DNA of 64,000 nt. It comes from Fistulifera solaris. Its lineage: Eukaryota > Bacillariophyta > Bacillariophyceae > Naviculales > Stauroneidaceae. The DNA is taken from the NCBI GenBank assembly GCA_030295235.1, contig AP026131.1:1054001-1118000 (forward strand). Direction: 5' to 3'. The notes below the pieces were generated by a model. It saw only the letters and a list, made by a program, of their open reading frames with translations. It did no database searches and was not told the origin of the DNA. Numbering within the stretch: the first letter of the stretch is position 1; each line of letters starts with the position of its first letter. The position numbers and the translations under genes are program-made. Below, one piece after another: positions 1 to 64,000 of this stretch.

Positions 1-3000
1 AGGGATGCGTGTTTAACGGCACTAAGAGCAGGGACTTCTCTTCATTCTACAGAGAGTAATGGGCTTAACATCGAAGCAGTGGAACCTCTAGTTTCAGCAG
101 TGATCAGTGAAGTTACCGAGTCAACTACAAGGGTAAGTGCCTAAGATTTTGTGGTCTTTGTTATGAGAAAGTCTCATTTGTGAGTGCACACGAAAAGGCT
201 CCCGGTCTCGCGGAAGTCCTCGAGTTTTTGTGCGAGCTCGCTGCTACTTTGCCGAATCTTGACGAATCGTTGTCTTCAACGGGCCAGCCATTAGGGGTAC
301 CTTTTGCTCAAGTCATCGTGGAGTGTCTGACCTCATCCAAGACGGAGACAAGATCTGCGGCAACTCGGCTTTTAGAGGTGGTTCTAGGTAACAGGGTGAT
401 CGGCGCGGAAAACTTTAGAAAGGCTGTAGGGAAGCTTGTGCCTGCCAAACAACGAACAGTTGGCCCATTGGTGGCCAAATATGCTGGAACTGAAGGTTCA
501 ACTCCGCAAGCGCATGCCACTTTTGGTGACCCCTCAAAAAGTCGAAGTGTCCCTGCTCGAACTTCAACAAAATTGTCTGCCGCACCCAATCAAAAAGACT
601 TTTCTAGCCGACAACCGCAAAATGGAATAGCTCCGATGGCTAACGACCGAGCTGAGGTTCGTCGACACCCACTTCAACCGAAAACTAATATGATGTCTCT
701 CCCAACGTGCAAGGGTATGGTCTGGCCGGAATATCCTGAGGAGCCGCAAGGCACTTCCATTTATCTAAATCTTAAAAAGTCATGGAGTCAGATACTGTCC
801 GCAAAGGCTTTTGCCGCCCTTTTCCCAAGCACAGGAATACGAAAGCAAGATGAAGCCAAAGATGGTTGTGAAGTTCTACAAAAAGCTTTACAACTAGATC
901 GCGAAGCCGGCTATACGCATGTTGTGCAGCAATTGGATTTCATTTTGAAATGGACTGTTTTCTCTTTATGTAGTAGAGAGACAACCACTGGTCTTCAAAC
1001 TTTGCTGATGTTCGTGAAAGAACTGCTGGCATACTTAGTTGACTATAAACACGAACTTTCCGATTCTGAGGCTTTTGGACTTTGTCCCGTATTTAATTGA
1101 CAGGGCAAGTAACGCCAAGGTATGTACATAGTTGCTTCTGTATTTTATGTTTCAGGATTGTTTCTGACTGAGCGATACAAGGGACGGTTCGGCGAAGTAC
1201 TCAATGGTATTGTTGAGTTTTTGAAGAAAGAGGAGCTTCTGCCGCCGAAAAGGCTTGGCTCAGTTGTCTGTATCGCCGTTATCGAAAGATCACCCCACGC
1301 CAAAGCTCGTGCTCTTGCATGTCAGATCTGTCATGATTGTATTGAAACAATAGGTTTGAACGGTTGTGGAAAGAAGGGAGTGGTCGCCGCCGCGAAAGCT
1401 TTTTCCGAGGAAAAAGTAGCTGAGGTGCGTAGCGAGTCGTCAATTGCTGATCATCCCTCATTTGTTCGATTAATCATTTCTTTGTTTTACAGACGCGGCT
1501 TGCCGCGCTGAATCTACTTGAGATGATTCTTGCCAAAATGAATGGGGATATTCAGCGCCTTTCAAGAATATGTGGTCCTGCACTTTCTATGAAGGCAACA
1601 TCCGAGCTTGAAGAAAAATGGAACAAAAGAAATTTTACCGTTACAAGTCCTTCGCCACACCCAAACTCTCACAAATTTACGAAGAGCGCAGATTATGATG
1701 AAAACGGATTGAATATTAGCGAAGATAGACAAAGTATTCGCGATGAGTTACCCTCCTTTAGACTGGATGCTGATCCTCCACTAGCCACCAGTCGAGATTA
1801 TAAGGGAATGGTTACATTAAGCGAGACGCAAAAAGTAGAAGTGGGAGACCATTCCGAAGGAACCGAGTATTATGACGCCAAGGAGCACAGCGAAACACCA
1901 GGCAAATTAGACGGAACCGCAGCTTCACTTCGAATGCGTTTACTTCAAATCAAAGGGAAAGGCAACTGCTCTGATCAAGATGCCTCCATTTCGAGCTCGC
2001 TTCGAATTCTCCCGGAGAATGCTAGGTCTGGAACCGCCGAAGAGCTGTCGACGCTAAAATACCTACTCAAAAGAAAAGGACCTCTTCCTGAACATGATGA
2101 AGATCTCATTGCGTCGATAGAGGCGCTGAAAAGAATTCACGCTGCTCTAGCGAACCAGAGTGCCACAAATGGCCACAATTCAGATGATGGACTGCTCCTG
2201 TTTAGGGAATCGATGGCCGCTAAGATTGATGAATTGGTGGACCTTCTCACTCAGTAAGTGACAAATCGATGGTTACAATTCTTTCAATCCCGTCTAAACT
2301 ATTCCGACTTGATTCCCGTAGACTGATTGAGTTTTCGTTCGAGTGCGGAATCGAAAGCGTTAACGCGAAGATGTCCATCCCATTGCTCTCAGTGTGCCTA
2401 GCTACCTTGATGGCTTTATTTCGAGATAACGGGCTTGCGCATAGCGTCTCGCAAGATAACCTGACAGTTCTCATAAGACAAACAGGAACGGCTCTCCTCG
2501 ACGATAGATTCGGCACCTTCTCCGTTTTAGATGAAGCAACAGCTTCACAGATGGTTCGTGCTCTAAATAAGGTACGTTCTCGGCGACAGACCTCGTCCTC
2601 AGCATGCCCCATTCTAATCGATATGTTTCAGTTGGCAGTCCAAGCTGCTACAGGAGCAGTAAGGCAATATTCGTTCATGGCCTTACTTGCACTACAGCAA
2701 CAACTTTCCAGCGAAAACAGTGATGATGCATTTAGCAGTCGTTTGTCGCGTGTGATCCTTAAACTCTTCATCCGAGTTGTGAAGGCCGAAGAAGTGGAGG
2801 ACGTCCCTTACCACCCCTCCCGAATAGACATGGAAGCTTTGGTTTGTACGATGGAAGACGGATTAGAAAAATGTTCCAATGTTGATTCCGAGATTTCAGG
2901 AGCCTACTCAGAAATGGTGCACAATTTGGTACAATCCATCAGCGCTAACAAAGGGTCGGCAGTCCTTCTGAAGTGCCTGGAAGCTTTGGACTTGGATTCA

Positions 3001-3702
3001 ACTTCCTCGGCGCTCTGGCGGATCGTTCAAAGTGTTGAAAGCCAGCCGCAATCATTAGAAAGCGATTATATTGAGTCACAACGTGCATCGCGAGACGTTG
3101 CAACACTTGTCTCTGCACTCGGCAATGCGCCAGAGGGTCCACAGCGGGAGGCGGCTTTGAATGAATTACTAGCTTTCAAGAATGCTTATGGGGACGAAGA
3201 GCTGGACAATCATCTCAGACAACTTTCATCTGCTTTCCGTTCCTTTATTGAAGATCAACTGAGACAGAGAACCAGCCCATCCAAGCCCGCAGATCATGAA
3301 CAAGGTAGCGCGAATATGTCTGATAGATTAAGGAGTTTAAGGTCGCGACTCAAGGCCACCGAGCTTGCTCTACAAACAAACGTAGAGGATTTCCATTCAA
3401 GCCCAGATAAGTTTGCATACCAGGATGTTTCGGGGGACAAGCTCACGGATTTTTCTGGCGACATGGCTGGTTCTTTGCAGAGATCCTCGAAGCTACTGCA
3501 GCCTTCTCCATCGAGGGTCGCTGTCGCAGGAAATACGACATCTTCATCGCTCCAGGAACGTCTAGCTATGGCACAAGATAGTCGGAAAGGAGCATCTGTA
3601 GCTGGAGGTTCGTCATCGTCAGTAGGAACTTCGATGGGGAGAGCCGCTGCGCTTCGTGCGCGACTGGAGGCGGTGAAAAACAAGGGAAAATCGACTTATT
3701 GA
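1..3702 (+). CDS. XMAP215/MOR1/ch-TOG-family microtubule polymerase, C-terminal part
   Basis: The 5' end lies outside the window. Proposed exons are 1-132, 198-1119, 1173-1424, 1493-2253, 2322-2571 and 2632-3702, all with GT-AG introns of 53-68 nt that keep frame. TOG-type HEAT repeats are visible: LDFILKWTVFSL, then FVPYLIDRASNAK, then QMVRALN...LAVQAATG resemble, as I recall them, the TOG5 and C-terminal segments of ch-TOG/MOR1. Low-complexity Ser/Arg-rich linkers separate them, and the C-terminus has LRxRLEAVKNK-like repeats. The family adds tubulin at microtubule plus ends. One break near 1077 (GG run) shifts the frame inside a conserved segment; one G fewer restores SEAFDFVPYLI. Without that change the frame ends at 1100. 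Family assignment is good; exact exon edges are inferred. Confidence 0.72.
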
Positions 3703-4455
3703 AAAGGCAGAATAATCCAAAATTAGAGCTTTTTAATATCATAGAAGCTAGCTGTCAAAGCAACTAGTATGTCGCAGCTCCTGGATATAGCAACCAATGA
3801 TAGCACTAGCCTCTAGTTCAAATCCTGATCGTGATGCGCTCAATGTGCCATATGCACATGGACCTAGTCAACATCGTCACGGAAAAGTTGTCAGCATCCG
3901 AGAGATACCGTAAGTACTTTTTAACGGTATTCCTTGTGTCCGCGTATGTGTAGCACGACTCAGTATCGATTTTTATAGATAGACATAATCCGTGCTCGTT
4001 ACCAAAGACACAAGACAACGTACGCCGTACACACGCCAAATCCAAAAACGAAATCCGGATCCGGCGATGCCTTCGGTCTTCGGTTCTGAACGCGACAAAA
4101 CAGCCAGTGTCAAAGCAATATCATACTCCGTATCACATTGACATTGAAAGCATATTCATTCGAAGCCTTTATTGTAATAATAAAAGCTGCGATTCATTTG
4201 AATATTCCATCCGCAAGGCATACTGTCATACGAATCGATTTATTGCTGTCGAAGGATACGCCGCGTAGAATACGTACCGTCTCGTACTCAAGATACACAA
4301 AACTCCGCCAATCTTACATCCAACGATTTGCAGGTTCCGTGCCATCTTTTCCTATTCTTTTGCAAGAAAGCAACAGCCTTCCCTTGACAGAAAAGAAATT
4401 GAATTTTCTACGTTACATGTCCGCCACAATATCGGCTTCATTCACCGTAGAAACC
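3703..4455. other. Intergenic, 3' of the microtubule polymerase and 5' of GSK3
   Basis: No convincing coding region. An open frame extends upstream of the GSK3 start from 4138, but its composition does not look protein-like and it probably represents the 5' leader. Confidence 0.5.
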
Positions 4456-5654
4456 ATGGCTGAACCATCCGGCGCCTCTGTAGCCGACGACAGCAAGAGT
4501 TCCTTGACAGAACAGAACATTTCCTATTCAGCTCAGCGTATTATCGGAAACGGCTCGTTTGGCGTTGTATTCGAGGCAAAGGTGGTTGAGACAGGCAAGA
4601 TTGTTGCCATCAAAAAGGTTTTGCAGGATAAGCGATTCAAAAACAGAGAGCTTCAGATCATGCGCCAGCTTGTGAAAGATCCGCATCCGAATATCGTCGC
4701 ACTGGAACATTGCTTCTACTCACAGGTACGTGCTTTTAAATTCTCTTGCGTCGCAGCTTCTTTTGTTCTCTAATGCTGCTTCTCGTCTTGATGTGCCAGG
4801 GAGAAAAAGCAGACGAACTCTATTTGAATTTGGTTCTTGAATTTGTTCCAGAAACTGTTTACAGTATCAACCGACGACACCAAAAGCATTCTACGCAACT
4901 GCCACTTTTGTATGTCAAGTTGTATTTGTACCAGCTTGGCCGAGCCTTGGCTCACATTCATAGCTTGGGGATATGCCACCGCGATATTAAACCACAGAAT
5001 TTGTTAGTGCACCCTCACACGCAACAATTAAAGCTGTGCGATTTCGGAAGCGCCAAGACCTTGGTCAAAGGCGAGCCCAATGTCAGTTATATCTGTTCGC
5101 GCTATTACCGAGCACCGGAGCTGATATTTGGATCCACGGATTATACGACTGCGATCGATATTTGGTCCGAGGGATGCGTCGGTGCCGAGTTGCTTCTGGG
5201 ACAGCCTCTTTTTCCAGGAGACTCAGGTGTCGATCAACTAGTCGAAATCATAAAAGTCCTAGGAACTCCGACGAAGGAGGAGATTCGTAGCATGAATTCA
5301 AGCTACATGGAATTCAAGTTTCCGCAGATCAAATCATGTAATTGGAAGAAGATTTTTCGGAATAAGACACCTGAAGATGCCATGGATTTTATTTCGAAGA
5401 CGTTGGCCTACACGCCCACTAGCCGAATAAAGCCACTGGAAGGTTGTACTCATCCTTTCTTTGACGAATTGCGCCAGGACTCGACACAGCTTCCCGGTGG
5501 GGCACCTCTTCCTCCCTTGTTTGACTTTACTAGCTACGAGCTCTCTCAACCAGCGGATTTGCTTGACAAATTGACACCGCCACATATCAAACTCAAACAA
5601 GAAACAGACGGAAACGGCGACAATGAGGATAGCAAGAAGCCGGGTACGTCATAG
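4456..5654 (+). CDS. GSK3: Glycogen synthase kinase 3 (GSK3/shaggy) Ser/Thr kinase
   Basis: Two exons (4456-4725 and 4800-5654) flank a 74-nt GT-AG intron. The protein has the full kinase core: glycine loop [20 protein letters not shown] lysine, [10 protein letters not shown] catalytic loop, DFGSAK, and the GSK3-specific activation loop [20 protein letters not shown] with the activating Tyr. The segments [20 protein letters not shown] and [20 protein letters not shown] are almost the same as in animal GSK3. A short acidic C-tail follows. The start at 4456 (aaaccATGg context) is preferred; in-frame ATGs at 4417 and 4138 would add an unconserved N-terminus. GSK3 phosphorylates primed substrates in many signalling pathways; which ones here cannot be told. 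No frame breaks. Confidence 0.95.
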
Positions 5655-6000
5655 CCAAGTACCCCTCGTAAATTCGTGACACGATACAGAAAGAGGGGCG
5701 GCATCTAAATCATGCATTCACCGCCATCTCAAATCGCTCGACGACAAAGCCAAAAAGGTAGCGCAAGTCGTTTGACCGCTGCTTATTCGCTCAATCCATG
5801 ATTATCATAACACCCATTGATTGTGCCCGTGACACGTGATAGAAACCACACAACATTTCACTGTATGGACACTTTGAGCTTCTTCCCAACCTAAATGTAG
5901 CTTAAAGAATAAGAGAATAGTGTCACACTAATAATGTAAAGATACTTTCTAATCTTATTTGACAAAAAAAACTACGTCATTCAAAAACAGACTCACTCAT
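5655..6000. other. Short convergent intergenic region
   Basis: Lies between the 3' ends of GSK3 (plus) and the DUF1415-like gene (minus). AT-rich, no ORF or repeat seen; presumably two overlapping 3' UTRs. Confidence 0.5.
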
Positions 6001-7363
6001 CTAACGTTGCCATTCCATCTTCAAAATGGGAAAAGGAGATCGTCTATGCCGGTCTATATGTTCAGGGTGGAAAGTAGACAACTTGACACTGGCGTCCGGT
6101 AGATGCGTTACAATCTTCTCAAATTCCCTGGCGAACTTTTCAAAAGACGTTGCCGCAGACGACAAGAAGCGTGGCATCACGAGATAATGCATTGCCGAAG
6201 CAGCGTTGGGCTCGGCCAACATGGCCAGATTGATGGCCGCAAACTCGTAGGCGGCATCGACGTCCCCCGTATCCGATTCGGTAAAGCCAGAAGTCTCGCT
6301 GACGGTAGGGTCATTTCGCGAGATCCATTCTTGCGACAAGACGAATGGATTCTTCACGGAAATGAATTGCTGCTCAATGCTTTCACCGATGGCTTGATAG
6401 AATGCGTCTTCTTCTTGCTCGGGGGATAGTTCCTTGGACGGATGAGACATATGAGCGGATCTGCCAAAGAGCGCCTCTAGCCTTTGGATATCTTTCGAAG
6501 TAACATTATCCTCTTTTCGCTGCGAGTATGTCGTCGAAGAAGGAGGCGATCGAGTGAAATCGGGAGGAGGCGTCGAACGTACCTCAATGACAATCGTCGG
6601 ATAGGGCGAACGACGAGCCATCTGGCGTTTCTCCATGTACTCTTTGTAATTTAGATCAACTTCTTGGCCTTCTTCTTCTTGTTTCATCTGCTGGAGTTGT
6701 TGTTTCGATGACAACTGACCGTATTTGGGATGTAGATGAGCGCAGTTGACCGAAACACTCCAGTCACGCGGCTCGTCCTCTTCGTCGTCATCGTCTTGCA
6801 TCAGACGCACTTCGTTCTTCTCCAGCGCGTCATCCGTGATGTAATCACGAGCATTGCGTCGTGCTTGATTGATGGCTTCTATAAAGGCATCAAAAGAGAA
6901 ACGACTCGGAAAAAGCCGTGTTGGAAGGGATCACAACGACTTCGGTCTTGCGCAGCGTGTGAGGACGGTAGGCTTTCCTGTCATTCAATCTTCGTTCTTC
7001 TTCGCTTTCTCCGTGCGATTCACCGAGCAAGCGGGCTTCTTTGAGACGCCGAAAGATCCCCGAAAGAATGAGAGGACCTTGTGCATTGGTTTCGCAAACA
7101 TAACTCACTTCTTTGCGGGTGTACGGATTTCCTTGCGCGTCTGAAAGGGTCTGAGAAATCCATTCTTCCGTGCGAGTTAACACACTCCACGCATTCAGAG
7201 GCTGATCCGGAGAAGCGTCGTACATGACGAGGCCAGCAGTTCTACTATTCGCAACAGCATTGAGATTAGGCGTTCCCATAAAAGAAGACCGCATTGATGG
7301 CGACCATGACAAGGCATAGGGCGTCGATAAAGCGACAGCGAGCGGGGATACGAGGTACTTCAT
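6001..7363 (-). CDS. DUF1415-like protein with N-terminal signal/transit sequence
   Basis: Read from 7363 down. The N-terminus has a hydrophobic stretch (LVSPLAVALSTPYAL) that could be a signal peptide. The C-terminus contains VKLSTFHPEHIDRHRRSPFP, which resembles the FHP...NRSPYP motif I know from bacterial DUF1415 proteins; this match is from memory. The frame is broken at an A run on the plus strand (6892-6895): the first part ends in SESFLF-stop, while the second continues DAFIEAINQARRNARDY. One base fewer gives ESFLFDAFIEA with no gap. Function is unknown. The protein is acidic and rich in Glu/Gln in its middle. I annotate one gene of about 450 residues; two adjacent ORFs would be the alternative. 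Confidence 0.5.
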
Positions 7364-7799
7364 CTTTTCGTAATTGCGTTGATCAAATACTGAAGGATAG
7401 TACGTTTTAAGGGGCTATTTCTGTTTCTCTCTACAATGCGGTCTTTTGTTCTTCGCATTGGGCATTGGTCGACGGCTCAGTGTCAAAGAACTTTCGATCG
7501 GATCCTTTTCTTTCTTTTCTTTCCTTCGTTTTTTTCGTGGAGAAGAGGTGCGTATCTTTGCGTAGAAAATTCTCGTAGAAAGTCATCCGCGACCTCTTTG
7601 AGTCATGAACGAGAATTCTTGGCGAATTCTTATTCCATCACCGCTGAGACAGTAAATTGTACAATAATGAGATGTAAGACGTGATTGATTTCATTCACGA
7701 CTTGTCGTTTGTCCGTCCTCCGTATGACAATGAGTAATTAAGGTTATTACTCATTGCCGTATGAGGCATATCTGCCATCCGCTCACACGAAAGTAAAAC

Positions 7800-9101
7800 A
7801 TGAAGCACATCACTTTCTTTCAAATGCACACATCCCTTATTCGTTTCAGAGGTAATATCCCCTTCACAAATAGCAGCATGAATGACACAGAGAATGGAAA
7901 TAAGATGAAGCAAAAGCAGCTCTTGATAGAGGTAGCCGATGCCTCCGACGGACCCTTGGTGAGCTCATTTCCAGGGGGTTTGCCTTCGACGGAAGCCAAA
8001 TTTGTGTGGAAGAAATACAATCAGCGGCATATTTTGGTAGGAAAAGACGACTCCTGTCGTTACTATGGTCAAGAAGAACCTAGTCGTTCCCGCTTAGTCA
8101 TCGCTCTTTACGACAAACGAAATCACACGTTAACTTGTCACATGGCCGCCAATGAAGGACAGGTCTATGCCTTGCAACAGCAAGTTATTAACTATGAAAC
8201 CAATATCACAGTCGATCCAACATCGAATGTGTTTCAAGAGTTTGGAAGTTCCAAGAAGAAACGCGCATTACAATCGCAACAAGCCAATCGTATCCACTCG
8301 GATCAAATTCTGGGTAAAGCCGGAACGCTGACAAAAATGGTAGTCGATAATGAGAATCTTGCGGAGAGTAACCGAAAAGCCATTCAGGAGCAGAAGGAGA
8401 GAAATCAAAATACTGAGGTTAATGATCCCGCTCCGGCTGTTAGTCTGGCCGTACAGGAAGCAACGAACGCCTGGAGAAGTGCTTTTCTTCCGAATCATGC
8501 CAATCCCAATGCCGATACGCCGACCAAGGTTTACACTCCCGAGAATATGGCTGGCCCAGAAGCTTGGTCGCAAGTCATCCGAGTGGTAGACGCATGTTTT
8601 CATGAGGAGGATCCGGCGGCTGCGTTACAAAAATCGAAATCAAGTGACACTTGGCAATTTTCATCACTGCGAGAACTGTTGCTCAACAGCAAGCCGCAAA
8701 AGGGAATCTATCGCGCATTGTGTTTGCTGCATACATGGACACGTTTGTATGAAGAAAATCACCGGAAACGTTTCGTGGGTCACACATCATCGAATGCTGT
8801 GGTGCAATCATTCTGGCAGAATTTTGGAACTTCGATGATGTCAGCAGCGGAACAAAAGGAAGGCTATTGTATGTCGAAAGCAAACCAGGACCGCTGCAAG
8901 CTTCACCTATTGCTCTTATTTCTATGGGTCGAAGGTTGCTCGACGTCCAAGCTACCAGCGTACTGTGCTGAAATGAAGTGGCCTTGGGCACAAATGGTGA
9001 ACTTATTACAAGAAGCTGGTTGTACCATACAGAAGGATAAAGTTTCTTTGAACACGCCAGTTCAGTATCCCCAATCCATTGGTAAACGTAAAAGAAAATA
9101 A
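7800..9101 (+). CDS. RPA49: RPA49-like subunit of RNA polymerase I (POLR1E family)
   Basis: Single exon, up to 433 residues. The N-terminal half fits the RPA49 dimerisation module: a SSFPGGLPS segment, a predicted beta region with KYNQRHILVGKDD and LVIALYDKRNHTLTCHM, then FGSSKKKRALQSQQANRI, which resembles the family's FGTKKARKA motif. The last ~90 residues (HLLLLFLWVEGCSTSKLPAY to VNLLQEAGCTI) look like the tandem winged-helix part. A Lys/Arg tail (KRKRK) could be nuclear targeting. RPA49 with RPA34 stimulates Pol I initiation and elongation in the nucleolus. In-frame Met at 7800, 7878 and 7911 are all possible starts; 7878 is nearer the conserved region. Assignment is from pattern memory. 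Confidence 0.62.
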   Translation: MKHITFFQMHTSLIRFRGNIPFTNSSMNDTENGNKMKQKQLLIEVADASDGPLVSSFPGGLPSTEAKFVWKKYNQRHILVGKDDSCRYYGQEEPSRSRLVIALYDKRNHTLTCHMAANEGQVYALQQQVINYETNITVDPTSNVFQEFGSSKKKRALQSQQANRIHSDQILGKAGTLTKMVVDNENLAESNRKAIQEQKERNQNTEVNDPAPAVSLAVQEATNAWRSAFLPNHANPNADTPTKVYTPENMAGPEAWSQVIRVVDACFHEEDPAAALQKSKSSDTWQFSSLRELLLNSKPQKGIYRALCLLHTWTRLYEENHRKRFVGHTSSNAVVQSFWQNFGTSMMSAAEQKEGYCMSKANQDRCKLHLLLLFLWVEGCSTSKLPAYCAEMKWPWAQMVNLLQEAGCTIQKDKVSLNTPVQYPQSIGKRKRK

Positions 9102-9145
9102 AAGTACGGAATATCAAACAAAAAAGGCTTAAAGAGTAACAGTGT

Positions 9146-10528
9146 TTATACGCGCTCGGTAGGCGAGCGCGCTCCTCCAATAATATAGCCATATTCGTCC
9201 TTCTTGGGACTGTGATTTCCATCGTTCCCCCCAGTGCTCGGAATCGCAGTTTCCGACAATCCAGGCGGGGGATAATGACGAACTGGCGGTGGCCCATAAG
9301 GATGATAGTAGGGGTGAGGAGCGTACCCTCCGTACATCATGTGAGGAGGAGGTGGAGGAGCCCTATTACTATCGCCAGCTTCTGGATGCGAAGCACCACC
9401 GGGTTGAGATGGTGGCGGAGGTGGATAGTATCCTCCGTAGGGTGGCGGCGGCTGATACGAATGGTGCGGTGCCACGTGCGGAGGCGGATAGGGAGCTGGC
9501 GGCCAGTGCGGCGCCGAAGCTGACGGTGCCTGTTGCTGTTGCAGTGGCATCGAACCCATTTGCTGCATCATTTGAACTTGCGCAACAGCGGCCTGAATGA
9601 GTTTCTGCAGTAGAGTGAGAGGTAATGGTAAAAGAAGTATAGAACGAAGCAGCAGCAGCAAAACAAATCAAATACGTACATCCTTTCCATGTTGAGCAAA
9701 CTTTCGCTGAATAGTAGAGTACCAATGATTTTTCACGTCATTGTCAGAACGTCCTGGTAGCTGCTTGGAAATATTCGCCCAACGGTTGCCATGGTGCTCA
9801 TGCATTGCAATGAGAATAGCCTCCTCGTCGTCCGTCCATTCACCTTTCTTAAGCTCTGGATCGAGATGGTTCACAAACCGCTCTCGGCATTGTTTGCCTT
9901 GTCGCCCAGGGAGATGCTGAGCTATTTTTGCCCACTTGCGACCGTATCGTTTACGCATTTCCAGCAAAATCGAATCTTCTTCGGGTGTCCATGAGCCTTT
10001 GCCCTTGATGACAGGAGGATTCGTCATGTTCTGCCACGCGGTAAGGCAATCAATGGCGTTGTATTTGGGAAAGTTCGCGGCAACTTCGTTCCAGCGAGGT
10101 GCTGTATTCTTGTATTGCTCCACCAACTTTCGAAGAAGCTCGAGCTCTTCGGGTTCCCAGTTCCCTTCAATGTCATCGGTGTCTTCTTTGCCGTCATCGG
10201 CTCCCGAACTCTCATCATCATTGCCGGAGTCGCTCTGCTTACTCGCATCACTGCGCTTGCTTTTCTTCTCCGCTCGTTCGTCTCTTCCTTCTACGGAAGA
10301 AGCTTGTCCCGTCGACGTTAGCTCCATATGCCTCTTCAGGCACTGAACAGCCGATTTGCCTGGAATCATTTCGGATATTAGGTCCCAGTCCTCTTCGCCT
10401 TCCTCGGCATGGTTCTTGTGCTCTTGCTTCACGGCATCGAGCAACTTTTCGTCTTCCGCTTCGGTCCACTGAACACCGTTCGCCCGCTTTCTTTTCTTTG
10501 CGAGTGGAGAGGAAGAAGAGAGGGACAT
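9146..10528 (-). CDS. Multi-repeat MYB/SANT transcription factor with Pro-rich C-terminus
   Basis: Two exons on the minus strand, 10528-9680 and 9604-9146, with a 75-nt intron (9605-9679) at a codon boundary. Four SANT/MYB-like repeats can be counted: WTEAEDEKLLDAV..., WEPEELELLRKLV..., GSWTPEEDSILLEMRKRYGR and GEWTDDEEAILIAMHEHHGN. The last two are canonical R2R3-type with regularly spaced Trp, and the second ends in SDNDVKNHWYS. After the intron the protein is Gln-, Pro- and Tyr-rich, a likely activation or interaction region. The start at 10528 sits before a basic KKRKR stretch; an in-frame ATG at 10681 would add 51 residues with no clear motif. Ends 44 nt from the convergent RPA49-like gene. 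Confidence 0.82.
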
Positions 10529-11462
10529 CTTGACACCAACACGGTTCAATAGCTGCATACACGAGGATAAATCACTGTCGACTGAAACAAGAGTAATGTA
10601 TGTGAGAGACCCATCGCTGAAACGAAGGCGAAACATTCTTCTCCGATGGCTCCTTACGTTTTGAGAAGTCCGCTTCGGCAAGTCGTTGAGCTAGTTTACA
10701 AGTACCGCACTGCAAACAGGACATGGTGAACAATTTGTCAGGACAATAAACGATCATCAAACGCCAAACACTGATGAGGTTGACCCACCTGAGAACGTTA
10801 CCTGATAAACGGCAAACGGTTATCTCCGTTCGATTTTGTGAGGATCAATTCAACCGTCCCAAAACGATAAACGTTACTCATCAACCGCTGGCCTGCAGAA
10901 TTGCTCCGCAGCGGCCGGAGCATTTCGGTTGAGCGGACGGTTACGAGCAGTTCAACTGCTCCAAATGTTCACCATTCAAATTCGGCGCACATGAGCCAAA
11001 GTGTACAAATCATTCGTGAGTTTGGAACAGTACCTACGGATCCTGCCAAATAGTTAGTGTCCCGTTAACGGTCGTACGGAGCGCGCGGGAAGCCCTTTCG
11101 TCGGACTGTGTTGTGAGAGTAAAGCAAACTGTACGTAGGTCTTAACACAGAGTATGACGTAAGAAATCAACTGCCACACAAAATAGTGGATATTTGAGAT
11201 GACGTAAGCCGCTGACGATTATCTACGTGACACGTGACTCCTTTCATCGATCCCGGGTGTCACCCTCTTTCTGTTTTTACGGCGAAAATTAGGGATAATG
11301 CTCTTCGAGTACCTTCCGTCACCTTCCTCGGACGGACCATGGCGGCGGTCGCCTATTATTCTTGAGACGAACCTTCACTTCGCTGATCCGTCACACAAGC
11401 TTCGTAACGCATATATTACTCATCAATCATTAACCGGATATTGAGAAACACAACGCTTCATT
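10529..11462. other. Divergent promoter region between MYB and RPT6
   Basis: About 0.9 kb without a supported gene. It separates two genes read outward, so it holds both promoters. Two TGACGTAAG copies (11155-11163, 11200-11208) and a CACGTGAC box (about 11231) lie on the RPT6 side. Around 10,880-10,960 short imperfect inverted segments rich in CGGTT/AACCG occur. Confidence 0.45.
11155..11208 (+). promoter_or_regulatory. Paired TGACGTAAG bZIP-like sites upstream of RPT6
   Basis: Two exact copies of TGACGTAAG, starting 45 nt apart, lie about 255-310 bp upstream of the RPT6 start codon. TGACGT is the core of CRE-type bZIP sites, including the CO2/cAMP-responsive elements described in Phaeodactylum. 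Whether they act here is inferred only from sequence and position. Confidence 0.35.
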
Positions 11463-12777
11463 ATGATGGTCGAACAAATGAAAACAGACGCGCCCGTGGG
11501 AGGCAGTATCATGGGCAAATATTACGCGTCCAAAATTACAGAATTGCGCGAGGTAAGTCTCTTCAGGTACAGTATCTGTTTTCTCTGACTGGTGAATGAA
11601 TTGATATGCTTATTTTCTCATTATTATGCTATCCATTGTCTTTCGAAAGACCGTTCAAGTTCGCCAAGCGGATTTGCAACGCCTCAAAGCGCGTCGAAAT
11701 GAACTGAATGCAGCCGTGCGAATGTTACGAGAAGAGCTTTATCATTTACAGGAACCGGGATCGTACGTGGGAGAGGTCGTGAAACCCATGGGACAAAATA
11801 AGGTGCTGGTGAAAATCAATCCGGAGGGAAAATACGTCGTTGACTTGGATGTGGACAAAATTGATATCAAGGATTGCAAGCCGAATACTCGGGTGGCGCT
11901 GCGCAACGACAGTTATACGTTACACAAAATTCTGCCGACCAAAGTGGATCCGCTCGTTTCGCTCATGAAAGTAGAAGCTGTACCCGATTCGACGTACGAT
12001 ATGATTGGTGGTCTCGAGAAGCAAGTATTAGAAATCAAAGAGGTCATTGAATTGCCGATCAAGCATCCGGAATTGTTTCAAAGTTTGGGAGTCGCTCAAC
12101 CCAAGGGAGTGTTGCTGTACGGTCCGCCAGGAACGGGGAAAACTCTTCTGGCACGAGCTGTAGCTCATCACACGGATTGTACGTTCATTCGAGTCAGCGG
12201 TGCCGAGCTCGTGCAAAAATACATCGGTGAAGGTTCGAGAATGGTCCGTGAGCTCTTTGTTATGGCGCGTGAAGCTGCACCCAGTATTATTTTTATGGAT
12301 GAAATTGACTCGATCGGTCAGGCGCGAGGTGGAGGCGGCGGAGGAGGTGGTGATTCGGAAGTTCAGCGAACCATGCTTGAATTGCTCAATCAGTTGGATG
12401 GGTTTGAGCCGGCGCAAAATATCAAAGTCGTCATGGCTACGAACCGCATTGATATTCTAGATCCTGCTTTATTACGACCGGGTCGAATTGATCGTAAAAT
12501 TGAGTTTCCTCACCCGAATGCCGAAAATCGCCATGCTATTCTAAAGATTCACTCGAGGAAAATGAATCTATTGCGACATTTGGATCTCTATAGTATTGCC
12601 GAGAAAATGTCGAATGCCAGCGGAGCTGAATGTAAAGCTGTTTGCACAGAGGCTGGTATGTTCGCCTTGCGTGAGCGTCGTGTGCACGTTACGCAGGAAG
12701 ACTTTGAAATGGCAGTCAGCAAGGTCATGAAGAAGGATTCCGACGCCAACGTCTCCGTACAAAGACTGTGGAAGTAG
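11463..12777 (+). CDS. RPT6: 26S proteasome regulatory ATPase RPT6 (PSMC5/SUG1)
   Basis: Exon 1 (11463-11552) and exon 2 (11650-12777) flank a 97-nt GT-AG intron in phase 0. The protein of about 405 residues runs through the family's coiled coil ([12 protein letters not shown]), the OB domain, and the AAA+ domain: Walker A GPPGTGKT, Walker B IIFMDEID, the SRH/arginine-finger segment [20 protein letters not shown], and the C-terminus RLWK expected of RPT6. The only oddity is a run of eight Gly between the Walker B and SRH segments, where other species have a shorter mixed Gly/Ser loop. RPT6 sits in the base of the 19S particle and unfolds substrates. No frame breaks. Confidence 0.97.
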
Positions 12778-13080
12778 TGCACACGTAAAACTAGCAACAT
12801 TTTCTATTTTAAACACTACTTTTAGCAGTGCCCTGTGTGCGTTTGCATTATTTTTGAAACGCGTCCCGCATCTCATGGCATCCCATCCATGATGGTACCA
12901 TAGACATAGACCGTAGCTAAAACTAAACCTTACATGTTCGTGACTGAAATAGTATACCGAGTACTGTACTTTGTATGCAAAAGATTTACATCGGTTTCAC
13001 AAGTATCGGTGAGATTGCATTATCAAACACGGTCAAAAGGTCCATATTTCCATTTATCTAATGGAAACTGTTGGCCCTTA
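12778..13080. other. 3' flank of RPT6 up to the mariner element
   Basis: No gene seen. The last two bases (TA, 13079-13080) are one copy of the target duplication of the transposon that follows. Confidence 0.5.
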
Positions 13081-13110
13081 CCATTCGGGTCAAATGAGTT
13101 TCTAAGTACT
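13081..13110 (+). repeat. Left terminal inverted repeat of the mariner element
   Basis: Thirty bases inverted and repeated at 15082-15111 with one mismatch. Flanked by TA on the outside. Confidence 0.92.
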
Positions 13111-13214
13111 CTTTAGGTCTATACTCTTTGCCGTCACGTAAAAGCACGTAGAAAACCATGAAATGCCGATCGCAGCAAGATTAAATAAAGCTCTTCAAAC
13201 CATTCATTTGATTG

Positions 13215-15002
13215 TTACTCGTTGTCATTCTCTTCGTCGCTTGCTTCGTCATTCTCATTTTCGTTGTTGTTCTCTTGATCTTCGTCGTTTGTGTCGTTGT
13301 GGGCGTTCAGCAAATCGTCAATCGTTGGGTCTCTGAAGAGTTTGCCTCGTTCCGACTCGACCAGATTGTTGCCGCCTTTGTCGTCCACAATCAATTTCAA
13401 AACACGCCGCAATCGCTTCCACACGTTTAGAAATGCTTGAGGTGAAAGATGGTGCTCCCATGCCTCTTCAATTGATCGTGCAAGCGCATCGCAATCGGGT
13501 CGTTTTCCGTGATGAACCTTTTCGACCTTGTTTTGAATGCTCATCCAGACTCCGAGATCAAGCATGTTTGTTTCGGGCGACCGAGGAACTTGCCAGACAA
13601 TCTCAACGTTGTATTCGCTCTCCAATTTTCGTCTGTATTCTTCTTTGGCTAGCTGTGTTCCGTGTCCTCCTGCGTTATCCATCACCAGATAAATTTTCTC
13701 GTTCTTGTCCACCCAGTGAAATTTTTCTCGAAGTGCTTGACCGACTTGGTGCATAATGCTCAGCATGAAGGAAGAATCACAGGAAATGTCCACCTCGACT
13801 TTATGCCCTGCCGGGTAATAGCAACGAACTTCAAGCTCTTTGATGTCGAAGTCACACAGCTGATCATCCTCGTCTAAAGGTCTCTTTGTGACTGTGTTGC
13901 GAAATTGCAGGACTGCAGCCACTTCGTCGCGAAGCTCATAGAAATCGGAAAGTGCATCGAAAAACTCGCCCACTGTCATATCACCGCAGATGTCTTTCAA
14001 ATCATTGTAAAGGGCTCTCCAAGAGCCGTTCTTGATCTCGTTGTTGATCGAAATGCTGTCGTGAAACTTGTAACTTGGTGTTGCTCGGCTGTACTCTTTC
14101 TCTTTACTAACCCTTTTCATAAAGACTCTTCCGTCAAAATCTTTCGACTTCCTGGGCCTTGCAACAACGCCAAGGTGATTTTGTCGTCCGATTGACGAAC
14201 GTAGCGCGGAACCCTTTCGAATGCAAGCGCCAGTGCATATGTGATGGCGTTTTCGATCTCATCTTCTCTCGATAATGGCACAGCAAAGATTTCTTGTTCT
14301 TGTTCTTGTTCAAGAACAGCGTTAGCTAGTAAGTGCAGATTTTCTTGTTCATTTGCTGGGCGTACATGCTCGATTTGGTGTTCGCGGAGTACGTCTGAAG
14401 CAAGGCGGCATTTTTGCGGAGCTTGTCATCGGTCATCCCGGGAGGTCCCGGAGCTAACTCAGAAGCAACCATACGGGCACATTCCTTGACCTTAGAATAC
14501 AAAGGTTGCCCAACACAAAAGTAGAAAGCCTGCTTGCTGTGTGGTGGACGATAGGTGGAAATATGAATTTTCTTTCGTCCCATCTTGTCCACGAGTGTAT
14601 CAAGCGCTTCTTTCATCACAAAAAGTTTTTCGTCTCCCAAAACCACTTTCTTCTCCAAAATTTTGACATAAATCAATAAAGGACATATGTTCTCCCAATC
14701 GACTGAAGTTGCGTAGGAAATATCATCTTTTTATTGTTTTCTGGCAATAATCGCCACCAGATACCGGGAGTGGCATGACGAAACAATGCCACGACAACCG
14801 ACCAAATATCTTCGCACTCCGGGGCTCTGCTTGTGTTGTTTTGCACCGATCTATCACTCCTTCGTCGCTTGTTTGAATGGTGCAAAACAACACAAGCTCG
14901 CCCAGAATTGATTTCACTGCTGCGTCGTCGAGTCGCCATGGTCGGATGCATTTTTTGCGCGATAATGTCGTGAAGAAAAAATGTGTTCAGTGGGAAAGGC
15001 AA
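13215..15002 (-). CDS. Mariner-like transposase (DDxD type), frame broken at three homopolymers
   Basis: The C-terminal part (14120-13215) has a DDE-type core: YLVMDNAGGHGTQ carries one catalytic Asp and RSPETNMLDLGVWMSIQNK the last, as Asp rather than Glu. This resembles the SPDLNVLDLG motif of plant-like mariner elements. A very acidic Asn/Glu-rich tail follows. Upstream, three further frames carry the rest: 15002-14673, 14676-14326 and a stretch near 14320-14120. They join at 14678-14680, 14340-14343 and 14121-14123. Each join is a run of A or T and one added base keeps the frame open, so the gene may be intact. The start is uncertain; ATG 14940 (MATRRRSSE) is an alternative. The first catalytic Asp could not be assigned with confidence. 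Confidence 0.7.
14829..14897. repeat. 19-bp perfect inverted repeat with 31-nt loop inside the transposase 5' region
   Basis: GCTTGTGTTGTTTTGCACC at 14829-14847 is repeated inverted at 14879-14897. It lies in the N-terminal coding part of the transposase and would form a strong hairpin in the transcript. Confidence 0.8.
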
Positions 15003-15081
15003 GGTGTCGCTTCAAACGGTATACGATTTCTGTCGTAGAAACACACTTATGTATATAGTAATCGTGTCCTATATATTTTAT

Positions 15082-15111
15082 AGTACTCAGAAACTCATTT
15101 GACCCGAATGG
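15082..15111 (-). repeat. Right terminal inverted repeat of the mariner element
   Basis: Partner of 13081-13110; the single difference lies seven bases from the inner end. TA follows at 15112-15113. Confidence 0.92.
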
Positions 15112-15113
15112 TA

Positions 15114-15639
15114 TTCCTTATTAGGTTAGGTCTTTCGTGCAGAGCATTTTGCTTTTTTTTTTTTTACGGAGTATTGGAAAAGACAATACAGTAATTATTA
15201 GACTTCATCGCTACTTTGAATGCCATACTAGAGATTACGGTACTCGGGGACGATCTACAGAATGAAGTTGGGTACCGTTGACCGTTATAATCTACAAATC
15301 AGTATACTAATGGACAATGGAAAACTGGTTTGAAGTTTGAAGTACTTTATGACTTGATGATGGTTTCCAGAATGATTTCACTGAACGGAAACCGTTATAA
15401 CCAACACTAAACATTATACAAATTCGCAACGGACTTTCCGTACTAGGTACCCGGAGTATGCTTTTTGTTTACTTTTTGTTGTTGTTTGCTTGCTTTGTTT
15501 TGCGTTTTGTTTTTTCGTGTTTTCCTTTTTTCGAACTTGATGCGCCACCAAGTTCGTGATCAGTTGCCGCCGTTGATACAGTCATTGTAACGGAATCCAA
15601 TAAAACGAATAAAACCCTTAATTTGTGAATTGCAAAGAC
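15114..15639. other. Intergenic between the transposon and the Rab-like gene
   Basis: AT-rich with a poly-T run near 15160 and a T/G-rich stretch (TTTTGTTTACTTTTTGTTG) near 15460-15530. No ORF supported. Confidence 0.5.
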
Positions 15640-16578
15640 ATGCCTCACGTCGAGCTACCTCAGGCAGAATTCAAGGTACGTTTTCGATCTACGTAGCGAT
15701 GAGATGTATCTAAGATCCCTGTACCTCATTTTTAATGATAGGTCGTCTTACTTGGTGATACAAATACTGGTAAAACGTCGTTGGTTCTACGTTTCGTGGA
15801 AGGAAGCTACCGTGAACTTGGCAGTCAAGCGACAATCGGCGCCCACTTTTTGACGAAGCGAATTACCGTCCAGCAGCACATTCCTTGCAAGCTCTTACTG
15901 TGGGACACAGCAGGTCAACACCAGTTCTCAAAACTGGCGAAAACATATTATCAGCAAGCGGCTGCTGCGATTTTGACGTACGATGTGAGTCAGCCGCAGT
16001 CATTACATCGTCTGAGACTATGGTTAGATGAAGTGCAGCAGAATACTCAGGGTCAAAGAATGGTAATAGCGATTGCGGCTTGTAAGAGTGACTTGGACCC
16101 GTCTTTACACGCTCCCGGACTGAAAGAAGAAGCTGAAAAGCTTGCTCAATCTGTGGACGCTATTCATATTGTTACTTCCGCGAGGACGAACGAAGGAGTG
16201 CACGACCTTTTCCAAACTGTTGCCGAAAATGTCTGGAAGTGGCACCAAGAAACGTGTTCGAGCGGAGGCTTACCGATTCCAGTGCACGAAGGAGGAGGAC
16301 CCATGATGATGACCCGAAAGAAACACGCACGAAGTACTTCTCCGCCTTCGCGGGATGTTTCTCCTGTGCGGTCGGCGTCTCCCCCGCTTTACAAATATAA
16401 AGGCCCGTCACCAAAGCCAAACTCTAAAGCCCCTGACGACAGTACAGATGATGAGGTTCGTGATGACGTGCGGCTTAATAACCAACAATTCAAGAAGAAA
16501 AGTCACGAGAATATCATGTGCACAGAAGCTTTGTTCAGCTGTACAGATGATCCAAAACAAGGATGCGTGATAAGTTGA
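15640..16578 (+). CDS. Rab-like small GTPase with C-terminal CaaX box
   Basis: Exon 1 (15640-15675) encodes MPHVELPQAEFK; after a 66-nt intron, exon 2 starts VVLLGDTNTGKTS at 15742. Nucleotide-binding motifs are clear: P-loop GDTNTGKTS, switch I Thr in QATIG, WDTAGQ (G3), CKSD in place of NKxD (G4), and TSAR (G5). The overall pattern is nearest the Rab5/Rab21 group. After the G domain a Ser/Pro-rich tail of ~90 residues ends CVIS, a CaaX box suited to farnesylation rather than the double-Cys end of most Rabs. The Asn-to-Cys change in G4 is unusual but the key Asp is kept. Likely role is membrane traffic; no organelle signal seen. Confidence 0.85.
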
Positions 16579-17261
16579 ATTTATCCGTGCGACCTTGTTT
16601 GTGCACGGTTGTCTAGTTGAATGGGTAGCTGCTCAAACGAGGGGGCAAACCGATTTCGAGAATGTTGTCATCGAACTGACACTTCGCCATGCCATCATGA
16701 ATGATAGGGAATAGCTACGGCATTTTTTCGACGCTCTTCCGGTGCGCAAAAGAATGGTGGTTCATCAGTCTGTCAAGTTCTATAAGGTTGAGCATCAAGA
16801 GTAACCTTACAAGCTTGCTAACAACATCTCATGTCTCATGTTCGTACTCAGGTCAAAGTCAAAGATCTAAGCAATCTAAGATGCAAGATGCAAGGCAAGA
16901 TCTAAGATGCTATTTTCGGCGTTAATTGGCCTTGCAGGTTTTTAAAGCGTTTTTCTACTATGAAGATTATAGTGCTGGACATTCGACTAATTAATGATGT
17001 AGCGGTAAGACATCCGATCCGTACCTTATGTAAAGTAAGGTTACTGTAAAAACTCCGCCAACAGCGACGTACTTCGGGTCATTTTTGTCGCGCCTTTTTG
17101 TCGAAAATGACCCCATGAACTGGACGACAAAAGACAAAAGGGAGACGACCATCGCAAACATCGGAATAATGCAGCTCACCTCTGCAATTGAGAAGAAGGG
17201 AGTTTAACAAATCGTCTCTCATTCAAAGACAGATACTAACCCCACCGGACTAAGCTGCGTG
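16579..17261. other. Intergenic upstream of the OSCA-like gene
   Basis: Short repeated AAGATCTAAG / ATGCAAG words occur at 16858-16910. Minus-strand ORFs here (16991-17179, 17219-17449) show no protein character. No gene supported. Confidence 0.45.
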
Positions 17262-20200
17262 ATGATTGAAGATGTATTTCCTCTTCCATACCGCGTCTTG
17301 GAGGAGATGGCCGTGGAGAACACGACAGTTTCCAAATTAGAATGTGGCGACATTAACGTTTCATGGTAAGAGAGAGTAGTCTTTGCCGAGAAGATGCTAC
17401 ATGTGCAATAGTCTGATTCATTTTCTTCTGCTACAAAATCCACAGGCAACCAATTTATTTCGCCTTGTTTTTGACCTTCCTTCAGGCATCCATTTTTTTA
17501 ACGATCTTTGAATGGGGGCGTCGGAACAAGTACGTTGAATCGGTGTACGACAAACGACGGTCAAAGTATCCTACCCGGACACCGGCTCCACTTATGAAAG
17601 AAAGAGGATGTAGAATAAGACTTTTTCAGCTTGAGTGGTGGAAAATTCATATTACCGATGAAGATTATCAAAAGCAATGTTGGGATGAATTTCGACGACT
17701 AAAGATGGAAGCCGAGTCGAAGAACTGGGATATATCGCGACAAGGATTGGCAGGAGAAGAATGTGACCCTTTCATCACCGCCGCCGAGAACCAGTGCTAT
17801 CGTGAATCCCCATTCTTCTCCATATTGAATGATTTAGAGTCGCAGAAGTTCGGATACGGCGATGCTCCGCCGACGAGGTACGAAAATGACTATTCGGATT
17901 ACAACGGAGAAGCCGTAAACAACAACTACGACTATGACTTCGACTATGGATACGACAACAACAGCGAAGAGAGCTCGCAGGAGTCCAAAAAGGGATCAGC
18001 GAGCTACAATACATTGCAATACCAACAGAATTATGACGCCGACCCAGATTCACAATCAGGACCGCAAAACAACACGCAGCTTACTGAGATGTCAACAGGG
18101 TCAACTGGATCAGAGTGCGATGACGATCTCCATAACAACGGATATGAGTATGGCAATTGGGAATTGGAAGCTCCTCATGTTGAGTCAGCGCCTAGCTATG
18201 AGATCGATGTCTCGCAGTCCAGTTTTCAACAAGCCGTAGAAACAATCGACGAGCCCACCACCATCGACGACTCAAGCCGCAACTCGCAGAAAGACTCGCT
18301 GCAAAAGGAAAGTGATCTTAGTACGGATAACGTCATTCCTTCGCTCGATGATATTTTGGGAAACGTTAGGTCGACACCTCGCCGTGCACCACAAACAGAT
18401 ACATCGCAAAATTACTCGGTACCTGCAGAAGCAACTAGTGATGTTGTTTTACCACCACCGGATACCTCGGCAATAGGAACTGATGATAACCAGAGGGAAC
18501 TTCATGAGCTAGTTCGTCCTCGCACTCGGACATTGAGCCACGAAGAAAGGATAGCAGAACAAATGAGATTAGCGGAAGAAATTCGTCGTGTAGATGAAAA
18601 GCTCGAGATGCTTAGGAGGAAAAAGAGAGAAAGGGAAGAGACGGAAGCGAAGCAACGACAAACGATTGGCTTAATATCTGATGATGGCGCTCATATCAAA
18701 GAGTCACAACAGTTAGCTCCTGGGAATGATGTTATCGATGGACACGCGAGATCACTAAGCGACGAAAATGTCCCATCGGGAGATAGGGACACCGAGGCAA
18801 AAAGGCAAGAGAGTACTCCCGATCGGGTGATAGAGGATGGCATGATGAAAGGCGACTTTCTTCGACCGGAAGGGATTCATTTCTCTGACCACGATCGTGA
18901 TATAGAACCTGAGCAGTCGCAAACTCAAGTTGGGGAACATTTTGATGCATCAGAAAGACATACTGACTCTCCCGTTGACCCATTGCTTGGCTCTCAAGCA
19001 GGAGTCAACGAAGCTACAGACAAGCGCTGGTCTTCTATGATTTATGATTTCAATACAGAAGCTGCCAGAAGAGACAATGGCAGGAGTGAATCAAATGTTT
19101 CCATTCCAGATGCTGAGATTGATTATGGGTACGAAACAGCGGAACTCGTAGCGGACGAACATGACTATGGCTACGGTGCCGACAATCTAAGCGAGAAAGC
19201 AGACGAGGATGACTACGGATACGACGTCGAAAGTGATCCTGGAAGACCACAGGTTTCTTTAGTTCCGATGAAAGAAGGCGAACAGACGTCAAATCTTAAT
19301 CGAATACGACGCCATACGGGTTCATCGACTGGCATTTCCGATCCACCGGGAGATATCCTCCGGTCTCAATCGCGACACGGACGTGCTCAAAGGGTGACTG
19401 TGGTTAAGAACGACACGGTTAATGACCTCGTGCCTAACCGACGCTCGTCGGGCCAGTATGCACCTAATCGACGAAATACACAAGGGACCTCGCCCCAAAA
19501 AGAAATGGGCCCTACTTGCGGCAGTCGAAAGTCAATGCCAAGAAGGATTTCAAGCAGTGTGGGAAATTTTTTGAAGCGTCGAGTGCTCATGATCGAAGAC
19601 GATATGAGCGATAGTGAATGCGATGAAAACAAAGGAGCTAGCGCGTATGTTGCATCCAAAGTGTCCAGGCGCCGGCTTTCGGAAGAGGACCAGGAACTAC
19701 TACGCTGTGTCGGACTTGACTCGTTTGTCACCCTTCGCTTCCTTAAGTTCGGGTTTGACGTCGCGTTCTGGCCTATGGTTGTTTCTCTTTTACGCTGATT
19801 CCTTTGTACAAGACAGGGGAAGAAACTTGTATCGGCTTTTTTTACGACAACTGTAGTCAACGTCGAAAAGGGCAGCTGGCGTTTTTGGTTCGTCTTATTG
19901 TTTGGTTATATTCAGATACTCTACATCTTGCGTCGCTTATGGATCGAATGGGAAGTTTTCCTACCTTTACGGTACGAGTTTCTCGAGAACGGGGATTTTG
20001 AGAAAGAGAAATACAAAGAGCAGTATAGGAAGACTTGTATGATCGAATACATCCCAAGGGCTCAAAAGACAGATCAAACGCTTTACGATTTCTTCGACGC
20101 TATTTTTCCTGGCCAAGTACAGCGAGCTGAAGTTCTCTTGAATACCGAATATCTGACTGACTTGATCAAGAGTCGCAGTAACCATATTGTAAAGTATGAG

Positions 20201-22501
20201 GAAATCTACGCGGGGAAGGTACATCGTAGAGCCGCTTTCCTCCGTCAAATAGCGGCGTATCAAGCCGGGGAAAAGGTGAGAGGATGCTGCCGGTCTCTGA
20301 AAAGATTGAAACCTCCCGTAGAACCACCAGAACCCACAATTTATGTCCGGGAAAACCCTCATAGCCCAAGTAAAAAGGTCGCTGCACTAAAATGGCATTA
20401 CGAGTAAGTTCGTGACCGGGATTGAAATGCTATTATTCTCTTTTACTGACCTTGCTCTGATTTTCCAGAAATATAACGAGATTGAACAGAGAAATAGAAA
20501 CGGAATATTTGCGACTCGCCCACGCTCAGAAAAAGACCTGTTGTGCAGAATCAGGAATCCCGGCTTGCGAAATGGCTCGGAATAAAATACCTTACTGGCT
20601 CTGACACTGGTCGCTTACATTCGAGTACAGCTTTCGTGGAGTTCAAGACGATGGCAGCAAAGCAGCACGCCGTCCAATGCAACATAACGGGGATGAATAA
20701 CTGCATGGTGGTTACCCCAGTTCCGGAAGTCCGGGATCTTATCTGGGACAACATGCATGTTTCGCGAGCACTGATCAATACCCGAAAATCTTGGGCAAAT
20801 TTTGTGCTGACTGGATGTCTTGGTACGTACATCTTGGATTGATCTTTTGCGTCGTCAAAGTTCGTGCTCTCACTCTTTAATTTTCCAGTTCTATGGTCCA
20901 TTATTGTGTCAACGATACGAAATTTCAACGAACTGAGCAAGTACCTAGATACTGCCATCACCAATGATCCTGCAGTTGTTTCGTTTCTTGACTTCTACGC
21001 ACCCGCTTTGATCGTCGAGGGACTCGTTCGAGCCATACCAAATATCATGAAAGTTGGCGTGCTAGCCGTCCGCTTCAAGGCGCGAAGTGAAAGAGATCAT
21101 TATGTTCTGGGATGGTACTTTTACTTTCGCCTCATCACATTCGTGTTTATTATCGCTAGTGATTCGATCGTGAAATCCAGTACAAGTTTTGTCGAGGATC
21201 CCATTGATTTTTTTTGAAGATTTATCCAAGAATGTGGCTCTCAACTCTCAGTTCTTTATTACGTACGGTAAGTTACATCAGCACACCGGGTTCGGTTGTG
21301 TTGCGTCACACAACAACGCAAGCTCACATCTTTGATCATGACCCAGTCATCGTTTCTGGAGGCGTACAAGTATTCTTTCGGCTTTCACAGTGGCATAACC
21401 TAGCACTGCATTGGCTGTTGACCAATGTAAAGCGAGAAGAGGCATTGCCGCAGCGGAGACTAGACGCTTTGAAGACCAGCATGAAAGTAAGTCGGCTCTG
21501 AGTATCGTTATTCATCGGACAATCCTTTGCTCATCTATCGATTACACAGACGTTTCACTTGGATGAATTTATCCCTTTATTCATCTTCGTTTTCATGGTG
21601 GCGACCCTTTACGGTGCGATAGCTCCGTTGTCGGGCTTGTTTGTTGCTCTTTTCTTTCGAGTTGCATTCAAAGTGTTCAAGTTTATGACTCTCTATATTT
21701 ACGGTGGACAATATGAAGGAGGCGGATTTCTTTTCTACACCATCTCCAAAATTGTTTTCTACGTGCTTTACATGATCATCACGGTTATTGCAGCATATCT
21801 TACTGTCAATGGAAGTGGAGCTATTGGTGCACTGTACATTCTACTTCTGGTTTTCGTATTTGCTGTCCAGAGAGACGTCAAGCATACCTTTGTTGTTCCG
21901 TCAAGGATGCTATCTCTTACCAAAGCCCGTGCATTTGACGAGAATCAAGACAAACGATCTTGGAAAGAAAAAAGCTAAAGAAGCCTTCCTAAAAGCGAAG
22001 AAAGTTTTTGAGAAAGCAGAAAAAGACGAGAAAGAATTGGGGCACTCAGATCATTACGACCCGAGAGCGGAAAATCTAATGCGACCTCTAATCGGACGAA
22101 GCAACAGTACTGACTCCTTGAGCTCGGGATTTTCTCAACACGAGCCGACGAGCGCACCTCGCCGAGGTCGCAAGAGGGGCGGTTTTGTTGAAACACAATC
22201 TGACGAGGGAGGGTCTGCGGTAATAGATGCCGTGGAGCTATTCAATAAGCGATACACTGATGAGAATGCGTTCGACACGGAAGATGAAGACGGCAATCCC
22301 AAAGCAGCTCCAGGAACCGACTTTTTCATTTATCGTCAACCTACCTTGAATAAAACTACATGGGAAACACAACCCAAGGCCTATCGCGACGGTCTTGAAC
22401 GTGACGAGGCACCGGAAGTATGGGGTGATAAGCGACCAGAACAAGTTCGACACACGGCACGAGCTCGCCGTGCATCGATTGCTATGTGCTATGGTGGTTA
22501 A
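17262..22501 (+). CDS. OSCA/CSC1/TMEM63-type mechanosensitive channel with long acidic insert
   Basis: Exons join across introns 17366-17445, 20404-20468, 20823-20888, 21268-21346 and 21487-21549. After a first membrane helix (YFALFLTFLQASIFLTIF) comes an insert of about 700 residues rich in Asp/Glu/Ser with DYGYD-type repeats. The DUF221 core follows: LRCVGLDSFVTLRFLKFGFD, IPLYKTGEE, RSNHIVKYEE, STAFVEFKT, then the multi-helix pore part (SIIVSTIRNF, QFFITY, FIPLFIFVFMVATLYGAIAPL). A basic/acidic tail ends SIAMCYGG. Five frame breaks occur at homopolymers (19788-19791, 19837-19843, 20584-20587, 21208-21215, 21968-21973). Each is reconciled by a one-base change, and conserved motifs then join directly. 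Family members are osmo- or stretch-gated cation channels. The start at 17262 is the first ATG of the open exon; further upstream exons are possible. Confidence 0.8.
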
Positions 22502-22528
22502 ATTTGTACTTTTATTATCCATTAACTT

Positions 22529-23380
22529 TTACGTCGGAAAAATTAGATGCTCGGAACTTGAACTCATTGTTATGCAAACCAATATCTCACGTAAGATACA
22601 GAATGACGATGATATATTAAAAAGATCATAGACCTCTTCATCCATTTGGGTAGCACGATCGATAAAAATTCTCGCTTGCTTCTCGTTATTCAAAGCTTTC
22701 GCCGCTTCCGCCGACGTGCGCACGTGCTTTGCCCGTATCATTTTTGCCATTGCCGCCATGCTTCGATTCAGGCTTTCGAGTGCGGCGAGCTGAGCGGTTT
22801 CTCGCTCTCGTCGAGCACGGTGTTTGGCTTCTTCCAGAGCCAACCGGCGGGCCTTCTTGTACACCATGGGGCGAGGAATATCATGAAAGGAACACATGTT
22901 CGAATTGGGATTGAAAAAATCACCAGCAAACTCGGGTAATACTTTCAGGATTTTATCAGCAAGGAATCACCCAGTCCAGATTGGCTGTTTCCATTACCTT
23001 ATTTTCTCTTTTGTATCGAGTGAGGGCTCATTGTTTGCGGTCCTCCGGACTCTCATAGAAACTGGGCACGGTGCGCGAGAGAAAATTTCGAAAGAAAGGC
23101 ACAATCGTTTTGAAGGCGTGTTTGTAGCGATGTTTGACGCAACGTTGAGTGAATTGAGACCCGGCTTTGGGGTTGTTTGTTTCCTGTCGGTACAAACGAA
23201 GAAAACCCAAAAGTAGACCCGTTGTATCAGCACATCTTTGTCGGAGTCTTTTTCTGCGTCTTCCAAGACAGAAACAGGCGCATTGCTCAATAAAATGTTT
23301 TCCTGGAGAGCGAAGTTCGCCATGGTCACGTAGGGCTTGTCAATGAAAGCCGAAAGCCGAAAGCCATTTGTCATTGTCAT
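22529..23380 (-). CDS. Unknown protein, two-exon model with frame breaks
   Basis: I do not recognise the family. From 23380 (or ATG 23323, MANFALQEN) the frame reads to VLEDAEK. One extra base in the T run 23249-23253 would let it continue RLRQRCADTTGLLLGFLRLY in place of a poorer frame. An intron at 22997-22931 joins a second part, FFNPNSNMCSFHDIPRP, followed by a basic, Ala/Arg/Glu-rich helix (KKARRLALEEAKHRARRERE) that should form a coiled coil. One in-frame TGA near 23028 remains unexplained, so the model is incomplete. Divergent from the FAD monooxygenase, sharing a ~310-bp promoter region. Confidence 0.4.
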
Positions 23381-23506
23381 TATTCATCGTCATTTTTTTC
23401 GAATGAAACCGATCTTATTCGTGACTTAAAGCCTTCCGCCAGTGTTGAAAAAGGTCAGCTACAATCAGGTCTATAGTAAAATGTACACTTCCTAGTAATA
23501 GCAACA

Positions 23507-23514
23507 TGACGTCA
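23507..23514. promoter_or_regulatory. Palindromic TGACGTCA (CRE-type) site in a divergent promoter
   Basis: A perfect 8-bp TGACGTCA lies between the unknown minus gene and the FAD monooxygenase, 178 bp upstream of the latter's ATG. The motif is the consensus bZIP CRE; use here is inferred. Confidence 0.35.
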
Positions 23515-23691
23515 TCATTCTCAGACACCCTACAGGTATAAAGTAATTTTTCTGTCTTAGCGGCACCGCCGGATGCATGAAAAAAGCAAATAATGAGAAA
23601 CAAAGACGATGCAATAGAAATACTCCGTAATGCAGAGCAAAATCGGATAAAGATCTTTCAATCAGTAATATATTATATATTATAATTGTAA

Positions 23692-25449
23692 ATGACATCC
23701 AAGAAGATTTTGAGAGGTCAAAAGCTGATATTGTGGAGTTCCACCTGGGCCCTGCTGTCTGCTGTAGCCGCCGAGGCCTTCTCGGCATTGGCTTCTTCGT
23801 CTTCAACCGCACCTACTTCGGTGATTGTTGTCGGAGGAGGACCCATCGGCCTTGCTACGGCGATTACTCTTTCTCGGCCTCCTCATTCCTGTCAAGTGAC
23901 TGTGTTGGAACGTCAAGAAGGGAATGGGCAAGCTTTATATGATCCGACACGATCCTATCTGTACAACGTCAATCCTCGAGGCTTACTGTGGTTTGATCGG
24001 CATTTGAAGACTACGAATTACCCAAATTCGACCGAGATCGATGACCAGCTGTTTCTCCGACTCACACAGAAAGGATCGGCTACAACACAAGGAATGGGAA
24101 ATATTATGGTCGTTCCCGCCGATCCCAACGTCCCGCTGCCCGCTCCTCGTCCGGTGACACTCGGTACGGGCAACGTTACCGTATCCATGAAACGCAGTTA
24201 CTGGATTCCGCGTCATCAAATGGTAGAGATACTGCAAGAAGAATGTCACCGACACAATGTGACGCTGTTGCACGGAAAGCAATTTCAGTCTCTGTCCGCG
24301 AACGAAACGGCCGTCACGGTTTCTTGTGCGGATGGAAGTGAGTACACAGCGTCCCTGGTCGTGGCCGCCGACGGATACGAATCCCCCGTACGCGAGTATC
24401 TCCGGCAATGCAATAGCCAGGACTGGTGCGCCGCACCCCAATGGAAGGTTCGACGCTACCTATCACCGGCGACCGGAGTGAAACTCAAAGCCTTGCAATT
24501 TCCTCCCAATTTTACCATTCCCAATGGGACGGAATCGGTCGTCACGGATTCGGAAGGTATTTATGTTGTTCGTGGAACCAAAGATGGATCACGTACGCGA
24601 TTGGGTTTGGGTTTCCTTCCGGTCAAAGACCCGAATTTGGTGCGTCCGGCCAACACCAACACCCGCCCCGATCACCTCATTTGGTCCATCAAGGACGGAC
24701 CTTCCATGAAACAGTACTTTCAGGAGAATTTTCCTCGTTTCGAGTGGGACAACTATGTGTCGGAGGAGGAATGGGAACGGTTCTCGCAAGCCAAAGGTAC
24801 CAGTTTTCCGTTTTGTCAATATTCCACGGGAGCCGCTGTATGGTCTGCGTCAGGAAATGCCGGCGTCGTGCTCGTGGGAGATGCTTGCCATGCCTTTCCG
24901 CCCGACATTGGTCAAGGAATCAACGCTGGATTACAAGATATTGTAGCCCTGGACCAATCGCTACGAGGCGAAGACATAAATACTCGGGTGGTGGAAACTT
25001 CCGTTCAAAATAGTACTCCGATCACGGCCCCAACCCTGTCGTCCGCACTGGCCGCGTACCGGAAAAACCGCGTCGCCGAACACCGAGCACTCATTCGCCT
25101 AGCTCGATTCGGAGCGCCTTATCAATACCGTCAACCATGGCTGCGTGATCGTATCGGTCGATTTTTGTGGACTCTGAATGTTGCTCTCCGAATCATGTTA
25201 AGCAAGTTGCTTCCATCCATATGCCCACCTCCCGCTGTTCTCTTGACCAACCAAAGACCCGATCTGACTTTTCGTCAAGTCATGAGACGTGCCGATACGT
25301 TGACGTTGGTTTTGCAGATACTTGTTCTGCAATTACTCGGTCTTCGCTTGGGCCTACTCAAGGCGAAATGGCTGTTGTCGAGTTGGATCTCTACTTCTGC
25401 TTTTTACGCGGCGTCACTGCTGGTGCGAAACACGAAAAAGGCTGCGTAA
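23692..25449 (+). CDS. FAD-dependent monooxygenase with plastid-type presequence
   Basis: One exon, 585 residues. The N-terminus is a signal peptide (LILWSSTWALLSAVAAEAF) followed at once by Phe and Ser/Ala-rich residues, the pattern of diatom plastid targeting. The Rossmann motif VVGGGPIGLATAITL is near residue 45, an Arg after the second strand (VLERQEG) fits FAD ribose binding, and the class-A monooxygenase signature VLVGDACHAFPPDIGQGINA is near residue 400. Kynurenine 3-monooxygenase and phenol/aromatic hydroxylases share this layout, but the substrate cannot be told. The C-terminal ~100 residues hold two hydrophobic stretches (LVLQILVLQLLGLRLGLL and a following one) that may anchor it in a membrane. 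No frame breaks. Confidence 0.82.
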   Translation: MTSKKILRGQKLILWSSTWALLSAVAAEAFSALASSSSTAPTSVIVVGGGPIGLATAITLSRPPHSCQVTVLERQEGNGQALYDPTRSYLYNVNPRGLLWFDRHLKTTNYPNSTEIDDQLFLRLTQKGSATTQGMGNIMVVPADPNVPLPAPRPVTLGTGNVTVSMKRSYWIPRHQMVEILQEECHRHNVTLLHGKQFQSLSANETAVTVSCADGSEYTASLVVAADGYESPVREYLRQCNSQDWCAAPQWKVRRYLSPATGVKLKALQFPPNFTIPNGTESVVTDSEGIYVVRGTKDGSRTRLGLGFLPVKDPNLVRPANTNTRPDHLIWSIKDGPSMKQYFQENFPRFEWDNYVSEEEWERFSQAKGTSFPFCQYSTGAAVWSASGNAGVVLVGDACHAFPPDIGQGINAGLQDIVALDQSLRGEDINTRVVETSVQNSTPITAPTLSSALAAYRKNRVAEHRALIRLARFGAPYQYRQPWLRDRIGRFLWTLNVALRIMLSKLLPSICPPPAVLLTNQRPDLTFRQVMRRADTLTLVLQILVLQLLGLRLGLLKAKWLLSSWISTSAFYAASLLVRNTKKAA

Positions 25450-25578
25450 CACTACATCCAGCCAGCTTATGTGCGTACAAGTTATAATTCTCAAAGATCA
25501 CGCAATCGACATTCGATTCGTATCAAAAGATACTAATAATATGTGTAAGTTAGAACTCATGCTAAAGGTGCAATACAT

Positions 25579-26320
25579 TTACTTCTTTCGTTGATAAGGA
25601 CCCGCCGTGCGCACGTTTGCCATGACCTTGGCCGCGTTCTGCGCAATCTTGTCAAAGTCTCCCGCCGCAATGGCGGCTTGATCAAAGAGAGGAGCAACCA
25701 ATCCGACCGAGGCGGCTCCATTCTTCAAAAAAATCGGCCGCATTGTCCAAATCCACTCCGGACGTCGGGTTGATACTCAAGAAGGGCAAAGCCGATGACA
25801 CGGCCTTGACCCACATGGGACCTCCGGCGACTCCGGGAAACAATTTCTGCAAAGGCGCACCGTGACGGTACGCACTGACGAGTTCCGTCGGCGTTTGACA
25901 TCCGGGCACACAGACAATGTTGCGTTCCTTGCACCACTGAATGACATCCGGGAGCATGACGGGCGTAATAATAAACTCACTTCCCGCATCCATGGCGGCT
26001 TCGGCATCCGCAATCGTCAAAATAGTCCCACAACCGATCATGACCTTGCCGTCGTACTTTTTGCGAAAATCGGCCAAATGATCCAAACAGTTGGGCGTCG
26101 TGAGAGTGAATTCGCAAATTTCAAAGCCACCGTCAATGGCAGCTTGCATGGCTTTCGGACAGGCTTCCGAAGTGGCCGTGCGGAGAACGGCGCAAGCACG
26201 GATTTGGGCAAATTTGTCGAGGACAGCTTCGTAGTTCTCGACGGATTGCATGCGGTCGGTCGAAAGCAAGCGAACGTGCTGGTTGCTGCGGAGCAAAGTC
26301 TTGGATAGTCGGAGGGCCAT
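25579..26320 (-). CDS. EDA: 2-keto-3-deoxy-6-phosphogluconate (KDPG) aldolase, mitochondrial-type
   Basis: Read from 26320. A basic, Ser/Leu-rich presequence (MALRLSKTLLRSNQHVRLLS) suits mitochondrial import. The TIM-barrel core shows ICEFTLTTPN with the catalytic Glu, MIGCGTILT, FIITPVMLPDVI, VPGCQTPTE and LQKLFPG, whose Lys forms the Schiff base in this family. The Entner-Doudoroff enzyme splits KDPG into pyruvate and glyceraldehyde-3-phosphate; an ED route has been described in Phaeodactylum mitochondria. The frame breaks at the A run 25727-25733 (an early stop follows). One base fewer gives ADFLKNGAASVGLVAPLFDQ and carries on to a stop at 25579-25581 with the family's usual length. A TGACGTCA site lies ~185 bp upstream. 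Confidence 0.9.
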
Positions 26321-26504
26321 GTTGTTGTTACTTGTAGTGAAAGAGGGTCAGGAAGATACTATAGTTACTTTCAACGCAACACACTTTTGAGAAAAAGGAT
26401 GTTGTGAGAAAACAAAGTCAAGAGAAGAAAAAATTTCTCGAGGAATGACTTCAACAAGACTACGATTGGATGGATGTCAATCTTTACGTAGAATTTTCTT
26501 TGGG

Positions 26505-26512
26505 TGACGTCA
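26505..26512. promoter_or_regulatory. TGACGTCA (CRE-type) site upstream of KDPG aldolase
   Basis: A perfect CRE palindrome 185 bp upstream of the EDA start codon. Functional use is inferred from motif and position only. Confidence 0.3.
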
Positions 26513-26779
26513 TCCAGACATTACCGGAGCGCCACGTTGCGCGCCCCACGAAAATGCAAACAGTCCCGAAGAATACAGAGTTCGATTTCAGTCAGGTGAA
26601 AGATGTCACGCTGATCACTTTTCTATATCAACAAGAGACAATCAATCTTGGGTCTGTTTGCCACAAACGTCAATGTAACTTTCATTCAAAATAAATCTTG
26701 AGTTATAAAAAACTCTAATCGACATTATTAGGAACTAAAACGTAAAATTCACGAAAGATGCAATGCTTTGAATGTCTAC

Positions 26780-27265
26780 AGGAACGATACGTGGACCTGG
26801 TGGGAAATTTATCGATTCAGAGGTACCCGGATATTGTGAATTTCGACCTCATCCAATTATTGGGTCTACAGCGCTCGGATGTCAACATAACATTGACCGA
26901 CGTAGTTGATACGTACCATGGTACAATCAGTGTCATAGGTTTGAAGACAACAGCAAATGAAACGAGTGATGCAGCGCGTCGAATCTCTACGTGCTTTTCA
27001 CGTAGACCTCGTAGGGAAATTGATCGACTGTGGGGAACCCGGAGTTGACACACTCGATCGACACCAGGTTTCACGTTTCACGTCTGTTTGCGACGAACGT
27101 CATTAGGACGCTCACCAGCATGAAGTATATGCTTGTATTCAAATGATAAATGACATCAATAGCAATTCGAAAACGTAAAATCGCGAATCGAATTTCTACG
27201 TGAAACTCACGTAGACCTGGTAAGGAAATTATTTATCGACGTAGGGGAACCCGGAGTTGTAATTT
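26780..27265 (+). repeat. Degenerate tandem repeat, about 210-bp period, three copies
   Basis: The core GTAGACCTGGTnnGGAAATT...ATCGA...GGGGAACCCGGAGTTG appears near 26790-26831 (most diverged), 27001-27048 and 27210-27260, so successive cores are about 210 bp apart. Flanking words such as AAAACGTAAAAT and ACGTCATTAGGA also recur. Copies 2 and 3 begin with a hairpin (26986-27006, 27195-27215). Confidence 0.7.
27195..27215. repeat. Hairpin TCTACGTG-n5-CACGTAGA
   Basis: An 8-bp perfect stem with a 5-nt loop; the same stem with a different loop occurs at 26986-27006. The stem is kept while the loop differs (AAACT against CTTTT). Confidence 0.7.
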
Positions 27266-27392
27266 CTCAACACTCAACGGCTTTTGTCGCGCATGGCATC
27301 ATAAAAACGAAAAAAGAACTTGCGCACATTGACAACAACAACAAGAAGGAACGGACAATCTACGCACAGCATCGCCCTATTATTAAAATATT

Positions 27393-28979
27393 ATGAAATC
27401 TTCAATAAACTGTTCCTGGATCACATTGTTACTAGTACGAATACTGCCGTCGTGTTGGGGCGGCATACCCGCACCTGCCGAATTCTTTGCGGATCAGCGG
27501 ATCGATCATCTTGACACCACGAATCACCAGCGATGGACGCAACGCTACTATGTGTGGGAAGATTCCTTTCAGGGTCCGGGAAGTCCTATTTTTCTAATAC
27601 TGGGCGGAGAAGGAGAGATCACACCCGAAAAAGGATTGTTGTATCCCGCCGTCACACATTATATGGCTCCGTATTTGGGCGCCTTTGTGTTGCAACCGGA
27701 ACATCGGTTTTATGGAGTGTCACAGCCGATCACGCGCGAAGAAATCGAACAACGATCTCGGAACGAACAGCGCGACCCGCGCATTGATTTATTGACGACT
27801 GAACAGGCGTTGATGGATGCCATTCGTTTGTTGCATCATGTGCAAGATCGTTTGGGGTGCAGTCGACAACCAGACGACCCGACGTATTGTCCCGTCATTG
27901 CGGTCGGTGGATCGTATCCAGGTTTCATGAGTGCTATGGCGCGAATGCGCTTTCCGGAATCAATCGATATGGCGTATGCAGCATCGGCTCCGATGCTCTT
28001 TTATGCGCAACAAGTGCCCTCCCCAGCGTATTATCAGCATATTACGCATGTTGCGGAACAAGCCCTGCCCGGTTGTGCCGCGGCGGTCCAAACGACACTA
28101 TCAAATGTTCAAATGTTTTATCAGCATCAAAACTTTCGCAGTACATCTCATCTCATTGGAATTTGTCCCGGCACGATACCCAGCTACATTCAGGATTCGA
28201 AAACATTTCTCGAAGAAGTCAATATGATGGTTGCTTACATCTTTGCAAACCACAATATGGGCTATTATCCTCCCTCGAATACCACAGACCTCTATCAGTC
28301 CTGTTCGGCGTTCATGTCGAAGGAAGACACCGAACACATGTCGATCTCCAGTTCCTTGTATCGTCTTCAACAATTTCTCGTCCAATCACTCGCCGGGCCG
28401 ATCAATCAATGCGTCGATATGCGCGATCAGTTGTCCAGTGGACCCCGTGCGACCATTACGGGCGGTGACTGGAGCGGGGATGGCACCGGAGCGGCGGCCG
28501 ATAGTTGGGATTTTCAAACATGTACTCTGTTGGTCGAACGCATCAGTTTCGAGGGTAGCATGTTCCCCGATCGACCGTGGTCGTTGGAATGGCTGCAAGA
28601 ACACTGTGCGCGGCGGTTTGTGGGAGTCACGCCTCGACCCACTGAATTGTTTGAAAAGTGGCAATGGTTGGATTTCAATCAAACTTCGCGGATACTCTTT
28701 ACCAATGGCTTGTTGGATGGCTGGTCGGTTTCAGGAATTCTTGACAATGTTTCGAACGATATTCTCGTCATTAACTTTACCACTGGAGCACACCACAGTG
28801 AACTGTCGGGTCACATTCCGGATCCACAGTATGACACACCCGAAATATTAGATGGACTGAAACGGATTCGTCACATTCTGGCGGGATGGTTAGACGATAG
28901 GTGGCGCGATTTTGCCAAGAGCGTGGATGCTGCGAGTAGGTATCAGGGGATCGAAATTGCTTTAATTGGAGTAGAATAG
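27393..28979 (+). CDS. Secreted S28-family serine carboxypeptidase (prolylcarboxypeptidase-like)
   Basis: One exon, 528 residues. An N-terminal hydrophobic segment (SWITLLLVRILPSCWGG) looks like a signal peptide. The alpha/beta-hydrolase fold of S28 peptidases is visible: RYYVWEDSFQGPGSPIFLIL, LQPEHRFYG, the nucleophile elbow VGGSYPGFMSA, an Asp in FTNGLLDGWSVSG, and the catalytic His in TTGAHHSEL. These enzymes remove residues after a Pro; in lysosomes, vacuoles or outside the cell. Several N-glycosylation sequons (NTT, NQT, NFT) fit passage through the ER. No frame breaks. Confidence 0.88.
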   Translation: MKSSINCSWITLLLVRILPSCWGGIPAPAEFFADQRIDHLDTTNHQRWTQRYYVWEDSFQGPGSPIFLILGGEGEITPEKGLLYPAVTHYMAPYLGAFVLQPEHRFYGVSQPITREEIEQRSRNEQRDPRIDLLTTEQALMDAIRLLHHVQDRLGCSRQPDDPTYCPVIAVGGSYPGFMSAMARMRFPESIDMAYAASAPMLFYAQQVPSPAYYQHITHVAEQALPGCAAAVQTTLSNVQMFYQHQNFRSTSHLIGICPGTIPSYIQDSKTFLEEVNMMVAYIFANHNMGYYPPSNTTDLYQSCSAFMSKEDTEHMSISSSLYRLQQFLVQSLAGPINQCVDMRDQLSSGPRATITGGDWSGDGTGAAADSWDFQTCTLLVERISFEGSMFPDRPWSLEWLQEHCARRFVGVTPRPTELFEKWQWLDFNQTSRILFTNGLLDGWSVSGILDNVSNDILVINFTTGAHHSELSGHIPDPQYDTPEILDGLKRIRHILAGWLDDRWRDFAKSVDAASRYQGIEIALIGVE

Positions 28980-29032
28980 TGTATACCACAAACACACTGA
29001 ACTATAAATAGCAAATATCATAAAATAAAGCT

Positions 29033-30630
29033 TCATTTCGCCAACGGCCCCGCAAACACATTCAAGACACCCGGTATAACTTGTGCCTGAACGGGACCGT
29101 CTTCAATCACTTCTCCATCCAAGTCATTGTAGGATCCTTGCGGCTCGAGTCGATAGGCGGTACAGGCAACGTACTCGGCGCCTTCTACCTCAATGTGCTT
29201 TCCAGTATCCAGACCAAGGAGTACGCGGGTAGCGCGAAATCGTGACATTGGCTTGCGAAGAATAAAAACACGAATTACACCGTCTTGCAAGCGACTGTGG
29301 GGGGAATTCATACTCCCCGTCTGTATCATAAAAATGCGAATAAGAAAACAGAAAAAAGATGCGAAATAACGCGTGCAAGGGCAAAAAGTCTGAATTATTG
29401 AGCACGGCGTATCAGATTGGACGTACCGCCGCGTGACTGACATGGGAAGCCCAAAACAGGATGAAATCATCCTCCATGACAGTCCAACTTTCGGGAACAG
29501 GATCATTTAAAGACGAAGGAAGAACAGGCTTGGGGTCATTCGTGTAGGAAAAACGACCACGATAATGTCGCATACGAAGAATGCACCATGCACCCCATAC
29601 ATCAAAGCGCGATTCACCGAGGCAACGAATGCATTCTGAATCAATATCAATATCGGCAATGTTCCCCCACGCGAATGTCAAGAACGAAGTATATGTATTC
29701 TTGCGTGTCGTGTAAGTGGAGATATCCGTCGCCGTCACATGCCCTTTGCAAATGAGAAAGGTCTCTTGCAGCGGCCCGACCACTTCCCTGACTGGCGTAG
29801 GTAATCGTTTTCGTAAAGCCATTGGCCGACCCACAACCAATCGCTCCCAAACGCAGTTTCGCCAAGGTCGCCATGGCATCGTCTCGGCGCATGACACCAT
29901 TCAAAAATTCATGAATCGTCCCATCCCCGCCCATAAGAATAACCGCATCGTAATCATCCAAAGTTTTATCATTCCCCACCACTTTGGTTTCTCCAATTTG
30001 CATCGCATGCTGGGCATGGGTCGTAACAACCATGTCGCTTTCGATGCCCGCCTGGAGAAGCATGGGTTGTACGACGGTTTCGGCGATGTTCCGCGCGTTA
30101 CGTTTCGGTCCCGATCGAGGATTGACGAGAATGAGATATCGCAATGGAGAAGCTGGCCGACCGGTCACATAATGTTGCAGGACGGCGGCCACCCGAGAGA
30201 CGGCTTGCAAATCTTCCGCCGGTGCCACCACAAAACGATGGTACCGCGCGACTCGAGGCTGGGGATGTTTTGAAGAAGATGATGTTGCGAGTCCCCAGCG
30301 TTGCATCCACGTGAGAGGTTCTTGTTGCGGATAACAGTAAAGGGTGAGGACGGCCGATCCTTGTGTATCGACAGGTTCAGGACTCGTCGGTTCATTTGTC
30401 TCATACTTTTTCTCGTTTGCATTCTTGAGCACAATTTCGACTTGTACACCAATACAGTCGTTCAAATTAATGACTTCTAGTACTCGTTGCGATGATTCGG
30501 AGGAAACAATGGAAAGCTGATTGTTGCCGTCGTAACGAAGAGAGCAAAACACCGAGGACGATTTCCATTCCGGCGGTGTGAACAGTTTGATGTTGGCGGA
30601 TTCCTCTGGCCACGCGGGTAAATTTGACAT
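29033..30630 (-). CDS. Sphingosine kinase / diacylglycerol kinase-type lipid kinase (LCB4/5-like)
   Basis: Read from 30630. The first ~170 residues are an unclear N-terminal domain (a PH-like fold is possible). The DAGK catalytic domain follows: RYLILVNPRSGPKRNARNI, VILMGGDGTIHEFLNGV (the GGDGT nucleotide loop) and GAIGCGSANGFTK, then WGNIADIDIDSECIRCLGES of the sphingosine-kinase C-terminal half. A 106-nt intron (29321-29426, phase 0) precedes the last exon, which contains SRLQDGVIRVFIL and LDGEVIEDGPVQAQVIPG. The frame breaks at the T run 29808-29811; one base fewer joins the motifs. Predicted to phosphorylate long-chain bases at membranes. Confidence 0.87.
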
Positions 30631-31339
30631 GACTTTTTTGTTGATTCAAATACTTTGCGAGTGTATTGGATGCGAAGAACGAAAGATAAATGGAGAAAGG
30701 AAGTACAAGTATGTCATTGTCTGCGCATTGTTATTGCAACGAAAAAATTGCATGCAAGCAAAATAATGCCGAGTACCGGACGTAGTGTCTTTTGATTTTA
30801 CTGTTATCCAAAGTGTAGGTTCTAAGAAAGTACGACTGAGTCAAATTATCCGAGGCAGATGCTACTGTACCTCTAAACACCGCTCGTTAACCTAGCTTGT
30901 CAAGCTGCACTTGTCGTTTTTACAATAACATTTATTTTAGAGTCTCTAGTCTACTCTAGCATTGGTTTAATTAAATCGATGGCTTGTGGGTACGGTAGTT
31001 GTCTGCGGAATCGACTATAAACCCAAAGTGTATATTACTTTTTTCACGACTGCAATATTTCAGTCACGATTCACGATGAGAAACTAAAGGGATTGCTTGG
31101 ATCGAAACAATGGAAATATGCTGCTCTACTCCGCTGAAATTAACGTGATTGCGTTGAATTTGCTTCTCATCCCTCGGATCCGCGCGCTGGTATTGAGCAC
31201 ATTGACTTTTCAGCAGGGAAGAATGGCAGAAACGATATTCCCGGAATTTGCCCAACTACTACACGTAGTTGTTCATTCACGCTCAAGCATCTTTCGCAAG
31301 TTTCATTCTTTTACCCACCCATACCCCCATTCGTGAAAT
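30631..31339. other. Intergenic, no gene seen
   Basis: AT-rich spacer between the 5' end of the lipid kinase and the 3' end of the first glycosyltransferase. Short ORFs at 31064-31336 have no recognisable character. Confidence 0.5.
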
Positions 31340-32596
31340 TCACGGCTCATTCTGCCTCCACCCCGCATCGCTCAACAATACGCGTGCCACATCTTCCGAT
31401 TGCCACTTCACAAAGGCATCTACCCAGTTCGTCATACTTTCGTCAGCGACCGGCTCACCCTTTCCGCGACCCAGTCGTCGTTCCCACTCGCTGTCATTTC
31501 GAAAACGAGGATCCCATTGTGCCGCGAATTTATATGCCTCGTAGCTTCCCAAGTAATGATTCAGTAAAAGAGGAGATGTAGCGACTGGCCAAGGACCTTG
31601 GCAAAGAGGTCTACCCAAGGGATTGTGTACACTCATCCATTTCTCGAAAATATTCTCCCGATTAGCCAGCACAGTTGTTGGTAAATGACTTAAATGAATG
31701 ATTCCCTTTCCTGTCTGCTGAGCACGAGTTTTGCGGTAGCGATAATTCAACGTCTCCAAAGGAAAGGAACGAATCCAGGATGAATCATCCCTGTTTTGAC
31801 GGTCGCGTTCTGCTGTTGCAGTGTTCCACGGAATAAAATAAAGACGAACAAACAACCAGCAGCTCGCATTCGGTAACCACCGTATCTTTGACGTGTTTTG
31901 ATGATTGAGAAAATAGGAAATGTGCCCTGGACGCGTCGTGTCGTAACCCTTTACAATATCCGTATTGATGCGAAGGTATTCGTCGACGTCGTGGTGAATG
32001 ACACGCGATACATTCTTAGCCGCCAGAGTTAATGTGCATTGTTGCATGAAATAGACTTGTCGATGTTCGTGAATCAATCGTTCAATGGGCTTGTCAGAGG
32101 GGTTTTGACGTTTTACAACTTCCGTCCAGTTGGCCGGCAAATAGTCGTCTTCTTCCCACTCTATAATGTCTATGACATCTTTCCATCGATGTAGCAAGTC
32201 AGTAGCGCGCTGTGTACTCTTGGGATCGTACGCTATTACCAGAGTGCGCAAGGGCAAGGCAAAATAGTGATAGGCGATCCATTCGGTCAGGCGATGGTTC
32301 TGATTCAAGACGAGCGCACATGCCCCAAAGGATTCCTGCGGTGTAAAGGGTGGGGTCTGGATGGTGTTTGATAGATTTGAGTGCTCATCTATTGTATGTC
32401 GTAGCTGCCGCTGTGAAATGGCAAATTCTTCTTTTGTAAAGATTGAACTGTTTTCGTCCACCCCGGCATGATTGACCCTGATGGCAATTAAGATATTCGT
32501 CAAACACAGAAACATAGTCACCAAAGTGGCCAAAGGCTTCAAAGGAGCTGTGGATCGTGTCACAAACGGGCTGCAAATCATTTTACCGACATACAC
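31340..32596 (-). CDS. GT92-like (DUF23) glycosyltransferase, type II membrane protein, copy A
   Basis: One exon, 418 residues. A single N-terminal membrane anchor (LATLVTMFLCLTNILIAI) precedes a luminal domain. The order of motifs fits family 92: FGACALVLNQNHRLTEWIAYHYF, TLVIAYDPKSTQRATDLLHRW, and VSRVIHHDVDEYL with the DxD-like DVDE. Later conserved segments are KGIIHLSHLPTTVL, KWMSVHNPLGRPL and LNHYLGSYEAY. GT92 enzymes transfer sugars, often galactose, in the Golgi; the acceptor is unknown. ATG 32581 is an alternative start. Tandem with a close paralogue at 33.1-34.4 kb on the same strand. Confidence 0.82.
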   Translation of the reverse strand: MYVGKMICSPFVTRSTAPLKPLATLVTMFLCLTNILIAIRVNHAGVDENSSIFTKEEFAISQRQLRHTIDEHSNLSNTIQTPPFTPQESFGACALVLNQNHRLTEWIAYHYFALPLRTLVIAYDPKSTQRATDLLHRWKDVIDIIEWEEDDYLPANWTEVVKRQNPSDKPIERLIHEHRQVYFMQQCTLTLAAKNVSRVIHHDVDEYLRINTDIVKGYDTTRPGHISYFLNHQNTSKIRWLPNASCWLFVRLYFIPWNTATAERDRQNRDDSSWIRSFPLETLNYRYRKTRAQQTGKGIIHLSHLPTTVLANRENIFEKWMSVHNPLGRPLCQGPWPVATSPLLLNHYLGSYEAYKFAAQWDPRFRNDSEWERRLGRGKGEPVADESMTNWVDAFVKWQSEDVARVLLSDAGWRQNEP

Positions 32597-33111
32597 AGCT
32601 TGTTAATAAGTGCGGCGTCCAAGGTGATGATGCTGTTCGCTTGAAGTTGCGATCAGCAAAGCCGAAGGAACAGAAAGAAAACCGACACACGATTTACTCC
32701 AAGCCGACCTTATATGAAACAAGTTGTTGTCTTTGGAAGGGCAGCAACAAAAATGAATCATCATCGTTGATAAGGTGAAGGAGGAAATGGGGTGAGTTTT
32801 TCGTTTTGTCATCATCGTCATCATTTCTCGCCAAAAGAAATTGTGGGCCAAGACTACTATAAATAGAATAGTGCTGAGTACCGAACGCGTTCTCCCGACA
32901 TTCTAAGCAGTGTCACAACGTGAAGAGTATTATCGCCAACCAGAAAAATCTTTTGCTAAGGTTTGCATCGTTGATAAACTAAATCGAGGCATAATTGCTA
33001 ATATTACTTAATGAATTTTGCTTATGAATGCGTAATTGGATAATCGTTTTGTCGAATCTTGAGCAGCAACTATGGAAAATTGGGACCCCTTGTTTTAAAA
33101 GAAACGTTTGA
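32597..33111. other. Spacer between the tandem glycosyltransferases
   Basis: About 0.5 kb, no ORF supported; holds the promoter of copy A and the 3' end of copy B. Confidence 0.5.
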
Positions 33112-34370
33112 TCACTTTGGCAACAGCTGCAAGATCTCGTCCTTTAAACCGGCATCACTCAGTAACTGACGCGCCACCGGTTCGGACTGCCACGCTATGA
33201 AAGCCTGAACCCAATTAGTGATTCCATCATCCACACGTGATTTACCTTTCCCTCGGGTCGTACGTCGTTCCCAATCGGTAAGGTTCTGAAAGCGAAAGTC
33301 CCATTGAGAAGCGTACAAATACGCTTCATAGCTACCCAAGTAATGATTCAGTATAAGTGGGGATGCTATCACAGGCCACGGACCCTCGCAGAGAGGTCTG
33401 CCCAAGGGATTGTGCACTTTCATCCATTTGTCAAAGAAATTTTCTCGACGAGACAGCACCGTGGATGGTAGATTGTTTAGCTGTAATATTCCCTTCGCAG
33501 TTTTTTTGTGCAAGAGTTTTCCGCCAGCGATACCGCAACGTGTCAAAGTGTGTGGGTTGAAACCAGGGAAAATTGATATGTTTGTACAAAGATTGACGAT
33601 GACCTGGTGAATCTTCAAACACCGGTGTAAAAAATAGACGGAGCAACACCCAACAGCCCGAATCCCACGACCAGCCGCTTGGTATCTTGGTGAAACTCTT
33701 TTGATTGAGAAATTCGGTAATATGCCCGGGCCGCGTCGTATCATATCCCTTGACGAGATTTGTATTGACGCGCAAGTATTCATCGACATCATGGTGAATG
33801 ACGCGCGATATATTCTTGTCCGCCAAAGTCAACGTGCACTGTTGCATGAAATAGATTTGTCGATGTTCGTGAATCACCCTCTCGATCGGTTTGTCGAGGG
33901 GGAGAAGCGGGTCGATAATTCTCCCGAATGTCCTCCAACCAGTCGGCCGGCAAGTAGTCGTCTTCTTCCCATTCTATGACATCAATGACATCTTTCCATC
34001 GATGTAGCAAGTCAGTAGCACGCTGTGTACACTTGGGATCGTACGCGATGATAAGAGTGCGCATGGGCAAGGCAAAATAGTGATAGGCGATCCATTCCGT
34101 CATGCGATGGTTTTGATTCAAAACAAGCGCGCATGCTCCGAAGGATTCTTGCGGCGAGAATGGCGGAAGCTGAATCGTATGGTTAGCCGCTGTACTGTTT
34201 CGAAAATAAATATGCTCCGGAAAGCCGTGACCTTCGATTCTTCGATACGTTTCGTCCATTTGCTGTCCACGAAAGGCCAAGAAAATGTTCGCTCCGAGCA
34301 AAAGCAAGGTAACCAGAGCCATTAAACGCCGAAAGGGCGCCAAGTTGCCCCCGGAACTTGACCATTTCAT
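33112..34370 (-). CDS. GT92-like glycosyltransferase, copy B, frame broken twice
   Basis: Tandem paralogue of the 31.3-32.6 kb gene with the same plan: anchor RLMALVTLLLLGANIFLAF, FGACALVLNQNHRMTEWIAY, VSRVIHHDVDEYLRVN-type block (here ISRVIHHDVDEYL), LQLNNLPSTVLSRRENFFDK and LNHYLGSYEAYLYASQW. It reads in three frames joined at the G run 33898-33902 and the T run 33501-33507; one base fewer at each gives an uninterrupted protein that matches copy A in length. A ~60-bp stretch (33984-34047) is nearly the same in DNA as 32172-32235 in copy A, including silent positions. Confidence 0.78.
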
Positions 34371-34885
34371 CGTTTATTTTAAAAACCTTTATAGCAACAA
34401 GCTCGTTTGTCTCCTTGCGGCAATAAAACAAAAGGTTCACCGGAGTAGACTTCTCACGAAAACGAATGATGGCCGTGGTAAAAGTGCGAGCGAAAAAGGC
34501 GGACGAGAGATGCGCGTGCTCGGGTGAGAATTTTTTTGTACATTTCTCGCTATACATACTTTTCTCGTCACTACTTTTCGCGCCATTCGAATTTCGAAGA
34601 CGACTCGCGACTCCACCTAGACACGTGACTCCGAGCAAGCGAGTGGCGGTCAGACGCAGAATGTCAGTCGTATCCACGTGAAAGTCGAGAAGCTTCAAGG
34701 AGGAAAAAAGTGTGACAGCCAACCAACGCTTTATTTTCGTGCCGATTGCTTGCACAGAAAACGCCCATCACACAACATCATCCGCGACCGGTGAATCTCA
34801 CGAGATCATCGTTACGGCGTTGTCATTTACACTTCTCTTTTACTTACCTGCTATCAGCAACTCACAACGTAATCACTGAACTAGA
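34371..34885. other. Divergent promoter region, glycosyltransferase B and mitochondrial carrier
   Basis: No gene seen. ACACGTGACTCC occurs at 34621-34632 and CCACGTGAA at 34674; the first is a G-box-type word also present upstream of RPT6. Confidence 0.4.
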
Positions 34886-36211
34886 ATGCGGCGTCAACAT
34901 GTGCTAGCATTCCTACATCTGGTGATGCACTTGCTGAGGTGCGACGCGCGAGAGATTTCCCAAGTGTCGTCGGCCATTTCTCTCGGTATCAAGTCGGCGC
35001 TGGCTCGAAAATCATCTTTTTTACCACCGGCGAACGCACTATCGACGAAAGAAAATACCCGAATCGCTGATTCCGTGTTCGTACCTCCACGTGGAGTCGT
35101 ACGCGATCGATCATCGTCGTCGACTTCTCGTCCTCCACGACCGAGGCCCCAAAAGACGACATCATCATCAACAATACGCCCTTTGGTTTTCTGGGAAAAC
35201 ATGGTATGCGGAGCCATTAGCCGTTCGGTTGCTCAAACCGTCATGCATCCGGCGAACACTTGCAAAACGCTCCTTCAGAGCAGTCCGGATTATCGCTTTC
35301 GAGAATTGCTGAAACCCAGCATGTTTCATCGTTTGAGTATCGGAGCGGGGGCCAATTTATTACTGAGCTTACCGCACGGTGCTATCAATTTTGCCGTTTT
35401 GGAAGCGGTTCGTCATCGGCTTGGAAAATTGGCGAAACAATTCCATACACCGGCCCATTTCGACCCGGCCCTGGATTTCGTCAGTAGTTGCATCAGTACC
35501 ATTTCTTGCAGTGCCGTCTCGACACCGCAAATGGTGATTATGGACAACATCATGGCGGGGAATTATCCTCATCTAGCGGGGGCGATTACGCAAATTCATG
35601 CCAAATACGGAGTTGCGGGGTTTTACCGAGGGTGGCTGCCGGGGCTCATGGGGAAAATTCCAGCATACGCTTTGACTTGGACGTTCTTTCAGCGCTTCAA
35701 GAATCTCCGTGCACGATTGATTCCGGATCGACCGGCATCCAACATCGAGAATAGTATCATGGGAAGCACAGCTAGCGCCTTGACTGTGTGCATCATGATC
35801 CCGGTCGATACCATCAAGACTCGCTTGGTCACACAAGCGGGACGCGTGGGGCCCGCGAAATACAAAGGGATCATCGATTGCGCTAGAACAGTACTGCGGG
35901 AAGAGGGCCTCGTCAGCTTTTACCGCGGTTTGCCGCCTCGGTTGGTTAGCGTTGTCCCCATGATTGGTATTCAGTTCGGAGTATACGAAGCAATGAAACG
36001 AATTATGGTGCAACGACAAAAAACGAGAACGTCTTCACCAGATACCTACTATGGTCCCGAACAAATCATGCAAGAAACGTCCATGGAAGTTGCCGCCAGC
36101 CTGGCCAATCCATTTCCTGCGCCACGTTTTCTGAAACGCATAACACCACAGCCACCGCGTACGACTTGGAGGGATCGACTGAAGCTTTCCAATAAGAGTC
36201 TGGCTAACTGA
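34886..36211 (+). CDS. Mitochondrial carrier family (SLC25) protein with long N-terminal extension
   Basis: One exon, 441 residues. Three carrier repeats follow an extension of ~100 residues that starts hydrophobic and turns Ser/Arg/Pro-rich. Signatures: repeat 1 has HPANTCKTLLQS (Asp replaced by Asn), repeat 2 a degenerate TPQMVIMDN, repeat 3 the canonical IPVDTIKTRLVTQ. GFYRGWLPGLMGKIP and SFYRGLPPRLVSVVPMIGIQ are the conserved matrix-helix to even-helix parts. The layout is closest to S-adenosylmethionine-type and similar carriers; the transported molecule cannot be told. The N-terminus could be a plastid or mitochondrial presequence. No frame breaks. Confidence 0.85.
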   Translation: MRRQHVLAFLHLVMHLLRCDAREISQVSSAISLGIKSALARKSSFLPPANALSTKENTRIADSVFVPPRGVVRDRSSSSTSRPPRPRPQKTTSSSTIRPLVFWENMVCGAISRSVAQTVMHPANTCKTLLQSSPDYRFRELLKPSMFHRLSIGAGANLLLSLPHGAINFAVLEAVRHRLGKLAKQFHTPAHFDPALDFVSSCISTISCSAVSTPQMVIMDNIMAGNYPHLAGAITQIHAKYGVAGFYRGWLPGLMGKIPAYALTWTFFQRFKNLRARLIPDRPASNIENSIMGSTASALTVCIMIPVDTIKTRLVTQAGRVGPAKYKGIIDCARTVLREEGLVSFYRGLPPRLVSVVPMIGIQFGVYEAMKRIMVQRQKTRTSSPDTYYGPEQIMQETSMEVAASLANPFPAPRFLKRITPQPPRTTWRDRLKLSNKSLAN

Positions 36212-37148
36212 AAGCAAACATAGCTGAGACGAATTTTCTAACTTGCGACAGATCCGAACGCACATGTTGAACTTTAGAACCGCAACACACTACTTAAGAT
36301 AAGCCCCTAGACCCACGTCATCGGAAGATTCCGTGAACCGTGATCAGTGACAAACTAAACAATTAACGTTGAAAAGCGTTCATTTAGCATTTAGATGTGG
36401 TGTGCGAAGTACCAAGTACCGGTACATTAGACTCTCTAGAACTCGTCTCTCGTGTCCACAGTCCACACCTCTACAAAGTACAAGGCAATTGGCAATTGGC
36501 AAGAGTAGCGCTGGAAACCGATCGTTGCCGAAAACGCCTAACTTTCGACAATCCACAGTCCGCAGTCCGCAGTCCACAACCAGCAACTCCAACTCCAACG
36601 CCCCAACGCCCAAGCGTCGAGAACACCTTACGTATGTACGTACGCCTATGCAATGCCTACTACTATGCACAATGCACACGTTCAAAGAAGAAAAAGAGTA
36701 AATACTGTGAACTGTGAATCTTGCGATGAGAAGTAAAGATTATGCCTCGCAACTACGTTTCTCATCGACACACGACACACGACACATGACACATCTTGTT
36801 CTCTCTACTCTTTGGATTATTGTGAGAATGGGCTATGCGCAAAGCTACTCATTAGCGTTCTGAAGTTCTGTTCGTCATACTCCGTAGAAAGTTTTTTTGA
36901 TGGATGGTGGATGGCATAGTTTAGTTCAATGCTTTCGAGCAAAAGGCTTAATTCAAAACAGCAAGAATTGTCGCACTTTGACTGGAAAGTTGCACAGGGA
37001 AAGTTAATGGTCAGAAATTAATCAGCGGTACACTTCACGGTGCGCGCTGTTCGGATTCCACCAGGCGTCGCGAACTCGACGAGATGTTTTCCTCTTCGAC
37101 CATCGGAGACGAAATTCATAAAACGCGAAAACAGCAGCAAACAACGAA
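36212..37148. other. Intergenic with short simple repeats
   Basis: Contains GTCCGCAGTCC-type and CACACGACACA-type runs (about 36550-36580 and 36765-36795). Overlapping ORFs on both strands at 36369-36717 follow this low-complexity sequence and are not believed. Confidence 0.45.
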
Positions 37149-37400
37149 ATGAACACCATGCCTTCATCATCATCATGTCAGCAACCTGAGCGACGGAACA
37201 TGTCTCCCTTGTACCACGGAAACACGGATACATCACTTTTTAACATGGTTGGAATGCCATCTTTGCATTCCCTTTTGACTGCTTCAATTCCACATGCACG
37301 ACCGATTCCGTTATCCCCAGAGGAACGTCGTCGGGAGCTCATTCGCATATTGGATACGGCATTAGAAATAGTTGATTTAAACGATTTTGGCAGCAATTGA
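37149..37400 (+). CDS. Small protein A (83 aa), pair member with 38.8-39.0 kb
   Basis: No known family. The sequence starts MNTMPSSSSCQQ and ends in an amphipathic helix SPEERRRELIRILDTALEI followed by VDLNDFGSN. The helix matches TSEQRRQELIEILEMALEL in the second small ORF 1.6 kb downstream on the same strand, and both have a SLL segment upstream of it. Two short ORFs ending in the same motif make chance unlikely, so I call it coding. No signal peptide. Function unknown. Confidence 0.55.
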   Translation: MNTMPSSSSCQQPERRNMSPLYHGNTDTSLFNMVGMPSLHSLLTASIPHARPIPLSPEERRRELIRILDTALEIVDLNDFGSN

Positions 37401-38788
37401 AGGTTCATCGACGAGAACTTCACCACACGTAAACGCATCAAAAACCATCGATGAGACGATATTTTTACGATAAACTTCCTTTACTAAGTCACACTCTTCA
37501 TTATCAACGAGATTCATGATTGTTTTAGATGAACTTAAACGACCTGTAAAATGATTGGAAGCAAGAAGGCGGAAGCTTGAGCGCTAATAATCATTCGTCG
37601 TTCGTCATGGAGGCACGCATCAAACATTTCACCAAAAACACCAAGACGTTTCAGCTTCCGGATTGAGATTGGGCAGTTTGCAGTTTGCAGACGTACCAGT
37701 ACTGTCCGTATGTCAGTACGCAGATGAGAGAATATTTCGTGATCCGCGTCATGTTGTAGGTTGTAGGATTTTCTGCGTTCCGGAGAAGAATCTCTGGAAC
37801 CCTGGAACACTCTAGAGAGGCTCCAGCGACAGAATGATGTCTTTATTCTTTTCTTTGTTACCTGGTAGTGCATCTCGTATCTCGTCCGCTCGCACGTCAT
37901 CCCTCTAGAATCGAATCGTCTTCGGTCCGAAGTCCGAACCATAGTGAATCCATCCACACACAGACTGCAGTAGTAGGTTTCGTGCTGGCAGCTAAGAGAT
38001 AACTCTAGATTGCTAGCTACCCTACCAGTAGCTAGTGCATTAAAAAATGTTTTTTTACAAAGCACAAAAGCTATTTTGCTATAGTATCTGTTTCGCTTGC
38101 TCCTATTCGCTGCCGATATCTTATGACTTATGACTCCTCTTCTAGAAATCAAGCTAGAAGCGATGTAAAGATGGTAAGAACTGGCATCCCAGCGTTGGAG
38201 ATCCGACCATTTTCATTTTTCATGGGATTGAAACTTGAAAACGCAAGACGCTGCAGTTCTCTGCATACTATGATGACTCATAGACCGCCTTCCACATTGC
38301 ATTCTGCCAGGTCACGCTGTCTCAATCTTACTCACAGCCGAGCGAGTAAATTGAAACAACCAACAACCATTTGGAAGTAGTTAGATATTGGATTCCGTTG
38401 GTGGAAGCTTCAAGACTTCTGCTTTCTGCTTGCCTGCAGAATTTCCTAGTTACTAATCCCCCCTAACGAACAGTGAAGAGAGCTTTGAGAAATTAGAAAT
38501 TAGACGTCGAACTCGAATGATGGAGAACAAGCACAGAGACAAGTGCTGAGGAAGAACTACATGTTCACCTATACTGATCGGATTTAGGAGTCGCGATAAA
38601 GAAGCGGCAAGGAACAATGACTAATCAAACTTGGTTGAAGAATTCGCTACGGAAAAGCGTTCCAGGTTCTAGCTCCAGATTCGAGTTTTCTTTCCTCTCA
38701 TCAATTGCTCTAAAAAATCCAAACAGCCACCTCCATCAACCGTTTCTACATACATTAATTGAAAGCAGTCACTTTTCTAAAAATAAAA
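37401..38788. other. Spacer between the two small ORFs
   Basis: No supported gene. A minus-strand open frame of 205 codons (38152-37535) has a composition unlike neighbouring genes, is without motifs, and is judged accidental. Confidence 0.4.
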
Positions 38789-38998
38789 ATGAAAAACATG
38801 TTGCCGCCTTGTCACGCTCAACAAAAAAAAGTGTTTCCCACAACACTTCTTGAGAGCTTGCTTCAAAACGCATCCCGAGCTTCGCATTCCCGCGTAAGCC
38901 AAGGTCCTAGCAAGACATCGGAGCAACGCCGACAAGAATTGATTGAGATATTGGAAATGGCTCTCGAGCTTAGTGCCTCTTTTGACGACAAGTTGTAA
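38789..38998 (+). CDS. Small protein B (69 aa), pair member with 37.1-37.4 kb
   Basis: Starts MKNMLPPCHAQQKK at 38789 (an in-frame ATG at 38759 is possible). It ends with TSEQRRQELIEILEMALEL and SASFDDKL, the counterpart of the helix in small protein A. The conserved part is about 20 residues, charged on one face and Leu/Ile on the other, suggesting a protein-binding helix. No other feature recognised. Confidence 0.55.
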   Translation: MKNMLPPCHAQQKKVFPTTLLESLLQNASRASHSRVSQGPSKTSEQRRQELIEILEMALELSASFDDKL

Positions 38999-39310
38999 AG
39001 AAGCGGTGTTGTCTAGTCATCACAAGAGCGTTTCTTCGAGTATCAACCCTACGGAACATCTTAAAGTTGCTTCAAACTAAACCTACTTACGAACTTTCTG
39101 AATAAAAAACGAGAGTTAAGTCATATGCCGTATGAAATAGATAAACCTCGCCTTTTCTCTTTAAAGTAGGCGTGTTAAAACGTATCAAATATATCGCTCC
39201 CGCTTTCAATCAAAATATTTCACGGCATAGCAGTGAAAATCTTCCCAAGGTCACCTTAAGACTAACATTTCCGAGATGACGCTCTCTAAGAAACGAGGAT
39301 CCGGATCTGT
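38999..39310. other. Short intergenic region
   Basis: AT-rich; no gene or repeat seen. Holds the 3' ends of small protein B and of the nucleotidase-like gene. Confidence 0.5.
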
Positions 39311-41379
39311 CTACCGCTGATTCAAGAGAGTCGAGTTAGAAGTTGCAGGTTCTTCAATATCAGCGGCTAGCTCCTCTACTAATACAAAATCGTCAACATC
39401 ACAACCTAGCTCATTGCAAAAATACTCCATGTCTTGCAGTCGGACCGTGCCGTCTCCGTTCGTATCAGCGTAAGAGTGCACGAACTCGGCCAACACCGAC
39501 TCGCGTTGATCAACACTCAAGCCCAGCTTATCTCGCAATGCTAATTGGATTTCTTCAACGGTAATGATTCCATCGCCCGACATATCCAAAGCTTCTAAGC
39601 GTTGCTCCACCCCGCAATCAGCGTAAACATCACAAGCATCTTCATCATCGTCCATAATTTCATCGCCAATTGCACTCCAAAGTTGATTCCAAAGATTTCG
39701 AGCAAAGTGACCCATGAGCTCTGCGTGAATATTCACATAGGTGCCTTTGGGTGGCAAAAGATGCGGATTGTCTGTATAATACTCGGTCAATGGCCACGAT
39801 TGCCCGTTCGTCAAGTCTGAAATTTTAGTTGCTACACGGTAGATGCGGTTCAGATTCAGTGGCTCGCCCGCGACGTGTGTCACCTTCCCTTCAGAATCCT
39901 GGATAATGCCCTCATCGTACTGCATCCAACCAGGGATAGGATCGCCTGCATGGGTTGCCTCAATGCCGGCCGCCAAGACAGAACCCGGCATTTTGACGAC
40001 TGCAACTACCTCGTCACTCTTAATTTCGGCTTCAAGAGACTCCAGACTGAAAAAAGCATCATTCGGATAGTCCATATTGCCGCGGATGTTCCCTCCCATC
40101 AACAATACAGCATCGACCCGGTGCTGACGGTCACGACGACTCACGTTTAAACTGGTTCGAAGTAGCGAACAGATAAGCTTTCCCATACTACAAACGGATT
40201 CGCGACTTCCATTACTGGTCAAAGGACGGAAAATTTCTGGGATTTGTGCTAGTTCTGTATTTCGAAGAGGCGCAAGAGCGTCGTACGCACGTTGATTGGC
40301 TTCATGAGAGGCTGGATTGGGAGCCCAGTCGTCAACTTTCACAAACTTTGCCCGAATATTGGGTTTTTCTTGATCCTTGTGCGACCAGCTCAATTCCAAC
40401 ATCGTTGCGTACTCCGCATTCATACCAGGCTTGAGTAAGCGAGTTCCATGAATGACCTCATCCACTCGGTGATGATCATGCCCACTCAAGACAACCGGAA
40501 AGTCGAATTCTTTGCACGTCCTGTGATCGTCGGGAACGTACAAGTGCTGCAACGGAACGACAATATCACATCCTTTCTCTTCTTCAAGGATATGCTTGTA
40601 TTTCTTCAATGCTTCCCATGGGTCCGTAATTGTAGCACCACCAAACGCACCCGGCGCCTTAAAGTGCGAATACACCGCTGGATCGTTCGTCAACACCGCG
40701 CACAATCCCACTTTACGAGTGTGTTCACCGTCAGAGCTCGTTAACTCAATCACATCGTACTCCAGCTGATCATCCATCGCCTCATGATCGAGCATATTGC
40801 TGTTTAACCCTATAAGAATGGTATGAAAAGAAATAAGATTGAATTCACAATGCTCCCTCGGCGAACGAGATCGTACTTACACTTTCCGGGGAAATTTCGC
40901 ACATGAGTGACTTGCGTCTTGTGAGGTTGGTCGGCTTCATGATTTCCCCCAGGTGATATAATCCAGTGGGATCCGTGCCAACGCGCGCATCATTCCGAAA
41001 CCGCGGTCGACGGAAGCCAGCAAGTAGGGGCTCAAAAAGTCTCCCGTCAAGACACTCACGACCGTAGCACCTTTGGCTTTGACGCGCGTTTGCTCCAACA
41101 GTGTTTGAAAGCTACCCAAGTTCTCCAAGGTGTAAATATCTGTAATCTGCAAGATGCAAAGGCGGCATTCGGAGTCCGAGGTCGGTTCCGGACCCCAGTC
41201 TTCGGCTTGTTCGTCGACGATGATACTATCGGGTGCGTTGGGTGCACGACCTCCTCCGGCGAGTCTCTTTTGTCATAGGCATTCGGAATACCGTTGGTTG
41301 CTAAAGCAAAGGTTGGGACGGTGAAGGCTTTGGCTGTCGCCACACATAATAGTAAAAGGTTGATTACAAATCTCATCAT
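39311..41379 (-). CDS. Secreted/plastid 5'-nucleotidase-like metallophosphoesterase with C-terminal EF-hands
   Basis: Read from 41379. A signal peptide (FVINLLLLCVATAKAF) is followed by TVP, an ASAFAP-like junction. The metallophosphatase motifs are LQITDIYTLENL (variant of DxH), SVLTGDFLSP, YITWGNHEAD and VVLSGHDHH. The 5'-nucleotidase C-terminal domain has VDAVLLMGGNIRGN. Two EF-hands follow: DMSGDGIITVEEI and DTNGDGTVRLQDM. An intron in the region 40808-40880 joins FPGKW to LNSNMLDHE. Breaks at C run 40946-40950 and G run 41240-41242 are each reconciled by one base. The enzyme would release phosphate from nucleotides; the EF-hands point to Ca2+ control. Confidence 0.8.
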
Positions 41380-41703
41380 AAATGAAAAAGTCGAAACGCA
41401 TTCTTTTCAAAGAATATTTTCGAATTTGAAACTGTTCCGGATAATGAAGCAACATAGAGATGAGCGAGTAAAATAGGCGAATGTGCCAAAAGAATTCTTT
41501 TCAATGCGTTTTCTCGATCGAAGTCCATCGAGTTTCGTGACCTTTTATTCACCGCAATGGATTTTTGTTTTTTTTTGTTGCGCCGTTTTCGACGGCGATC
41601 GAGACGCACGTGTCAAGAACTCGTGACTCAAGTTAAGAAAGTCAAGTCGTTTCACAAAAAAATAAACGCAGAAGAGAAGAATTGAAGTCTATTCAAAGCG
41701 TTT

Positions 41704-42569
41704 CTAGTATTTAAGCAAAAGATCTCTATTTTCGTTGAAAAAGATTTCCCATTCTCCCCACGCTGCGTTTGGGATATATTCCAATGGAATTAACCCACGT
41801 TTGTCGGCCGCCAGCAAAAATCTTATTTCGTACTCCAGCAATAGTTTGACCACTTCAAAGTCGGGACGGCCGGTCCAACAAGCATCATGCAGTGGATTTC
41901 TTCCTTGTTCGCAACAGACTCGGAGTGATACGCCCTGTTCCAAGAAAAGCAAAAGAATATCGAACGCCCCTCGACGAGCCGCTGTGTGCACAACGCTCTC
42001 TCCAAACTTATTTGTGCATTGAAGATTCTGTCCTTTCGCCGCAATCTCTCTAATTTTCTTCAAATCGTGTTGACGAACAGCGCTGGTAAGCTCCATGGTG
42101 TAGCCGTCGCTGTTCCATGGAGCCCAAAAATCATAGTCTCGATAGGATCGGATGCAAAAGCCTCTCCCAAAATGTCTCGCAGAACCTGAATGGGTTTCCG
42201 CTGATCGTCCTTTACTGCTACTGCAGATGCTGTCTGCACGTGATAAAGGATACGTCCACCACGGTTGATCGCCGTATCCGAGCCGACACGCGAAATTGGT
42301 TGGACGGAAGTGGATGCCATCATGGAGGGCAAGTCACCGGTGGAGCCAACAGCGCCTCGTAACAAGCTCTGCATAGCTTGAGATAGAAAGAGCTGACGTT
42401 GTGTTTTCTCCACGCTCGGATGTTGAGGTTCATGTTCGTCGTCTTCCTCCTCCGAGTCATCGTCACTATCATCCTCGAACGACGAATCGGAGCCATCGGA
42501 ATCATCATCATCATCTGCTTGCTCTAGCTCCTTTTGAGGAACAATCTCCAACTTGTCTTGTTGATTCAT
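41704..42569 (-). CDS. Ankyrin-repeat protein with acidic N-terminus
   Basis: Read from 42569. Residues ~15-50 are almost all Asp/Glu/Ser. Then comes a conserved-looking segment LRDILGEAFASDPIETMIF. The C-terminal half has ankyrin repeats: NKFGESVVHTAARRGAFDIL, QGRNPLHDACWTGRPDFEVV and DKRGLIPLEYIPN. The frame breaks at the A run 42126-42130; one added base gives IFWAPWNSDGYTMELTSAV and joins the halves. Ankyrin proteins bind partners; no other domain is seen. Without the correction the second half would start at its own Met (42096). Confidence 0.68.
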
Positions 42570-43223
42570 TGTCGTTGAGTCTCTTCAGTGTGGAAAATCT
42601 CAATGCTTTTATAAGGTGTCAATCAATGATGACGGAAACGAGAGAACAAAGTTCGGAAAAAGTGAAAAGGTTGGGACGACGAACGACGACACTCCTCCTC
42701 CCTCGATCGCGCATCGCGCCCTCAAAGCGCAACGTACCTAAAAGGCCCAAGCGGTACCAGCTATATGAAGCTTACTGTAGACAGTACGATATTATTTTAC
42801 GTCGTACCAATTTTAGTAGTTAAGAAGAAAGGGTCATCACTCATCACAATTCACAAGGAATGACCATGCTTCATCGACCGAACAATTCGATAAAACACTT
42901 TGTTGATGTCGAGTTGATCCGAAATTTTGAAAGTAACAAAACGTTTTAATGGAGGATTAAGACAAAGGACAAGAGTGCTTCTTATTGCTATGTAGGTTCG
43001 CTAGTTAGTAAGCGGCAGCGGCATGTTTCCGCATGTCAAAAGCTCATGGAATGCTTCGAAGCAAGAGGAGAAAGCAATCAATATCCGGCAACTTTTAGTC
43101 GAATACTTCGATAGCAAAAATCATATAACTTGTTTAATGGGCTAGCACAAGTTGTCAATATAATGTCTTTTCGTTGTCATTCAATAGACCATAAGCCGAT
43201 TGATGCGACATCAGCAGAAAATT
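42570..43223. other. Intergenic, no gene seen
   Basis: Holds the promoter of the ankyrin gene and the 3' flank of the next minus-strand gene. No ORF or repeat supported. Confidence 0.5.
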
Positions 43224-43876
43224 TTAGTTGGATTGCAGCATCAGAGTTTCTCTGATGGCTGGAGGATGGTCTTCTGAAAGAGAGCTTCTTTGCGGCATTC
43301 TCAGTCCCATAGGCGAGCATTTTGTCTTCTCCATTATTGACGGGTGACCAAAGTTTTTCTTCTGAAGCGCGCTCAAAGTTTTGTTGAGAAAGGCACTCGA
43401 CTCGCTTGCATCATTGTTTGACCTAATCGGTTTCCGCGGAGGACCAGATAAAATGAGATCGAATCTCTTTTTGCTGTCTGATTGACAAGACAGAACAGGT
43501 TTTTCCACTTTTTGCCAATCGTCGTTTTGAAGACTACCCGTGTTTGAATAGTTGTCAACCATAGGGGCAGAAGTCGTCTTCGTGCAAGCAAAGCACGGGA
43601 TCCGACGAGGTGGTTCGAAGCGCTTTCATCAGTCGTGATTGTCGCGACAGTGTGGGACATTTTCAACCTTTGTTTCCCTGCTTGATTATCACTATTCCAC
43701 CGGCACTGTTTAGAGGACGGCTTTCTCAGATTTGATTTACTTGTTGACAATACGAGAGGAGGAAAACTTTCTCCATTTTCTGATTTGGACCAAGTAGGTC
43801 GACGCGCGTTATCTGAAATGATGGTCAGCTCGTCAAAGGAGACAACTCGACGGAACACATTTTCATGAAGCAACAT
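43224..43876 (-). CDS. Unknown Ser/Lys-rich protein
   Basis: I do not recognise it. From ATG 43876 (MLLHENVFRRVVSFDE) the frame runs to a break at 43618-43619. One extra base lets it continue FEPPRRIPCFACTKTTSAP and then MVDNYSNTGSLQNDDW to the stop at 43224. The product is about 215 residues, Ser/Asn/Lys-rich, with no membrane segment or known domain. Upstream in-frame Met at 44011 would include sequence encoded by a GAGACAC tandem repeat and is less likely. Confidence 0.4.
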
Positions 43877-43990
43877 GATAATCGTCTTTGATAAGTTATA
43901 TTGGCTTGATTTGGTTTTAACCGATTGAACTGCCGGGAAATGAAGAAGACGAAAGCCTGACGAAAGACGGCAGGCGAAGATGGAGCGGAC

Positions 43991-44018
43991 GAGACACGAG
44001 ACACGAGACACGAGACAC
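43991..44018 (+). repeat. (GAGACAC)4 minisatellite
   Basis: Four exact head-to-tail copies of a 7-bp unit. Confidence 0.9.
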
Positions 44019-45600
44019 TAGGCTTCTTCGTTCTTCGGGGTATCTTCGCACTTTGCACCTACAGCCTACGCCCCACAGTAAACAGTAGTACTTTCGGGTC
44101 CTATTTTTGATTATCTTAGAACTTGAAACATGCAAAGTTCAAAGAAGAACGAACTTAGTCACTCAAAGTCTACAGAAGACAACAAAAAATTACGACAAAG
44201 CAAGACTCTCTATCCTTTGTATCTGGTTCAAAGTAGCGAGAACTTCGGAGCGGTGGAGAGCGGATAGCGGATCGGACTTTTGTCTTTTGTCCGATTGCCG
44301 ACAAACGACATCCGATTAACGAACAACGCATTACGCCAATTAGCAAGTCTAATTTTTTATAAAAGTTTTACTCTCTCTAGACTTCTCTAGCTGGAGTCTC
44401 TGTTCTCTGTTCTCCGTCTCTCTAGAGTCTCCCTCTAGAGACTATGCATTTGGCTTTTGGCTCACGGTCCATGGTCCACGGATCACGGCTTCAGGGCTTC
44501 AGAGCCGTCCAATGTCCAATCTCTAGCTCAGCTAACAACCGACTGCGTTTTTCCCTTACACAAACCATCAAATGCAGAGCTCGCCCGCAGCCCGCAGCTT
44601 TTTTATGCAAACCGCTAGCCGTATTTTTTCTAGTCTACCAAACTGTGAGCTAAAACATTCTAAAAAATGGTCTAAGGCAAGTCCAAGGTATAAGGTTTTA
44701 ATAAAAAATACTGTAAGTCACGTGTTTCGTGTCTTGGTCATGGGTCATGGGTCACGGTCACGTTACAGATCGAAGGTCATTGACAGTTGACAGATGAATA
44801 AGTAGGGACAGTAAATACGAAGACGTCATTGAGCCATAAAGTCATTAGTCATTGTAGTCATCAACTAATAGCTCCGTATACAGTAGTAGGTAGGTCTACA
44901 GTCTACAGTATTCATATACAGTATTCATTATTCAATAGACTATTGTGACTTTTGACTATTCATTATTCATTCGTCATCGTCATTCGTCATTCAGCAAGTC
45001 AGAGATCAGAAACTCGGAACGAATTATTTTTGTAAGGACGCAGGAACGACCCAGAACCCAGAACACAGTCCATGTCACGGGCTGATGCTAAAATGCAAGA
45101 ACTACCTAACATGTGACTATTTACCACAATTTGTAGACGTAAACCGTAAACCCAAGACGCTGACTACTGGCAATTGCTTGGTTCGACGCAAAGAAATTCA
45201 AAGTATGAAAGATTCATCTCAGCGTCTCGTATTGTTCCTCTAATACAAACTCTTACATTTTTGCTCTTTATTCCGTCGTATCGTTGAATCTTAACATAAT
45301 GATTCGCTTTCGGACTCCACACCACGCAGTGGCATTTTCATATGAAAATGTATGCTGAAGGTATGCTGACTTGAAAGCAGCTGTGTAGAGGTTTAGAAAA
45401 TTGGAAAGAAATAATGAATACGCTAAGTGTCAACTCGAATCTTAGATGGCTGCAACAAGCCAGAATGCAAATGTTCTTGATAACTATCTCAATTTTATGC
45501 GGGCTTGCCATTTAGATTCTTTATTCATCTCGTGCTCTTTGTTGATGTTTTTAGTATTGGTACCGGTACGATCTTCGTGAGATATGGAAGGTGAAATAAT

Positions 45601-45627
45601 GTGGAATGTGGAATGTGGAATGTGGAA
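45601..45627 (+). repeat. (GTGGAAT) tandem repeat, four copies, last one partial
   Basis: Three full copies of a 7-bp unit followed by GTGGAA. Confidence 0.9.
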
Positions 45628-45849
45628 CTCATTAATTTTGTTAGAATATTTTACTTTTGATGTTGTCGTACTCGACACTCGACAAACGTAGCAAAAGGAG
45701 GCACTTGCATCTTCTTGCATCGCTCGTCATCGCGAAAAGCAAGTCGAAGGTCGAAGGTTGAGCTATCTCGATGCAAATTATCTATCCAATCAGAAACTAC
45801 TTTACTCATTCATCTTGACTGAAGAGAATACATACCTTCGGTTTGAAGC

Positions 45850-46965
45850 ATGCAGCCCTTACAAAGGAAACGAAGATGCGTGTGGGTTTGTCTGATGTTC
45901 TTGATCCTTCATCATGCGCCAGTGTTGACTTTCCAACCCGCGCGGCAAACTAATTTTCGGTCACGCTCGAAAGATCTTTCAGTATTTTCTCTCAATATTC
46001 CCCCAAGTCAGGTACGGAATCGTCAATCTACAGCACTAAACATGTTCATGGGCTCAGATGGTGGTGTACTTGGTATCGGAACACCCGAACTGGTGAGTGA
46101 TGAAGAAAGTATTCGTCGACGATCTTTTTGTTTTATGCTCATCTAAACACTCTGTATCAAGGCTACAATTCTGTTAGTGGGATACTTTGTCCTCGGACCG
46201 AGTGATCTGTACAAGATCGTGAAAGAAGTGGGAAAATTCATTCAGAATGTGCGAACCTTTAGTACAGATCTCACCACGACATTCGAAAGCAACATGGAAT
46301 CACAGCTTCAACTACAAGATATTCGTAAAGCACAGCAAGAATTAAATGATGCCTTTTCATTTCGCCGATCCATTAATATCAATGAAGAGGCGGAAGCCTT
46401 TTCGAACGAAACGGTCGAAACGGTAGCACCTCCCGCTGCGGCGGCTGCGTCGTCCTCGCAAATTGCTTCCAAGAAGATTCGAAGGCGGGTCAAGAAACGC
46501 GTTCCTCCACCTGCAACAGTTCCTGATTTAGAAATGCCCAGCCAGACGGAAGACTCTTCCATTTCCGCATTGGAAGCTGCTGAAATCGAAAAGGAGTTTG
46601 AGAAGTACACCAGCGATGTCACCGATGATTACATTCGTCCTAAGGCTGCCACCGAAAAGACCGATGCTTGGTACAGTGAACCAGATGCCGGAGCAACGTC
46701 CCGATTTCAACAGCAATTAAGTGGCACATGGAATGAACAAATCCTCCAAAACGAAGATAAACTCAGTCCCATCGCGACGGTCATGAACAAGATTGCGTTG
46801 CTCGAGAAGGAAAAGAAAGCTGCTATGCTGCGACTGGAAGAAGAGTATGCTCAACGAAAAGCTTTAGAAGATCGGTATTATCAAGAGCAGCGCGCCCTTT
46901 TGGAAGAAGCCAGCTTTCAGATCCAAGACGAGCTGATTTTAGGTCCCAAGTCTAGTAAAGCATGA
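45850..46965 (+). CDS. Nuclear-encoded TatA/TatB-like subunit of the plastid twin-arginine translocase
   Basis: Exon 1 (45850-46092) and exon 2 (46162-46965) flank a 69-nt phase-0 intron. The N-terminus has a hydrophobic signal (VWVCLMFLILHHAPVLTF) with LTFQPA as an ASAFAP-like junction. Mature residues read LGIGTPELATILLVGYFVLGP, then SDLYKIVKEVGKFIQNVRTF: the short membrane helix, LGP hinge and amphipathic helix of TatA/TatB, nearest TatB (the GIGTPEL start with its Glu). A long charged tail with coiled-coil heptads (LEKEKKAAMLRLEEEYAQRK) follows, longer than bacterial TatB. It would sit in the thylakoid membrane and take part in export of folded proteins. Confidence 0.82.
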
Positions 46966-47213
46966 GCAATATCTGTCATATCTGCAAAGAATTAGCTACC
47001 GAATTAGTTCAGAAAAGTAGAGTACATATTTACGGAGTAATATTTAGTGTGCGAGCACTTAGTCATCCTAGCTACTGCACAGCAGGTGTGACCTTCTTGG
47101 GATTGCAAATGACGTGGCAAAAGGCGCATCATCATCGCCTCATCGCAAGCATTTTCTTGCACCCCATTCATTTCATTTTTCTGTTGCTGTTTATTGTTGT
47201 GTTAGAATAAATC

Positions 47214-47997
47214 ATGCTTTTACGACATTTTTGCTCCCTCTTTCTTTTCCTATTATTTCAACAATCGAATTGTCTTCAAAGCTTTTTCCCGAAGCAATTC
47301 GCTGTAAACTGGGGAAAATCTTCGTCATCAGCATCGGCCCGACAAATCGAAGATCAACTATTGGCTGCCATTCAAGATGAAGGGAATCGTCTTTCGAACT
47401 CGGAGCAGATCGTTTCTTTAGTATCACAACTAGAAGCATTGCCTTCGATTCTGGAGCCCGCCATTGCCCCCCGAAGTATATGGACGATGGCGCTTGATTT
47501 ACACCACGAATGCGGAGACGAGTTCACCCATTCAGCGCAAAGCCGTGGACACGACAGCCTTCCCGATTTATCAAGACATTGTCGTGAATGAAAAAGGGCA
47601 ACTGTTAGTTAATCAAGTCGTTCAGTTTTCCGAGTCGTCCGAGCTGTGTGTTTCGGCTTTGGCCAGTACGGCCGCGTACCCTTTGCCGGAACTCACGCAA
47701 CGAAGGTCCACCGGAAAAGTGCTCGGCTTGAATATTCTTGGGGTATCTTTGGTCGGAGAAGAGGCAGAACCGGATCCGAACCGTCCCAATTCTCGCATCG
47801 ATTTCGTGTTCGACGAGGGAAACTTTGATCTGGACGGAAAAATCCGCATTCCTTATCCCGTGCCGTTTCGTTTACCTCTATTTCGCGATTGGGTGAAAGG
47901 ATGGATTGATATTACATGGCTCAGTGATCGAGTTCGTATTTCAAGAGGGAATAAAGGGACTACGTTTGTGTTATTGAAAGAAGACCTGTCCAGATAG
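47214..47997 (+). CDS. PAP/fibrillin family plastid lipid-associated protein
   Basis: One exon. A signal peptide (FCSLFLFLLFQQSNCLQSF) with a Phe-containing junction suggests plastid import. The fibrillin domain shows IEDQLLAAIQDEG, SLVSQLEALPS, YGRWRLIYTTNAE, then beta strands and the closing VRISRGNKGTTFVLLKE. The frame breaks at the C run 47467-47472. One base fewer joins ILEPAIAP directly to EVYGRWRLIYTT. Fibrillins bind lipids or quinones at plastoglobules and thylakoids. Length after joining is about 260 residues, normal for the family. Confidence 0.82.
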
Positions 47998-48052
47998 TTG
48001 ATCCGTGAATTAACAATCGGTAAATCGAAACAAGTTCAAGGCTAGTTCTCAT

Positions 48053-49699
48053 TTATCTCCATTCAGCAATATATTCGACATACGTCGAGCTTCCGACGTT
48101 CCTTCTCGCGATTTCCACTCCGGGCTCGTTCCATTTGAGACCGCCCACGGGTGGTTCCTGTTGCCATTTCAAAGTGCCATGTTCGATCGTACTCGTTTGC
48201 ACTACGATACTTAAATAAAAGAATGGATAGAGAATTGTCACACTCTGTCCTGGCTCCAAAGTGAGTTTGTAGACACGGCATTTGTCTCGGGTTTTGATCA
48301 GTTCGTGTCGTTCGGCCAGCAACGGAATCGCTGCGGATACGGGTGGCGACTTTAGCAATTCGGCATCAATACAAAGCATGGTATGATTCGATGTATTGGT
48401 GATCTTGTGCACCAGGGGTTTTCTCTGTTTCGTGTGCACCGTACCGTACTTCTCCAAAGTCCATGCAATCGGCACACGCGGCGAAACCTTGTACATGGTT
48501 TATTACGTTGAGACCGCCAGGAACTAAAAAAGAAATAGAGACTATCTTTCGCGTGTCGATGCGCTAATGTTGTATCGCCCGGCGGGAATGAAACTCGCAA
48601 TGCGCGCACATATTCATTCTGCAACACAACTTGATGACGAGGCTCGCTACCAACTTCAACAATTTGTTCGAAACGACCATCGGGCAAACGCCAATAATCA
48701 CCAACGCGTGTGCCTTCTTGACTCTTTCCGGATACCTTGACACCCGCTACATTTTCGTACACTTTTACTACCTGCGAATCGTCTTGTTGTGACAGTCCCA
48801 GACCTTGTCCACTGATAAATTGCTGAAGCGCCGCCGATGCTAGAGGAGTGGGTACTTGCAGTTTTTTGGCTTCTTGATACACAATATCCAAATCTTTGAC
48901 AAAGATCTGCAATTGAGATTTCACTTCAGCGACTGACTCCATCATACGAGGCGATCGATCCCGGAACATCCAACTAGCCCCAGCGGCACCATTGACAATA
49001 TCGTACAATTGCGTTACATCTAACCCCCGCTTTCGCGGCCAAACAAAGAGCTTCCGCCGCCACGACAATATGAACTCCCGCTAGTAACTGGTGAACCATT
49101 TTGACTTGTGATCCTTGTCCGGGACCACCGGCAATGATGTAAGCTTTTCCCAAAGCCTGCAGGACCGGCTGAGCCACAGAGAGGCTCGCCTCCTCTCCAC
49201 TGGCCATGATGGTTAAATCCCCGGCTCGAGCGCGAACCGGTCCGCCACTGATGGGGGCATCGACAAAATGAATGCCTTTTTCTTCAAAGAAAGCGGCCGC
49301 CTGCTTCATCCAAGTGGCTGTAACGGTCGAAGAGATCATGACCACGGCACCAGGGGGCAACAGTTGGAGCAAACAAGCTTCCCCTTGCAAACAGACTTGG
49401 TGACACTGGGCTTCGTTCTGCAAAACGACCAACACAAAGGTAGCTTCCTCCACAGCTTCTTGTAAATTAGTCGGCGGGGCCGACAAGGCTTTACCGGCGG
49501 TTACGGATTCCTGATAAAAGGCATCGACCAGTACCGTAGACTGATCGTAACCAGAGATTTGTTGACACAGATCTGGCTGTTCCAAAAGAACCCGCGCCAT
49601 TCCTCCTCCCATGGCACCAATGCCGATGACGGCAATCTTTTCGAATACTACCATAGCAGCGTAATAAGTTTTGACTTGTAATGATAAGCTCGCTTTCAC
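48053..49699 (-). CDS. HIBADH-like dehydrogenase fused to a C-terminal cupin-like domain
   Basis: Read from 49699; ATG 49654 (MVVFEKIAVIG) is the more likely start. Part 1 is a beta-hydroxyacid dehydrogenase: AVIGIGAMGGGMA nucleotide loop, FVDAPISGGPVRARAGDLTI, and GGPGQGSQVKMVHQLL with the catalytic Lys. The C-terminal helical domain runs to GLSQQDDSQVVKVYEN. The same frame goes on into part 2: YWRLPDGRFEQIVEVG, VSFPPGDTTLAHRHAKDSL, and after more strands RVYKLTLEPGQSVTILYPFF, a cupin-type barrel with His/His/Asp near the first motif. Breaks at 49024-49028 (C5), 48526-48531 (A6) and 48419-48422 (T4) are each reconciled by one base fewer. The two domains share one uninterrupted stretch, so the fusion does not rest on the corrections. 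Substrate unknown. Confidence 0.78.
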
Positions 49700-49780
49700 T
49701 TACTTCCTATCGTATGCAAGTTATTTTTGTGATGCATTCTGCATTACACATTTATTTATTGTGCGATGCGGATCGAAAAA

Positions 49781-51200
49781 ACTGCGGTCCAGAATTTCTG
49801 GAAATTCACAGAATTTCTGTACGAACCGAAATAACCTTTCCAGAATTCCTGGGCGATGCACTAATGGTCCAGACCTTCTGGAACAACACAGAATTTCTGT
49901 ATGATGCAAAACACATTTTCCAGAAATTCTGGAATTTGCATTTTGCTTCGTTATGATCGAAACACTGTTTCCTGAACTGTGGGAACGTGCGCAGCATTTT
50001 GATAGGATTCAAAACACCGTCTCCACATTTTTTTTTTATTAAAAAGTGCACAGCATTTCGTTAGGATGAAAAATTGGTCCAGAATTTCTGGACCAGCACA
50101 GAATTTCTGTATGATGCAAAACACTTCTTCCAGATTTTCTAAAACGTGCATTTTCTTTCGTTATGATCGAAACACTGTTTTCCTAATTGTGGGAACGTGC
50201 ACAGCGATTTGATAGGATTCCAAGCATCGTCTCCAAATTTTTTAAACGTGCACAGTATTTCGTTAGAATATCGAAAAATATTGGTCCAGAATTTCTGGAC
50301 CAGCACAGAATTTCTGTATGATGCAAAACATTGCTTCCAGATTTTCTAAAACGTGCATTTTCTTTCGTTATGATCGAAACACTGTTTTCCTGAATTGTGG
50401 GAACGTGCACAGCGATTTGATAGGATTCCAAGCATCGTCTCCAAATTTTTTAAACGTGCACAGCATTTCGTTAGAATCGAAAAATATTGGTCCAGAATTT
50501 CTGGACCAGAACAGAATTTCTGTATGATGCAAAACACTTCTTCCAGATTTTCTGGAATTTGCACTTTGCTTCGTTATGATCCAAAAAACAGTTTCATAAA
50601 TTTCTGGAACGTGCACATTCTTTTGCTATGATTTATGATCCCATACATCATATCCAAAATTTCTGGAACTGCACAGCATTTCGGTAGGATCGAAAAATAT
50701 TGGTCCAGAATTTCTGGACCACCACAAAATTTCTGTATGAAACATAACACATTTTCCAGAAATTCTGGAATTTGTACTTTCCTTCGTTATGATCCAAAAC
50801 ACAGTCTCATAAATTTCTGGAACGTGTACATTCTTTTGTTATGATCCCAAACATCATATCCAGAATTTCTTGAACATGCACAGCTATTCGGTAGGATGGA
50901 AAAATTGGTCCAGAATTTCTGGACCAAAACAGAATTTCTGTATGAGACATAACACATTTTCCAGAAATTCTGGAAATATTATTTTGCATTTGTTTCGTTG
51001 ATGCAAAACACAGTTTCCTGAAAATCTGGAAGGCACACTTTCTTTCGTTATGCTCCATACAGTTAATACGGTTTCATAATACTACGTAGCTGGAACTTGC
51101 TCAGCATTTTGGTAGTATCGAAAAATTGGTCCAGAATTTCTGGATTACCACAGAATTTCTGTATGAACCGAAATAAATTTTCCAGAATTTCTGGATCATG
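49781..51200. repeat. Palindrome-rich tandem array, about 207-bp period
   Basis: The 19-nt palindrome GGTCCAGAATTTCTGGACC or close variants begins at 49786, 49866, 50076, 50283, 50489, 50702, 50907 and 51128, so most spacings are 205-221 bp. Each unit also holds ACAGAATTTCTGT (13-nt palindrome), CCAGAAATTCTGG or a decayed form of it, and the words TCGTTATGATC, GAACGTGCACA and ATTTCGTTAGGAT. Neighbouring units are about 85-95% alike by eye, the centre most alike. No protein-coding character; open frames inside it are by-products. Confidence 0.88.
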
Positions 51201-51663
51201 CAAAGAATTTTGTGCCAAAATATTGGTGCAACCATTGTAGATGAGCTGACTTGATGGGTTATGTTATTGTGAAAGAAAATACGGAGTGGTAGACTATCTT
51301 TAGCATAGAACTCCCTCTCTAGAGTCTATTTCAGTGATGACGACAATTTTTACCTGCTTGCTGCCTGGCACGCAATTATTACTCGGTAAACCTTATACCT
51401 TGCGTAGTTTGCGGTTTTTATTGCCGTGTCTGCGGCAGCGGCGTGATGTTGTACAAGTAAAGCGCTGTTGCTATTTTTGTTGTTGTGTTGTGTGCAATCG
51501 ATGATTATTTATTCGTTGTGTTCTAAGATTATTGTGTCCGATAGAGGAGCAAGATCTATCCCTCGAGTCATTTTAATCATTGTATGAATCGAACCAGATT
51601 TTCAGTGTGATAGATTCTTAATTGCTTCAATCTTTGCCTTCATTTTTCTGACGTGAATCTTTC
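51201..51663. other. Spacer between the tandem array and the GGT gene
   Basis: No gene seen; probable promoter and leader of the gamma-glutamyltransferase gene. Confidence 0.5.
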
Positions 51664-53859
51664 ATGCAAACAACCTACGGTGCGCTAAAAATGACTTTAC
51701 CATCGACGTCCCACACAAGGATACGAAGTAATGATGATGAGGATGATATTGCGTTAGAAGCGAACGATCATTCGTATTCAAGCAATGCGGACATCAGTGA
51801 ACGCAATGAAGAATCGGGACTTTTTCGCACGAATGACGAGCCATCGTTTCATCATTCATCGCATTCTGTTTCCTTCTTTTGGAAAGCCCTGGTATTATTC
51901 ACACTGGCGTGTGTTCTCGTTATCACTTTAGGCAGTACCGTCGCTATACGTCGTGCAAATCATTCTCCCGCTACAACGACAGCATGCCCCCGCTCCGATA
52001 TCGAATCCTTATCGTCCTTTGCCGTCTCCGGTTTATCGCATGCTGCCGTCGCTACCGATCATTCGGTCTGTTCGCAAGTCGGATTGGATATTTTACAAAA
52101 ACATCAGGGCAATGCCGTCGATGCCGCTGTTGCGGTAGCGCTCTGTTTGGGCGTGGCGAATCCGGCGAGCAGTGGCATGGGCGGAGGAACCTTTCTGTTG
52201 GTGCACGGGAAGTTGCGCGAGGACGCTCATGAATACACTCAATACGACGATCACACAACACGGAATGCTACGACGCAGTACCAGAGTGATGGTAGGATCT
52301 TTGAAGTCATTGATGCAAGGGAAGTGGCTCCGGGGGCCGCTTCCACCGACATGTTCACTGCCTCGGACAAATCCAGTGTCGTGGGAGGCCTCGCGGCTGC
52401 TGTTCCGGGAGAACTGCGTGGGCTCGAATTGGCGCACGCACGCTTTGGGGCGTTATCGTGGCAGCAAGTGGTGCAGCCGGCTTATGAATTGGCCCGGGAT
52501 GGGATCGTCATCAACACCAATCTCGCCCATGAAATTGCCATGACGGCTGGCATGGTTGCTAAACATAGTTTGCCAGACTTTGGATTGAAGAAATTGCTCA
52601 CCAAGAGTAATGACTGGAAACAGCCATTAGTAGAAGGTGATATCTTGCGGAATGCGGCTCTGGCACACACTTTGAAGGACGTTATGGAGCAAGGGGCGGA
52701 TGCGTTATATACGGGCGAACGCGGGGAAAAAATAGCGGCGGATGTACAAAAAGCGGGAGGTATTTTGACGGCCGAGGACTTGGCGTCCTATCGACCCGTA
52801 TTGCGGGACCCGTTGGTGGCCGAAAACATCGCTGGATATACACTGGTGGGAGTTCCGCCTCCCAGTAGCGGTGGGCCCGCGATTATTGGCGCGATCCGTT
52901 ATTTAGCGGGATATTTGGAACCGTTGTCGGCGAATGCAGACGCGCTGACGGTGCATCGACTATCGGAAGCGGTCAAGCATGTCTTTGCCATGCGGATGAG
53001 TTTGAGCGATCCAGCATATAACACGGAAGTCGTTCAAGATGTGGTAGAAGATATGGTGCAAAGCTCGTACATGGAGCATTTGAGGCGGAGTTCACTAGAC
53101 AACTCGACATTGCCCCTCAGCCAGTACGGCGGTAGAAAATGGGCCCAGTTGAACGATACGGACGGTGACAACGACGCAGAAGATAAGAAAGAAGGCGATC
53201 GAAGGAAAAGACGACACTTGCTTCGTCACTTTGGATATTTGAATGATCACGGAACTTCGCATTTCAGTATCGTAGACAAAGACGGCAATGCTGTAGCTAT
53301 GACAACATCCGTCAACACGATCTTCGGGAGCCAAGTTCTCAGCGAAGGGATTGTGTTGGGGAATACGATGGACGATTTTGCACAACCTGGTAGTCCTAAT
53401 TTTTACGGATTGAAACCAAGTCCAAGTAACTACATCATGCCAGGCAAGAAGCCTTTGTCCAGCATGTCACCAACAATGGTTATCGATGCCGACCGAGACA
53501 AGCTGCTTATGGTTGTCGGTGCTAGTGGGGGCCCCAAGATCATAACAGCCGTTCTTCAAGTTATATTTAATACGCTTTGGTTGGGATGGCCGCTGCTGGA
53601 AGCCGTGAGTCGACCACGAATTCACGATCAGCTGATCTACCATGGATCTGCGATTACTGCGACTGAGAGAAGCAAGCTACCGAATGGCGTATGGTTTGTT
53701 GTTCCAGATCGGACCAAATTTGCGCTGCAACAGCGTAATCATCAATTGCTGGATGTTGATTACGCCGGAACAGTACAGACTGTTTTTCGTGATTTCGAAC
53801 TGAACCAATGGAGCGCAGTATCCGATCCTCGGAAAGGGGGCGCCCCTGCTGGTTACTGA
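51664..53859 (+). CDS. GGT: Gamma-glutamyltransferase, type II membrane protein
   Basis: One exon, 731 residues. A ~70-residue cytosolic, acidic N-terminus precedes one membrane helix (ALVLFTLACVLVITLGSTVAI). The Ntn-hydrolase fold follows: NAVDAAVAVALCLGVANPAS, SGMGGGTFLLVH, DAREVAPGAA, VGVPPPSSGGPAIIGA, and the autoprocessing site DHGTSHFSIVDKDGNAV, whose Thr becomes the nucleophile of the small subunit. PLSSMSPTMVIDADR and GASGGPKIITAVLQV complete the active site. A charged loop (~50 residues, KKEGDRRKRRH) just before the Thr is a lineage addition. The enzyme breaks down glutathione and gamma-glutamyl amides outside the cell or in the vacuole. No frame breaks. Confidence 0.95.
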   Translation: MQTTYGALKMTLPSTSHTRIRSNDDEDDIALEANDHSYSSNADISERNEESGLFRTNDEPSFHHSSHSVSFFWKALVLFTLACVLVITLGSTVAIRRANHSPATTTACPRSDIESLSSFAVSGLSHAAVATDHSVCSQVGLDILQKHQGNAVDAAVAVALCLGVANPASSGMGGGTFLLVHGKLREDAHEYTQYDDHTTRNATTQYQSDGRIFEVIDAREVAPGAASTDMFTASDKSSVVGGLAAAVPGELRGLELAHARFGALSWQQVVQPAYELARDGIVINTNLAHEIAMTAGMVAKHSLPDFGLKKLLTKSNDWKQPLVEGDILRNAALAHTLKDVMEQGADALYTGERGEKIAADVQKAGGILTAEDLASYRPVLRDPLVAENIAGYTLVGVPPPSSGGPAIIGAIRYLAGYLEPLSANADALTVHRLSEAVKHVFAMRMSLSDPAYNTEVVQDVVEDMVQSSYMEHLRRSSLDNSTLPLSQYGGRKWAQLNDTDGDNDAEDKKEGDRRKRRHLLRHFGYLNDHGTSHFSIVDKDGNAVAMTTSVNTIFGSQVLSEGIVLGNTMDDFAQPGSPNFYGLKPSPSNYIMPGKKPLSSMSPTMVIDADRDKLLMVVGASGGPKIITAVLQVIFNTLWLGWPLLEAVSRPRIHDQLIYHGSAITATERSKLPNGVWFVVPDRTKFALQQRNHQLLDVDYAGTVQTVFRDFELNQWSAVSDPRKGGAPAGY

Positions 53860-54351
53860 TGAATGTAAAATATGACACAATTGAACTCCTAATCTGGTCT
53901 TTCTCTTTCAATACATAACGCTCATTAACGCTACACGGTGTACATACCTAAAAAATTGTTTGTGCATGCGTTTATCGTTTACCCTATCTAGTGTGACTAG
54001 ATCTTTATGATGCATTTAGTTGTTAGTTGTCGAATGAGTCGCACTTGATGACGTAGCAACCGTGAAATAAATAATGACGTTCGTCGTCTCATGAATCATC
54101 TAAACGGTGGTCGTCTCTCCACCACTCACTTCACTGACAACGTTCGTCTCTCCACCACTCAGCTCACCCTTTCTTATTGGCGTGCGGCGTGTAGTTCGCA
54201 GCCACCGCATTTTCTCTTTTATTATTCTTTGCGCTTTGTCAGTATGAAAGTCGTCCCATTCTATCCTTTGACACTTTACTGCTGCTAATCAATGGCTTGG
54301 AGGCTAGCAAAAACCCGAGAAGACGCACCCGTAACGTTGTTATTTTAGAGC
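53860..54351. other. Intergenic, no gene seen
   Basis: Contains a short repeat CGTCTCTCCACCACTCA at 54111-54127 and again at 54143-54159. ATGACG words lie upstream (54045, 54074). Confidence 0.5.
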
Positions 54352-55629
54352 ATGCAAAACATTGAGTTAACAAGAGCTCTTTTGCTGTGTTGTTTACTTT
54401 TCATCGGCAGAGCGAATGCTTTTCTTGCTTCTCCAAGAATACGCTTTGCTCAATATCCCGATCATTTCCGGATACAGGCTACTTCGTTACATTCTCGATC
54501 ACAAACAAAATCAATTGGGACATCGCCTCGAAGGACTCGGCGGCGGTTCAGCGAGATGACGGAACGATTGCGAGACTATTACAATAAACACGGGCACTCG
54601 CTGGTGACGGCTTCGGAAGATCCTGTACTGCATCGGTGGACAGTTTCCCTCCGGCGCAACTACAAATACCAAGTCGTGGGTACTCGACGTCATAATTCCG
54701 CCCAAAATAGCAACCGCCCGAAATTGTCTCCGGACCAGTTGGAAATTTTGCAAGAGCTCGATTTTTGTTGGGATGCCCAGTCCATGGCATGGACCACGCG
54801 TTATCAAGAACTGGAAGAATATAAAGAAAAGAATGGGCATTGTCGTGTACCTGCAAACTTCCCTGGGGGATTGGGCATTTGGGTACGAAATCAGCGGCGT
54901 CTCTTGGAGCAACCGGGAGACTCGGGGATGCCGCCGAAACGGAGAGCAGCGTTGGAAAGGCTTGGCTTTACCTGGTTTCAGCCGCATTTGTCGCGATGGA
55001 AGCGAAGATACGACCAACTGCGAGAGTTTTATGACAAATATGGGCACTCGAATGTTCCGGAAGATTACAGCGACAATTTTCAACTAGGACAATGGTGCAT
55101 GAACCAACGTTCGCAATACAAACGATATTGCTTAGGATGGCCGACAGCCCTGTGCGCGGAACGGATTCAAAAGTTGGAGGCTCTGGATTTTCGATGGAAC
55201 TACCGAGATAACAAATGGTTCGAAATGGTGGAACGACTGAAGCAGTATTATGAATTGAACGGTCACATTAAGATCCCCACTTACGATGTAGAGAACCAAG
55301 ATTTGAGACTTTGGTTGATCGTTCAGCGCTACTATTACAATCGACGCAAACAGGAGGAGGGACCGTTGACTGAACGCCGTATCGACTTATTGCAAAGTAT
55401 AATGCCTGATTTTCCGTGGCAAGTTCGAAAGGGAGACTCGAATGGACCCAAGACCGAAGATTGGGCGAAACTGTTTGATGCTATGCGAGCTAAGGGCATT
55501 GGTCCCGGTGCCCGCCCGAAGCAGCATTGGTTTGAAGGCGTGAACCGTTTTGAGATGCAAGTCAAAGATACCTGGACCGAGAAAGATCTTATAGCATTGT
55601 GGAACCAGGCAGACGACGATGACGACTAA
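54352..55629 (+). CDS. Plastid-targeted protein with helicase-associated (HA) repeats
   Basis: One exon, 425 residues. Signal peptide ALLLCCLLFIGRANAF followed by LASP gives a textbook ANAF/F plastid-targeting junction. The rest holds four or five helicase-associated-domain repeats: each has W...Y..L..Y..KHGH..V and ends in a G.W...QR segment, for example TRYQELEEYKEKNGHCRVPA and RYDQLREFYDKYGHSNVPED. The family is strongly expanded in diatoms and stramenopiles; HA repeats are thought to bind nucleic acid, yet no helicase core is present here. An acidic DDDDD tail ends the protein. Function unknown. Confidence 0.85.
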   Translation: MQNIELTRALLLCCLLFIGRANAFLASPRIRFAQYPDHFRIQATSLHSRSQTKSIGTSPRRTRRRFSEMTERLRDYYNKHGHSLVTASEDPVLHRWTVSLRRNYKYQVVGTRRHNSAQNSNRPKLSPDQLEILQELDFCWDAQSMAWTTRYQELEEYKEKNGHCRVPANFPGGLGIWVRNQRRLLEQPGDSGMPPKRRAALERLGFTWFQPHLSRWKRRYDQLREFYDKYGHSNVPEDYSDNFQLGQWCMNQRSQYKRYCLGWPTALCAERIQKLEALDFRWNYRDNKWFEMVERLKQYYELNGHIKIPTYDVENQDLRLWLIVQRYYYNRRKQEEGPLTERRIDLLQSIMPDFPWQVRKGDSNGPKTEDWAKLFDAMRAKGIGPGARPKQHWFEGVNRFEMQVKDTWTEKDLIALWNQADDDDD

Positions 55630-57065
55630 CCACGCAGTTGCTGCAAAAATACGGGCTAAAATACATTCTGAGCGACCTAAGTGTCATCGCTGACGCTGCA
55701 GGAAATGCCATATAATGACGTCAACTAGCAACAAACCGCTCCCCGAGCGCTCCTCTTAGGCAGTTCTGTTAGACCTTCTTGGTGGCGCCTCGATTCTATA
55801 CATGTGCGTCACCTCCATAGCATACTTATCCTAAGCCTTCGATTAGCTACAAAACACGAATAATTGCTGTGGTTACCTTCAAATATTATGGAATGGCTAC
55901 AGAAACTGATTTCCAACCATGTACCTAGCTTTCGCTTGTTCCTCGAGTAACTGGTAAATGCTTCTTATGCTAGCGCAATAGGCTCAATGAATAAGATGCA
56001 GTTAGCTAAAGCAGGAATTGCAATGAGCTTCCAAGTCGCAATATATTGCGTCAACAGTTCTACTGAACAGTTTTCTTTCAGTTTTACTGATCGAAGACCC
56101 AAATATATCGCTAGACGACGTTTTCTCCACCACGACTGGATTAAGTCATAAGTCATGAGCAATGGCCGTGGATCATGATTGTATCGGGAAGAGCTGCTAC
56201 CTAACCTACGTGCATTCTACTAGGTTAATACGCCATAGTGATTTTATATCAATAAATATACCATCAACCTCTTAACAGCATTTGTAATGCACTTGGCAAT
56301 ATTTTGCTTCGACCAGCTCTTTTGAAAGGTCTACTCTAATTTTTACTGTAGTGCCCAAGTGTAGGCGACCTTTTCTACGACTGCATTTCAATCACGAATC
56401 ATGCATGAATCTGTGAATCTGCTTTTACGGAGTAACGGGAAGGACGTTAAAATTCTGCCTCTCAGTACAAGTTTCTACGTGGAGCCTACGGCGAGGCAGA
56501 ATTTTAACGTCGTCTCCACGAGCGGACCTTGAGACGACGTTAAAATTCTGCCTCGCCGTAGGCTCCACGTAGAAACTTGTACTGAGAGGCAGAATTTTAA
56601 CGTCCTTCCCTAATCTTCCAGCGCTACAGTACCAGATACCGGTACCAGAACCAGAACCTGTAGCATCAATTTTATTGGTGATTACTCCGTATTATTTAGA
56701 GAAAAAACAGTGGAAAATTCAGTCGAATGAGAAAATTCATTCGGACTTTAGGAAATTAGGAATAAATATTTAGGATTGTGTTAGACTATTTTTGGTGGAG
56801 GGTGGAGGAGATAATTGGGCAAAAGCGAAAGGCGATTAGGGTTTAGTGATATGTTACCATATGTCATCAAGAGGCCCAAAAGTATATCTAGGCTTTGTTG
56901 TACCAACCAGAGAGTACTTTAGTGATAAGTCGGAACTAGGAACGCCCTGCAAAATTTCAAGGCCAGGAACGAATACGAACACGAAAACGTTTTCCCTTGT
57001 TGCGCTCCAAAACAAATAATGAACCACGTTGACCTTTGTCTTAATCCTTCCTAATTCCTAATACA
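55630..57065. other. 1.4-kb intergenic region holding a large inverted repeat
   Basis: No gene supported. A TGACGTCA site lies at 55716-55723. The main feature is the inverted repeat at 56437-56610. Confidence 0.5.
56437..56610. repeat. Perfect nested inverted repeat, 80-bp arms, 14-nt loop
   Basis: Bases 56437-56516 are the exact reverse complement of 56531-56610; the spacer is 56517-56530. Each arm carries, at its two ends, the word GACGTTAAAATTCTGCCTC in opposite directions (for example 56443-56461 and 56493-56511), so the unit is an inverted repeat within an inverted repeat with four copies of the word. As RNA this would form an 80-bp hairpin; as DNA a cruciform. No open frame or clear target duplication is seen. 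Confidence 0.93.
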
Positions 57066-58259
57066 ATGAAAGCAGGCAGAGATATTACCGTTGCTGAAGC
57101 TCAGCAATCGCAGGTTGCGGAATCTGTCAGAGAAATATTGAGAGAAGTGACCGCCGAATCTCCTTTTCTACAAAATAGTGCTCCGACAAAAACTTCAGTT
57201 CTCTCGGCTTGTTCAAACATTCTGAGATTCGCACAGGAAAGGTTCTAGGCAAAGGAGCCTTTTCGGTTGTTCATGAGATTGTCGGTTTTGAATTAGAGGA
57301 CGAGGTCTCGGCAACCATGAATTTCCAGAGCCAACGAACTCGAACAAAGTTTCAGCGAGAAGCAGTCGATAAGAGCACAGGACGTGCTCGATACGTCATA
57401 AAGCATCTGAGCGAAGATCTTCTGAAAAAACCAAACGAGTTTTCATTAGCTGCTTCTGATTTGGCCGTTGAAGCAGCATTTCTCATTCGACTCCGTCACA
57501 AGCATATTTTGTCTCTTCGAGGCTTCCCTGTTACGGGATTGGGAGCATTGGAAGACGGGCATCAAGGATTCTTTCTCATCTTGGATCGTTTAGATACCAC
57601 CTTGGACAGGCTGATCGAAGATTGGAAAGAGCAAGAAAAACAGAATGACTCCATGAAACTTCAATACAGCAGGCAATTAGCTAGTGCTTTGAAATATCTA
57701 CATCGGAACCGAATTGTGTTCAGAGACTTAAAAACCAACAACATTGGAATTGATCAAGATGGCCGTCTACGATTGTTTGATTTCGGACTGTGTCGTGAAC
57801 TTCCTTCACCTGAAGCTTTTAATCAAATAAGCGAAGAGTTCACTTCACGCGGAGTTTACGAGATGTCCGGGGTGGGCACACGACGAACCATGGCGCCCGA
57901 AGTAGTGCTGGCGAAAGGCTACAACTGCAAAGCTGATATTTACGGATGGGCAATCGTTGTCTGGGAAATGTTCGCGCTAGCTAGACCGTACTCTTCCTAC
58001 AGCAAAACCGACCATCAGCATTTCGTTTGCAAAAGGTGAACGCCCTCCTCTTACAGCCGAAGAGGAACAGCGACAAGGCCGTAAGCACGAGCTCTTAAGA
58101 GGTTCTGTGCCAATAGCGCTGAGCGAAATTTTGAGATCAGCTTGGGATGCCTCCTTATCCAGACGATGCGACGCCGAGTTACTTTGTGTGAAGCTGGACG
58201 AAATTCTTCGTCCGAAAAGAGCAACGATAGCCTTAGCTGTTCGGCGTTCCTATCAATGA
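57066..58259 (+). CDS. Tyrosine-kinase-like (TKL) group protein kinase
   Basis: One exon. After ~55 residues of leader the kinase domain begins GKVLGKGAFSVVHEI (glycine loop), then YVIKHLSEDL (Lys), VEAAFLIRLRHKHILSLRG (helix C Glu), RIVFRDLKTNNIGI (catalytic loop with Phe in place of His of HRD), RLFDFGLCREL (DFG), GVGTRRTMAPEVV (APE) and YGWAIVVWEMFA. Two breaks, at T run 57209-57210 (one base short) and A run 58031-58034 (one base extra), split the frame; with these reconciled it ends KGERPPLTAEEEQRQGRKHE ... RRSYQ at 58259. The C-lobe helix LSEILRSAWDASLSRRCDAE is then the normal kinase end. Substrate unknown. Confidence 0.82.
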
Positions 58260-58372
58260 GATGAAAGATAAAAGAAATTGACATACTTAGGCTCATAAAA
58301 ACTTGTTGATTGAAGAAATAGATACCAATATTTCGGCATGTAAGCAAACACACTGAACATGCCTTAAACTAA

Positions 58373-58930
58373 TCATCCAGGCGGCCATTGCATTTGTCGT
58401 CCGCCCATGACGTGAAGATGCAAATGATACACAGACTGTGCCCCATCCTTTCCATCATTCACCACAATTCGATATCCCCCCGGGCACAACTTCTGACCTT
58501 CTTGGGCGGCAACAAAGAGCAAGTGACCTAAAATGTCTTTTTGTTCGGCGCGGGCATTCGACAGCTGCGTCAAACCCGCTCGTTGCTTCGGAATGACTAG
58601 AAAGTGAACAGGTGCTTGCGGATTGACGTCATGGAATGCAAGCGCTGTCTCATCTTCATAAACTTTATTACAAGGGATGTCGCCGGCGATAATCTTGTCG
58701 AAAATCGTAGGGGCGCCCGTATCATGCACAGATTGCGCCTTCTGAACTTCGTCCGATGTACTCATACTGCGTTGAACTATCAGTTTCGAATAACGAGAAG
58801 AGAAACTGAAGTTCGACGGTCCAAAAAGAGTTGCTATAGCGAATCCGCGCAGAAAGAATAGGAATGAGCCCCAATCTGAAATAACTGCGTCACAAAAGAG
58901 TAAAATATTTGTCAGAAAAACGACCGGCAA
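58373..58930 (-). CDS. HIT-family nucleotide hydrolase (HINT-like)
   Basis: One exon. From MSTSDEVQK (ATG 58766) the 131-residue core is a standard HINT protein: [39 protein letters not shown] and the His triad [15 protein letters not shown] enzymes hydrolyse AMP-lysine and similar phosphoramidates. An open extension to ATG 58930 adds 55 residues with a hydrophobic start ([15 protein letters not shown]) and a Ser/Phe-rich stretch; this could be an organelle presequence or only 5' leader. No frame breaks. Confidence 0.9.
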
Positions 58931-59837
58931 GAATTATCAGCCGTCCAAGCCACCCACTAGCAGGTTCTCTCACCGCATTCACGTCTTAGCAACGCCCGCA
59001 AGGTCTCAATATCTGTATGGCACGGATTTCTTTGATGCTGATGCGAATTTTGTTTTTTGTGAAAAAGATCGCGTCGTTGACGGCCGGGGACGATAAAACG
59101 CAAGAAAACAGAAAACACGTGTTAATGTCGCTACAGGACATGTTTGTCAAGTATGTATAGAGAGAGAACAGTACTGACAAGTCAGATCTTACACCTATGC
59201 CGTTTCTGTCCGCAGAAAAGCCGCTTTCTCCTTCAGTACTGATATGTTTTTCTTTGTGCGTTCAACGTTCACGGCTCAAGGTTCAAGCGTCAAGCGTTCA
59301 AGGTGCGCCTCTCTCTCTCTCTAGAGCTAGCTAGAGCACGCGAAGGTGAAAAAAGCTCCGAAGCCTCAACGGATCGATTACCGGTAAGTTGAGTACGTCT
59401 CGGGTTTACGAAGCCTATGTATTCAAATGTTTGATAAGAGCCGTTTCGATTTGTTTAGCCATAGTACGGTGCGCGATCGTAATTTACTTAAACCATTCGT
59501 ATCTATCTAACTTTTGCGATGTTTTTAATTGACTATAGCCTAGTATGTATATTGACGTCAAAACTACACATCACTATAGAGAATTCAAATGAATGTGTAG
59601 ACGGATTGCGGTTTTTTTAGTACTTCTCAGCGTAGATTGGATTTTTCTGGATCATGGCTGTCCGCGATGAAGGCGGGATTCCGAGAACGCCCAAACTCAA
59701 CGGCTCTTTTTGTAGCGATCGAGCGGTGGCGATGCGAGCAAAACGCCTCCTTCGCCATTTTTGAGTCTCATTATTCCGCAAGGAGAATCTTCAGCATTAA
59801 CGCACCAACTAAACACATCTCACCTTAATTTAACAAG
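58931..59837. other. 0.9-kb divergent promoter region
   Basis: Between the HIT gene and the secreted Cys-rich gene. Contains direct words GTTCAAGCGTCAAGCGTTCAAGG (59281-59303), a CT run with CTAGAGCTAGCTAGAG (59306-59336), and TGACGTCA at 59553-59560. No gene supported. Confidence 0.5.
59553..59560. promoter_or_regulatory. TGACGTCA (CRE-type) site upstream of the secreted Cys-rich gene
   Basis: Perfect palindrome 278 bp upstream of the ATG at 59838. Functional use inferred from motif and position only. Confidence 0.3.
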
Positions 59838-60548
59838 ATGAAAGCTGCTATTCTCTCCTTCTTTGCCTTGGTTGCTGCTGCTTCGGCCAACGAGGCTCAG
59901 TTGATCGCTGATGCGATCAACCAAGATCGCGCGCTCCGAGGCAACCCCAACCCTCTCGACATGACACCGGAAGAACGGGACCGTGAAATGCAATTGATGT
60001 GCCGAGCTGTACGCAACTTCATTCCCCGAAACTGCGTCTGCACGGGTGATCTCTTGTCGCTTACGGCGGATTTCGTGTGCACCTCTCCCACCGAGGACTG
60101 CTTGCCGAACATCCCCATTGTCGGTACCGTTTGCTCGACCTCGCAGGTTACCGGTAACATCAAGCTCGCTCCTTTCGCTCTCTCGGCTACTGTCGCCATG
60201 AAGGGTTGCGCGACGGGCGTCAACTCCGACTCGCAGGGCGAGCTTGGCGATGTCTGCGCTTCCCTCACGGCCACTACCGGTATCAGCGGCGTGAGCATTG
60301 ACGCTTGCGAGCTCACCATCGGTGACCAGACGTGCGACACCTGCATTGCCTGCGAAACTCAAGGAGGAAGTAATGGATTCGGCTTCAACTGCGATTTCCT
60401 TGCCGCTGAGTTCTGTGTCCCCATCGGTCTTCCTTTCGTTGGACGAGGCCGCATGGCAGGAACCAGCATGAGGGAGTTCACTTCCACGCCAGTCTGGACG
60501 AATGTTGCCGAGGGTGCTGCCGTAGAATTGGCAACGACATCTGCATAA
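59838..60548 (+). CDS. Secreted Cys-rich protein, highly expressed codon pattern
   Basis: One exon, 236 residues; no family recognised. A clear signal peptide (AAILSFFALVAAASA, cleavage before NEAQ) is followed by a DRALRGNPNPLDMTPEERDRE segment. A domain with 14 Cys comes next, several in close pairs (NCVC, TCDTC, CIAC), as in disulfide-bonded extracellular proteins. Codon use differs from its neighbours: C-ending codons (CTC, ATC, GTC, AAC, TTC) are favoured, the usual mark of strong expression. The start context (taacaagATGaaa) is good. A role in the frustule, cell wall or outer space is possible but not shown. Confidence 0.82.
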   Translation: MKAAILSFFALVAAASANEAQLIADAINQDRALRGNPNPLDMTPEERDREMQLMCRAVRNFIPRNCVCTGDLLSLTADFVCTSPTEDCLPNIPIVGTVCSTSQVTGNIKLAPFALSATVAMKGCATGVNSDSQGELGDVCASLTATTGISGVSIDACELTIGDQTCDTCIACETQGGSNGFGFNCDFLAAEFCVPIGLPFVGRGRMAGTSMREFTSTPVWTNVAEGAAVELATTSA

Positions 60549-61009
60549 ACTCATTCTTGATGAAACAATGCGCTCTTTGTCAGTCCTAAAGTGAACATGT
60601 ATAGGTCAAACTGTAACCTTTCCCTTTCAAAATAAAGATTGTTACCGATAATTTCTTTCCTCAACTACAGTGAAAAGCATTAGCTTCTATTGTGAACTAT
60701 TGTTAGACTAATCGTTTTGGTTTTCTTTTGACCTAACTAGGACACAGCTTGTCGTAAATCCCGAGATCATCGTCGCGTTGTCCATGTGCTTCGTCGCCAT
60801 TTTTCTTGTACTTGCAACTTTCGTCCGAACCGTTGAACGCGCACTTTTCATTTTTCATCCGACGTCTGCTCTTCTGTCCGGTGCTTATTTTGCGAGCGCG
60901 CCAAAACGCGCTCCACGTAAAAATCTGCCGCCAAGAATGAAGAAAATTTTAACAACAAAATACAGTCGAAACTAACGATCAGTAATACTGCTAATATTAT
61001 TAATCGGCA
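60549..61009. other. Intergenic between the Cys-rich gene and CDC123
   Basis: An AATAAAG poly(A)-type signal is at 60631-60637. A 65-codon ORF at 60778-60975 has no protein character and is taken as leader of the next gene. Confidence 0.45.
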
Positions 61010-62089
61010 ATGAACCATGCATTTTCAAATGATCTCGAAGCACTCGTGAGCGCACTGGGCCAAGGCGATTCTTCACCCCCAGAAGAAGAAGAGATCTTAC
61101 CGCCATTCAAGGATGTCTTGGCCTGCCAATTTTCATCGTGGTATCCAAACTACTGTTCCGCTCCAGGACGCCGCAATACAACAATACCCTCCATAATTTT
61201 AGATCTTCCTACCGATTTCATTGATTACTTACAAGCGGATGGAGTGCATCTTCCTCGGGGTGTCGAGGCAAGTTGTATCTATTCGACGCCGAAGCCCGAT
61301 AGTGATGAAGAGTCGTGGTCGTCGTCATCTTCTTCGACGGAACCAACCGCAATGTTCGACTTTCCAGAGCTCAACCGTCAAATTGAAGCAGCAATCCATC
61401 AACTGGGCGGTGCTGTTGTGCCGAAATTGAATTGGTCGTGTCCGAAAGATGCTGTCTGGATGAATGGAGGGACTCTGAAATGCGAAACCGTCGGCGATGT
61501 GTATCTATTGCTGAAATCCAGTGATTTTATCGCTTTTGATCTCCAACAAGCGACGACGGAAGTTGCAGATCCATTATCTTCTTCATCACCCGAGGTGAAA
61601 TATCAATTGGTATTGAGAAAGTGGAGTAATTTATATCCCAGTCAAGAATTTCGAGTATTTGTTCGTCAGCGACAAATTCGCGGCATCAGTCAACGACAGG
61701 CAACACAATATTATCCTCACGTATTGGAACGGGTGGATCATTATCAACGACTTATCGAGCAGTTTTGGGACGACCATAAAGAACGAGCACCGTGCGACGA
61801 TGTTGTGATGGATATCTACATCGACAAGAATGATCGTGTGTGGTTAATTGATTTCAATGTATGGGGGAGCCGCACCGATGCTTTATTGTTTTCTTGGTCC
61901 GAACTAATAGCCTTAGATGACATTGAAATGCGAGTTGTGGAAACAGAACGGCAAGTGAAAGCGGACCCGTTATCGAGTTATCGCGCTCCTATTGATGTAT
62001 TGCGCGTGGGTAGTGCGTTTGACGATTTCATGGGGCAGTGCCGTAAACCCAGTGAACTAGAGCAAGAACCAAATGATGAAATAATATAA
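61010..62089 (+). CDS. CDC123: CDC123/D123 family eIF2-assembly chaperone
   Basis: One exon, 359 residues. The ATP-grasp-like fold of CDC123 is visible: FSSWYP, PTDFIDYLQADGVHLP, VVPKLNWSCPKDAVWMN, LKCETVGDVYLLLKSSDF, LVLRKWSNLYPSQEFRVFV, RQIRGISQRQATQYYP, and VVMDIYIDKNDRVWLIDFNV with the metal-binding Asp residues. The enzyme helps assemble eIF2 subunits and so controls translation start and cell-cycle entry. Acidic and Ser-rich loops are the only additions. No frame breaks. Convergent with the phosphoglycerate mutase gene, 44 nt apart. Confidence 0.95.
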   Translation: MNHAFSNDLEALVSALGQGDSSPPEEEEILPPFKDVLACQFSSWYPNYCSAPGRRNTTIPSIILDLPTDFIDYLQADGVHLPRGVEASCIYSTPKPDSDEESWSSSSSSTEPTAMFDFPELNRQIEAAIHQLGGAVVPKLNWSCPKDAVWMNGGTLKCETVGDVYLLLKSSDFIAFDLQQATTEVADPLSSSSPEVKYQLVLRKWSNLYPSQEFRVFVRQRQIRGISQRQATQYYPHVLERVDHYQRLIEQFWDDHKERAPCDDVVMDIYIDKNDRVWLIDFNVWGSRTDALLFSWSELIALDDIEMRVVETERQVKADPLSSYRAPIDVLRVGSAFDDFMGQCRKPSELEQEPNDEII

Positions 62090-62133
62090 TAGTATTATAT
62101 GATCACAAAACTGATTAGCAACAGGAGAAGGAT

Positions 62134-63249
62134 CTACGCGACTTCCGAACGACCGGGTCGATCGATTTCAGCCTCGAAGAAGGAACTTCCCTCGAACGAC
62201 CTCGACGATGCTGCTTGCGCTTCCGGAGAAGGACGACTGATATTGTATAGCTTATGAAAGGCATCTTTCCCGGACATTTCAAGATTTGTTGTGATTCTCG
62301 TATCGTATACTTGCTGACGATCGCGTTGTAGAATATCACGAACGGCCTTGTCGCCGCCCAACCATTCACCACGAAGGTAGCCGGTCGCTTCGTCCAATTT
62401 CCCATCTTGCCGAGCTACTGGTTTCAGATTCTCGTCAAGACGGTACGCTAGTGGGACAGCACGGGGGAGGCATAGGTTGATGATGTCCTCTTTTCCAATA
62501 TCTTCTAACCGCATAATCAATGATCGCAGATTGTTTTCATGACCTACGATGAGTACTGTCTTTCCATCTCGTAAAGAAGGTGCAATCACTTCGTCCCAAT
62601 AGACACTGGATCGTTTCATTGTATCATGCAATGATTCCGATTCGGGAATGGAATTGAGCATCTGGTTATCAACAGGTTTGAGACATCCTGCAATTTTCTC
62701 GTCAGGCACACATATACATAGAATATAACTTACCTCTCGATACCGGGGATCTTTACCCGGATAATAAGGGTGATCTCGGGTCATCGGCGGCGGGGGCTCA
62801 TCGTACGATCGACGCCAGCGTTTGACTTGATCTACACCAAATTGACTGACGACTTCTTTCTTATTCTTTCCCACCAAATCACCGTACGAACGCTCATTTA
62901 AACGCCAGTGCTTGTATACGGGCAAATACTCTTGTCCCAATTCCATCAACGCCAGATTGGCGGTCCGAATCGTGCGGCGTAACAGAGACGTATGGACCTC
63001 GTCAAAACGAATACCGGCGTTGAACATCATTTGACCCGCCACACGAGCTTCCAAGACGCCATCGTCGGTGAGGGGAGTGTCCGTCCAGCCGATAAAACGA
63101 TTGTCACGATTCCAGGTCGACTGTCCGTGACGAAGAAAGCAGAGTTGATAGGGAGTGTCTTGATTGAGTGATGTAAAAGACGCTTTTTGCCCTCGTGCTA
63201 CCGGGGCCTGCGGAAGAGAGCCATGAAGCAACGTTCGTGCTGCTTTCAT
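62134..63249 (-). CDS. Cofactor-dependent phosphoglycerate mutase with N-terminal presequence
   Basis: Read from 63249; exons 63249-62734 and 62661-62134 around a 72-nt intron (62662-62733) that is open in frame but absent from homologues. Presequence MKAARTLLHGSLPQAPVARG suits a mitochondrion. The core has CFLRHGQSTWN (phospho-His), RFIGWTDTPLTDDG, LNERSYGDLVGKNK, DHPYYPGKDPRYRE and, after the intron, IPESESLHDTMKR. The second His motif reads VGHENNLRSL where most dPGMs have HGN. INLCLPRAVPLAY and LDENLKPVA follow. It interconverts 3- and 2-phosphoglycerate; mitochondrial lower glycolysis is known in diatoms. The C-tail (~45 residues, Ser-rich) is longer than usual. Confidence 0.92.
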   Translation of the reverse strand: MKAARTLLHGSLPQAPVARGQKASFTSLNQDTPYQLCFLRHGQSTWNRDNRFIGWTDTPLTDDGVLEARVAGQMMFNAGIRFDEVHTSLLRRTIRTANLALMELGQEYLPVYKHWRLNERSYGDLVGKNKKEVVSQFGVDQVKRWRRSYDEPPPPMTRDHPYYPGKDPRYREVSYILCICVPDEKIAGCLKPVDNQMLNSIPESESLHDTMKRSSVYWDEVIAPSLRDGKTVLIVGHENNLRSLIMRLEDIGKEDIINLCLPRAVPLAYRLDENLKPVARQDGKLDEATGYLRGEWLGGDKAVRDILQRDRQQVYDTRITTNLEMSGKDAFHKLYNISRPSPEAQAASSRSFEGSSFFEAEIDRPGRSEVA

Positions 63250-64000
63250 GGTGATTTAATGTCGGCTTTGTAGGAGCTTCAATTCAAATTATGCACGGAT
63301 CTTGTCAACAATGGAGTAATGAACTCGCTAGCCATCCGTATCCATCCGATCAAATGTCTCGGAGTGAGACAAAGAGTGGTTTCCTGCCGGAAACTTGACA
63401 CCCATTTACGTGGCACACTTGGGTGAAGAAGAGAAAGAGAACAAGTGGCGAAAAGCGGGAAAGCTTTCTCACAGTTGAACGGAAAAACTGGCCGAAAAAA
63501 GTACAGATTTATGTCGGTACGACAATCATTTTACTTGTTAGGACGTTTTGTAGTATCGAAGCGTGGCGAACATGGACCCAAGATCCAAGAACAACATCTG
63601 TCATCGGTGCTACGTCAGCAGTATTTGTTCTTTGGAGTATTATTTTTCGTGGTAGTCTCCAAAGTACTATATACCTGGTAGAGCAGGAGTCACGGTCACG
63701 CGTGTTTTTCGTGCTTCTGAGAAGAATGCCGGGACTGATCTTGGCTGAGTCGTCAACGCGTCGCATATTTTTTTACTCTCCTAATAAGAAATAAATAAAC
63801 TAAGGCAACGAAACAGGGTAACCTAGTTTAAGATCAACAATACGATCAAACCGATTCAAAGCGAGGTTTTAAAGCTGACCTTCAATGAATCTTATAGACG
63901 GTCTTAAATGAATGAGGGCCGATGTCTAATTAGGTAATGAACTTCATAGGTAATGAGTATCACTTTTATTAGTTAATCGTCAATTACATCTAAAATTGCA
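63250..64000. other. Right end of the window, no gene supported
   Basis: A plus-strand frame at 63423-63794 lacks an ATG at its start, though its middle reads VGTTIILLVRTFC...SAVFVLWSIIF, which could be one or two membrane helices. It is left as undecided. The rest is AT-rich spacer. Confidence 0.4.

Follow-up and report, generated by a model that had tools for sequence, protein, structure and literature searches.

The window analysed here, a stretch of 64 kb, corresponds to positions 1054001-1118000 of contig C9 in the 51.7-Mb, 61-contig genome of Fistulifera solaris, a diatom described as allopolyploid, with its chromosomes in 42 homoeologous pairs (PMC5935921). Between two genes, one with helicase-associated domains (PF03457, 54352-55629) and one for a protein kinase (PF00069, 57209-58039), with the nearest ORF of at least 150 aa about 0.7-0.8 kb away, lies a perfect inverted repeat that a first-pass annotation of the sequence had singled out. 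Measurement agreed with its description: the arms (56437-56516 and 56531-56610) are 80 nt each, 100% complementary and separated by 14 nt. Each arm is bounded, as had also been reported, by the same 19-bp word, GACGTTAAAATTCTGCCTC, in opposite directions. It was found with 0 mismatches at 56443 (+), 56493 (-), 56536 (+), and 56586 (-), and no further copy was found in the 64-kb window, where the chance expectation with up to 3 mismatches is 0.02. Folded as RNA, the palindrome gave -160.5 kcal/mol, compared with a mean of -49.1 for shuffled sequences (z -25.2).

The biological unit at the palindrome is a 79-bp element that occurs twice (56438-56516 and 56531-56609). The 80th base pair of the arms (G at 56437, C at 56610) lies outside this element and is accounted for by its match to the usual flanking bases: in an alignment of element ends (79 rows from 78 units, L035 being counted in both orientations), G was the commonest base before the left end (63/79 rows) and C the commonest after the right end (69/79). 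The features of the site are the following.

56435..56437, no strand: left 3 bp of unit 1, ACG; the right 3 bp are CAC, with no exact duplication
56438..56516, + strand: MITE unit 1, 79 bp, GGAAG...GTCTC, subfamily A, GTCTC-ended sub-subfamily
56443..56467, + strand: left terminal inverted repeat of unit 1, starting with the 19-bp word; 25 nt long, with 92% complementarity to 56487-56511
56487..56511, - strand: right terminal inverted repeat of unit 1
56517..56530, no strand: inter-unit gap CACGAGCGGACCTT, 14 nt, interpreted as host DNA plus target bases
56531..56609, - strand: MITE unit 2, 79 bp, opposite orientation, 0 differences from unit 1
56536..56560, + strand: inner terminal inverted repeat of unit 2
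56580..56604, - strand: outer terminal inverted repeat of unit 2
56610..56612, no strand: right 3 bp of unit 2, CTA; the inner-end 3 bp are CTT, a 2/3 match

Other repeats were seen in the window. At 56698-56784, 88 bp from the MITE pair, an 87-nt piece is identical to copies on C17, C7, and C3; it has a constant end, GGATTGTGTTAG, and variable neighbours, and looks like a 5'-truncated retroelement. Positions 49865-51200 hold a tandem array in which the palindrome TCCAGAATTTCTGGA is abundant, its periods being about 52, 104, and 213 bp. The stretch 13079-15113, which begins and ends in TA, is delimited by 32-nt terminal inverted repeats (97%) with 1971 nt between them, and the ORF inside (13215-14120, minus strand) has a weak, below-cutoff match to DDE_3 (E 0.0023); it looks like a decayed Tc1/mariner-type element.

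A search of the genome for the arm and for the word, as the annotation had advised, led to hundreds of other places. The single arm gave at least 82 matches (398 candidates, 40 scored); identity was 92-100% for most of them and 74-80% for a few that are composite or old. With up to 2 mismatches the 19-bp word was present at 757 places, which corresponds to about 380 elements, and its reversed control at 0; at 195 places both 17-nt end words were exact and in facing orientation, with 18-44 nt of middle sequence between them. The element consists of two terminal inverted repeats of about 25 bp (92%) around a middle of about 31 bp. As is typical of MITEs, the family is short, bounded by terminal inverted repeats and devoid of coding capacity, and it has many dispersed copies with uniform ends (consensus GAAAG...GTTTC for subfamily A and GGAAG...GTTCC for subfamily B). 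The proposal of "a new class of foldback MITE" is thus retained in its MITE-like part and abandoned as to a new foldback class, the palindrome being two MITEs with short terminal inverted repeats placed in opposition; it is ordinary once its parts are recognised. At two further loci, L110 (C24:875400-875800) and L111 (C52:2700-3200), which are nearly alike, the first end of the MITE is tandemly repeated beside a run of G. The exact 19-bp word had no match in viral, bacterial, and archaeal contigs, a set from which records near the genome of the window may have been excluded. Judged by titles and the beginnings of abstracts, searches of the open literature on diatom or Fistulifera MITEs and on MITE dimers turned up no account of this 79-bp family.

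The element ends were fixed by an offset scan for target site duplications (TSDs), in which the 3-bp excess sat 5 nt outside the core. The 3-bp flanks matched exactly in 29/79 rows, against a permuted mean of 7.6 and a maximum of 15 in 100 permutations. The duplicated triplets were CAG (10), CTG (6), CGG (5), CCG (5), and others (3), 26 of the 29 being CNG, and the dinucleotide matches that ranked above (39/79 and 38/79) each cover one half of the duplicated triplet. Since a 4-bp match including the first G of the element (17 versus 4.0) and an offset moved by one base (23 versus 6.4) were also in excess, the element end is certain to about one base and the TSD length is not fully certain. No exact TSD of any kind was present in 50/79 rows, and both units of the window lack an exact 3-bp TSD; the ACG to the left of unit 1 recurs on its right at a position shifted by one base, 56518-56520. 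The copies with the right end GTCTC carried an exact TSD in 1/9 cases versus 28/70 of the other rows, a difference that is not significant (Fisher p 0.14).

Unoccupied sites were sought by fusing the two flanks of each of eight insertions, with the element removed, and searching with the fused sequences; the coordinates of the matches served as the readout. Unoccupied counterparts were found for 2/8 junctions, and no spanning match for the other six. The junction of the unit at C1:1719371 is crossed by its homoeolog on C2 (C2:1614548-1614868, 75%, 321 versus 300 nt), a net difference of +21 nt, hence not base-exact. The unit at C1:546920 sits in a dispersed tandem repeat of which other copies span the junction, for example at C1:2053889-2054116 (228 versus 229 nt, 73%) and C33:656577-656747 (171 versus 172 nt, 80%). 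The short tandem repeat around the MITE in the right flank of locus L011 (C1:546992-547144; units of CCCAGAAAATC...) matches many contigs, and on C4 (1067355-1075145) the same block of these matches occurs three times, about 3.3 kb apart. In the C10 homoeolog of the window region, where the genes align at about 88% and the intergenic stretch is too diverged to align, no empty site exact to the base was found for the MITE pair; the C10 region carries two MITE units of its own, further downstream. None of 37 units lay within an ORF of at least 150 aa (loci of about 3 kb, ORFs taken as uninterrupted frames), although such ORFs cover 44% of 30 of those loci.

The right end GTCTC, searched as an exact pattern, defines a sub-subfamily of nine copies genome-wide that includes both window units. 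Four of the nine are identical to the consensus over 79 bp, and 6/36 pairs are identical. This bears out the recent copying that had been suspected, and the perfect arms therefore reflect youth and not a new fold-back class. Gene conversion, which had also been suggested, is unnecessary, since copies on other contigs are equally identical (C30:555530 and C45:269382). All nine copies are on contigs of class A as defined below (C1, C3, C5, C9, C30, and C45).

Close pairs of the element are not restricted to the window. Requiring exact words separated by 8-38 nt yielded five, where about 0.1-0.2 are expected; this is too many for independent insertion. At eight loci picked for having two units, seven pairs lay 0-32 nt apart, 5 direct and 2 inverted; in both inverted pairs the right ends face each other, and two direct pairs have one CCG or CGG triplet in common. 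For two of nine GTCTC copies to lie 14 bp apart, 2e-5 pairs are expected under independent random insertion, so that some local process is needed.

Very probably the palindrome is composed of two copies of a 79-bp non-autonomous DNA transposon inserted 14 bp apart, from a family amplified separately in each progenitor of F. solaris. This is backed directly by a dispersed family with defined ends, by the excess of 3-bp CNG duplications, by the absence from long ORFs in the loci read, and by the two unoccupied counterparts among the eight junctions. A transposase supplied in trans would have moved the units by a cut-and-paste mechanism. The pair in the window would derive from one young source copy that inserted locally a second time, or twice at nearly the same moment; the element would have re-inserted beside an existing copy and the locus would not have been inversely duplicated. 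The GG/CC ends and the CNG duplication would partly rebuild a C-CNG-G target and may invite a neighbouring insertion, but right flanks reading CNGG were found in only 24/79 rows. That the element tends to land next to its own copies, which would produce the tandem and inverted pairs, is a reading that we favour by a little, jointly with the use of the subfamilies as subgenome barcodes discussed below.

Inverse duplication of one MITE through template switching or hairpin repair, in place of two insertions, is unlikely. It would suit the identity of the arms, their common membership in the nine-copy sub-subfamily and the lack of a clean TSD at either unit, but the identity halts at the element ends, and a copying error is not expected to respect both. 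That the identity stops at the element boundary plus one usual base argues for two insertions and not for a copied stretch of host DNA. The only other inverted pair seen, at C8:132717, belongs to the other subfamily and has a gap of 10, which differs from that of the window; this speaks equally against a composite (dimeric) element moving as a single unit. In its favour, the direct dimer at C8:624605-624773 is, in our reading, CAG-unit-CCG-unit-CAG if the right end is one base shorter, as though that dimer had moved as a block, and the distance from start to start, 93, is the same in the window pair and in the pair at C2:1369952. The window dimer has no outer TSD (ACG/CTA), however, and no second copy of it was present among the 5 close pairs (exact words, limited gap), and we regard its movement as a dimer as improbable. 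A foldback transposon was rejected, as the long palindromic unit is not repeated as such among these 5 close pairs and the two inverted pairs seen differ in sequence and in gap.

It also seems rather improbable that the palindrome serves as a hairpin RNA source, its transcript being diced into small RNAs by which the MITE family or genes in the neighbourhood would be silenced. The perfect 80-bp stem with its low folding energy would be a suitable substrate, and plant MITEs are described as sources of siRNA and miRNA (PMC12595863). The palindrome gave no match at the gathering score of Rfam, however, and the three matches to miRNA models in a permissive search, at about half the gathering score or less, are possible for any long perfect hairpin. 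Perfect inverted repeats are a known shape of assembly artefact, and the annotation had raised the concern that one arm is a fold-back of the other. To judge from the sequence, this is scarcely credible: the two outer flanks are unrelated, the identity ends with an element known from many other places, where single copies stand in other flanks, and other close pairs exist in the genome.

In its middle part the element exists in two main versions, A at 112 places and B at 131 (pattern, up to 1 mismatch). For the tally by contig, 100 places were listed for each version. Among these, A was on 20 contigs and B on 24, C7 being the sole shared contig with one B copy, so that 1/200 listed copies were misplaced, versus a minimum of 47 in 10,000 shuffles. 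Marked contigs thus number 43/61 among the listed rows, one of them mixed. Genes on C1, C3, C7, C9, and C30 have homoeologs on C2, C4, C8, C10, and C31 with 87-94% identity, and in 5/5 of these pairs A is on one contig and B on the other; the class of contigs outside the five pairs rests on the MITEs themselves. Six gene pieces were searched; for the one from C14 no homoeolog was found, and the one from C3 also matched a further place on C3 itself (85%). The fetched units comprised 46 A on A-class contigs, 31 B on B-class contigs and one true exception, at C1:1016171; a second listed exception (A on B) is L035 read twice and not a true one. The B-type copies at C7:191905 and C1:1016171 (L014 and L046) are the only exceptions to the split that were seen. 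Copies differ from the consensus of their own subfamily by a mean of 2.3 of 79 bases (eight rows of unequal length or class excluded), and the two consensus sequences, A and B, are 8 bases apart.

The two versions of the element appear to mark, almost perfectly, the parent species of each chromosome. Amplification in each progenitor separately would have confined A to one chromosome set and B to its counterpart, and hardly any copies would have crossed between the subgenomes after hybridisation; the distribution of the copies suggests that there has been almost no jumping across since. Its simplest reading is separate amplification after the progenitors split, followed by hybridisation. The confinement of the nine-copy burst to one subgenome would imply that hybridisation is younger than the burst or that the element was shut off at once. 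We lean, if only modestly, towards the combined view that A and B are natural progenitor barcodes, that the youngest burst is confined for one of these two reasons, and that the element inserts beside itself. In a hybrid alga with unknown parents, a single 79-bp repeat thus sorts the marked contigs into two sets, and this sorting is an independent check on the published split by GC content and codon use. The order suggested is progenitor split, separate MITE bursts, and then hybridisation.

An autonomous partner sharing the terminal inverted repeat was not found among the loci examined. The genome has 25 matches to the transposase profile PF13359; the three best of these loci (L106-L108, about 1.3-1.5 kb per side) contained no MITE end, even when 6 mismatches were allowed. 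By coordinates, none of the MITE words listed (those with an unusual interior; C1-C6) lay within 20 kb of a PF13359 match. The end word with an unusual interior pattern occurred at 73 places (control, 1). The nine loci with the oddest interiors were rejected as partners, since they looked like MITEs whose middles were shifted, truncated, or rearranged, like half units, or like chance words. For the two best half units (on C6 and C15), a second end was absent from the 3.2 and 2.0 kb that follow, with 6 mismatches allowed. L108 was rejected as well, having GGGCC ends of its own, TTA flanks by eye and no detected MITE end. In its own right, this locus (C10:213000-216200), with a PF13359 transposase, an upstream part in another frame and GGGCC-like ends, is an ordinary PIF/Harbinger candidate. 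If the transposase of the MITE were found, or shown to have been lost or silenced at the merger, the family would be a clear example of how a transposon is controlled in a microalga once hybridisation has taken place.

On the evidence of its target sites, the family appears likely to belong to the CWG-type relatives of PIF/Harbinger. The best target-site match found appears to be the NuwaI group of PHIS (PIF/Harbinger-ISL2EU-Spy), described as having a CWG TSD and as occurring mainly in animals (PMC4482050). As in NuwaI, the TSD is of 3 bp with C first and G last, and 16/29 exact TSDs are CWG; unlike in NuwaI as described there, 10/29 are CSG and 3/29 neither, so that the preference here is CNG. 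Unlike in PHIS and NuwaI, moreover, no gene for a transposase or a Myb/SANT protein was linked to these MITE ends in the loci examined, and the CSG share and the lack of a linked transposase make membership in NuwaI tentative. With the Tourist-like PIF/Harbinger MITEs characterised in PMC12595863, the family shares its short length, terminal inverted repeats, high copy number, and 3-bp TSD; it differs from them in its CNG target, theirs being given as TWA, and in being very short at 79 bp. MITEs have likewise been reported from another diatom, Phaeodactylum tricornutum, for which a table gives totals of 235 and 150,035 (PMC5859163), the comparison being one of totals and not of sequences. Like the transposons that sort other allopolyploid genomes, the present family has subfamilies confined to one subgenome. 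Subgenome-specific repeats are named for F. solaris as a strategy needing long-read sequence, in the same source that gives the split by GC content and codon use (PMC5935921); here, a single 79-bp MITE family separates the contigs.
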